Virus record (IMG/VR): IMGVR_UViG_3300033144_001334
Location: 1 to 37,925 of that record
Direction: 5' to 3' (one strand)
Length of the DNA: 37,925 bases
Origin: a virus
Shown: in pieces, positions 1 to 37,925 of the stretch
How the letters are laid out: each line of letters starts with the position of its first letter
Position numbering within the stretch: the first letter of the stretch is position 1
The notes under the pieces: generated by a model
Databases searched by the model: none
What the model was told of the DNA's origin: nothing
What the model saw: the letters and a program-made list of their open reading frames with translations, nothing else
Translations under genes and position numbers: made by a program

Positions 1-2
1 AA

Positions 3-80
3 GGAATGAAAGGACCATTAAAAGATAAAAAAGGTAGGCCAACCAGAAAAGCTATGGCTTTAAGACGTTGGAGATGCTAA
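3..80 (+). CDS. C-terminal end of a small basic protein (5' partial)
   Basis: The frame is open from the left edge and ends at TAA 78-80. The only start inside the window is the ATG at 6, which would give 24 residues rich in Lys and Arg ending RRWRC. The frame is also open upstream of that ATG, so this is more likely the tail of a longer gene cut by the window. No function is recognised. It resembles the following small genes in size, strong positive charge and tight packing, so I infer it belongs to the same cassette. Confidence 0.45.
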   Translation, partial: GMKGPLKDKKGRPTRKAMALRRWRC

Positions 81-92
81 TAAATTAATTAT

Positions 93-100
93 TATATTTG
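93..100 (+). promoter_or_regulatory. Bacteroidota-type -7 promoter element TATATTTG
   Basis: The octamer matches the Bacteroidota -7 consensus TAnnTTTG. It lies in the 24-base gap between the first two genes and ends only 4 bases before the ATG at 105. A TTG at 68-70 is 22 bases upstream of it, a plausible spacing for the weak -33 element. Transcription from here would start at or next to the start codon, giving a leaderless or nearly leaderless mRNA. Confidence 0.55.
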
Positions 101-104
101 CACT

Positions 105-281
105 ATGAGTAATAAGAAAAAGAAAATAGACTATAACAGCATAGCATTTAAAAACAAAGATATTGATAGATTAGGAATGCTAAGTATAAAGCATGGTATA
201 GATAATAATCCTGGAGTTACACGAGCTGATGTTATTGCTGGTGCAACAAAAGGTAAGAAAGGAAAAAAGAAAACAGCTTAA
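105..281 (+). CDS. Small basic phage protein, 58 aa
   Basis: 58 residues, starting MSNKKKKIDYNS and ending in a Lys-rich tail (KGKKGKKKTA). The middle (NNPGVTRADVIAGATKGKKG) holds no domain I recognise. The charge suggests nucleic-acid or virion contact, but that is inference only. The start is the first ATG after the promoter element at 93-100, and the stop lies 2 bases before the next ATG, so it opens a tightly packed small-gene cassette. Confidence 0.7.
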   Translation: MSNKKKKIDYNSIAFKNKDIDRLGMLSIKHGIDNNPGVTRADVIAGATKGKKGKKKTA

Positions 282-283
282 TT

Positions 284-454
284 ATGCCTACAGTAACACA
301 TAAATGCCCAAATACGGGTAAAACAATGAAAAGAACTTTTCCATACAATGCTGTTGGAAAAGCACAAGCAGTAGAATTTGCTAAAACTATGAATGGTTCT
401 ATAAAGAACAATCCTGGTTATGGCATGGATGCGAAAACTAAATCTGGATATTAA
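284..454 (+). CDS. Small conserved-looking phage protein, 56 aa
   Basis: 56 residues: MPTVTHKCPNTGKTMKRTFP, then a stretch with AVGKAQAVEFAKTM and a Gly/Lys-rich tail ending KSGY. The pattern of a basic N-terminus, an Ala/Gly-rich helix and an NNPGYG turn recalls short unknown proteins common in marine Bacteroidota phages, but I cannot assign a function. It begins 3 bases after the previous stop. Confidence 0.7.
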   Translation: MPTVTHKCPNTGKTMKRTFPYNAVGKAQAVEFAKTMNGSIKNNPGYGMDAKTKSGY

Positions 455-473
455 TTTTAAAAAAATAGAAAAT

Positions 474-668
474 ATGAAACAAGGATATAACGACAGACTT
501 GACGAATCTTTAGGAGCAAGAAACGGAAAGAAATCTCAGTCTTTTAAAGACAGAAGAGATGAGTCTAAAGCAATGTCTAAAAAGATGTATGGTCACTCTT
601 ACGGAGCTGACAAGTCAATGTCTTACAGACATACTTCATCTTGGAAAACTCACGATCATTTAAAGTAA
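474..668 (+). CDS. Small charged phage protein (RLDESLGAR / RRDESKAM type), 64 aa
   Basis: 64 residues starting MKQGYNDRLDESLGARNGKK, with a second DRRDESKAMSKKM segment. The two D-E-S repeats about 20 residues apart are the visible signature, and I recall similar short proteins in uncultured marine phages. An in-frame ATG at 420 would add 18 residues but would overlap the preceding gene by 35 bases, so I prefer 474, which follows an A-rich leader. The stop overlaps the next start as TAATG. Function unknown; the basic charge is compatible with nucleic-acid or capsid binding. Confidence 0.7.
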   Translation: MKQGYNDRLDESLGARNGKKSQSFKDRRDESKAMSKKMYGHSYGADKSMSYRHTSSWKTHDHLK

Positions 669-871
669 TGGCTGGTCGTACTAAAAAAGCATTTCCACAA
701 ATTAAAAAAGGAAATGAAGGAAAGTTTACTGCATGGGTCAAAAGCAATATGCCTGGTAAAAGCACTTGTTCAGCAGCATCAGCTGTTATGAAGAATACTG
801 ATAAATACTCAGAGTCAGTTGTAAAAATGGCTAACTATGCAAAAAACTTTGGTTGTAGTACTAAAGGATAA
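668..871 (+). CDS. Small basic phage protein with ANYAKNFG tail, 67 aa
   Basis: 67 residues: a basic N-terminus (MAGRTKKAFPQIKKGN), then GKFTAWVKSNMPG, a small-residue helix (CSAASAVMKN) and VVKMANYAKNFGCSTKG. The GKFTA...(A/R)NFAKNFG layout is typical of short unknown proteins in marine phage cassettes. I chose 668 because the upstream in-frame ATG at 641 lies inside the previous gene and 668 makes a TAATG stop-start overlap, a sign of translational coupling. Confidence 0.7.
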   Translation: MAGRTKKAFPQIKKGNEGKFTAWVKSNMPGKSTCSAASAVMKNTDKYSESVVKMANYAKNFGCSTKG

Positions 872-892
872 ACAATAATTAAATTAAATAAA

Positions 893-1105
893 ATGGCAAA
901 AAAGAAACGCAAGAACTTATTAAAAAAAGACCCTGTAGCTCCACCTAATATGCCTTACGAAGAAAAGGTAGAATTAAAAACTACAGGAAAAATAAAAAAA
1001 ACAAAAACAGTCGCTAAAGCAGAAATTTTAACTCCAGACTCACATATTCAATATGTAAAGCCAAGAATTAAAACTCCAATTAACGACAGAATAAGAAATA
1101 AATAA
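893..1105 (+). CDS. Small very basic protein, 70 aa
   Basis: 70 residues, with Lys and Arg in about a third of positions, starting MAKKKRKNLLKKDPVAPPNM and ending PINDRIRNK. No domain is recognised, and it is probably largely disordered. The start follows an AT-rich leader of the ATTAAATTAAAT type used before several genes here. It may bind nucleic acid, but nothing in the sequence proves this. Confidence 0.65.
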   Translation: MAKKKRKNLLKKDPVAPPNMPYEEKVELKTTGKIKKTKTVAKAEILTPDSHIQYVKPRIKTPINDRIRNK

Positions 1106-1107
1106 TT

Positions 1108-1227
1108 ATGATAGAAAGACTAAAATCTATGTATTGCTATTTACAATGTAAATGGAATGGTTTAATGAATTACTTAACTTTTAAAGTTACAGAATGTCCT
1201 AATTCAACTTGTTCATGCAAAATGTAA
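1108..1227 (+). CDS. Cys-rich miniprotein ending CPNSTCSCKM, 39 aa
   Basis: 39 residues. The N-terminal part (MIERLKSMYCYLQCKWNGLM) contains two Cys and amphipathic character. The C-terminus reads C-P-N-S-T-C-S-C-K-M, giving five Cys in total. The C-x4-C-x-C pattern looks like a metal or disulfide site. I recall similar short phage proteins with an NGLMNYLTF core and a terminal CPN..C.CK. It starts 2 bases after the previous stop and overlaps the next gene by 13 bases, which supports a real compact gene. Confidence 0.6.
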   Translation: MIERLKSMYCYLQCKWNGLMNYLTFKVTECPNSTCSCKM

Positions 1228-1388
1228 ATAACAAATCCAGAGGTCTTGGTGATTCTATAGCAAAATTAACTAAAGCTACGGGTTTAGATAAAGTTGCTCA
1301 TAATATGGCCAAAGCTGTAGGTAAAGAAGACTGCGGTTGCGGTAAAAGAAGAGATACTTTAAATAGAGTATTTCCTTATAATAAATAA
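1215..1388 (+). CDS. CGCGKR-motif phage miniprotein, 57 aa
   Basis: 57 residues: a basic N-terminus, an amphipathic stretch (RGLGDSIAKLTKATGLDKVA), then KEDCGCGKRRDTLNRVFPYNK. The C-G-C-G-K-R-R-D-x-L-N-x-x-F-P-Y ending is a distinctive signature I associate with short proteins of Bacteroidota phages, always unannotated. The C-x-C could bind metal. It overlaps the previous gene by 13 bases in another frame. Function unknown. Confidence 0.7.
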   Translation: MQNVNNKSRGLGDSIAKLTKATGLDKVAHNMAKAVGKEDCGCGKRRDTLNRVFPYNK

Positions 1389-1418
1389 AGAGATTTTTAA
1401 CCCTCTAAAATAAAAAAA

Positions 1419-1958
1419 ATGGCATATCCAAAAATAACAGTCAATACAGGATTAACTATTCCTGTAATTGCAAGTGATACAATTCCAATTCCTGATCCAG
1501 GATTACCTCAAATAACCGGAAGAACTACAGGAACAACAACTGATAAATTAGTTGACGCATCAGAAAACTTTTTAACTAATGGTGTAGTTGTAGGTGATAT
1601 TATATACAACACAACAGATGGTACAGTCGCTACAATAACAGCAATTGACTCTGCAAATGTCTTATCAGTTTCTGCTAATGTTTTTGCGACAGATGAAGAT
1701 TACACAATATTCCAAGGAGGTCCTTTGGCTTCAGAAAGAATAGCTTCCTCAGAAGGATGTTTATTATATATAGGAAAAAGTGGTACGATATCTAATGTTG
1801 GTGAAGAGTATGTTAATGTACAAGTAAAAACTGTAGCTGGAAATGTTATTCAATTTACAAATTTTATAGTTGGTAATTATTTACCTGTACAAGTTTTACA
1901 AGTTTATGAAACGAATACAACCGCTGCAGTTAGAGATAACACAATAGGTATTTGGTAA
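1419..1958 (+). CDS. Small virion structural protein (beta-rich), 179 aa
   Basis: 179 residues, Thr/Val/Ile-rich and almost free of Lys in the N-terminal half, as in beta-rich virion proteins. Residues 41-98 form a module with ASENFLTNGVVVGDIIYN, TVATITAID and ending DYTIFQ; the same pattern recurs in the 408-residue protein at 25535. Residues 113-179 (GCLLYIGKSG ... FIVGNYLPVQVLQV ... IGIW) match the layout of the gene-transfer-agent spike-base family (rcc01079-like) by memory only. The A-rich leader before the ATG has no Shine-Dalgarno. It precedes the lysis genes, so it could be a decoration, spike-base or tail-tip protein. Confidence 0.75.
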   Translation: MAYPKITVNTGLTIPVIASDTIPIPDPGLPQITGRTTGTTTDKLVDASENFLTNGVVVGDIIYNTTDGTVATITAIDSANVLSVSANVFATDEDYTIFQGGPLASERIASSEGCLLYIGKSGTISNVGEEYVNVQVKTVAGNVIQFTNFIVGNYLPVQVLQVYETNTTAAVRDNTIGIW

Positions 1959-1959
1959 T

Positions 1960-2226
1960 ATGACAGTTATTTCTGAAAACACCAAATTTAGTTTAAGTCC
2001 TAAAAACTTTTTTACTATAATAGTGTTAGTAGGAAGTATGGTGGGAATGTATTATTCTTTGCAAGCCCAAATAGAAGAGGCAAAAGAATTACCAAAACCA
2101 AGTCAGACTCCTACTGAGCAAATGATAGAAATTCAAAAAGAGTTAGTATTTATAAAAACAGAAATGTTAGAAATGAAAGAAACTCTAAATAGGTTAGACG
2201 ACAGAATATATCAACTAAGAAAATAA
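1960..2226 (+). CDS. Membrane-anchored coiled-coil protein of the lysis cassette, 88 aa
   Basis: 88 residues. One hydrophobic segment at about residues 17-35 (FFTIIVLVGSMVGMYYSLQ) is followed by a Pro-rich linker and an amphipathic helix (residues 50-88) with leucines, isoleucines and methionines at heptad-like spacing. This topology, with a short cytoplasmic N-terminus and a periplasmic coil, resembles inner-membrane spanins (Rz) or haemolysin-XhlA-like holin accessory proteins. It starts 1 base after the previous stop and directly precedes the amidase, so a role in lysis is likely. No lipobox partner is visible nearby. Confidence 0.75.
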   Translation: MTVISENTKFSLSPKNFFTIIVLVGSMVGMYYSLQAQIEEAKELPKPSQTPTEQMIEIQKELVFIKTEMLEMKETLNRLDDRIYQLRK

Positions 2227-2229
2227 TGA

Positions 2230-2646
2230 ATGAGAGCAATAAAAAAAATTATTGTTCATTGTTCGGCTACTCCACGCAATAAAGATTTTTCAGCAGAAGA
2301 TATACGTGATTGGCACGTAAAAGGAAATGGATGGGATGATATTGGATATCATTTTGTTATTAGACTTGATGGCTCAATAGAATATGGCCGAATGGTGGAT
2401 AAATATGGAGCACACGTTGCAAGTCACAACTATGATAGCATAGGAATTTGTTATATTGGAGGGATGGATAAAGAAATGACAGAATGGGAAGACACAAGAA
2501 CAGAAAAACAAAAAGAATCATTAATTATTTTGCTAAAAATGTTAAAAAAAGCACATAAAGAAGCTATAATTTACGGACATTGTGATTTTTCCTCAAAAAT
2601 GTGTCCAAGTTTTGATGCAAAAGAAGAATATAAAGATATAAAATGA
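2230..2646 (+). CDS. N-acetylmuramoyl-L-alanine amidase endolysin (T7 lysozyme type)
   Basis: 138 residues, a complete Amidase_2/PGRP-fold domain without signal peptide. The enzyme cleaves the amide bond between N-acetylmuramic acid and L-Ala in peptidoglycan. Zinc ligands are visible as H10 (IIVHCSAT), H117 and C125 (YGHCDFSSKMCPSFDA), with Y40 and K123 in the positions of T7 Y46 and K128. The H-x7-C spacing equals that of T7 lysozyme. The length is close to T7 lysozyme (151). Export to the periplasm must depend on the holin encoded next, whose ATG overlaps this stop (ATGA). An out-of-frame ATG at 2226 is ignored because it stops quickly. Confidence 0.93.
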   Translation: MRAIKKIIVHCSATPRNKDFSAEDIRDWHVKGNGWDDIGYHFVIRLDGSIEYGRMVDKYGAHVASHNYDSIGICYIGGMDKEMTEWEDTRTEKQKESLIILLKMLKKAHKEAIIYGHCDFSSKMCPSFDAKEEYKDIK

Positions 2647-3047
2647 ATATATGGGCAAAAATTCTCGGAAACAAAGGAATTGACGTGGCTAACAAGGTTA
2701 GTGACGTGGTTGATCGCTTTGTTCACACACCAGATGAAAAAATAGAAGCAAAAAAAGCAATGTTAGACGTTTTTAATAATGCAGTTGCTGACGAACAAAA
2801 AAATATTAGTGAAAGATGGAATAGTGATATGACATCTGATAATGCTTTGTCTAAATCAGTAAGACCAGCTGTATTAATTTTTTTAATTTTCTGTACAACC
2901 GTGCTTATTTTTATTGATTCAAGTTTTACTACCTTTGTAGTAGATGATGAGTGGAAGGAATTATTAAAACTTTTACTTATGACAACTGTTGCGGCCTACT
3001 TCGGTGGTCGTTCATATGAAAAAGGAACTAAAATAAAAAATAAGTAA
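2643..3047 (+). CDS. Holin, GTA 3TM-like family
   Basis: 134 residues. A charged soluble N-terminal half (residues 1-70) is followed by SVRPAVLIFLIFCTTVLIFI (first membrane segment, about 74-92) and LLKLLLMTTVAAYFGGRSYEK (second, about 107-125), ending in a Lys-rich tail. The order of charged N-domain, (V)RP before a membrane helix, and a final helix ending in Y-F-G-G-R-S-Y-E-K is typical of the gene-transfer-agent holin family (GTA_holin_3TM). It would permeabilise the inner membrane to release the amidase encoded just upstream, which it overlaps by 4 bases. Confidence 0.8.
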   Translation: MNIWAKILGNKGIDVANKVSDVVDRFVHTPDEKIEAKKAMLDVFNNAVADEQKNISERWNSDMTSDNALSKSVRPAVLIFLIFCTTVLIFIDSSFTTFVVDDEWKELLKLLLMTTVAAYFGGRSYEKGTKIKNK

Positions 3048-3766
3048 TGGCAAAAATAGCATCGTATCCAATACAAAGTGTAATTCTGGGTGCAGACAAA
3101 TGGATTGGGACAGATGCTGCAAATGCTGATGCAACAAAAAACTTTACAGCTAATGATGTTGCGATATTTCTAAATACCTTTAACAAAATAGAGGTAAATG
3201 CATTAAGGTATAGATATCAAAATTGGAAAACAGGAGAAACAAGAAATAACGGTTCTATCTCTTTTGCAACATCAGACGCAGGTAATCCTAATTTTACAAG
3301 TCTTACTACTTTTATGTTAAGTCAATTTACGTTAAACTCTTCAGTAGACGTATCTTCTTATTATTCAGTACCTTTATTAAACTCTTCTGTGTTAATTTCT
3401 CAATGTGATGATCCATCAAGTTTTGGGTTATTTACCTTTACAAGCGTAAGTCAAGACAGTGCCGAACCTACTTTTTATGATATTGGACTTACCTCTTTAG
3501 TAGGGTCAGGTAGCTTAATAAACAACAAAGATTATTTTATATCTTTGCTGACGTATGGACAAACTGCTGGTGATAAAAATTATGTGTTCACTCAAGCAAC
3601 AAATGCAAACCCTTGGGTGGTAAATCATGGATTAAATAAATACCCATCAGTAAGTGTAGTCAATAACGCTAATATAACCGTTTACGGTGATGTACAATAT
3701 GATTCTTTGAATCAAGTAACAATAACATTTGCTGATCCAACTAATGGAAAAGCATACTTAAACTAA
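3047..3766 (+). CDS. Short tail fibre / receptor-binding protein, 239 aa
   Basis: 239 residues. Residues 1-43 (MAKIASYPIQ ... DKWIGTDAANADATKNF) match in layout the N-terminus of the 1559-residue fibre at 11051 (LLIGTDVSDNNKTVTF), suggesting a shared tail-attachment module. The middle is unrecognised. Residues 190-239 (WVVNHGLNKYPSVSVVNN, then VYGDVQYDSLNQVTITF and a GKAYLN end) are the classic C-terminal tip domain of many phage tail proteins. It overlaps the holin stop by one base (TAATG) and heads the fibre locus. Confidence 0.8.
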   Translation: MAKIASYPIQSVILGADKWIGTDAANADATKNFTANDVAIFLNTFNKIEVNALRYRYQNWKTGETRNNGSISFATSDAGNPNFTSLTTFMLSQFTLNSSVDVSSYYSVPLLNSSVLISQCDDPSSFGLFTFTSVSQDSAEPTFYDIGLTSLVGSGSLINNKDYFISLLTYGQTAGDKNYVFTQATNANPWVVNHGLNKYPSVSVVNNANITVYGDVQYDSLNQVTITFADPTNGKAYLN

Positions 3767-3778
3767 AAAAACAAAAAA

Positions 3779-4171
3779 ATGAAAAATATATTATTAGTAG
3801 TATTATTAAGTTTATTTACATCAGTAGCTTCAGCACAATTTATGGTAACAAGTATGGTAAGTTCACCAGCTGAAGGTGAAGAAATAAGTTTAGATAATTT
3901 AACAGACAACATAGGAGTAATGTATTCTATGGATAAAATAAGTGCAGGTATAATGATGAATGGGGATGATTATAATTTAGTAGCAAGATATTCTTTTGGT
4001 GAACATTTATATGCATACGGACTAATGACTGAAGAAGAAGAAATTTCTTTAGGAGTAGGTTATGCATTAAATGTATGGAATAATTTATACATTGAACCAT
4101 CATATTTAATGGATATGGAATCCGAAGACAGTGAGGGTGAACTTAAATTAAGTTTAACCTATAAATTTTAA
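3779..4171 (+). CDS. Secreted small outer-membrane beta-barrel protein
   Basis: 130 residues. Residues 1-19 (MKNILLVVLLSLFTSVASA) are a clear signal peptide with an A-S-A cleavage site before Q20. There is no Cys, so it is not a lipoprotein. The mature 111 residues alternate polar and hydrophobic positions in short strands (IGVMYSM, ISAGIMM, YNLVARYSF, LYAYGLM, ISLGVGYALN, LYIEPSYLM) with acidic loops. The protein ends LKLSLTYKF, a terminal-Phe strand of the type recognised by the BAM machinery. I therefore call a 6-8 strand barrel in the host outer membrane. It sits between two fibre genes, like lom near the phage lambda fibre genes. Adhesion, superinfection exclusion or lysis roles are possible; none is proven. 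Confidence 0.8.
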   Translation: MKNILLVVLLSLFTSVASAQFMVTSMVSSPAEGEEISLDNLTDNIGVMYSMDKISAGIMMNGDDYNLVARYSFGEHLYAYGLMTEEEEISLGVGYALNVWNNLYIEPSYLMDMESEDSEGELKLSLTYKF

Positions 4172-4191
4172 TATAAAAAAACAGAAACGAC

Positions 4192-6837
4192 ATGGCAATT
4201 AATTTTTTACAAGACGTATCCTTAAATAATACTCAGTTAACAAACTTTAAGGTACAAAACTTAACAGGTACACTTCCTTCAAGTTTATCAGGAGAAGGTC
4301 AGTTAATATATAAAACAGATACAAATGAGCTTTATTTACACAAAGGATCAAATTCTTGGGAAGAATTAAGTACAGGTGGTTCTGTAACTTCGGTAGGTGT
4401 TTCAAGTAATTACTTGACAATTGGTAGTTCACCTATAACAAGTAGTGGAACGATATCAGTTAATATGCCAAATTCTGGAGTAACTGCAACTTCTTATACT
4501 CATGCAAGTATAACAGTAAATGCTCAAGGTATTATTACTGCAGCATCAAGTGGTACAGCAACATTAGGTGTAACTTCATTTACTAATGCAAACGGAACAT
4601 TTGTTTCGGCAGGAACAGCTAACTCAGCAGCAACTGGTGCTGTAACTATGGGTACTATAGATTTATCTGCAACTGGTACTCCAAGTAGTTCTACGTTCTT
4701 AAGAGGTGATAATGTTTGGGCATCTATTCCAGGAGGATATACTTCGTGGACACTTCAAGGTGATTCGGGAACAAACTTAACGGTTACTGACGGAACTACA
4801 GTAGATATAGCGGGAGGAACGGGAATTTCTTCAGCTACAACTGCAACAGGAATGACTTTAACAAACACGGGGGTAACTTCTGCAGTTGCGGGGTCAAATA
4901 TTAGTGTATCAGGTGCTACAGGTGCGGTTACTATTGCTTATACAGGTGGAACAGGTTCTATGGATTCTTGGACTTTAGCTGGAGACAGTGGTTCACAAAG
5001 TATAACTAATGGAAACACTGCAACATTTGTTGGTGGTACTGGTTTAACAACAGCTGCAAGTGCAACTGATGATTTAACTATTACTCTTGATGACACAGCT
5101 GTAACACCAGGTTCATATACCTTAGCAAGTATTACGGTTGACCAACAAGGACGTATTACTGCAGCATCCAGTGGTTCTTCAGGTTCAATGTCTTCTTGGA
5201 AGATTGGATCAACATCGGGAACTGATCAATCAGTAACAAATGGACAAACAGTAGATATAGTTGGTGGTACATATATTACAGGTGCAGTTGGAGGAACAAG
5301 AACTGTAACTCTTACTCACGATTCAACATCAAGAAGTGACACAACAAGTTCATCATCTCCTGGGTCAGCAGGAACTTTTAGCGTAGTTGATAGTGTATCC
5401 ACAAATGCAACTGGTCACTTAACAGCTATTAATGTTAAAACAGTTACTATGCCAACTTCTCCAACTGTATACGCAGGTTGGACTTTAGATGGAGATTCGG
5501 GATCTGCACAAACAATAGCATCTGGTAATACAGCAACTTTTATTGGAGGTTCAGGTATAACAACTGCAGTAGGAGCAACCGATGACTTAACAATTACTAA
5601 CTCAGGAGTTTTAAGTAATGTTGCAGGAACAGGTATCGGAGTAAGTGGAGCAACTGGAAATGTTACTATATCCAACACGGGTGTAACTGCGTTAACAGGC
5701 GGTACAGGTATTAGCGTAAGTGCTTCTACAGGATCAGTAACAATAACTAACACATCTACTAATACAGATGCTAATTATGCATTAAGTGTTGGTGCGGTGT
5801 CATCAAACGAATCCACATTATCTTTAGTTGGTTCTTCAGGTGGTTCTACAACGACAGCTAAATTCTCAGGAACAACTTCTGAAATAGAAATTACTACACC
5901 ATCAACAGGAAATGGTGGAGATATTACTATTGGTTTACCAAGTAATGTAACTATTCAGTCAAGTTTAAATGTAGGGAGTGGAGGAATAGAATCAACAGGA
6001 GCATTAAATGTAACAAGCACAGGTCAATCAGCTGTTGCAGGTCAATTAACTGTACCAGCAACACCTTCTGCATCAACAGATGCAGCATCTAAAGGATATG
6101 TATTATCACAAGTTGCAGGAGTTGGAGCTTTTCAAGGAGCTTATAATGCCAACACTAACTCACCTGCTTTATCGGGAGCATCTAACGTAGCGTTAACTCA
6201 AGGTGACTTCTATGTAGTAAGTGTAGCAGGTAATGCTTTCTTTAGTACACAACTTGAACCTGGAGACTTTATATTTGCTAATAGTAATATTGCAGCAAGT
6301 TCTTCTCCTTCTAAATCAGATTATACTATTGTAATAGCTGATGAAAACATTGCAGGAGCAGGAGCAACTGACGGTGCTACTAATAAAGGGGTCGCAGGAT
6401 TTGATTCGGCAAACTTTGGTGTAACAGCAAATGGATTTGTAACAATAGATAATTCAGGAGTATCAGCCGCATCATACGGTGGTGTAACTAAATCATTAAA
6501 TGCAACAGTTGATGCAAAAGGATTTGTTACTGCAATGTCTGAAAATACAATTGCAATTCCAGCATCACAAATTACAGATTTCTGTTCTGCTGTAACAACG
6601 TGTATTGGTGATAATCATAATTTTGTAGCTAACATAGGTAATAATTCAGCAACTTCTTATGCAATTACTCATAATTTAGGAACAAGAGATGTTATGGTGC
6701 AAGTTTACCGTAACGAATCTCCTTATGACAATATAAGTGTTCAAGTTGATAGAACTTCTACATCACAAATTACTCTTAGTACAGTAGAACCTTTAGATAC
6801 TAATGAGGCAAGAGTACTAATTACTGAAATACTTTAG
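4192..6837 (+). CDS. Long modular tail fibre protein, 881 aa
   Basis: 881 residues, very rich in Ser, Thr and Gly. The N-terminus carries GEGQLIYKTDTNELYLHKGS and then SVTSVGVSS. Four copies of a W-T-L-x-G-D-S-G-S...GGTGI module begin at about residues 185, 259, 335 and 429, mixed with SYTxASITVxxQGxITAASSG modules and a DTTSSSSPGSAGTFSVVDSV module. A linker of the FLRGDNVWASIPG type appears at about residue 171. The C-terminal 80 residues (SYAITHNLGTRDVMVQVYRN ... LITEIL) form the common fibre tip domain. Such mosaic fibres trimerise and bind cell-surface glycans or proteins. Long minus-strand ORFs opposite it are compositional shadows. Confidence 0.88.
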   Translation: MAINFLQDVSLNNTQLTNFKVQNLTGTLPSSLSGEGQLIYKTDTNELYLHKGSNSWEELSTGGSVTSVGVSSNYLTIGSSPITSSGTISVNMPNSGVTATSYTHASITVNAQGIITAASSGTATLGVTSFTNANGTFVSAGTANSAATGAVTMGTIDLSATGTPSSSTFLRGDNVWASIPGGYTSWTLQGDSGTNLTVTDGTTVDIAGGTGISSATTATGMTLTNTGVTSAVAGSNISVSGATGAVTIAYTGGTGSMDSWTLAGDSGSQSITNGNTATFVGGTGLTTAASATDDLTITLDDTAVTPGSYTLASITVDQQGRITAASSGSSGSMSSWKIGSTSGTDQSVTNGQTVDIVGGTYITGAVGGTRTVTLTHDSTSRSDTTSSSSPGSAGTFSVVDSVSTNATGHLTAINVKTVTMPTSPTVYAGWTLDGDSGSAQTIASGNTATFIGGSGITTAVGATDDLTITNSGVLSNVAGTGIGVSGATGNVTISNTGVTALTGGTGISVSASTGSVTITNTSTNTDANYALSVGAVSSNESTLSLVGSSGGSTTTAKFSGTTSEIEITTPSTGNGGDITIGLPSNVTIQSSLNVGSGGIESTGALNVTSTGQSAVAGQLTVPATPSASTDAASKGYVLSQVAGVGAFQGAYNANTNSPALSGASNVALTQGDFYVVSVAGNAFFSTQLEPGDFIFANSNIAASSSPSKSDYTIVIADENIAGAGATDGATNKGVAGFDSANFGVTANGFVTIDNSGVSAASYGGVTKSLNATVDAKGFVTAMSENTIAIPASQITDFCSAVTTCIGDNHNFVANIGNNSATSYAITHNLGTRDVMVQVYRNESPYDNISVQVDRTSTSQITLSTVEPLDTNEARVLITEIL
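4744..5575 (+). repeat. Four GDSG-type fibre repeats (protein-level)
   Basis: Diverged repeat units start near 4744, 4966, 5194 and 5476. Each encodes (S/G)W(T/K)(L/I)x(G/S)(D/T)SG, then N/D-G-x-T, then GGTGI-like residues over about 30 codons. Related units occur in the next fibre gene at 7554-8625. Confidence 0.75.
5317..5454 (+). repeat. DTTSS fibre module, copy 1 (138 bp)
   Basis: This 46-codon segment encodes HDSTSRSDTTSSSSPGSAGT, then NATGHLTAINVKTVTMP. It aligns without gaps to 7953-8090 in the next fibre gene. Confidence 0.8.
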
Positions 6838-6847
6838 TAAAAATTAC

Positions 6848-6896
6848 ATATACGAGTTTAAATATTAGCAAAACGCTTTTATTTAAATTCGTATAT
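6848..6896. repeat. 16-bp inverted repeat overlapping a promoter
   Basis: The left arm 6848-6863 (ATATACGAGTTTAAAT) and right arm 6881-6896 (ATTTAAATTCGTATAT) pair at 15 of 16 positions; the sixteenth is a G-U wobble in RNA. The spacer is 17 bases and contains a small inner AGC/GCT stem. The right arm overlaps the first five bases of the TATATTTG element at 6892-6899. No T-tract follows immediately, so this looks more like an operator or RNA hairpin than an ordinary terminator. Confidence 0.65.
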
Positions 6897-6899
6897 TTG
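6892..6899 (+). promoter_or_regulatory. Bacteroidota-type -7 promoter element TATATTTG
   Basis: It matches TAnnTTTG, lies in the 77-base gap between two fibre genes and is 15 bases from the ATG at 6915. It is partly buried in the inverted repeat 6848-6896, which suggests control of the downstream fibre unit. No clear -33 TTG is visible at the usual spacing. Confidence 0.55.
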
Positions 6900-6914
6900 T
6901 AAAAATCTATTTTT

Positions 6915-9797
6915 ATGGCACTTTTTTTATCTGACAATATCTATGGCGATGATGTAAAGGTTCAATTTGGTAACGTCTGCTATGGTAGCGGTTCATATAC
7001 AGGATTTCCGTACATTAAGTGGACAGCTCATGCGAGTTGTAATTCAGGTTCAGGTAACTGGGATTTTGAGAATCAGTATCAACTTATGAGTATCAATACT
7101 GGTGGATTGATCATAGGTCAAGAAATATCTCCTGGTCACGCAGCTAATGGACTTTTAGCTTCTTTTACTGGTGGTGCAGTTGCACTTAACCACGTTAACA
7201 ATGGGGTTACAAATAGATTATTAACAACATCAAGTGGAGTTGACATAACTGGTCAATTAGACATAAGCACTATAAATAATGCTACCAGTGATACTGATAA
7301 GTTTTTAGTTAGTGACGGAGGAGTAGTTAAGTACAGAACAGGAGCTGAGGTACTTTCTGATATTGGTGCAGGATCAGGAACAGTAACAAGCGTTGCGGCA
7401 TTAACATTAGGAACATCTGGAACCGACTTATCCAGTTCAGTAGCAAACTCTACCTCTACCCCTGTAATAACTTTAAATGTTCCTACTGCTTCATCAGCTA
7501 ATAGAGGTGCTTTATCATCATCAGATTGGTCAACATTTAATGGAAAAATGTCTAATTTTACCATACAAGGTGATTCAGGAAGCTCAACAGTATCAAGTGG
7601 AAATACAGTAGATATTGCAGGAGGAACAGGTATTACTACTGCTGAAAGCTCAAGAACCGTAACAATAACAAATTCTAAACCTTTTGATGGAATAGCAGTT
7701 GCAGGAACTTCAGGTGGTAGTACAACAATATCAAATAACGGAACTATAACAATAGCCGCTGGTTCAGGTATAACAACAACAAATAGTAGTGGAACAATAA
7801 CAATAGCTGCAACGGGGGGAGGCGGATCAATGTCTTCATGGACAATTCAAGGTGATTCAGGTAGTTCATCTGTATCAGACGGACAAACAATGGATGTTGC
7901 AGGAGGAACTTATATAACAACATCTGAGTCATCAAGAACCTTAACAGTAAATCACGATGCTACAACAAGAACTGATACAACAAGTTCTGCATCTCCTGGT
8001 TCAGCAGGTACATTTGCTGTTATAGACTCAATGACAACTAATGCTACTGGTCACGTAACAGATGTAAATACAAAAACTGTAACAATGCCATCAGTAGGAG
8101 TAACAAGTGTAAACTTTAAAACTGATGGTAACTCGTTAAACGTAGCATCAAATTCAGTTACAGGGTCTGGTACTATGACAGGAGTGTGGCAAGGAACATC
8201 ATCTCAATATGTAAATGGTGAGGGTGATTTAGTAGCATTCCCATCTATTCCAACTGACACAAATAATTATGTTACTGGTGGTGGTATATCATCAGGAGTA
8301 GTAACCCTTTCAAGACTTGGCCTTTCTAACGTAACTTTTAACATTAATAACAATCAGATAACAAACGGTGCGGGTTACACCACAAATACAGGAACAGTTA
8401 CAAGTGTTACGGGTACTGCACCTGTAGTTTCTTCAGGAGGAACAACTCCTGCTATTTCTATGGCTGCGGCAACTACTTCGGTTGACGGATATTTAACATC
8501 AGGAAATTTTACAACTTTCAATAATAAAATGACTAATTTCACTATTGAGGCTGACACTGGTGGTGCGGCAACAATAGCTAATGGTGATGCTATAGATATA
8601 ATTGGAGGTTCAAATATAACAACACATCGTTCAGGAAATAATATAACTATAAATTCACAGGCATCAGGTACAGTTGTTAGTGTTGGCTTAGCTGTTCCAT
8701 CGGCCTTTACAGTTTCGGGGTCACCTATAACAACAACGGGGACATTTACAATAGCAGGTGCAGGAACTTCATCTCAATATGTAAGAGGAGACGGAGGTTT
8801 AGCTACTTTCCCAACTATACCGCCAGCAGGAGTAACTTCAGTAGCTACAGGAAGTGGACTAACTGGTGGAACAATAACAAGTACAGGAACTGTATCCGTA
8901 GACTATGGTTCAAATGGATTAATTGCTGACTGTCCAGGAGGTACAGGGTCAATAGATGAAAACGATTTTATCATGGTAGGTAGAGATTCGTCAGCATCAG
9001 GTGAAACACGAACATATGAAATACAAGAAATAACAGCTCTTGCACCTCAAGGTACGGTTACTTCGGTAGGAATAACAGCAGGTACAGGAATAAGTGTGTC
9101 TGGCTCACCGATAACTTCTTCAGGAAGTATTACCATAACAAATACTATTACTAATAACAATCAATTAACAAACGGAGCAGGGTATACAACAAATACTGGT
9201 ACGGTAACTTCAGTTAGTGCAGCCAACCCGAATAGTGGTGGTGCGGCAGGATTTCCACTTTTTATTTCGGGTACAGCTTCAACAACACCAATAGTAAACC
9301 TAAACCAAGGACAGATAACAGGAACAAAAGTATCTTCAGCCACTGGTGGAGGAGTTACAAGTGGAACTTGGAATGCTAATACTCAATTAGATTTAACTGA
9401 CAACACAGATTACTCTTATCAAGGTGAAGTAGTTTATTTTGGATCTGCATCAGGAACCTTAACTCAAGGAAAACTATATGTTCTAACTACACCTGATGCT
9501 GAATGGGCTGCTGCTCAAGCAAATTCTCAAAGTAAAACAGCAGGATTATTAGCTATAGCACTTGGAACTTCAGTTTCAGCTGGTATGTTAACCAGAGGTA
9601 TTTATACTTTAAGTTATGTTTCAACAGGTTCATCTGGGGGATCACCTTTATATATAGAAAGTGCAAGCTCGGGAGTAGTAACACATGAGCCGCCATCTGG
9701 AACAGGTAAGTTTGTAAGAATTGTAGGTACACAGTTAGACGCAACTAACGGTCAAATATTTTTCCATCCTGACAATACATTTATAGAGCTATCATAA
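6915..9797 (+). CDS. Long modular tail fibre protein, 960 aa
   Basis: 960 residues. The N-terminal 120 residues differ from the other fibres and include a Cys-containing, aromatic segment (GFPYIKWTAHASCNSGSGNW). Then come typical Bacteroidota phage fibre modules: SSANRGALSSSDWSTFNGKM, three GDSG repeats, a DTTSSASPGSAGT module shared with the previous gene, and GTSSQYVNGEGDLVAFPSIP with its repeat GTSSQYVRGDGGLATFPTIP. The C-terminus ends FVRIVGTQL ... IFFHPDNTFIELS, a fibre-tip motif frequent in marine phages. Its own promoter with a hairpin lies upstream, and the next gene starts 1 base after the stop. A receptor-binding role is inferred from composition and motifs. Confidence 0.87.
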   Translation: MALFLSDNIYGDDVKVQFGNVCYGSGSYTGFPYIKWTAHASCNSGSGNWDFENQYQLMSINTGGLIIGQEISPGHAANGLLASFTGGAVALNHVNNGVTNRLLTTSSGVDITGQLDISTINNATSDTDKFLVSDGGVVKYRTGAEVLSDIGAGSGTVTSVAALTLGTSGTDLSSSVANSTSTPVITLNVPTASSANRGALSSSDWSTFNGKMSNFTIQGDSGSSTVSSGNTVDIAGGTGITTAESSRTVTITNSKPFDGIAVAGTSGGSTTISNNGTITIAAGSGITTTNSSGTITIAATGGGGSMSSWTIQGDSGSSSVSDGQTMDVAGGTYITTSESSRTLTVNHDATTRTDTTSSASPGSAGTFAVIDSMTTNATGHVTDVNTKTVTMPSVGVTSVNFKTDGNSLNVASNSVTGSGTMTGVWQGTSSQYVNGEGDLVAFPSIPTDTNNYVTGGGISSGVVTLSRLGLSNVTFNINNNQITNGAGYTTNTGTVTSVTGTAPVVSSGGTTPAISMAAATTSVDGYLTSGNFTTFNNKMTNFTIEADTGGAATIANGDAIDIIGGSNITTHRSGNNITINSQASGTVVSVGLAVPSAFTVSGSPITTTGTFTIAGAGTSSQYVRGDGGLATFPTIPPAGVTSVATGSGLTGGTITSTGTVSVDYGSNGLIADCPGGTGSIDENDFIMVGRDSSASGETRTYEIQEITALAPQGTVTSVGITAGTGISVSGSPITSSGSITITNTITNNNQLTNGAGYTTNTGTVTSVSAANPNSGGAAGFPLFISGTASTTPIVNLNQGQITGTKVSSATGGGVTSGTWNANTQLDLTDNTDYSYQGEVVYFGSASGTLTQGKLYVLTTPDAEWAAAQANSQSKTAGLLAIALGTSVSAGMLTRGIYTLSYVSTGSSGGSPLYIESASSGVVTHEPPSGTGKFVRIVGTQLDATNGQIFFHPDNTFIELS
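7554..8625 (+). repeat. Three GDSG-type fibre repeats (protein-level)
   Basis: Units start near 7554 (NFTIQGDSGSS), 7836 (SWTIQGDSGSS) and 8535 (NFTIEADTGG). Each continues into a GGT/GGS-x-IT motif. They are related to the four units at 4744-5575, so one module family occurs seven times across two neighbouring genes. Confidence 0.75.
7953..8090 (+). repeat. DTTSS fibre module, copy 2 (138 bp)
   Basis: It encodes HDATTRTDTTSSASPGSAGT, then NATGHVTDVNTKTVTMP. It has exactly the same length as the copy at 5317-5454 and matches at most residues, indicating duplication or exchange between adjacent fibre genes. Confidence 0.8.
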
Positions 9798-9798
9798 T

Positions 9799-10695
9799 AT
9801 GGCTACTATATCTAAATTAAATACTATAGCCACAACCGCTATCAATAAGGTTGATTCGGTTAATTTAACAAGTATAGAAAAAATTAATACTATTGAAACT
9901 CCTGCAAGTTTTACAGTAGATTATTCTGTAGAGTTAAATGGTAGTTCTCAATATATTGATTTAGGAAATCAAACTTCATCGGTATTAAATCCATCTCAAG
10001 CTTCTATTAATAGTAGTGGACTGACTTTAACAGCTTGGGTATACATAGACACTCTTGGTACGGGTGGTGGAGATTTTATTTATGATTTAGGAAATTGTTG
10101 TACTAATAATTACTATGGATTAAAAATGGTGGTTAACGGAAATGGAGCTTTAGTATTTCATGTTATGGGATTAAATCAAGGTTTTGCAGGTGCAGGTAGT
10201 AATAACAGAAATACTATAAGAACAGCTAATTCAGCAATTTCAACGGGACAATGGTATCACTTAGCTATTGTTATACCATCAGGCAGCATGGGTTCTACAC
10301 AAGATAGAGACGAATGGCGTATTTATAAAAATGGTTCTGTAGTAAATCCAAGCACTTATGTTAAGTCAGGACTTCAAACAGTTACTTTAGCATACAATGG
10401 TAATTCAAGTTTAGGAGTGTGGAGAAGAAATAGTAATGTTAACTTTTTTGATGGCGAGTTAAACAATATGGCAGTATTTTCTTCAGCACTTAACGCTACT
10501 AATATATCAGCTATTTATAATTCAGGATCTCCAATAGATTTAAGTACAGATTCAGGTAATTATAATCAGTCAGCTAACCTAATAGCATGGTGGAGATTTA
10601 ATGAAGGAACAGGGACTTCTTACGCAGATAGTTCTACTAATTCATTTACTGGATCAGGAGTCAATACACCAACTTGGAGCACCAATACTCCATAA
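9799..10695 (+). CDS. LamG / concanavalin-A-like lectin domain tail protein, 298 aa
   Basis: 298 residues. Residues 1-35 carry an I-x-K-(L/V/I)-(N/D)-(T/S)-(I/V) repeat (SKLNTIA, NKVDSVN, EKINTIE), a likely virion-attachment segment common in marine phages. Residues 40-290 form one LamG-type jelly roll: VELNGSSQYIDLGN, GLTLTAWVYIDTLG, GQWYHLAIVIPSGS, then LNNMAVFSSALNATNISAIY and LIAWWRFNEGTGTSYADSS. These are the usual Laminin_G_3 landmarks. The fold commonly binds glycans, so it is probably an adhesin for host polysaccharide. It starts 1 base after the 960-residue fibre stop, so the two are probably co-expressed. Confidence 0.87.
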   Translation: MATISKLNTIATTAINKVDSVNLTSIEKINTIETPASFTVDYSVELNGSSQYIDLGNQTSSVLNPSQASINSSGLTLTAWVYIDTLGTGGGDFIYDLGNCCTNNYYGLKMVVNGNGALVFHVMGLNQGFAGAGSNNRNTIRTANSAISTGQWYHLAIVIPSGSMGSTQDRDEWRIYKNGSVVNPSTYVKSGLQTVTLAYNGNSSLGVWRRNSNVNFFDGELNNMAVFSSALNATNISAIYNSGSPIDLSTDSGNYNQSANLIAWWRFNEGTGTSYADSSTNSFTGSGVNTPTWSTNTP

Positions 10696-10717
10696 TAACT
10701 ACATAAAAAATTATTTG

Positions 10718-10725
10718 TATCTTTG
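10718..10725 (+). promoter_or_regulatory. Bacteroidota-type -7 promoter element TATCTTTG
   Basis: It matches TAnnTTTG in the 73-base gap before the gene at 10769. The remaining leader (about 43 bases) is nearly pure A/T, as expected for Bacteroidota translation start regions. No clear -33 element is seen. Confidence 0.55.
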
Positions 10726-10768
10726 TTAAAATAATAACTAATTAAATATTAATTTAAATAATAATATA

Positions 10769-11038
10769 ATGGCAAAAAAAGAAGTAAAATTAACTACAGA
10801 AGAATTAAACAAATTACAAAATCTTCAAAAAGATTATAACAATATAAAAATGCAATTAGGCGATACTTTATTACAACAAAACGCACTAATGGAAAAAGTT
10901 GCAGAAATTAGAAAATCTTTTTCAGAAGAAGAAGGACCATTAATGGAAAAGTATGGAAAAAATGCTACCATTAATTTAGAGACAGGTATAGTAACTGAAA
11001 ACCAAGAAGAAACTCCTGATTTAAAGATAACCAAATAA
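10769..11038 (+). CDS. Small coiled-coil phage protein, 89 aa
   Basis: 89 residues. Residues 3-52 form a long amphipathic helix (VKLTTEELNKLQNLQKDYNN, then IKMQLGDTLLQQNALMEKV) with heptad leucines and high charge. Residues 53-89 are acidic with a short strand motif (NATINLETGIVT). It looks like a prefoldin-like or chaperone-like small helper; similar proteins occur in Bacteroidota phages beside fibre genes, but no function is established to my knowledge. It has its own promoter and lies 12 bases before the 1559-residue fibre. A role in assembling that fibre is an inference from position. Confidence 0.75.
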   Translation: MAKKEVKLTTEELNKLQNLQKDYNNIKMQLGDTLLQQNALMEKVAEIRKSFSEEEGPLMEKYGKNATINLETGIVTENQEETPDLKITK

Positions 11039-11050
11039 AAATGAAACTAT

Positions 11051-14000
11051 ATGGCTAAAATATTCAATACTACGGTATATCCTACTATTGTTCCTGCAGC
11101 AACTGATTTATTAATAGGAACAGATGTAAGCGATAACAACAAAACCGTAACATTTAAAATTAGCGATATAGTAGGAGGAGGAGGTGCAGCACAAGACTTA
11201 GCCTCTGTTCTTGGTGTAGGAAACACTGCATCTAACAATATAACACTAACAGGTACGGGAATACTGACAGCAGTTGATGTATTCCCTACTGTTATTTCTG
11301 CAGGGGTTCAAGGAGCACATGGTACAAATGGACAGTTTCTTATGTCTACGGGTACAGGTTTACAATGGAATACTCCTTCAGGAGGTACGGTAACTTGGAA
11401 CGATGCTGTTAGTAATGGAAATACAGTTTCTTCACAAAATATATTTTTATCTGATGGTAGTTTTACTATTACACAACCAGGTTCAGTAGCAGCTCAATTA
11501 TCGGGAGATGTAAATACAACATTAAATTGGGCGGGAATTGCTGACTTTAGAAACAATGTTTTAATTGGTGATCCAACGGGATCGGCAGGAGGTTATAAAC
11601 TACAACTGCAACAATTAACAGAATTATGGGTGGAAGATGGTGTGACGCCTGGTACTCAAAGCAAAGGTGTTGCAGGACAATTTCTTATGTCTACAGCAAC
11701 TGGTGTACAATGGTCATCAGCACCTTCATTAACCTCTCCAACACTTCAAGATGTATGCACACCTACCTCATCAGGAGATAATGTATTAACAGGAGTTGGT
11801 ATTAGTTTTGTAGGTACAAATGCGGGAAGCACAACTGATTTTGATGAAAATACAATTCTACAATCTACAGGAACTGTTAATATAGTAGGAAATGCTGATA
11901 TAACTGTACCAACAACACAAGGTTTTTTAAATATTAATGGGGGTGCTATAGATATAAAAGGAGATTACACTGAGTTTAGATTAAAAGGTAATCCAGGTAC
12001 ATTAGGTCAACTTTTAGTTTCACAAGGAAGTTTACAAACTCCAATTTGGAGTACCATATCAGGATTAAATCAAGATTTACAAAGTGTTTTAGATAGTGGT
12101 AACACAGCTAATGGTGCAAACGCTAATATTACTTTAACTGGTAATGGAGACTTAACAGTAGCTTCAACTGAGGGTATATTAACACTAAATGCAGGAGCTT
12201 TATATTTAACAGGAAGTTATACTCCAATATATTTAGGTGCTACACCAGGTTCAGCTGGTCAAGTGTTAACATCAGCGGGACCATTTTTAACACCAACATG
12301 GACAACTGTTAGTGGAAGCGGAACAGTTGATAGTGTAACAGGAATTAATTCAAATTACATAGCAACAACAACAGGAGGAACAGCAGCTGACCCTACAATA
12401 CTTGCATCTTTAAGTCTTACGGGAACTTCAACAGCGATAGGAACAGGAGTTGCTATTGGTTCAGATATATCTGTAAATGGTACAAATTATACACCAACAA
12501 ACAATGTTGTATGTGGTACAGTTACAGGTTCAGGTTCAGGATTTACAATAAACGTATTAAGCACTTCACTTCAAAATACTACAGACTATGAGATGGTATC
12601 GGGAGGTTCGGGATATGCTAATGGTGATACAGTAGAAGTGCCTGGTTCATCAGGAGGTGTAACAGCTATAATACAAATTTTTAATGTTGCATCCGATAGA
12701 TATTATGACGATAGAGGTAAATTTTCATTACCTCAAGGAGCTGATTGGGATTTAGCTTTTACAAATGCTGCTACAGGTATACCTGTTACAGTCTCAATAG
12801 CATCTGGTCAAGGAGGTTCAGGATACTCTGACCCAACTACTACAGGAGTAGCTGTAGGTTCAAATGGTTTGGTTGTAACTTTAAATACATCAGGTGGAGT
12901 AGCACAAACAGCTACAATTACTACTCCAGGAACAAACTATTCAGCAGGTACGTCATTCTCAGGTTTATCAGGAGGTACGGGTTCAGGAACTACTGTAGTA
13001 GTAGATACTGTAAAAGGAGATAGCACATTAAGAAATTCAGATGGAACACGAAGTAGTGAAGTAACATTTAAACAAGGAACTAATATAGAATTTGTAAGAA
13101 GTATAAACAGTGGTGAGGTTACAATAAATTCAAGTTCAGGAGGAGGTTCAGTTACTTCAGTAGGTGCAACAAGCACCAACTCTACTCTTTTAATAGGAGG
13201 GAGTCCAATTACAACATCAGGTACTTTAGATATAGAACTTCCAGCTACAAGTGTTACTGCAGGTTCATATACAGCAACTAATCTTACAGTTGATGCATAT
13301 GGTAGAATTACAGCAGCTGCAAATGGTAGTGCTGGTTCAAACACAACATATGATTTAACATCTTCTCAAACTGGTCCTGTAACATTAATGACAAACCCAT
13401 CAGGAGGAACAGGTTATATAGCGGGATCAACACTTCCTACATCAGTTGTTACAGGTGGAGGTGATGGGAATTTAACTGTATTAGTTGGAACAGTTACAAC
13501 TGGTGGTGTTATTGGAACTAATCAAATTACAGTTGTTGCTGCAGGAACGGGATATTCACCTGGAGACACATTTACTGTAAATGGTCCAGGTAATGATGTT
13601 ACTGGTGTGGTTAGTGAAGTTTCAGCTGCTTCAGCTAAAGTTAATTTAATACCATCAACAGGAACAACAGACTCTGTTATACTAAAAGAAGGGTCAAATA
13701 TTGTATTAAAAGATAACGGTGCTAATCAAATAGAAATTTCAGCATTAGGTACTTTTTCATTTGATATAGGAACAGTACCATCAACACAAGTTGGATTAAT
13801 AGATGCAACAAATAACGCATTAACTTTTAAAGAAAAAGAAGTAACCATTGGTTCATCAGCAAATTTAAAATATATATCTCTATCAATTGCTCCATCATCA
13901 AATCAACTTTCTGTTGGGTTAAATGCTGATACTTCAGCATTAGATGATAATACTAAAGTAACACACTTTTTAAGAGCTGATAATACTTGGGGAATACCAG

Positions 14001-15730
14001 CATCAACAACGGGTATATCTTCATTAAATACTTTAACAGGTAATGTAGTATTAAATGAAAGTGGAGATACAGTTGTTGGGTTAAAAGCTGCAGCTACTAT
14101 TGCTGTAGTTGGTGGTCAATTAGGAACGGGTTATGTAGCTGGTCAATACTATCCTACTACAAAATTAGTTGCAGCTGATTCAAACGCTCAAGGTATAGTC
14201 GTTAAAGTTACTTCAGTTGACGGAGTTGGTGGTGTGACAGGTGTTGATTTATATTCTGCAGGAAGAAATTGGACTGCAACAGATACCTTTACTATTGATT
14301 TTGGAACAACACTATGTAGATGTCAAGTGGTTAGTGTAGTAGCTACTACATCTATAGGAATTAATTCTTGGAGAGGTTTATCAGGAATAGCTTCAAGTAC
14401 CCAATCAGGTGTAAAAACAAGTAATCTTCCTCGTTTTGAGTCTGATTTGATTGCATACAGTAGTAGTCTTTCAGAAATTGACGGAGATGGGACAGGTTCT
14501 TTTACAGAAACAGGTTTAAGATTTGGAAACTTTAATGCTGTTCCCAGAAACGGTCATCAAATTTATGTTCAAGGAGATATTGGTTCTGTTACTACTAAAA
14601 ACTTTCCTAATATAAGATTAGGTTACGCACAGTCAGGGTTTGGTACAGGAGCACAAAACAACATAGCAATTGGTCATTCAGGTTTACAAGGTATAACTAC
14701 AGGTGATGATAATATAGCTATTGGAGCCAGAGTACTACAAGATTTACAAACGGGTTCAAATAACATAGCAATAGGAGATAACACATATGGAAATGGTATA
14801 AGTGCGAATCGTGTTGTTGATAACAGTATAGCTATTGGTAACACAGCTGCTGCAAATGCTTACGGATCAATGGATATTTCTATGGGATACTTAGCAGGTT
14901 CTAATATGATTAACAACACTGCTGATCCTACTTCTTCAGTCCAAATGAATAGAATAGCTATTGGGTATCAAGCAATGACGGGACAAAACACATCTAATGA
15001 TACAAGAATAAGATACAATAATGGTGATATTGCGATTGGTGCTGCAGCTGCTGCATATCAAAAAACTACAAATACCAATTCTTCTGGAAATGGTATTTAT
15101 ATAGGTACAACAGCAGGACAGGGTGTTGTAAACACTACAGCATTTAGGTCAGTATATGACAGTGGAGAACACGTTGTTGTTGGTTCGTCTGCAATGCAAT
15201 ATGGTGCAGGAGGAAGAAAAGGGTATATAGCAATTGGTCATGGAGCTTCTATAGGTAGTTCATCAGCTAATATAGATACATACAACACATCAACATTTGG
15301 TATTGCATTAGGATATGAAGCAGAAGGAACAACGACTCAAACAGTAGGTATAACAAGATCAGGTGTAGGTAATATAGCAATAGGATATCAAGCAAGTGGG
15401 GTATCAGGAGGTGTAGTACAAGGTAATACAATAGCAATAGGTACAAGTGCTATGGCTGAGGGACAAGAATCTATAGCAATAGGACGATTATCAGTAGCAG
15501 GAGATAATGGAAAGATTGGAGGTATTGCAATAGGATTACAAGCTTCTGCACAATTTAACTATTCAATAGCATTAGGAAGAGGAGCAACAGCAACAGACGC
15601 AAATCAATTTGTTGTAGGATCATCTTCTTATAATGTAGGAACTGTAAATTCTGGTACTATTACTCCAGACCACACATGGACTGTAATTATAAATGGAGTT
15701 ACTTATAAAATTCCAATGGTAGAAGTATAA
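11051..15730 (+). CDS. Giant tail fibre with YadA-head-like repeats, 1559 aa
   Basis: 1559 residues, the largest fibre here. Residues 1-40 (MAKIFNTTVYP ... LLIGTDVSDNNKTVTF) share an attachment module with the 239-residue protein at 3047. Residues 40-500 are Gly/Thr-rich shaft with repeated GQFLMSTGTGLQW-like units. At about 505-640, 785-855 and 1015-1100 there are G-x-G-Y-x-x-G-D segments (AGTGYSPGDTFTVNG type), also found in the 408-residue protein at 25535. A SYTATNLTVDAYGRITAAANG unit links to the 881-residue fibre. Residues 1200-1525 hold about 15 (N/G)xIAIGxxA repeats, the signature of YadA/Hia head beta-rolls. The end, TWTVIINGVTYKIPMVEV, is a frequent marine-phage fibre terminus. It is probably a trimeric receptor-binding fibre. 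Confidence 0.88.
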   Translation: MAKIFNTTVYPTIVPAATDLLIGTDVSDNNKTVTFKISDIVGGGGAAQDLASVLGVGNTASNNITLTGTGILTAVDVFPTVISAGVQGAHGTNGQFLMSTGTGLQWNTPSGGTVTWNDAVSNGNTVSSQNIFLSDGSFTITQPGSVAAQLSGDVNTTLNWAGIADFRNNVLIGDPTGSAGGYKLQLQQLTELWVEDGVTPGTQSKGVAGQFLMSTATGVQWSSAPSLTSPTLQDVCTPTSSGDNVLTGVGISFVGTNAGSTTDFDENTILQSTGTVNIVGNADITVPTTQGFLNINGGAIDIKGDYTEFRLKGNPGTLGQLLVSQGSLQTPIWSTISGLNQDLQSVLDSGNTANGANANITLTGNGDLTVASTEGILTLNAGALYLTGSYTPIYLGATPGSAGQVLTSAGPFLTPTWTTVSGSGTVDSVTGINSNYIATTTGGTAADPTILASLSLTGTSTAIGTGVAIGSDISVNGTNYTPTNNVVCGTVTGSGSGFTINVLSTSLQNTTDYEMVSGGSGYANGDTVEVPGSSGGVTAIIQIFNVASDRYYDDRGKFSLPQGADWDLAFTNAATGIPVTVSIASGQGGSGYSDPTTTGVAVGSNGLVVTLNTSGGVAQTATITTPGTNYSAGTSFSGLSGGTGSGTTVVVDTVKGDSTLRNSDGTRSSEVTFKQGTNIEFVRSINSGEVTINSSSGGGSVTSVGATSTNSTLLIGGSPITTSGTLDIELPATSVTAGSYTATNLTVDAYGRITAAANGSAGSNTTYDLTSSQTGPVTLMTNPSGGTGYIAGSTLPTSVVTGGGDGNLTVLVGTVTTGGVIGTNQITVVAAGTGYSPGDTFTVNGPGNDVTGVVSEVSAASAKVNLIPSTGTTDSVILKEGSNIVLKDNGANQIEISALGTFSFDIGTVPSTQVGLIDATNNALTFKEKEVTIGSSANLKYISLSIAPSSNQLSVGLNADTSALDDNTKVTHFLRADNTWGIPASTTGISSLNTLTGNVVLNESGDTVVGLKAAATIAVVGGQLGTGYVAGQYYPTTKLVAADSNAQGIVVKVTSVDGVGGVTGVDLYSAGRNWTATDTFTIDFGTTLCRCQVVSVVATTSIGINSWRGLSGIASSTQSGVKTSNLPRFESDLIAYSSSLSEIDGDGTGSFTETGLRFGNFNAVPRNGHQIYVQGDIGSVTTKNFPNIRLGYAQSGFGTGAQNNIAIGHSGLQGITTGDDNIAIGARVLQDLQTGSNNIAIGDNTYGNGISANRVVDNSIAIGNTAAANAYGSMDISMGYLAGSNMINNTADPTSSVQMNRIAIGYQAMTGQNTSNDTRIRYNNGDIAIGAAAAAYQKTTNTNSSGNGIYIGTTAGQGVVNTTAFRSVYDSGEHVVVGSSAMQYGAGGRKGYIAIGHGASIGSSSANIDTYNTSTFGIALGYEAEGTTTQTVGITRSGVGNIAIGYQASGVSGGVVQGNTIAIGTSAMAEGQESIAIGRLSVAGDNGKIGGIAIGLQASAQFNYSIALGRGATATDANQFVVGSSSYNVGTVNSGTITPDHTWTVIINGVTYKIPMVEV
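14650..15625 (+). repeat. YadA-head-like IAIG repeat array (protein-level)
   Basis: About 15 copies of x-I-(A/S/Y)-(I/L/M)-G-x-x-A are readable, for example NNIAIGHSGL, DNIAIGARVL, NSIAIGNTAA, NRIAIGYQAM, GYIAIGHGAS, GNIAIGYQAS, ESIAIGRLSV and YSIALGRGAT. Two degenerate copies (VVVGSSAM, FVVGSSSY) also occur. Spacing varies from about 14 to 40 residues, so loops of different lengths would project from a beta-roll. Confidence 0.8.
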
Positions 15731-15740
15731 ATTAAATTAA

Positions 15741-15875
15741 ATGAGAGTAGAATTAAATGAAGAATCTATTAAAAATATCAATCGCTTATTACAATCACTA
15801 CCTATTAGCACATTAGCTATAGTAGAAGAAATAACCGTTGAGATAAATAAAGGTTTAGTAGACGAAAAAAAATAA
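15741..15875 (+). CDS. Small unknown protein, 44 aa
   Basis: 44 residues: MRVELNEESIKNINRLLQSL, then PISTLAIVEEITVEINKGLV and a charged end. Two helices are likely. It starts after an ATTAAATTAA leader 10 bases past the giant fibre stop and ends 6 bases before the next ATG, so packing and leader support a real gene. No family is recognised. Confidence 0.6.
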   Translation: MRVELNEESIKNINRLLQSLPISTLAIVEEITVEINKGLVDEKK

Positions 15876-15881
15876 AATTAA

Positions 15882-16106
15882 ATGGATATTAGAAAGATTT
15901 CCGTTGGTTCTGATTATAAATCAGGTTCAATGCACTATATAATAAATCAACCTGTTCTGGGTGGTGAATATAAAATACACTTAATACAAGCAAGCGAAGA
16001 AACTCAGTCTTATAAACTTTGGGTAGAAAAAAACCAAGAAATATTTATATGGAAAGAATTTCTTTATACGTTGCCTATTACATTAGAATATAATATAAAC
16101 TTTTAA
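15882..16106 (+). CDS. Small conserved-looking phage protein, 74 aa
   Basis: 74 residues: MDIRKISVGSDYKSGSMHYI, then VLGGEYKIHLI and a WVEKNQEIFIWKEF segment. The DIRKISVG-DYK...MHYI...VLGG opening resembles an unannotated small protein I associate with Bacteroidota phages near the terminase. A small beta-rich fold is likely. The stop overlaps the start of the GroES-like gene (TAATG), which implies coupled translation. Confidence 0.75.
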   Translation: MDIRKISVGSDYKSGSMHYIINQPVLGGEYKIHLIQASEETQSYKLWVEKNQEIFIWKEFLYTLPITLEYNINF

Positions 16107-16678
16107 TGAGAGCTTTATATTCGTTTATCGTAAAGCCTTACAATAACCGAAGATATGATAATATAAAATCTATTGGAGGTTTAGAGTTTGTAACAAGTGT
16201 TTCTGAAGAAGACTTTACTGTATCTAATCGTTATGCTGAAGTTTTATCTTTACCACTTCATTATAAAGGTGATGTAAAAGTTGGAGATACACTATTAGTT
16301 CATCATAATGTGTTTAAGTTTTATAATGATATGTATGGTAAAACAAAAAGTGGTAAAAGTTTTTTTAAAGAAAATATGTTTTTTATTGAAGAAGATCAGT
16401 TTTTTTTATACAAACAAAACGGTAAATGGAAAGCACATGGTAAATATTGTTTTGTAAAACCTGTAAAGAAAAAAGAAACTTTTTTAGATAAACACACAAA
16501 ATACGAACCGTTGATAGGTGTTATTAAATATATTAACGACCAACTCTTGGAGTTAGGTGTAAAAGAAGGTGACGAAGTAATTTTTGAACCTGAAAGCGAA
16601 TATGAGTTTACCGTAGAAGATGAAATATTATACAGAATGTTTACTAATAATATAACAGTAATATTAAATGACAAATAA
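16106..16678 (+). CDS. GroES-like co-chaperonin candidate with two GroES-like halves, 190 aa
   Basis: 190 residues. The first half (1-104) follows the Cpn10 order: FIVKP (8-11), a GG-containing mobile-loop-like segment (KSIGGLEFVTSVSEED, 21-36), RYAEVLSLP (42-50), VKVGDTLLVHH (57-67) and NMFFIEEDQFFLY (90-102, like the GroES C-terminal strand). The second half (112-188) repeats the order: YCFVKPV, IGVIKYI, LGVKEGDEVIF, EYEFTVEDEILYRM and NNITVIL. Each half resembles one 95-residue GroES. T4 gp31 is a known phage GroES replacement that folds the capsid protein with host GroEL; this gene lies upstream of terminase, portal and capsid. No chaperonin subunit is in the window. The GroES assignment is from pattern, not from a search. 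Confidence 0.7.
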   Translation: MRALYSFIVKPYNNRRYDNIKSIGGLEFVTSVSEEDFTVSNRYAEVLSLPLHYKGDVKVGDTLLVHHNVFKFYNDMYGKTKSGKSFFKENMFFIEEDQFFLYKQNGKWKAHGKYCFVKPVKKKETFLDKHTKYEPLIGVIKYINDQLLELGVKEGDEVIFEPESEYEFTVEDEILYRMFTNNITVILNDK

Positions 16679-16946
16679 AGAATTAAAACTACAAATTATT
16701 GAAGCAGGAGAAAAGGCTGTAAAACAATTAGTAAAAGTAGCTAAAGAAGATATTATTAAATATGATGCAGAAGATGAATTAGCAGCTGACAGATTAAAAA
16801 ATGCTGCAGCTACAAAAAAACTATGTATAATGGATGCTTTTGAGATTATAAAAAAAATAGAAGAAGAAAGAGATTTATTAGAAGGAAATATATCGGACAG
16901 TAAAAACAATACATTAAAAGGATTTGCAGAGTCAAGATCAAAATAG
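16668..16946 (+). CDS. Probable terminase small subunit, 92 aa
   Basis: 92 residues, all helical and highly charged: KELKLQIIEAGEKAVKQLVK, then a middle with LAADRLKNAAATKKL and a final helix DAFEIIKKIEEERDLLE. It overlaps the preceding gene by 11 bases and the large terminase by 23 bases if the first TerL ATG is used. Position directly before TerL, small size and helical content suit a small terminase subunit, which recognises viral DNA as a ring. I see no classic helix-turn-helix, so this remains an inference. Confidence 0.7.
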   Translation: MTNKELKLQIIEAGEKAVKQLVKVAKEDIIKYDAEDELAADRLKNAAATKKLCIMDAFEIIKKIEEERDLLEGNISDSKNNTLKGFAESRSK

Positions 16947-19170
16947 AATATATAAAGTTTTAAAAAACTATATTCCAAATAGTGTTATGGCAAATAAAAA
17001 TAAAGCTAAAACATGGAAATACGGATATAATGAAAAATATAAATTAGTAATTATATCCAAAGATGGAACTTTAGGAGATATTTATGAAATCAGTAATGTA
17101 ATAATAGGCCTTCCTAAAACACCTAAAACTTTTGATAATCAAAAAGAAAAAAAAGAAAATCAAGTTTGGTCACCTACAGTGCAACCAAAAGTATTAAAAA
17201 GAATACAATCTATATTTCAATGGAATGAAATGCCTTCTAATTTTAAAAATTCTTGGGTAGATTATATAGAAAAAGAATTTGATAAAAGAGAAGAAGGTTA
17301 TTGGTTTTTAAATAATGGCATACCAACTTATATTACAGGTACACATTATATGTATTTACAATGGACAAAAATTGACGTAGGACATCCTGATTTTAGAGAA
17401 GCTAATAGAATATTTTATATTTTTTGGGAAGCTTGTAAGGCTGACAGTCGTAGCTTTGGTATGTGTTATTTAAAAATAAGACGTTCTGGATTTTCATTTA
17501 TGAGTTCATCAGAAGGTGTAAATCAAGCAACGATAACAAGAGATGCACGTATAGGTATTTTATCAAAAACAGGAGCTGATGCAAAAAAAATGTTTACTGA
17601 TAAAGTAGTTCCAATATCAAACAATTATCCATTCTTTTTTAAACCTATACAAGACGGTATGGATAAACCAAAAACAGAATTAGCTTATCGTGTTCCTGCA
17701 TCTAAGATTACTAAAAAAAATATGTATATAACTGATAATGAAGATTTAGACGGGTTAGATACAACTATAGATTGGAAAAACACATCAGACAACTCTTATG
17801 ATGGTGAAAAATTACAATACTTATTACATGATGAAAGTGGTAAATGGGAACGTCCCGAAAACATTTTAAATAATTGGAGAGTTACAAAGACTTGTTTACG
17901 ATTAGGAAGTAAAATTATAGGAAAGTGTATGATGGGGTCAACCTCTAATGCATTAGATAAAGGAGGAGGTAATTTTAAAAAATTATTTGAAGATTCTAAT
18001 GCAGCAAAGAGAAATCAAAACGGACAAACAAAATCAGGATTGTACAATTTATTTATACCTATGGAATGGAATTTTGAAGGGTATATTGATAAGTATGGTA
18101 TGCCTGTTTTATTTACACCAGAAAAAACGGTAATAGGAATGGATGGTGAAGATATAAATACAGGTGCAATAAATTATTGGAAGAATGAAGTAGAATCATT
18201 ATCTTCTGACCCCGATGCTTTAAATGAATTTTACAGACAATTTCCAAGAACAGAGTCTCATGCTTTTAGAGATGAAAGCAAACAATCATTATTTAATTTA
18301 ACTAAAATATATCAGCAAATAGATTATAATGATTCTTTAATATTAGGTCAACACACAACAAGGGGTTCGTTTCAATGGGAGAATGGAGTAAAAGATAGCA
18401 AAGTAATATTTAGTCCAAATAAAAGTGGTAGATTTTTAGTATCTTGGACACCAGCAAAACATTTGCAAAATAAAGTTTTTTTAAAACAAGGAATTAAATA
18501 TCCTGGTAATGATCATATTGGTTCTTTTGGATGTGATAGTTATGACATATCAGGAGTTGTAGTGGGTAAGGGTTCTAACGGTGCTTTACATGGAATGTGT
18601 AAATTTAACATGGATGACGCACCGTCTAATGAATTTTTTTTAGAATATATAGCTCGGCCACAAACAGCAGAAATATTTTTTGAAGAAGTTTTAATGGCTT
18701 GCGTATTTTACGGTATGCCAATTTTATGTGAAAATAATAAACCAAGATTATTGTATCATTTTAAAAATAGAGGTTATAGAGGTTTTTGTATGAATAGACC
18801 AGACAAAAGGTATAATAAACTTTCAAAAACAGAACGAGAGTTAGGTGGTATACCTAATTCATCTGAAGACGTAAAGCAATCACACGCTGCAGCAATAGAA
18901 TCTTATATAGAAAAACATATAGGGTTAGATTTAGATGGTACTTTTAGAGATACAGATGTAATGGGAACTATGCCATTTCAACGTACTTTAGAAGATTGGG
19001 CAAAGTTTGATATAACAAATAGAACAAGATTTGATGCTGCAATTAGTTCGGGGTTAGCTATAATGGCAAATCAAAAGCACCTGTACACACCTACTAAACA
19101 AAAATCAAAAATAAGTGTTAACTTTGCAAGATATGATAATAAGAGTTCCATTAGTCAATTAATAAGATAA
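16924..19170 (+). CDS. terL: Terminase large subunit (packaging ATPase and nuclease)
   Basis: 748 residues, the motor that pumps DNA into the prohead and cuts the concatemer. A deviant Walker A lies at residues 182-192 (YLKIRRSGFSF, in place of GxxxxGK). Walker B is YLLHDES at 299-305 with D303 and E304, and the coupling motif is MMGST at 336-340. The nuclease acids are likely D538 (GSFGCDSYD), E603 (ILCENNK) and D649 (SSEDVKQSH). The Walker A variant is seen in terminases of Bacteroidota and crAss-like phages. I keep the first ATG because the residues after it (IYKVLKNYIPNSV) look conserved; the next ATG is at 16987. The portal gene starts immediately after the stop. Confidence 0.92.
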   Translation: MQSQDQNRIYKVLKNYIPNSVMANKNKAKTWKYGYNEKYKLVIISKDGTLGDIYEISNVIIGLPKTPKTFDNQKEKKENQVWSPTVQPKVLKRIQSIFQWNEMPSNFKNSWVDYIEKEFDKREEGYWFLNNGIPTYITGTHYMYLQWTKIDVGHPDFREANRIFYIFWEACKADSRSFGMCYLKIRRSGFSFMSSSEGVNQATITRDARIGILSKTGADAKKMFTDKVVPISNNYPFFFKPIQDGMDKPKTELAYRVPASKITKKNMYITDNEDLDGLDTTIDWKNTSDNSYDGEKLQYLLHDESGKWERPENILNNWRVTKTCLRLGSKIIGKCMMGSTSNALDKGGGNFKKLFEDSNAAKRNQNGQTKSGLYNLFIPMEWNFEGYIDKYGMPVLFTPEKTVIGMDGEDINTGAINYWKNEVESLSSDPDALNEFYRQFPRTESHAFRDESKQSLFNLTKIYQQIDYNDSLILGQHTTRGSFQWENGVKDSKVIFSPNKSGRFLVSWTPAKHLQNKVFLKQGIKYPGNDHIGSFGCDSYDISGVVVGKGSNGALHGMCKFNMDDAPSNEFFLEYIARPQTAEIFFEEVLMACVFYGMPILCENNKPRLLYHFKNRGYRGFCMNRPDKRYNKLSKTERELGGIPNSSEDVKQSHAAAIESYIEKHIGLDLDGTFRDTDVMGTMPFQRTLEDWAKFDITNRTRFDAAISSGLAIMANQKHLYTPTKQKSKISVNFARYDNKSSISQLIR

Positions 19171-21609
19171 ATGAAAGGAATAAGTATAGATATAAAATCC
19201 GCTGCTTTTCCCGATCAGTTTGTATCTGATTCAAAAAAGAAAACAAAAGAATTTGGATTACAAGTGGGTCAAGCTATTCAGTATGAATGGTTCAGGAAAG
19301 AAGGGGTAAATCAGTGTAGATTTTACAGTCAATGGTGGGAGTTTAATCGTCTAAGATTGTACGCAAGAGGTGAGCAATCAATAGCAAAATATAAAAACGA
19401 ATTAGCTGTAGATGGAGATTTATCATATTTAAATTTAGATTGGACACCCGTCCCTGTCATTCCTAAATTTGTTGACATTGTTGTCAATGGAATGTCTGAT
19501 AGATTATTTAAAGTAAAAGCATATGCTCAAGATGCCATGTCATCAGAAAAAAGAGGGGAGTTTCAAAACATGGTTGAAAAAAATGTTATATCAAAAGATT
19601 TATTCAAGCAAATAGAAAAAGACTTTGATGTAAAGTTATTTTCTATGAATCCTGATGAATTACCAGAAAGTGATTTAGAGATGGAGCTTTATATGCAAAT
19701 GAATTATAAACCTGCTATTGAAATTGCAAACGAAGTTGCAATAAATACATTATTAGAAGAAAATCATTATTCACATACTCGTAAAAGATGTGATATGGAT
19801 TTAATGACTTTAGGTTTATCAGTTGTCAAACATAATTTTCAGTTAGGAGATGGTATAAGAGTAGAGTATGTTGATCCTGCCAATGTAGTTTATAGCTATA
19901 CTGAAAACCCATATTTTAAAGATTGTTTTTATTGGGGAGAAATTAAAACTGTACCTATTGGTGAATTGATAAAAATAAAGCCTGACTTGACTAATGAAGA
20001 TTTAGAAGAAATATCTAAATACAGTCAAGCATGGTATCAATATTATAATGTAGCTGCAATGTATGAAAACTCTATGTTTTATAGAGATACAGTAACATTA
20101 ATGTATTTTAATTATAAAACCACTAACACTTTTGTATATAAAAAGAAACAAACAGCTACGGGTAATTATAAGGTAGTTCCCAAAGATGATGATTTTAATC
20201 CGCCAGAAGAAATGATGGAGGAAGGTAAGTTTGAAAAAGTTACAAAAAAAATAGATGTATGGTATGACGGTATAATGGTTATGGGTACAAATATATTGTT
20301 GAAATGGGAAATGGCACAAAACATGGTTAGGCCTCAATCAGCAAGTCAGTATGCTATGCCTAATTATATAGCAACAGCTCCAAGAATGTACAAAGGTAAT
20401 ATTGAATCATTAGTCAGAAGAATGATACCTTTTACTGATTTAATACAAATGACTCATTTAAAATTACAACAAGTAATTTCAAGAGTTGTTCCTGATGGTG
20501 TATTTATAGATGCCGATGGATTAAACGAAGTAGATTTAGGTACAGGAAATGCTTATAATCCTGAAGATGCATTAAGATTATATTTTCAAACGGGTAGTGT
20601 TATAGGTAGAAGTTTTACTCAAGATGGTGAGTTTAATAATGCTAAAGTTCCTATTACACAACTTACATCTTCAAGTGGCTCTCAAAAAATGCAAATGTTA
20701 ATTGGTAATTATAATCATTATATGAATATGATTAGGCAAGTAACAGGATTAAATGAGGCAAGAGATGGTAGTACGCCTGACCCTAATTCATTAGTAGGGG
20801 TTCAAAAATTAGCTGCTTTAAATTCAAACACAGCAACAAGACATATATTAGAAGGAAGTTTATATTTAACTCAAACTTTAGCTGAAGCCTTGTCTATTAG
20901 AACAGCTGACGTATTAGAGTATTCGGATTTTGCAGATGAGTTTGCTATGCAAATAGGAAAATATAATGTAGGTTTATTAGATGATATAAAAAACCTATAC
21001 ATATATGACTTTGGTATATTTATAGAGGTTTCACCTGATGAAGAACAACAAGCATTGTTAGAAGCTAATATTCAAACAGCTCTGAACAAACAAGATATAA
21101 ACTTAGAAGACGCTATTGATATTAGAGAAATAAAAAATCTTAAAATGGCTAATCAATTGTTAAAAGTTAAAAGAAAACAAAAGGCTTTACAAGATCAACA
21201 GCAAAAACAACAAGAGCAACAAATGCAAGCTCAAGTAAATATGCAGTCGCAACAAGCAGCTGCACAAATTGCTATGCAAAAAATTCAAATGGAAACACAA
21301 TCTAAAATGCAAATAAAACAAGCTGAGATTGGTTTTGAAATAGAAAAAATGAAAAATGAGGCTGCATTGAAAGAACAATTAATGCAGACTGAATTCCAAA
21401 TGAATATGCAGCTAAAAGGACTTGAACAATCTCAAATAGATATGAGAGAGAGAAACAGAGAAAAAGCAAAAGACAACAGAATTAGTCAGCAATCCTCACA
21501 ACAATCAAAATTAATTGACCAGCGTAAAAATAATTTACCACCTATAAGTTTTGAGTCTAATGAAGATAGTATGGATGGTTTTGACTTAGCTGAGTTTGAC
21601 CCACGATAG
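19171..21609 (+). CDS. Portal protein, 812 aa
   Basis: 812 residues, the size class of crAss-like and P22-like portals. It forms the dodecameric ring through which DNA enters and leaves the head. The body is mixed alpha/beta with segments such as DWTPVPVIPKFVDIVVNGMS, YVDPANVVYSYTENPYFKDC and GNYNHYMNMIRQVTGLNEA-like helices, as in portal wing and stem regions. Residues about 669-790 are an extreme Gln/Met/Lys-rich coiled coil, consistent with the C-terminal barrel of long portals. The ATG directly follows the TerL stop with no gap. The assignment rests on position, size and topology. Terminase docking and head nucleation are known roles of portals. Confidence 0.85.
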   Translation: MKGISIDIKSAAFPDQFVSDSKKKTKEFGLQVGQAIQYEWFRKEGVNQCRFYSQWWEFNRLRLYARGEQSIAKYKNELAVDGDLSYLNLDWTPVPVIPKFVDIVVNGMSDRLFKVKAYAQDAMSSEKRGEFQNMVEKNVISKDLFKQIEKDFDVKLFSMNPDELPESDLEMELYMQMNYKPAIEIANEVAINTLLEENHYSHTRKRCDMDLMTLGLSVVKHNFQLGDGIRVEYVDPANVVYSYTENPYFKDCFYWGEIKTVPIGELIKIKPDLTNEDLEEISKYSQAWYQYYNVAAMYENSMFYRDTVTLMYFNYKTTNTFVYKKKQTATGNYKVVPKDDDFNPPEEMMEEGKFEKVTKKIDVWYDGIMVMGTNILLKWEMAQNMVRPQSASQYAMPNYIATAPRMYKGNIESLVRRMIPFTDLIQMTHLKLQQVISRVVPDGVFIDADGLNEVDLGTGNAYNPEDALRLYFQTGSVIGRSFTQDGEFNNAKVPITQLTSSSGSQKMQMLIGNYNHYMNMIRQVTGLNEARDGSTPDPNSLVGVQKLAALNSNTATRHILEGSLYLTQTLAEALSIRTADVLEYSDFADEFAMQIGKYNVGLLDDIKNLYIYDFGIFIEVSPDEEQQALLEANIQTALNKQDINLEDAIDIREIKNLKMANQLLKVKRKQKALQDQQQKQQEQQMQAQVNMQSQQAAAQIAMQKIQMETQSKMQIKQAEIGFEIEKMKNEAALKEQLMQTEFQMNMQLKGLEQSQIDMRERNREKAKDNRISQQSSQQSKLIDQRKNNLPPISFESNEDSMDGFDLAEFDPR

Positions 21610-21634
21610 CTTAAAAAAGTTATTGTATAATTAT

Positions 21635-21642
21635 TAACTTTG
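21635..21642 (+). promoter_or_regulatory. Bacteroidota-type -7 promoter element TAACTTTG
   Basis: It matches TAnnTTTG in the 53-base gap between portal and scaffold, and would drive a scaffold plus capsid transcript that ends at the terminator 24285-24312. A TTG at 21623-21625 is too close to act as a -33 box. Confidence 0.5.
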
Positions 21643-21644
21643 TA

Positions 21645-21662
21645 TAAATTAAATTAAATTAA
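21645..21662 (+). promoter_or_regulatory. (TAAAT)n translation leader
   Basis: Three TAAAT units plus TAA run directly into the scaffold ATG. Similar leaders precede 893, 15741, 15882 and 24338. There is no Shine-Dalgarno, and the A-rich context matches known Bacteroidota initiation preferences. Confidence 0.5.
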
Positions 21663-22805
21663 ATGGATAATATTAAAGTAAAAGCTGTAGAGTTTATTGA
21701 AGAAAATAAATCTCAAGCAGAAATAGAAGAAAAACTTCTAAAAGAACACGAAGAAGCAGAAAACGCTACTAATGTTGTAGCTGAACAAACAACAGAAACA
21801 GAGCCTGAAGTAGTAGAAAAAGAAGAAGTAAAAGAAGAAGTTCAGGTTCAACAAGAAACTCCCTCGTCAGAGTTAAATGACGAAGACGTTCTTGAATATA
21901 TTAAAAATAGATATGATAGAGATATCAGCTCTGTTGACGATTTATTTGCACAAAAAGAAGTAAATGAAGAGTTACCAGAAGATGTGTCTACATATTTAAA
22001 ATATAAAAAAGAAACAGGACGTGGTATTGAAGACTTTTATAAATTACAAAAAGACTACACTACCATGGAAGATGATCAAGTTTTAGCTGACTACTATGCT
22101 AATATTGAGGAAGGTCTGGATAGTTTTGATATACAAGATTTATTAGAAGATAAATTTAGTTTTGATAATGAATTAGATGATCCAAAAGATATTAAAAAAA
22201 GAAAGTTAGCTAAAAAAAGAGAACTTGCGAAAGCAAAAAAGTATTTCAATGATCAAAAAGATAAATATAAAGTTCCTCTTGAGTCAAGTGGGAATGGGTT
22301 ATCTGACAAAGACAGAGAAAGATTAGATGCTTATACAAGTTATATTGATGAATCTAAAACTGTGCAAGAAGCTCAGAAAAAGAAGTATGATTGGTTTCTC
22401 AAGAAAACTGATGAGGTTTTCAACAATGAGTTCAAAGGTTTTGAATTTAATGTCGGGGATAAAAATTTTACTTACAAGCCTGGTGATGCATCGGAAATTA
22501 AAAATGTTCAAAGTGATGTCAATAATTTTGTTGGCAAATATATGGACAAAAACGGTTTAATTAACGATGCGAAGGGATACCATAAAGCATTATCAATTGC
22601 TATGAATCCCGAAAAATACGCCAAGTTTTTTTATGAGCAAGGTATGGCTGATGCTGTGGCTGATGTTTCTAAAAAATCAAAAAACATTAACATGGATATC
22701 AGACAAGCTTCTCAGAGTGTGTCAAAAGATGGTTTAAAAATAAGAGCTATCGGTGATACAAGCAGTGGTAGAGGACTCAAAATTAAAAGTATAAAACGAG
22801 TATAA
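21663..22805 (+). CDS. Probable capsid scaffolding protein, 380 aa
   Basis: 380 residues, highly charged and predicted helical. Residues 15-75 are Glu-rich (EPEVVEKEEVKEEVQVQQE), the middle carries many acidic and Lys-rich helices, and the end has a repeated basic motif (GLKIRAI ... GLKIKSIKRV). An acidic N-terminus, coiled body and basic C-terminus is the usual scaffold design, with the C-terminus binding coat protein. Its position between portal and major capsid protein supports this. It has its own promoter and a (TAAAT)n leader and is followed after 21 bases by the capsid gene. No protease motif is evident. Confidence 0.75.
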   Translation: MDNIKVKAVEFIEENKSQAEIEEKLLKEHEEAENATNVVAEQTTETEPEVVEKEEVKEEVQVQQETPSSELNDEDVLEYIKNRYDRDISSVDDLFAQKEVNEELPEDVSTYLKYKKETGRGIEDFYKLQKDYTTMEDDQVLADYYANIEEGLDSFDIQDLLEDKFSFDNELDDPKDIKKRKLAKKRELAKAKKYFNDQKDKYKVPLESSGNGLSDKDRERLDAYTSYIDESKTVQEAQKKKYDWFLKKTDEVFNNEFKGFEFNVGDKNFTYKPGDASEIKNVQSDVNNFVGKYMDKNGLINDAKGYHKALSIAMNPEKYAKFFYEQGMADAVADVSKKSKNINMDIRQASQSVSKDGLKIRAIGDTSSGRGLKIKSIKRV

Positions 22806-22826
22806 ATTTTAAAAAAAAATTAAAAA

Positions 22827-24266
22827 ATGTCAGTACAATTAAACCCAGGATTTGCTTTACAGCCATCAGCTCAAAAGCAAGTTCTATCTACAAACTACAT
22901 AACTAATTTTGATTTCTTAAATCAGTATCTTCCTGATACTTATGAAAAGGAATTTGAGCGTTATGGAAATAGAACAGTAGCTTCATTCTTAAGAATGGTA
23001 GGTGCTGAAATGCCAACTAATTCAGATATGATTAAGTGGGCAGAACAAGGAAGATTACATACTAAATATGTAAACTGTTCTTCTGGTCAAGCAGCTGGTG
23101 TAAATACAGCAACAATTACTATTGCTGATCCTAACATACCAGGATTAGTTGCTAACCAAACAAGTATTGGACTAAGAGTAGGTCAGACAGTTATGATTTC
23201 TGATAACACGCCTGGTTCTACATTATCTAACAAAGGTGTTATCTCAACTGCTCCAACTCCAGGTGCTAATACATTTGTAGTAGAGTATTACGAAGCGGGA
23301 GGACAAACTTTTGCTGCAGGTGTAACAGTCTCTGTATTTGTTTATGGTTCTGAATTTGCAAAAGGAACACCAGGAATGCAAGGATCTTTAGAAGCTGATG
23401 ATGTATTCTTTTCTAATAAGCCTATTATCATGAAAGACACTTACGCAGTTTCTGGTTCTGATATGGCACAAATCGGTTGGGTAGAAATCCAAACTGAAAA
23501 TGGTGCTAACGGATACTTATGGTATTTAAAGTCTGAGCATGAAACAAGATTACGTTTTGAAGACTACATGGAAACTGCAATGATTGAGGCTGTACCTGCG
23601 GGAACAGGTTCTGGTGCAGAAACTTACTTAAGTTCAGCTACAGGGGGTGCATTCCCACACGCTGGTTCTGAAGGAGTATTCTTTGCAGTAAACAATAGAG
23701 GAAATGTTTGGGGTGGAGGAAACCCAACTACTCTTGCAGGTTTTGATTCTATGATTCAAAGACTTGACAAGCAAGGTGCTATTGAAGAAAATGTAATTTT
23801 CTGTAACAGAAACTTCTCATTTGATATTGATGATATGTTAGCTGCACAAAACTCTTACGGAGCGGGTGGAACTTCATATGGTCTATTTGACAATGATAAG
23901 GATATGGCGTTAAACTTAGGTTTCACAGGATTTAGAAGAGGTTATGACTTCTATAAGTCTGACTGGAAATACCTAAATGACCCTACAATGAGAGGTGGTT
24001 TAGTTGGTGGTGGTGTGAATGGACTTTTAGTTCCTGCAGGATCAACATCAGTTTATGACCAAATCTTAGGTAAAAACGCTAAGAGACCATTCTTACACGT
24101 GAGATACAGAGCGTCTGAGACTGAGAATAGACGTTACAAGACTTGGATTACAGGTTCTGCGGGAGGTGCTGCTACATCTGATATAGATGCTATGACAGTT
24201 AACTTCTTAACAGAAAGAGCTGTTTGTACTTTAGGTGCGAACAACTTCTTCCTATTCAATGCTTAA
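22827..24266 (+). CDS. Major capsid protein, 479 aa
   Basis: 479 residues, close to crAss-like capsid proteins (about 490). It starts SVQLNPGFALQPSAQKQVL, has a helical region (YEKEFERYGNRTVASFLRMV) and a conserved-looking EMPTNSDMIKWAEQGRLHTK. Residues about 90-170 form a beta-rich insertion (LRVGQTVMISD ... FVVEYYEAGG). The HK97-like body continues with HETRLRFEDYMETAMIEAV and ends in LGANNFFLFNA. By hand count about half of its Phe codons are TTC, while TerL uses almost only TTT, as expected for a very highly expressed gene. A strong terminator follows the stop. The assignment rests on position after the scaffold, size and expression signals. Confidence 0.87.
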   Translation: MSVQLNPGFALQPSAQKQVLSTNYITNFDFLNQYLPDTYEKEFERYGNRTVASFLRMVGAEMPTNSDMIKWAEQGRLHTKYVNCSSGQAAGVNTATITIADPNIPGLVANQTSIGLRVGQTVMISDNTPGSTLSNKGVISTAPTPGANTFVVEYYEAGGQTFAAGVTVSVFVYGSEFAKGTPGMQGSLEADDVFFSNKPIIMKDTYAVSGSDMAQIGWVEIQTENGANGYLWYLKSEHETRLRFEDYMETAMIEAVPAGTGSGAETYLSSATGGAFPHAGSEGVFFAVNNRGNVWGGGNPTTLAGFDSMIQRLDKQGAIEENVIFCNRNFSFDIDDMLAAQNSYGAGGTSYGLFDNDKDMALNLGFTGFRRGYDFYKSDWKYLNDPTMRGGLVGGGVNGLLVPAGSTSVYDQILGKNAKRPFLHVRYRASETENRRYKTWITGSAGGAATSDIDAMTVNFLTERAVCTLGANNFFLFNA

Positions 24267-24284
24267 ACTGAAGTAAACTAATAT

Positions 24285-24312
24285 AGGGGGGATTCGTCCC
24301 CCCTTTATTTTT
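24285..24312 (+). terminator. Strong intrinsic terminator behind the capsid gene
   Basis: A perfect 8-bp stem AGGGGGGA / TCCCCCCT (24285-24292 and 24297-24304) closes a TTCG loop (24293-24296) and is followed by the T-rich tract TTTATTTTT ending at 24312. It is the most GC-rich spot of the AT-rich window, 19 bases after the capsid stop. Confidence 0.9.
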
Positions 24313-24330
24313 AAATTAAATTAAATTAAA
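24311..24330 (+). promoter_or_regulatory. (TTAAA)4 leader
   Basis: Four exact tandem TTAAA units lie between the capsid terminator and the ATG at 24338. No TAnnTTTG is present in this gap, so the downstream gene may depend on readthrough or on a promoter inside the capsid gene. Confidence 0.5.
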
Positions 24331-24337
24331 TATTATT

Positions 24338-25093
24338 ATGAAAAAAACACACGAAAAATTCGTATCAAAGTCTTATAGACTAAAAAGACAAGACGCACCA
24401 TTATCTTATATGTTAGCGTCAAGACACTCATCAAGATTTCCATTATTACATTTTGACGAAGAAACAGGAACTAACAGGCCATTACGTTATGCACGTAATC
24501 AAAAATCACCTTTTGAAGACGAGCAAGATGGAAATGCAATATTAGAACCTGTAGTATTTGAAGATGGCTTTCTAACTGTGGAAAAACAAAATCAAGTATT
24601 ACAACAATTTTTACATTATCATCCACAAAATGGTATGGTATTTGAAGAAATAAATAATGCAAGAGATGCTCAAGAAGAGTTAGAGTTAGCAGAAATGCAA
24701 CTTAATGCTCAAATTCAGGCAAAAGAATTATCTACAGATAAACTTGTAACTGTATGTAGAGTTTTCTTAGGAGGTAGTGTAGATAAAATGTCTACAGCAG
24801 AATTAAAAAGAGACGTTTTAATGTTTTCTAAATCTCAGCCAGAAGAGTTTATGAATATATTAAATGATCCTTTATTAGAACTACAAGACACTGTAATACA
24901 AATGTTCTCATCTAACTTGTTACAATTTAAAAATGGGCAAAAAGACGTACACTTTAACTACAAGAAAAATAAAAAACGTATGTTAACTGTACCTTTTGGT
25001 GAAGATCCTTACTATATTGTGGCTTCTTATTTTCAAAGTGATGAAGGATTAGAAACTTTTAAAATGTTAAAAAAGACCTTAAATAAAGAATAG
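24338..25093 (+). CDS. Conserved head-associated phage protein of unknown function, 251 aa
   Basis: 251 residues. The N-terminus is basic and then reads APLSYMLASRHSSRFPLLHF, DEETGTNRPLRYARNQKSPF and EDEQDGNAILEPVVFEDGFL, a strikingly invariant-looking block I recall from several marine phage lineages without assigned function. Residues 103-135 are an acidic coiled coil, residues 137-195 helical (LVTVCRVFLG ... LQDTVIQMFSSNLLQ), and the end has MLTVPFGEDPYYIVASYFQ. It has no enzyme motif. Its position between the capsid gene and minor head proteins suggests a capsid-associated, completion or assembly factor. Confidence 0.8.
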   Translation: MKKTHEKFVSKSYRLKRQDAPLSYMLASRHSSRFPLLHFDEETGTNRPLRYARNQKSPFEDEQDGNAILEPVVFEDGFLTVEKQNQVLQQFLHYHPQNGMVFEEINNARDAQEELELAEMQLNAQIQAKELSTDKLVTVCRVFLGGSVDKMSTAELKRDVLMFSKSQPEEFMNILNDPLLELQDTVIQMFSSNLLQFKNGQKDVHFNYKKNKKRMLTVPFGEDPYYIVASYFQSDEGLETFKMLKKTLNKE

Positions 25094-25102
25094 TAATTTC
25101 TT

Positions 25103-25110
25103 TATATTTG
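25103..25110 (+). promoter_or_regulatory. Bacteroidota-type -7 promoter element TATATTTG
   Basis: It matches TAnnTTTG, begins 10 bases after the previous stop and lies 37 bases before the ATG at 25148. It probably drives a two-gene unit ending at the terminator 26783-26815. Confidence 0.6.
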
Positions 25111-25147
25111 TACTTTATTAACTAATACCCTTAATCATATTTTTATT

Positions 25148-25510
25148 ATGGAAAAATTTATATCATTCACAAACACTGCAGCTTCAATTGCGGGAGGACT
25201 AAATATATTCCCTTCAGCAGACGTTGCTACAGTAATACAAACTTCAGCTACAAGAGTAACTGTATCTTTCAAAAATCATTCAGCAGATTATGATGAATTA
25301 TTAATTAATCATACAGCTCTTCCTGCTTATAATGCAGCAACACCTAATCAGTGTACAGCTATGAGAGATTTAATTATAGATACTGTAGCGTCATCATTAT
25401 CAACGGGATGGACAAGTCCTATATTTAATTTAGTTATTCCTGGACCAACTGAGTTGGTAGCAGCAGCAGCAGGAACACAAGTTGTGATTACAAGCATCGC
25501 TTGGCAATAG
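25148..25510 (+). CDS. Small structural protein, 120 aa
   Basis: 120 residues, Ala/Thr/Ile-rich: MEKFISFTNTAASIAGGLNI at the start, VTVSFKNHSADYDELLINHT in the middle, and a terminal AAAGTQVVITSIAWQ strand. The composition is typical of small head-decoration or minor virion proteins, and it sits between head genes with its own promoter. The layout of two beta-rich parts around a helix (CTAMRDLIIDTVASSL) is all that can be seen. The exact role is unknown. Confidence 0.75.
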   Translation: MEKFISFTNTAASIAGGLNIFPSADVATVIQTSATRVTVSFKNHSADYDELLINHTALPAYNAATPNQCTAMRDLIIDTVASSLSTGWTSPIFNLVIPGPTELVAAAAGTQVVITSIAWQ

Positions 25511-25534
25511 TATTAACTAAAAAAATAAGATAAC

Positions 25535-26761
25535 ATGACAGCTAAATATTTAGAAATACCTATAAATTCACAGGCGGCCTCTGGCACTATGGATTTGGTA
25601 ATAAATTCCAGAGCGTCAACTACTCTTGCAAATGGTACTAACAGTTCTTTAGGAAATGTAGCTACAGCAACTAATCCTCAAGGTGGAACGGGTTATCCTA
25701 CTCCTCCTGGTGGGGGTGTAGCTACCGCTACAGGTGGTTCACAACCAGGGAATGGAAGTGGAATGACGGTAACATTTACACAAGCAGGTGGTGTTGTACA
25801 AACTAATACGATAGTTATTGTACAAGCAGGTGCAGGATATGCAGTTGGAGATACAGGTACTATTACTACTGGTAGTGGTACTGCAACGTATGTAATTGCA
25901 TCTGTAAATAACTCGGCTGCACCAACAGTTCTTAAAGATTCTGGTGCATCATTTACATCTGCCGATGTTGGTAATGTAATATACAGCGGTACTTCAGGTG
26001 TAAGCACTATTGCTTCTTTTCAATCAGCAACACAAGTTACTTGTAATGCTGCTATATTTCCTTCAGGTGGGGAAACGTGGAACATGAGAAAAGGTAAGCA
26101 ATTAAATAGTACAGGAGCTACATTTACATCACGTAAAGTAAGAGTTGGTGATAAAGTTGACAACACTACAGCAGGAACAAGCACTACTGTAGCTGCTTTA
26201 ATTGATGAAAACGCATTAACACTTACAAATGATATTTTTGCAGCTGCAGGTGAATTTGATGATAATTTTACTATCACTCCTTTAGCTACAGAAGTTTATG
26301 ATCCAACAGCATCATTTACAACTACTGTTACTTTAGATGATGTAGTAGAAAACACGTCAGATAGTGTTACAGGTTCTATTTCAGCAATTCTTGATGATTT
26401 TAGACTTAGTACAACTCAAGGTGCAATGTTTGGAGACGGTGATACTTACAAAGTTTACGACCAAACTTCAACTTCTAATAAATTGTATCAAATTGATCAA
26501 ATTATAGGTGTTGACAGAGGTGCAGATAACTTTAAAACAGTAATGTATTTAAACTCTATAAATGCAAATGCTGATACAGTTACAATAAACCATTCAGATG
26601 CAGGTACAGGTAGAATTGTTGCTTCGGCAATTGAGACTGCTTTAGTTAGAGGAGCTGTAGGAGTTAACCTACCAGAACCTCCAGGACCAGCTGTAACACG
26701 TGTACTGATGCCAATCTTTGCAAACAGTCAAGTGGTTGTTGAAAGTGTAGTTGTAGGATAA
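25535..26761 (+). CDS. Modular beta-rich virion protein with three tandem modules, 408 aa
   Basis: 408 residues. Residues 48-122 are Gly-rich with IVIVQAGAGYAVGDTGTITT, a G-x-G-Y-x-x-G-D unit also present in the giant fibre at 11051. Residues 129-184, 190-247 and 252-306 are three related modules built as S-x-x-S-F, then V-(G/D)-(D/N)-x-(V/I), then an N/D-T-T turn, then a L-T-L-T-like strand and I-F/M-F (for example TGATFTSRKVRVGDKVDNTT, LTLTNDIFAAAGE). The C-terminal 100 residues (YQIDQIIGVDRG ... SQVVVESVVVG) form a different beta domain. It follows capsid genes and is ended by a strong terminator, so it is probably a head-decoration, spike or neck protein. Confidence 0.8.
   Translation: MTAKYLEIPINSQAASGTMDLVINSRASTTLANGTNSSLGNVATATNPQGGTGYPTPPGGGVATATGGSQPGNGSGMTVTFTQAGGVVQTNTIVIVQAGAGYAVGDTGTITTGSGTATYVIASVNNSAAPTVLKDSGASFTSADVGNVIYSGTSGVSTIASFQSATQVTCNAAIFPSGGETWNMRKGKQLNSTGATFTSRKVRVGDKVDNTTAGTSTTVAALIDENALTLTNDIFAAAGEFDDNFTITPLATEVYDPTASFTTTVTLDDVVENTSDSVTGSISAILDDFRLSTTQGAMFGDGDTYKVYDQTSTSNKLYQIDQIIGVDRGADNFKTVMYLNSINANADTVTINHSDAGTGRIVASAIETALVRGAVGVNLPEPPGPAVTRVLMPIFANSQVVVESVVVG
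25919..26460 (+). repeat. Three tandem VGD-type beta modules (protein-level)
   Basis: Units are encoded at about 25919-26087, 26099-26278 and 26291-26460, each about 55-60 codons. They align on a D/N-S-T-(G/A)-(A/S)-(S/T)-F start, V-x-V-G-D-x-V centre and I-F...Y/F-x-I end. They are diverged at DNA level. Confidence 0.65.
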
Positions 26762-26782
26762 CTATATAACACAATATTTAAG

Positions 26783-26815
26783 AGAGGCTACAAAAAAAGT
26801 AGCCTCTTTTTTTTT
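26783..26815 (+). terminator. Strong intrinsic terminator
   Basis: A perfect 9-bp stem AGAGGCTAC / GTAGCCTCT (26783-26791 and 26799-26807) with an all-A loop of 7 is followed by nine T residues (26807-26815). It ends the unit that contains the 120- and 408-residue genes, 22 bases after the stop. Confidence 0.93.
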
Positions 26816-26817
26816 GC

Positions 26818-26825
26818 TATATTTG
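26818..26825 (+). promoter_or_regulatory. Bacteroidota-type -7 promoter element TATATTTG
   Basis: It matches TAnnTTTG, begins 3 bases after the T-tract of the terminator at 26783-26815, and lies 23 bases before the ATG at 26849. Termination of the head unit and initiation of the tail unit are thus abutted. Confidence 0.6.
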
Positions 26826-26848
26826 TAAAAGATTAAAAAGTATTTTCT

Positions 26849-27817
26849 ATGGCTATGATTGACGATGTGAGGAATACAGTATTAGCAATTATTAATAAAA
26901 ATAATTACGGATATTTATCACCTCAAGACTTTAATTTATATGCAACTCAAGCTCAGTTGGATATATATGAAGATTATTTTTATCAGTATAATAGTTGGAT
27001 AAATAAAGAAAACGTTAGACAATCAGGTACGGGTTATGCAGATATTGTAAAAGGATTAGTAGAAGTTATAGATTCTTTTTCTAAACAAGTTTTTTTAACA
27101 CAAGCAAATGCAAATACTTTTAATTTACCAGCTGATTATTATTTAATTAATAAAGTATTTTATTATCCAACTTTATTAGTTAGTGGCTTGTCAAGTTTAG
27201 GTAATTTACCCAATACATTAAATTCTACAGGAACACCTTTCGTTCCTCTTGGTGGTTTTAATATTGCACAATTTCCAAATACAGGTGCTTTAGTAGTAAA
27301 CACTGATTCAACTTCTTTAGCTGAAGCATATGTAACAGCTGTGCCAACAACAAGTCAATTAACTCTTTCTTCATCTATATTTAATGTTCCTGCGGGTGGT
27401 GAGGGCTATGCTGTTTATGATAATGCTAATATAACAGAAGTTGAAAGAGTTAGTCAAAATAAAATATTTTATTTAACAAGCTCTACAATAACAACACCAT
27501 CTAATCAGTATCCTGCATATGTATTAGATGCAAATATTATTACCGTTTATCCAACAACAATAATGAATGCAGGGCAAATAAAAGCACAGTATGTAAGGTA
27601 TCCAAAAGCACCACAATGGACATACAATACAATATCCGGAGGAGCACCATTATTTAATCCAAGCTTACCTGGTTTTCAAGATTTTGAATTACCAGAATCA
27701 GACAAACCTGGTTTAATATCAAAAATTTGCCAATATGTTGGTATTGAGATAAGAGAAGATATGGTGTATAAATTTGGACAAACAGAAGATTTAATTGATT
27801 CACAAACACAATCATAA
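26849..27817 (+). CDS. Ring/adaptor (head-tail connector) protein candidate, 322 aa
   Basis: 322 residues. It starts MIDDVRNTVLAIINKNNYGY, then LSPQDFNLYATQAQLDIYED, a helical layout typical of head-tail adaptors in short-tailed phages. A beta section follows (FNLPADYYLINKVFYYPTLL). Residues 147-191 resemble the VGD-type beta module (TTSQLTLSSSIF ... GYAVYD). The C-terminal part has ITVYPTTIMNAGQIKAQYVR and a final helix. Its position after the head genes and before the muzzle protein, 3 bases from the next gene, supports a ring protein below the portal. The assignment is by context and fold pattern. Confidence 0.78.
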   Translation: MAMIDDVRNTVLAIINKNNYGYLSPQDFNLYATQAQLDIYEDYFYQYNSWINKENVRQSGTGYADIVKGLVEVIDSFSKQVFLTQANANTFNLPADYYLINKVFYYPTLLVSGLSSLGNLPNTLNSTGTPFVPLGGFNIAQFPNTGALVVNTDSTSLAEAYVTAVPTTSQLTLSSSIFNVPAGGEGYAVYDNANITEVERVSQNKIFYLTSSTITTPSNQYPAYVLDANIITVYPTTIMNAGQIKAQYVRYPKAPQWTYNTISGGAPLFNPSLPGFQDFELPESDKPGLISKICQYVGIEIREDMVYKFGQTEDLIDSQTQS

Positions 27818-27820
27818 AAG

Positions 27821-28741
27821 ATGGCATATATTACTGATTATAAATATTACGAAAACAATGGTGTAAACCCAACAGATAAAAATTGGGGTTCATATCAGTA
27901 TGTAGGTTTAGATGACATAGTGTCTAATTTTATGTTAATGTATCAAGGTAACAATGAAATAATAAACAACATAGAAAGATATCAAGTTATATTTCATGCT
28001 AAAAGAGGGATACAAGAGTTAAACTACGATGCAATGAAACAAATTAAGATTCTACAAATGACAGTAGACTCTCAAATAAGGTTTGTTTTACCACCAGATT
28101 ATGTTAATTATGTTAGAATATCCAAGTATGCTAATGGTGTATTATTTCCTTTAGTAGAAAACATACAAACAATGTACGCTCAATCGTATTTACAAGACGC
28201 TAATGCAGAAGTTATATTTGATGCAGAAGGTAACGCTACAAGGCCACAGAATTCTGAATTAGATTTAGATAGAATAAAAGGTGGAGGATCAAAGTTGTAT
28301 TTAGGTCCTGGTCCCTATCATGGTCAAATGGGTTATTGTTGTGAGGGAGATTGGTATTTTACATGGGGTGTAGGAGAAAGATTTGGTTTAAATACAGAAA
28401 CAGCAAATATAAATCCAACATTTACTATTGACAGACAATCAGGTGCTATTTATTTTAGCTCGGGTATGTCGGGGTCTTCAGTAGTTATGGAGTATGTAAG
28501 TGATGGTATGAATAATGGTGATGATACAAGTATAAGTGTAAATAAATTATTTGAAGAATATCTTTATGCTTATATTAGATATTCAATTCTAAATAATAAA
28601 TTAGGAGTACAAGAATATATTGTAAATAGAGCAAGAAAAGATAAATCATCATTATTAAGAAATGCAAAAATTAGATTAAGTAATATTCAGCCAGGAAGGT
28701 TATTAATGAATATGAGAGGTAAAGATAAATGGCTGAAATAA
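27821..28741 (+). CDS. Tail tubular / ring protein candidate, 306 aa
   Basis: 306 residues. Residues 35-80 are a helical block (ERYQVIFHAKRGIQELNYDA) followed by RFVLPPDYVNYVRISKYANG, the layout of tail tubular protein A or crAss-like ring proteins. The middle has a Gly- and Tyr-rich loop (LYLGPGPYHGQMGYCCEGDW) with adjacent Cys. The end is helical and basic (EYIVNRARKDKSSLLRNAKI ... MRGKDKWLK). It lies between the adaptor and the muzzle gene with 3- and 1-base gaps, which argues for a translationally linked tail unit. Function is inferred from order and pattern. Confidence 0.8.
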   Translation: MAYITDYKYYENNGVNPTDKNWGSYQYVGLDDIVSNFMLMYQGNNEIINNIERYQVIFHAKRGIQELNYDAMKQIKILQMTVDSQIRFVLPPDYVNYVRISKYANGVLFPLVENIQTMYAQSYLQDANAEVIFDAEGNATRPQNSELDLDRIKGGGSKLYLGPGPYHGQMGYCCEGDWYFTWGVGERFGLNTETANINPTFTIDRQSGAIYFSSGMSGSSVVMEYVSDGMNNGDDTSISVNKLFEEYLYAYIRYSILNNKLGVQEYIVNRARKDKSSLLRNAKIRLSNIQPGRLLMNMRGKDKWLK

Positions 28742-28742
28742 T

Positions 28743-31700
28743 ATGGATATTACTACTAATTTTATAGCGGGACGAATGAACAAAAGCGTTGATGAACGCT
28801 TAATTCCACCAGGAGAATATAAAAATGCTTTAAATGTACGTTTAGGATCAACAGAAACCACAGATATAGGTGCAGTTGAAAATTCAAAAGGTAATACAAA
28901 ATTAACTACAGTTGAATATGATGGAAATCCTCTTTCAACTAATGCTACTTGTATTGGAGCTTATGCAGATGCTATTAGAGAGCAAATGTATTGGTTTATC
29001 CACGACAACAATCCTAATGGTACAACTGTAAACTTAATAGTATCTTACAATACAGTATCTCAATTACTAACTTACCATGTTGTAAGTGTAAGTGTTTTAA
29101 ATTTTAATCCAAAATATTTAATAACAGGTGTACAGTTAGTAGAAGATTTATTATTTTTTACTGATAATTATAACCCACCAAGAGTTATAAATATAAACAC
29201 TGCTTACCCTACACCAACAGGTTTAAATGATAATTTTACAGAAGAAGATATAAGTTTAATTGTAAAACCTCCCGGATATCATTCTTATGTAAATACATTT
29301 GGACAAACTGTTTTTGATTTAGCAGCTCCCTCTGTAACCTTATATAAAACCGCTTCACAAGAAGAAAACTTTTTATCTGATCGTTTTATATCATTTGCTT
29401 ATAGATATAGATATGAAGACAAACAGTATAGTGCTACTTCTTTATTTACTTTAGCAGCTTTTGACACCTTAGATTTTAATATAGAACCAGAAGCTATGAT
29501 TAATGAGGGAATGGAAAATAGAGCTAATTCCGCTCAAATACAATACAGCACGGGATCAGAGAAAGTTAAAGAAATACAGTTATTATATAAAGAATCTTCA
29601 TCTAATGTAATATACATAGTAGAAACATTTATAAAAGCAGATTTAGGATGGGGAGATAATGATATAAAAACTTTTACGTTTACATCTAATAAAGTTTACG
29701 GAACATTAGGATCTGATGAATTATTAAGACAATTTGACAATGTTCCTTTATTAGCTAAAGCTCTAACAGTTCAAGGAAATAGAGTTATGTTAGGTAATTA
29801 TACAGAAGGATATGATATTACTACTTTAAATGGTCAGCCTATTCCGATAGATTTTGAAACTTCTTTATCTACTCAACAAGTAAGCACGGGAGTTATTAAC
29901 GCACCTTTTACTTATGCAACATCAACAGGTACAAATACCACTGTGTGTTATACAGTTGCAGGACCAATAATTCCTCCTCCTTATTCAACTTGTTCCACAT
30001 ATTCAAGAGCAATGTTTGATTTATCAAATGTTCCATTACCAGTATTACAAGGTATTGAATTTGTTTTTCAAATGCAGATATATGCTTTTGAAACAACAGG
30101 ATTTAATGGTTCGGCTTTAAATCCAAATGAACGATATGTGGTAGGAACTGCAACACAACCAATAACTTTAACTTTAAACTATACAGCACCTCAACAGTTT
30201 AATTCAATTTCTGAAATGTTATCTCATGATTCTTTTAGAACTGCAGTTGGTGAATATGTAGACCCTACAACTGCAATAGCTAACGCATCTACGGGGGGTA
30301 CATTAATGGATCAATTTAACAGGATTATGTTAGAACAAGTATCTAATGTAACAATAGCTAATGGTTTTAATGATGATTATGAGTTTGTTTTTGAATCTAT
30401 AAGCTCATCAGCAAGTAATCAAGTATTACAGTATACAGGACCAATACCAAGCACCAGCGGTGGTTCGGGGGTTGACAATTGTTTTGGAATTGTTTTTCCA
30501 GCAACACGTTTTGACCCTATATCTATGACTCCTGGATTTAATTCTATTTTTAATTATTATAGATTTGTTTTAGAAGATGTTCAGTCAGGAAATCCTAATC
30601 CGTACACTCCTTTATTTTCATCTTACAGTTTACGACCTGTTATTCAGTCAAGTGGGTTAGTTATAGATCAAACATTTAACAACAGATCATTACACAGTAA
30701 TAGAGATTACGAGGCAGGTATTGTTTATATGGATGGATTTGGTCGTGCTACTACAGCATTAGTTTGTCCAACAAATACAGTTTTTATACCATGTGAAAAT
30801 TCTATAACAGCAAACAGAATTAATGTTAGTGTTAATAATAAACCACCTTTTTGGGCAAAAAAATATAAGTTTGTTTTAAAACAATCAAGAGGAACATATG
30901 ACACTATATATATAAGAAGGTTTTATCAAGATACAAATGACACATCATTATATTGGTTTGCTTTAGAAGGAGAAGATAAGGCTTTAGTAAATGAAGGTGA
31001 TCAATTAATTGTTAAAAGAGATGTTTCAGGACCATTGGATCAGTTAGCTGTTGCAACTGTATTAGAAGTAGAGCCTAAAATACGAGGTGAGTTATTAACA
31101 GACATAAGCTTGTCAGGATTATATATGTGTATTAAGCCTAATAATTTTAATGTTAGAGAAGAATTAGATGAATTTGGAGTTCCTGTTCAAAATTCTATAA
31201 ATTTTGGCCAAAACCCTGGAAACGTAAGCGAAGACAATGTTGGTAAAGACCCGTTTTTTAACTACCCTGTACCTCAAATTTACAATCCTTTGACTGATGA
31301 GTATGATTTAGCTGAAGTAGCACAAGGTGCAGTAATAAAAATTAACTTTAGAATTTGGAGAACTGAATGGGATCCGTGGTTAGGGATTAAAGACGAAAGT
31401 ATAGATTGGAGATGGTCACAATCTTTTGTTAGTCCTGTAAAATATGATAATTTTTACGAGTGGTGGAAAGGTGAAAATATAATTTCATTTGCACAAGGTT
31501 CTTCTAACGATGGGCAAATACAGCTTTTTACACCAATTGATGTGTTACATGGTCCACCATCAGCTCCATTTATTAATGGTGTTGGTCAAAATGGTCCTAT
31601 TGAAGAAGGTATCCCTATTTCAGGTATCCCTGGTTTTGGAGCAAAATATGCCTTTTACGAAGCTGTTGGTCAAACAGGAGAAGTTCGTAAAAGATACTTT

Positions 31701-33977
31701 TTACAACTACGTGCAAATGTTAATCAAGGTGGTAGTTTAGTTGATAAACGTCCTTGTCATGTAGATATGTCTATAGAGTTTTATAGTCAAGACAACTTAT
31801 TAATATTTGAAACCTCTCCCCCTGATGCTGATCCTAATTTATTTTTTGATTCTTCAGAAATGTATGATATTAAAGAAGATATAAATGGAGATTTATCTCA
31901 TGCGGGAGAAATACAAAATCAAGTTGTTTCTGCTAATGTTCCTGCTATTAGTCAACTTCCTCATTTTAATTGCTTTACATATTATAATGGTGCTGAAAGT
32001 TATAAAATAGAAGATGCTGCAACAGGAAAAGCGTTGGCTTTAGGACAAAGAACTACAGCTATTTCTACAGAACCTTACGCAAAACAAGAAAGAAAAGCAA
32101 GTATAACATACAGTGGTATTTATTATCCATCATCAGGTATAAATAATAGTAATGAATTTAATTTAGGGTTAGCAAACTTTAAAGATTTAGAAACAAACTT
32201 TGGTCCTGTAATGAAACTTCATGCAAGAGAAACTGATATATTATGTTTACAAGAAGACAGAATATCTTATGTGTTATTAGGTAAAAATTTAATTAGTGAT
32301 TCTGTAGGAGGTGGAGCAATTGTTTCAGTTCCTGAAGTTTTAGGACAACAGATAGCACGTATAGAAGAATATGGTATAAGTTTTAACCCTGAAAGTTTTA
32401 CTTCTTGGGGTAATAATATGTATTTCAGTGATACCAAAAGAGCTGCGATTATTCAACTCTCAGGTGGTTCAATTAAAACAGATACCTTAAATGTAATTTC
32501 TGATAAAGGAATGCGTTCATATTTTAGAGATAAATTTATATCTCAATTAAACACACAAAAATTAGGGGGGTATGATCCATATATGGATGAATATGTTTTT
32601 TCAACTAATACTACAGAAATCCCTATAGATAATGTAGTGTCACCATGTGGAAGAGTTTTAACTCCTTCAGAAACTTCAAGTTCATATTCTATAAGTATAG
32701 AAGTTGGAGCTGTTGTAGGAGATTTCAATATAGGTTATAATGTTTTATCACCTTCTACAGCAACTTTAGATATAGTAGCAATTTTTAATGGAGTTACTAC
32801 AAGCGTATCAAGTGTTTCTGGTGTTGGTAATTTAAAAGTTCAAAAAACATCAGTATATCCTACTACTGTAGATATTACAGTTTTACCTTCGGAAGAATGT
32901 TCTTACACAATAACTCCTGCTTGTATTACCTCAAGAGCAATAACGCAAGTAACTCAATTTGTTTTAGTACAGTCAGGTGGTGGAAAATTTCATTATGGTT
33001 ATAGTTGGACAGATGGAGTATTTGATAGTCCAATTGATGAAGAGTTAGCTATAATTGAACTGGCGGGAGATAGAGAATGTTTTGCAGCATCAGGGATATT
33101 AAGTACAAAGGTAAATTCAGGAATAGCATCTTCGGGATTAATTCCTTATGGAGGGACTACAATAAAAATGTTTGTAGATAAAAAACCTGGAGACACGTAT
33201 ATTTGGAATCCTGCACGTGGACATAAATTATACGCATATACTCAGAAACAATTAGTTAGTGGATGTAACGAAATATTAGCTGACTTAACAAATAAAACTC
33301 CTTTAACAGTAACAAATGTTTCGGGAGATAAATATCAAGGAAAATTAGAAAATTTAAAATTAACAGGAACAACATTTTCAGGAACTAATGCATCTACAGC
33401 TCCTGCTAATTATATAGCTGATTTAAGTGTTAATTTTATTGACGAACAAATTTCAGTGGGTGATTCTGTAACATCTTCAGCAGGTGTAGTAGGAACTGTT
33501 TTAAGTGTAGCGGCTAATTTAGTACAGACAGGAGTGAGTGGTGTGCCAACTACAATTGTTTTTCAAAACGAAGGATATACAATTAGAAGAAGTAATTTAA
33601 ATCAAGTTGTGTTGGTATATGATATGAGAAAAAAAGTAGGTAATACAGTATGTGAAGACACTGTACAAGCTACAGCTTGTAATTGTAGTGGAGTATGCAC
33701 GCCTTTTATTAGTTCAACAAATCCTGCAAGTAGTTATTTAAACGCTTGTTTACAACAATTACCAGGGCAAGGCAACACGTTAATAGGAGTAGCTCATAGT
33801 GGAGCAACACCACTGCCTATAATAGGTAATACGGTGTATAGAACAGCTGCTTGTGATCCTACAAATTTATTAGCTGATGGATACTATTGGATGCAAGATC
33901 AATTTGCAAATAATTCAAATGAAGTAATGCAAGTAGTCAATGGAATATGTGTAGGTAGACAAACAATAAACTGTTAA
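28743..33977 (+). CDS. Tail muzzle / stabilisation protein (T7 gp12 / crAss muzzle-like), 1744 aa
   Basis: 1744 residues, the largest gene. The N-terminus has FIAGRMNKSVDERLIPPGEY followed by KNALNVRLGSTE and GAVENSKGN, the hallmark opening of the stabilisation or muzzle protein in crAss-like and other Bacteroidota podoviruses, distantly related to T7 gp12. A propeller-like beta body follows. Further on come LHARETDILCLQEDRISYVL and SFTSWGNNMYFSDTKRAAII. Residues 1556-1618 resemble a VGD-type beta module. The Cys-rich C-terminal part (from about 1640: CNCSGVCTPF, then NTVYRTAACDP ... LADGYYW ... NGICVGRQTINC) is a module common at the ends of Bacteroidota phage tail proteins. It probably forms the distal tail nozzle. 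Confidence 0.87.
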   Translation: MDITTNFIAGRMNKSVDERLIPPGEYKNALNVRLGSTETTDIGAVENSKGNTKLTTVEYDGNPLSTNATCIGAYADAIREQMYWFIHDNNPNGTTVNLIVSYNTVSQLLTYHVVSVSVLNFNPKYLITGVQLVEDLLFFTDNYNPPRVININTAYPTPTGLNDNFTEEDISLIVKPPGYHSYVNTFGQTVFDLAAPSVTLYKTASQEENFLSDRFISFAYRYRYEDKQYSATSLFTLAAFDTLDFNIEPEAMINEGMENRANSAQIQYSTGSEKVKEIQLLYKESSSNVIYIVETFIKADLGWGDNDIKTFTFTSNKVYGTLGSDELLRQFDNVPLLAKALTVQGNRVMLGNYTEGYDITTLNGQPIPIDFETSLSTQQVSTGVINAPFTYATSTGTNTTVCYTVAGPIIPPPYSTCSTYSRAMFDLSNVPLPVLQGIEFVFQMQIYAFETTGFNGSALNPNERYVVGTATQPITLTLNYTAPQQFNSISEMLSHDSFRTAVGEYVDPTTAIANASTGGTLMDQFNRIMLEQVSNVTIANGFNDDYEFVFESISSSASNQVLQYTGPIPSTSGGSGVDNCFGIVFPATRFDPISMTPGFNSIFNYYRFVLEDVQSGNPNPYTPLFSSYSLRPVIQSSGLVIDQTFNNRSLHSNRDYEAGIVYMDGFGRATTALVCPTNTVFIPCENSITANRINVSVNNKPPFWAKKYKFVLKQSRGTYDTIYIRRFYQDTNDTSLYWFALEGEDKALVNEGDQLIVKRDVSGPLDQLAVATVLEVEPKIRGELLTDISLSGLYMCIKPNNFNVREELDEFGVPVQNSINFGQNPGNVSEDNVGKDPFFNYPVPQIYNPLTDEYDLAEVAQGAVIKINFRIWRTEWDPWLGIKDESIDWRWSQSFVSPVKYDNFYEWWKGENIISFAQGSSNDGQIQLFTPIDVLHGPPSAPFINGVGQNGPIEEGIPISGIPGFGAKYAFYEAVGQTGEVRKRYFLQLRANVNQGGSLVDKRPCHVDMSIEFYSQDNLLIFETSPPDADPNLFFDSSEMYDIKEDINGDLSHAGEIQNQVVSANVPAISQLPHFNCFTYYNGAESYKIEDAATGKALALGQRTTAISTEPYAKQERKASITYSGIYYPSSGINNSNEFNLGLANFKDLETNFGPVMKLHARETDILCLQEDRISYVLLGKNLISDSVGGGAIVSVPEVLGQQIARIEEYGISFNPESFTSWGNNMYFSDTKRAAIIQLSGGSIKTDTLNVISDKGMRSYFRDKFISQLNTQKLGGYDPYMDEYVFSTNTTEIPIDNVVSPCGRVLTPSETSSSYSISIEVGAVVGDFNIGYNVLSPSTATLDIVAIFNGVTTSVSSVSGVGNLKVQKTSVYPTTVDITVLPSEECSYTITPACITSRAITQVTQFVLVQSGGGKFHYGYSWTDGVFDSPIDEELAIIELAGDRECFAASGILSTKVNSGIASSGLIPYGGTTIKMFVDKKPGDTYIWNPARGHKLYAYTQKQLVSGCNEILADLTNKTPLTVTNVSGDKYQGKLENLKLTGTTFSGTNASTAPANYIADLSVNFIDEQISVGDSVTSSAGVVGTVLSVAANLVQTGVSGVPTTIVFQNEGYTIRRSNLNQVVLVYDMRKKVGNTVCEDTVQATACNCSGVCTPFISSTNPASSYLNACLQQLPGQGNTLIGVAHSGATPLPIIGNTVYRTAACDPTNLLADGYYWMQDQFANNSNEVMQVVNGICVGRQTINC

Positions 33978-33980
33978 AAT

Positions 33981-34154
33981 ATGGCAACAAACGTAGATAT
34001 ATATTGGGATGGGGATTTTTTTTGTACAGCAACTGCAATGTTTACTGATGCAAACTTAACTACTTATGCACCAACTAAATGGTATGCTTTTCAAGGCTAC
34101 AAAAGATATTGGGACGCATCATTAATGGTTTTAGGACCTTGTATAATATGTTAA
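33981..34154 (+). CDS. Small Cys/Tyr/Trp-rich protein after the muzzle gene, 57 aa
   Basis: 57 residues: MATNVDIYWDGDFFCTATAM, then KWYAFQGYKRYWDASLMV and the end LGPCIIC. It starts 3 bases after the muzzle stop. Its aromatic and Cys content and a Y-W-D-A-S pattern echo the C-terminal DGYYW/NGICV module of that protein, so it may be a detached end module or a partner. Open frame, packing and composition support it; function unknown. Confidence 0.65.
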   Translation: MATNVDIYWDGDFFCTATAMFTDANLTTYAPTKWYAFQGYKRYWDASLMVLGPCIIC

Positions 34155-34169
34155 TATGTAATTAAAATT

Positions 34170-34952
34170 ATGGCAATAAAAAACACATCAATAAAAGAAA
34201 CATTATCATACAGCGAAAGTGCTAAAGGATGGCCTTCATTTTATTCTTTTATTCCTGAATATATGATGGGAATGAATAGTTACTTCTATTCATTTGATGG
34301 AGGTAATCTTTACCGTCATAACACAAATACTTTAAGAAATAATTATTACGGAACACAATATGCATCTTCAATAACAGGTGTATTTAATGTAAGACCACAA
34401 CTTGTAAAAGTATTTAAAACTATTTCTTTTGAAAGTACTAACGCTTGGGAATGTAAAGAATTAATTACTGATCTTAGTCAAGGTTCAATGTTAGATACAT
34501 ACTTTGAACAAAAAGAAGGAGAATGGTTTAGTTATATTAGAAATAAAGAATCTACTTTAGACTTTAAACTACGATCAGCAAACGGTATTGGTGAGTTAAC
34601 AGATGTGACTATTTCAACAATTCCCAACACAATACAAGTTACTTTTGGTGTTTCTGTAGGAAATATAATTAGTTATGGAGACCAAGTATATGTTCAAAAT
34701 GGTACAGTAAACACTTTAGTTGGAACTGTTAGTAATATATATTTAGATATTAATAAGTTAGATATAGAGTTTACAGGAGGTATTCCTACAGTAAATATAG
34801 GGGACTTTTTATTTTATTATAAAAATCCTGTTGTAGAATCTAATGGTGCAAGAGGATATTTTTTACAGTTTGAAATAGAGCTTCCTACAAGCGTTACAAC
34901 ACCTGTTGAGTTGTTTTCTGTAGGGAGTAGTATCATGCAAAGCTTTCCATAG
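34170..34952 (+). CDS. Tail-associated virion protein, 260 aa
   Basis: 260 residues. It starts with SYSESAKGWPSFYSFIPEYM, then GMNSYFYSFDGGNLYRHNTN and RNNYYGTQYAS, a conserved-looking block that I recall directly after the muzzle gene in crAss-like and related phages. Residues 110-130 include EQKEGEWFSYIRNKEST. The second half is beta-rich (VGNIISYGDQVYVQNGTVNT, VNIGDFLFYY) and resembles the VGD-type modules of other virion proteins here. It is probably a tail or tail-hub structural protein; the name is by context only. Confidence 0.8.
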   Translation: MAIKNTSIKETLSYSESAKGWPSFYSFIPEYMMGMNSYFYSFDGGNLYRHNTNTLRNNYYGTQYASSITGVFNVRPQLVKVFKTISFESTNAWECKELITDLSQGSMLDTYFEQKEGEWFSYIRNKESTLDFKLRSANGIGELTDVTISTIPNTIQVTFGVSVGNIISYGDQVYVQNGTVNTLVGTVSNIYLDINKLDIEFTGGIPTVNIGDFLFYYKNPVVESNGARGYFLQFEIELPTSVTTPVELFSVGSSIMQSFP

Positions 34953-34959
34953 ATTTTAT

Positions 34960-34967
34960 TATCTTTG
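34960..34967 (+). promoter_or_regulatory. Bacteroidota-type -7 promoter element TATCTTTG
   Basis: It matches TAnnTTTG in a 20-base gap and ends 5 bases before the ATG at 34973. Initiation about 5-7 bases downstream would fall on the start codon, giving a leaderless transcript. Confidence 0.5.
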
Positions 34968-34972
34968 TATGT

Positions 34973-35374
34973 ATGAGTTTAAATATTAAACCTCTTACAG
35001 AAAAAGATTATGAAAGTGTATTATGTGAGTGGTGGAAAGATTGGAGATGGACACCTCCTGCAAAAGATTTTTTGCCAGATACAGGCTATATGGTTTATTA
35101 TAATGACGAACCAATATGTGCAGGATATGTTTATATGACTAACTCTAATGTAGTTTTATTAGAGTGGATTATATCTAATTTTAAATTTAAAAATAAAGAA
35201 ATTAGAAAAGAAGCATTATTAATGTTGATAGAAACTATAACGTCATTAGCTGAAGGATTAGGAAAAAAATATATATATTCACTTTTAAAAAGCAAGTCTT
35301 TGATAGATTTATATAAAGAGTTAGGTTATACAGAGGGTGATTCAAACGCAACAGAAATGATAAAAAAATTATAA
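34973..35374 (+). CDS. GNAT-fold acetyltransferase-like protein, 133 aa
   Basis: 133 residues with GNAT topology: IKPLTEKDYESVLCEW opening, GYMVYYNDEPICAGYVYM (strands 2-3), NVVLLEWIISNFKFKNKEIR (strand 4 into helix 3), a long helix, and SKSLIDLYKELGYTEGD, the usual motif B ending. The acetyl-CoA pyrophosphate loop (Q/RxxGxG/A) is not recognisable after IISNFKFKN, so activity is uncertain. The family usually transfers acetyl or acyl groups from CoA to amines; the target here is unknown. It lies between tail genes, has its own promoter, and is 1 base before the next gene. It might modify a virion or host protein. Confidence 0.75.
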   Translation: MSLNIKPLTEKDYESVLCEWWKDWRWTPPAKDFLPDTGYMVYYNDEPICAGYVYMTNSNVVLLEWIISNFKFKNKEIRKEALLMLIETITSLAEGLGKKYIYSLLKSKSLIDLYKELGYTEGDSNATEMIKKL

Positions 35375-35375
35375 A

Positions 35376-36506
35376 ATGGGAGTAGTTACAACATTAGCGA
35401 TTGGAGCTGCAGGTGCAGGATTGAGTTTTGCTCAAGCTGCTAAATTAGCTAACGATAATAGAGAGGCAAATCGTAAAGCGGCAGCTGAGATGCAAAAACT
35501 AAAAGACAGAGCTGAAGTAAAATTTACAGATGGTCTTAGCCTAAACAATGATTTATTTGCACAACAATTTGAACAACAAATGCAAGTTAGTGCTGATTTA
35601 ATTAATGCAGCACAAGAAGCAGGACCAAGAGAGGTTGCGGCATTAGCAGGAAAAATAGGTGCATCTCAAGCACAACAAACAGAAGCAATTCGTATAGCTA
35701 AACAAGGAAGATTGCAAGATATAGAAGAAAAACAAATAGAAGAAGCTTCAGATATAAACCAACAACTATTAGCAATAGAAACTGCACAAGTGCAAGACAA
35801 AGCAGCAAGAGACGCACAAACTGATCAAGCAGTTGCGGGTGCTACAATGAGTGGTATAAATTCTTTAACAAGTGCATTGTCATCAGCAGCTAAAATGCAA
35901 CCTTTAAATAAAATGGATAAAGCTGCAAGAGAGGCAGGTAAAGTTTTTGATGCTAATAAATCATTATTAGAGAAAGCGGGGATTACTAAAGAAATGTATC
36001 AATTAGACCCAGATAAATATCGTAATATAATTTTTAATTCGGATGGTTCAAATATATTAACAGAAGGTGTTACTGACTTAACTACTCCTATTTCCGTTAC
36101 ACCCTCCCCTAATCTACTTCCAACAAGTGGTGGGATGACTGATGATAAAATGATAAAAGGTGTTGATATGTCTAATACAACTCAAAAATATATTACAGAC
36201 CCTAACTCTCCATTTAGAGCATCAATAATGCCAAATCCTGGTTATATTAGACCTATGAGTCCTTTAACTACTGAAGAAATGGATGAAAATTTAAAAATTA
36301 TGATGCCAACTTATAATGTTGGTCCTGCAGGATTACCTCCAGGTGTGCAACAAAGACAGCAAGACATTTTAGCAGCAGGGGGAAGTTTAAGACCACAATT
36401 ACAATTAGGTCCAGAGATAGGGATGCAAGGTTTTATCCCTGGTTATACAGCACCATCATATGAAGATATTCTTACTAAATATGGAATTGCTCCACCTAAC
36501 TTCTAA
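35376..36506 (+). CDS. Internal virion / ejection protein candidate, 376 aa
   Basis: 376 residues. The N-terminus is small-residue-rich and hydrophobic (VVTTLAIGAAGAGLSFAQAA), followed by about 150 residues of Ala/Gln/Glu-rich helices (QQFEQQMQVSADLINAAQEA and so on). Then comes a Pro/Met-rich, probably extended C-terminal region (IMPNPGYIRPMSPLTTEEMD ... GYTAPSYEDIL). A membrane-active helix plus long helices is the design of T7 gp14-like or crAss cargo proteins that travel with DNA into the cell. It follows tail genes and precedes another long helical protein. No enzymatic motif is seen. Confidence 0.75.
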   Translation: MGVVTTLAIGAAGAGLSFAQAAKLANDNREANRKAAAEMQKLKDRAEVKFTDGLSLNNDLFAQQFEQQMQVSADLINAAQEAGPREVAALAGKIGASQAQQTEAIRIAKQGRLQDIEEKQIEEASDINQQLLAIETAQVQDKAARDAQTDQAVAGATMSGINSLTSALSSAAKMQPLNKMDKAAREAGKVFDANKSLLEKAGITKEMYQLDPDKYRNIIFNSDGSNILTEGVTDLTTPISVTPSPNLLPTSGGMTDDKMIKGVDMSNTTQKYITDPNSPFRASIMPNPGYIRPMSPLTTEEMDENLKIMMPTYNVGPAGLPPGVQQRQQDILAAGGSLRPQLQLGPEIGMQGFIPGYTAPSYEDILTKYGIAPPNF

Positions 36507-36515
36507 AATATAATT

Positions 36516-37925
36516 ATGGCAAGACAAAACATAAATTTTAATACCTTTGTTCCTAAAGATTTAACAAAAACTCAAATAGATTGGGGTACTGTAGCCACAG
36601 GACTAACTAAAGAATTATCAGCAATAAAAAAAGAACGTGAAGATAAACGTTCTGAGTATGAAGATGATACCTACAAAAGAAATAGAGAGCTTGGTGATTT
36701 AGAAACTTATGATAATAACACTTTAAACCAATTAGTTATTAGTGCATCTGGTTCAGCTCAAGATTATTTGAGTGTTAGAAATGAAATGTTTAGAAGAGGG
36801 TTAATTTCAGAAACTCAATATACAAAAGATATGGATCGTATATCGGGTAATTTTAAAGATTTTAATAAGGCTGCAAAAAACTATGACGCTTCTTATAAAA
36901 AATATAAAGATAGGCTAAAGGCTGATCCATCTAAAAATTATTTAGGTTCATCTTCTATTGAACAAAAATTTGCTGAAGGTGCTTTAGCTTTTGGTAATTT
37001 AAATGGTGTAGTGGAGTATGTAAATCCTACTACAGGTGATATATCATTAGTAAGGTTAGATGACGATGGAAATATACCTAAAAATCCGTCTGAGCATATG
37101 CCTTTTAATGGTATGAATAACAGATTAAATTATGAATTAGATCAGTTTAATTTAGCTTATGAACAAAAATCTATTGTAGATAATTTAGGAGTTTCTATAG
37201 CAGCTGACGGATCAATTGGTGACGCAACACTTTTTGTAGAAACAGCAACAGCTGGTTTAGATAAATATGTAGATGGCTTTATGGTAAAAGATTTAGATGT
37301 TGCTACAGTATTAGAAGACACTATGGGTGACGGATATTATACTACAACAGATTTAAATGATACAAATCCATTAGCTATTCACTTAGATTACTCACAAAAT
37401 AATCAACCAACAGTTGTTAAAGGAGATAGATGGGATGAGCAAAAAGAAGTTGCAAGAAAATATATGAAGACTACTATGAAGGATATGATTGATAATAAAG
37501 CAAAAGCAATCAGAACTAATTTTGAGTCTACAGATGCAAAAAATTCAAGAAAAGACAGGGATTATGATAAAATAGAACAACCATTACCTGTATATACTAA
37601 TCCTGTACAAGTTGGTGGTGATGTACAAACAGGTATTAAATACTTAACAGAAGGATCTGATGGTTTAGGAAAGTTTGTTGGTCGTGCTCCTGATGGTATA
37701 TCCATATCCAGCGATACTGATGCTGATATACAAAATAGATTCTTTAGTGTTACAAATTCTTATTTACCTCCAAAAGTAAAACAACACTTTGGAAGAAATC
37801 CTTTATTGGTTCAATATTTTGACGAGGTTGAAGTTCAAGATAATGGTGATGGAACGTTTAGTAATTATTATATTGATCATGATGGGACACGAGTTAAAAT
37901 GAAAGACAACCAAATACCAGGTTCT
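36516..37925 (+). CDS. Internal virion / cargo protein candidate, 3' truncated by window
   Basis: The frame opens with ATG at 36516, 9 bases after the previous stop, and stays open for 470 codons to the window edge. The start reads MARQNINFNTFVPKDLTKTQ, followed by charged helical regions (ELSAIKKEREDKRSEYEDDT, YDASYKKYKDRLKADPSKN) and mixed alpha/beta parts with many Asp-Gly turns. No catalytic motif is recognised in the visible part. Its place after the ejection-protein candidate suggests a second internal virion or cargo protein; such genes are often thousands of residues long. C-terminal domains cannot be judged. Confidence 0.8.
   Translation, partial: MARQNINFNTFVPKDLTKTQIDWGTVATGLTKELSAIKKEREDKRSEYEDDTYKRNRELGDLETYDNNTLNQLVISASGSAQDYLSVRNEMFRRGLISETQYTKDMDRISGNFKDFNKAAKNYDASYKKYKDRLKADPSKNYLGSSSIEQKFAEGALAFGNLNGVVEYVNPTTGDISLVRLDDDGNIPKNPSEHMPFNGMNNRLNYELDQFNLAYEQKSIVDNLGVSIAADGSIGDATLFVETATAGLDKYVDGFMVKDLDVATVLEDTMGDGYYTTTDLNDTNPLAIHLDYSQNNQPTVVKGDRWDEQKEVARKYMKTTMKDMIDNKAKAIRTNFESTDAKNSRKDRDYDKIEQPLPVYTNPVQVGGDVQTGIKYLTEGSDGLGKFVGRAPDGISISSDTDADIQNRFFSVTNSYLPPKVKQHFGRNPLLVQYFDEVEVQDNGDGTFSNYYIDHDGTRVKMKDNQIPGS

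Follow-up and report, generated by a model that had tools for sequence, protein, structure and literature searches.

The window analysed here, a viral record of 37,925 bases, encodes a small protein that is in all probability (roughly 0.9) a Sec-exported outer-membrane β-barrel related to barrels of its likely hosts. This host relationship, which an earlier note on the same DNA had missed, is the most informative fact about the gene. During infection the virus probably re-dresses the surface of its host with this barrel, because the host family has a related barrel of its own and unrelated phages carry the gene at many positions. Phage-borne barrels such as Lom are already known, and the barrel itself is ordinary biology. 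New are its 67 relatives in two phage types, its chromosomal relatives in hosts, the split between phage and host copies, and a gene for a two-transmembrane (2-TM) protein downstream of the barrel.

The reading frame (Table 1) starts with a Sec signal peptide that has neither a cysteine at the cleavage site nor a lipobox, and it ends on LKLSLTYKF, an outer-membrane C-terminal motif. Cleavage at ASA↓Q conforms to the Q-rule of Bacteroidota, according to which a glutamine immediately follows the cleavage site (PMC5837995, PMC10653852). The ASA signal peptide, the missing lipobox cysteine, the alternating strands and the terminal Phe in LTYKF are thus all found in the sequence as the earlier note had described them. 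Among the 34 window ORFs of at least 60 residues, only the barrel ORF combines a Sec/Q-rule signal peptide with an outer-membrane C-terminus, and the two signatures occurred together in none of 1360 shuffled window ORFs and in none of 20,000 shuffles of the barrel ORF itself. Homologues lacking the signal peptide had been named as evidence that would speak against an exported barrel; the full-length aligned relatives, down to approximately 33% identity, retain both the signal peptide and the C-terminal motif. Comparison with five close relatives gives a dN/dS of 0.07-0.16, which corresponds to strong purifying selection, and positions 3779-4171 are therefore a real gene. The extracellular loops are under purifying selection as well (dN/dS 0.02-0.12 within the window group), while the high value of the signal peptide comes from 19 codons only.

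Table 1. Positions of the barrel gene, its parts and the associated genes (window positions unless a contig is named)
Feature	Position	Strand	Basis
Barrel gene (130 aa, predicted secreted 8-stranded outer-membrane β-barrel)	3779..4171	+	ATG 3779 to stop 4171
Signal peptide MKNILLVVLLSLFTSVASA, cut at ASA↓Q in accord with the Q-rule of Bacteroidota	3779..3835	+	sequence
Mature barrel, 111 aa	3836..4168	+	AlphaFold2 model, charges, loops
88-aa bitopic protein with a coiled coil behind an N-terminal transmembrane segment	1960..2226	+	topology by eye
N-acetylmuramoyl-L-alanine amidase (endolysin)	2230..2646	+	PF01510, PHROG 822 (E 5e-58)
Holin	2643..3047	+	PHROG 3427 (E 9e-20), PF11351
239-aa probable fibre/tip-type structural protein, directly upstream of barrel	3047..3766	+	shared C-terminal domain
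881-aa repetitive fibre-like structural protein, directly downstream of barrel	4192..6837	+	sequence; PHROG 8309 at C-terminus
Portal protein	19171..21609	+	groups phage with elemovirus and Cellulophaga podophages
2-TM genes, examples	L050:5482-5709, L037:5439-5663, L038:5434-5658, L041:2058-2297, others		
~375-aa secreted protein	L167:2805-3929, L180:2846-3970, L169:2829-3965; L032:8783-9895	L032 (-)	

An AlphaFold2 model built on 38 aligned viral sequences (mean pLDDT 83.6, pTM 0.69) has an N-terminal helix, corresponding to the signal peptide, followed by eight strands within residues 20-129 (20-28, 45-51, 54-61, 64-73, 77-83, 89-100, 103-112 and 120-129). Its top superposition is the OprF N-domain (Z 12.4, 2.6 Å over 101 residues), and other matches are the designed transmembrane barrel 6x9z (Z 11.8), Opa60 (11.7), OmpA (11.4) and NspA (10.8); OprF-N, OmpA, NspA and PagL all reach Z 10-12 across approximately 100 residues. 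Superposition on these known barrels argues for a closed barrel. The structure model in which the earlier note had hoped to see a closed barrel of six to eight strands accordingly has eight, with small outer-membrane barrels as best matches, and together with the signal peptide and the C-terminal motif it supports the outer-membrane barrel call. Foldseek against the PDB returned modest E-values (4.5e-3 and weaker), with OmpX and Ail among the matches, and a profile search of solved-structure sequences gave chance-level matches only. The viral library contains a clear homologue in a protein from an uncultured virus (36% identity, E 1.7e-9), followed by many other phage barrels. The mature barrel contains 20 D/E residues versus 4 K/R, and the acids lie mostly in the four predicted extracellular loops. 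Streptavidin-type eight-stranded barrels also superpose well (Z ~10-11); this identity was rejected because of the Sec signal, the outward hydrophobic alternation and the outer-membrane C-terminus.

With eight antiparallel strands in the model, a Sec signal, no lipobox and a C-terminal aromatic signal, the protein has the features of eight-stranded outer-membrane barrels. The Pfam family of Ail, Lom and OmpX matches neither the window protein (E up to 1) nor 38 relatives (E up to 0.1). Sixteen of these 38 relatives match OMP_b-brl (PF13505; best E 1.5e-5) and five weakly match Phage_OMP (PF24653; best E 0.0037), while the window protein itself matches neither of the two; PorP/SprF (PF11751) scores 16.3 bits (E 0.0071), below its curated cut-off of 22.3 bits. 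Like lambda Lom and the Ail-OmpX proteins, the window protein is an eight-stranded barrel, which in the case of Lom is phage-borne and encoded between fibre genes; J and stf flank lambda lom, which the phage can do without under laboratory conditions (PMC10695390). It differs in its approximately 111 mature residues, its chromosomal relative in Flavobacteriales and the missing Ail/Lom Pfam match. The comparison with Lom and Ail drawn in the earlier note consequently holds for fold and layout but not for the sequence family. The cyanophage barrels of Phage_OMP are likewise phage-encoded barrels of outer-membrane type, but from another host phylum. In phage T5, llp adjoins the gene of the receptor-binding protein, and Llp blocks the receptor (PMC9586334). 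Llp and Cor are likewise phage-encoded and reside in the outer membrane, where the window barrel is predicted to lie, but they are lipoprotein exclusion proteins, whereas the ASA↓Q site of the window barrel lacks the lipobox cysteine. Phage spanins share with it the envelope-directed gene near holin and endolysin, but the barrel has neither a lipobox nor a C-terminal transmembrane helix; a published survey reported only unimolecular spanins in Bacteroidetes phages (PMC12596118). By the sequence features tested, the barrel would thus work like a Lom-kind phage-borne barrel, yet it appears to stand outside the Ail/Lom, PorP/SprF, Llp/Cor and spanin families.

When one genome per species was scanned, 27 bacterial loci came up. 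Every one of them is labelled as Flavobacteriales or Bacteroidetes (in one case as Chryseobacterium), and their identity to the window protein is 29-42%, with 36-42% at the best loci. The homology with the host family is full-length, residues 1-130 being matched at E 8e-29 and weaker, and allowed a joint alignment. The host barrels are chromosomal and agree with the window protein in sequence family, signal peptide type and C-terminus; they differ in being cellular genes, in a longer, variable L2 loop in most copies and in their separate side of the tree. Their neighbours are dnaJ, two ABC genes and a porin-like gene on one side, and alaS, an M23 peptidase, a MerR regulator and a DksA-like gene on the other. 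Adjacency to alaS is found in 35 of 47 loci, and a second conserved site accounts for 8 more. In the family that includes the BACL11 MAG, 41 of 52 genomes (0.8-2.1 Mb) carry the barrel, usually as one copy. An order-wide draw gave a match in 41 of 196 genomes, about 35 of them strong, and in a phylum-wide draw of 296 genomes only the reference genome itself matched, the other 295 being without a match. Because of this restricted range of the host barrel, the BACL11 MAG family is the predicted host, which suggests that the phages infect this streamlined marine family of Flavobacteriales. One host genome encodes two adjacent barrel copies that lie far apart in the tree (G037:C16:22381-23292, L205). 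In several genomes (L091, L094, L100, L103, L105) many residues of the host L2 loop are His, Asp or Glu, as in HEGHDHEED, and from this composition the loop may possibly bind metal.

Phage and host copies are split by a single branch in 88% of bootstrap trees (branch support 86/61) and, in a second tree, in 91% (support 90/85), both trees being unrooted and based on approximately 140 columns. A third tree with a larger phage set needs two label changes, where the other two need one each. For this reason, it is likely rather than proven that the phage lineage arose once; a single entry into phages followed by spread among them is the simplest reading, and the direction of transfer would be from host to phage. 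Phage and host copies resemble each other in loops L1, L3 and L4, which are conserved inside the window group as well. Loop L2 spans 3-25 residues in host copies and 3-9 in phage copies, which fits a copy without the variable surface loop. A short L2 had been considered as a mark of phage copies only and was dropped: in the enlarged set of host copies, some have a short L2 too, so the loss of the loop is not phage-specific.

Three scans of IMG/VR gave the 67 distinct related sequences, a few of which are truncated where their contig stops. That ASAQFMV looks invariant among them is in part due to the pattern used for searching, and later scans gave the variants AGAQNFMV and CSAQFMAV. When 50,697 annotated phage genomes were searched by tblastn with the barrels of the window, of T4-like phages and of hosts, there was no match, and a paper on Baltic Flavobacterium phages contains no outer-membrane or proteomics information. 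The portal type of the window is present in 10 of the 13 larger barrel-bearing records, and the cultured phages with this portal are the Flavobacterium elemoviruses and Cellulophaga phages, which are podophages. Another barrel-bearing group consists of T4-like myophages with the T4-type major capsid protein gp23 (PF07068), in which the barrel is located in the head module between the prohead protease and the gp22/gp23 genes. Since some records have the window-type portal and others the T4-type gp23, two unrelated phage types carry the barrel.

Across these phages the barrel occurs in about eleven gene contexts, with a holin or endolysin within a few genes in about half of them. The window group has the order amidase, holin, 239-residue protein, barrel and 881-residue fibre. 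Other orders are bitopic protein, thioredoxin fold, holin, M15 endolysin, barrel and 2-TM (L038/L048); DUF5675, barrel, 2-TM, bitopic protein, 126-residue protein and holin (L041/L042); DUF5675, barrel and, directly after it, a holin of PHROG 9987 (L156/L164); and a 375-residue secreted protein followed by the barrel, with bitopic and thioredoxin-fold genes further on (L162/L167/L169/L172/L180). Furthermore, the barrel is found behind a class II ribonucleotide reductase (L031-L034 and L135-L147) and with small basic proteins (L035/L036). The proposed position shortly after the lysis genes is borne out in the window by the amidase and holin just upstream. The proposed linkage to fibre genes recurs among the close relatives of the window but not in other groups, where lysis cassettes, the T4-type head module or the ribonucleotide reductase take their place. 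In the window itself, the downstream gene is fibre-like as claimed, but the fibre identity of the upstream 239-residue protein is likely only, because its shared C-terminal domain sits in phage proteins of unassigned function. Its residues 174-239 are similar to portions of proteins from Streptococcus, Dinoroseobacter, Erwinia and Thermus phages, and represent a widespread uncharacterised domain.

The gene may be regarded as a phage-resident version of the outer-membrane barrel of the host family. It would be expressed during infection, and its product would be cleaved by signal peptidase I and inserted by BAM, where it would compete with or supplement the host's own barrel. The surface of the infected cell and of its debris would be altered, and the benefit would be that phages which make use of this barrel, or of one of its partners, re-adsorb and superinfect less. 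By analogy, because llp adjoins a receptor-binding gene and lom sits between fibre genes, surface remodelling against re-adsorption is the function we tentatively prefer, at somewhat less than even odds. Receptor masking, a change in adhesion and disruption of the outer membrane by the barrel are possible. Two observations count against re-adsorption: the conservation of L1, L3 and L4 is easier to reconcile with a shared biochemical function than with an arms race, and most other phage groups have lysis genes or the head module next to the barrel in place of fibre genes.

The same loop conservation, together with the relationship to the host, makes it nearly as likely, if still rather unlikely on its own account, that the barrel is an auxiliary host gene that maintains a putative outer-membrane role of the host protein, for example in keeping the envelope intact or in binding cations through the acidic loops, at a time when the host's own genes are shut off. 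This would agree with the relation to a single-copy gene in most genomes of one host family, with acidic loops conserved in phage and host copies under strong purifying selection, and with carriage by unrelated phages. However, the phage copies form a lineage of their own and therefore are not recent top-up copies, and many of them have shorter loops.

A role in lysis is less probable again, but linkage to lysis genes, the 2-TM partner and the lack of any lipobox protein recognised in the scan described below keep it open. Together with a small inner-membrane protein (2-TM, holin or the coiled-coil protein of 1960-2226), the barrel would then help to open the outer membrane and so stand in for a lipoprotein spanin. 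The amidase and holin of the window group and the holins or endolysins by the barrel in L038/L048, L041/L042 and L156/L164 are in line with this. In 33 of the 67 distinct sequences, moreover, a 2-TM gene of one family (74-79 residues) follows 23-163 bases downstream of the barrel, in both the T4-like and the podo-type phages; it is absent from the window group. This family has no Pfam or PHROG match and no tblastn match in the 50,697 annotated phage genomes, and as a next-door gene in many relatives it may be a partner of the barrel. A crude scan, covering the window and, in a 65.6 kb close relative, the parts outside the counterpart of the window's own region, found no lipobox protein. On the other hand, the barrel lies in the head module of T4-like phages and behind ribonucleotide reductase in others, and in hosts its relatives are chromosomal genes of an ordinary kind. 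A position near lysis genes is also known for surface morons, lambda bor being an example, and the crudeness of the lipobox scan weighs on the same side. It is doubtful, at lower odds still, that the barrel and a small inner-membrane protein (2-TM, holin or bitopic) form a lipoprotein-free two-membrane module that controls the envelope of infected Bacteroidota as a spanin-like or exclusion system, built around a host-derived outer-membrane protein and common to unrelated phage types. That the barrel is a virion component displayed via the fibre locus is very improbable: it does lie between structural genes in the window and in the head module of T4-like phages, but the cleavable Sec signal and outer-membrane C-terminus are conserved in full-length aligned relatives, and it is related to chromosomal membrane-type proteins of the host.

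Several other envelope-directed genes were observed in these neighbourhoods. The 88-residue protein of the window has a layout like that of an inner-membrane spanin and relatives in 12 of 14 barrel-bearing viral records, with no tblastn match in the 50,697 annotated phage genomes. Directly upstream of the barrel, five contigs encode a conserved secreted protein of approximately 375 residues; its model is strand-rich and of low confidence (pLDDT 54.6), with the C-terminal end NYVIF, and it is possibly a second, larger phage-encoded outer-membrane barrel. Membrane-anchored or secreted proteins also adjoin bitopic or holin genes (L038:3621-4022, L041:2623-3000, L167:5432-5788, L172:3928-4317), three of the four matching the thioredoxin fold in Pfam and the one in L041 being similar by eye.

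Most known examples of phage-borne outer-membrane barrels come from coliphages, vibriophages and cyanophages, and, to our knowledge, the lysis and exclusion genes of Bacteroidota phages are poorly known. Here, one barrel family ties two unrelated phage types to the near-universal barrel of a single uncultured, streamlined family of marine Flavobacteriales, and allows the hosts of many uncultured marine phages to be predicted from a gene. Worth experiment are the relative in hosts, the occurrence in unrelated phages and the conserved small membrane partner. They offer a testable case of a virus that re-dresses its host with a relative of the host's own surface protein, and the conserved 2-TM partner gene could reveal a new envelope-acting phage module in Bacteroidota.
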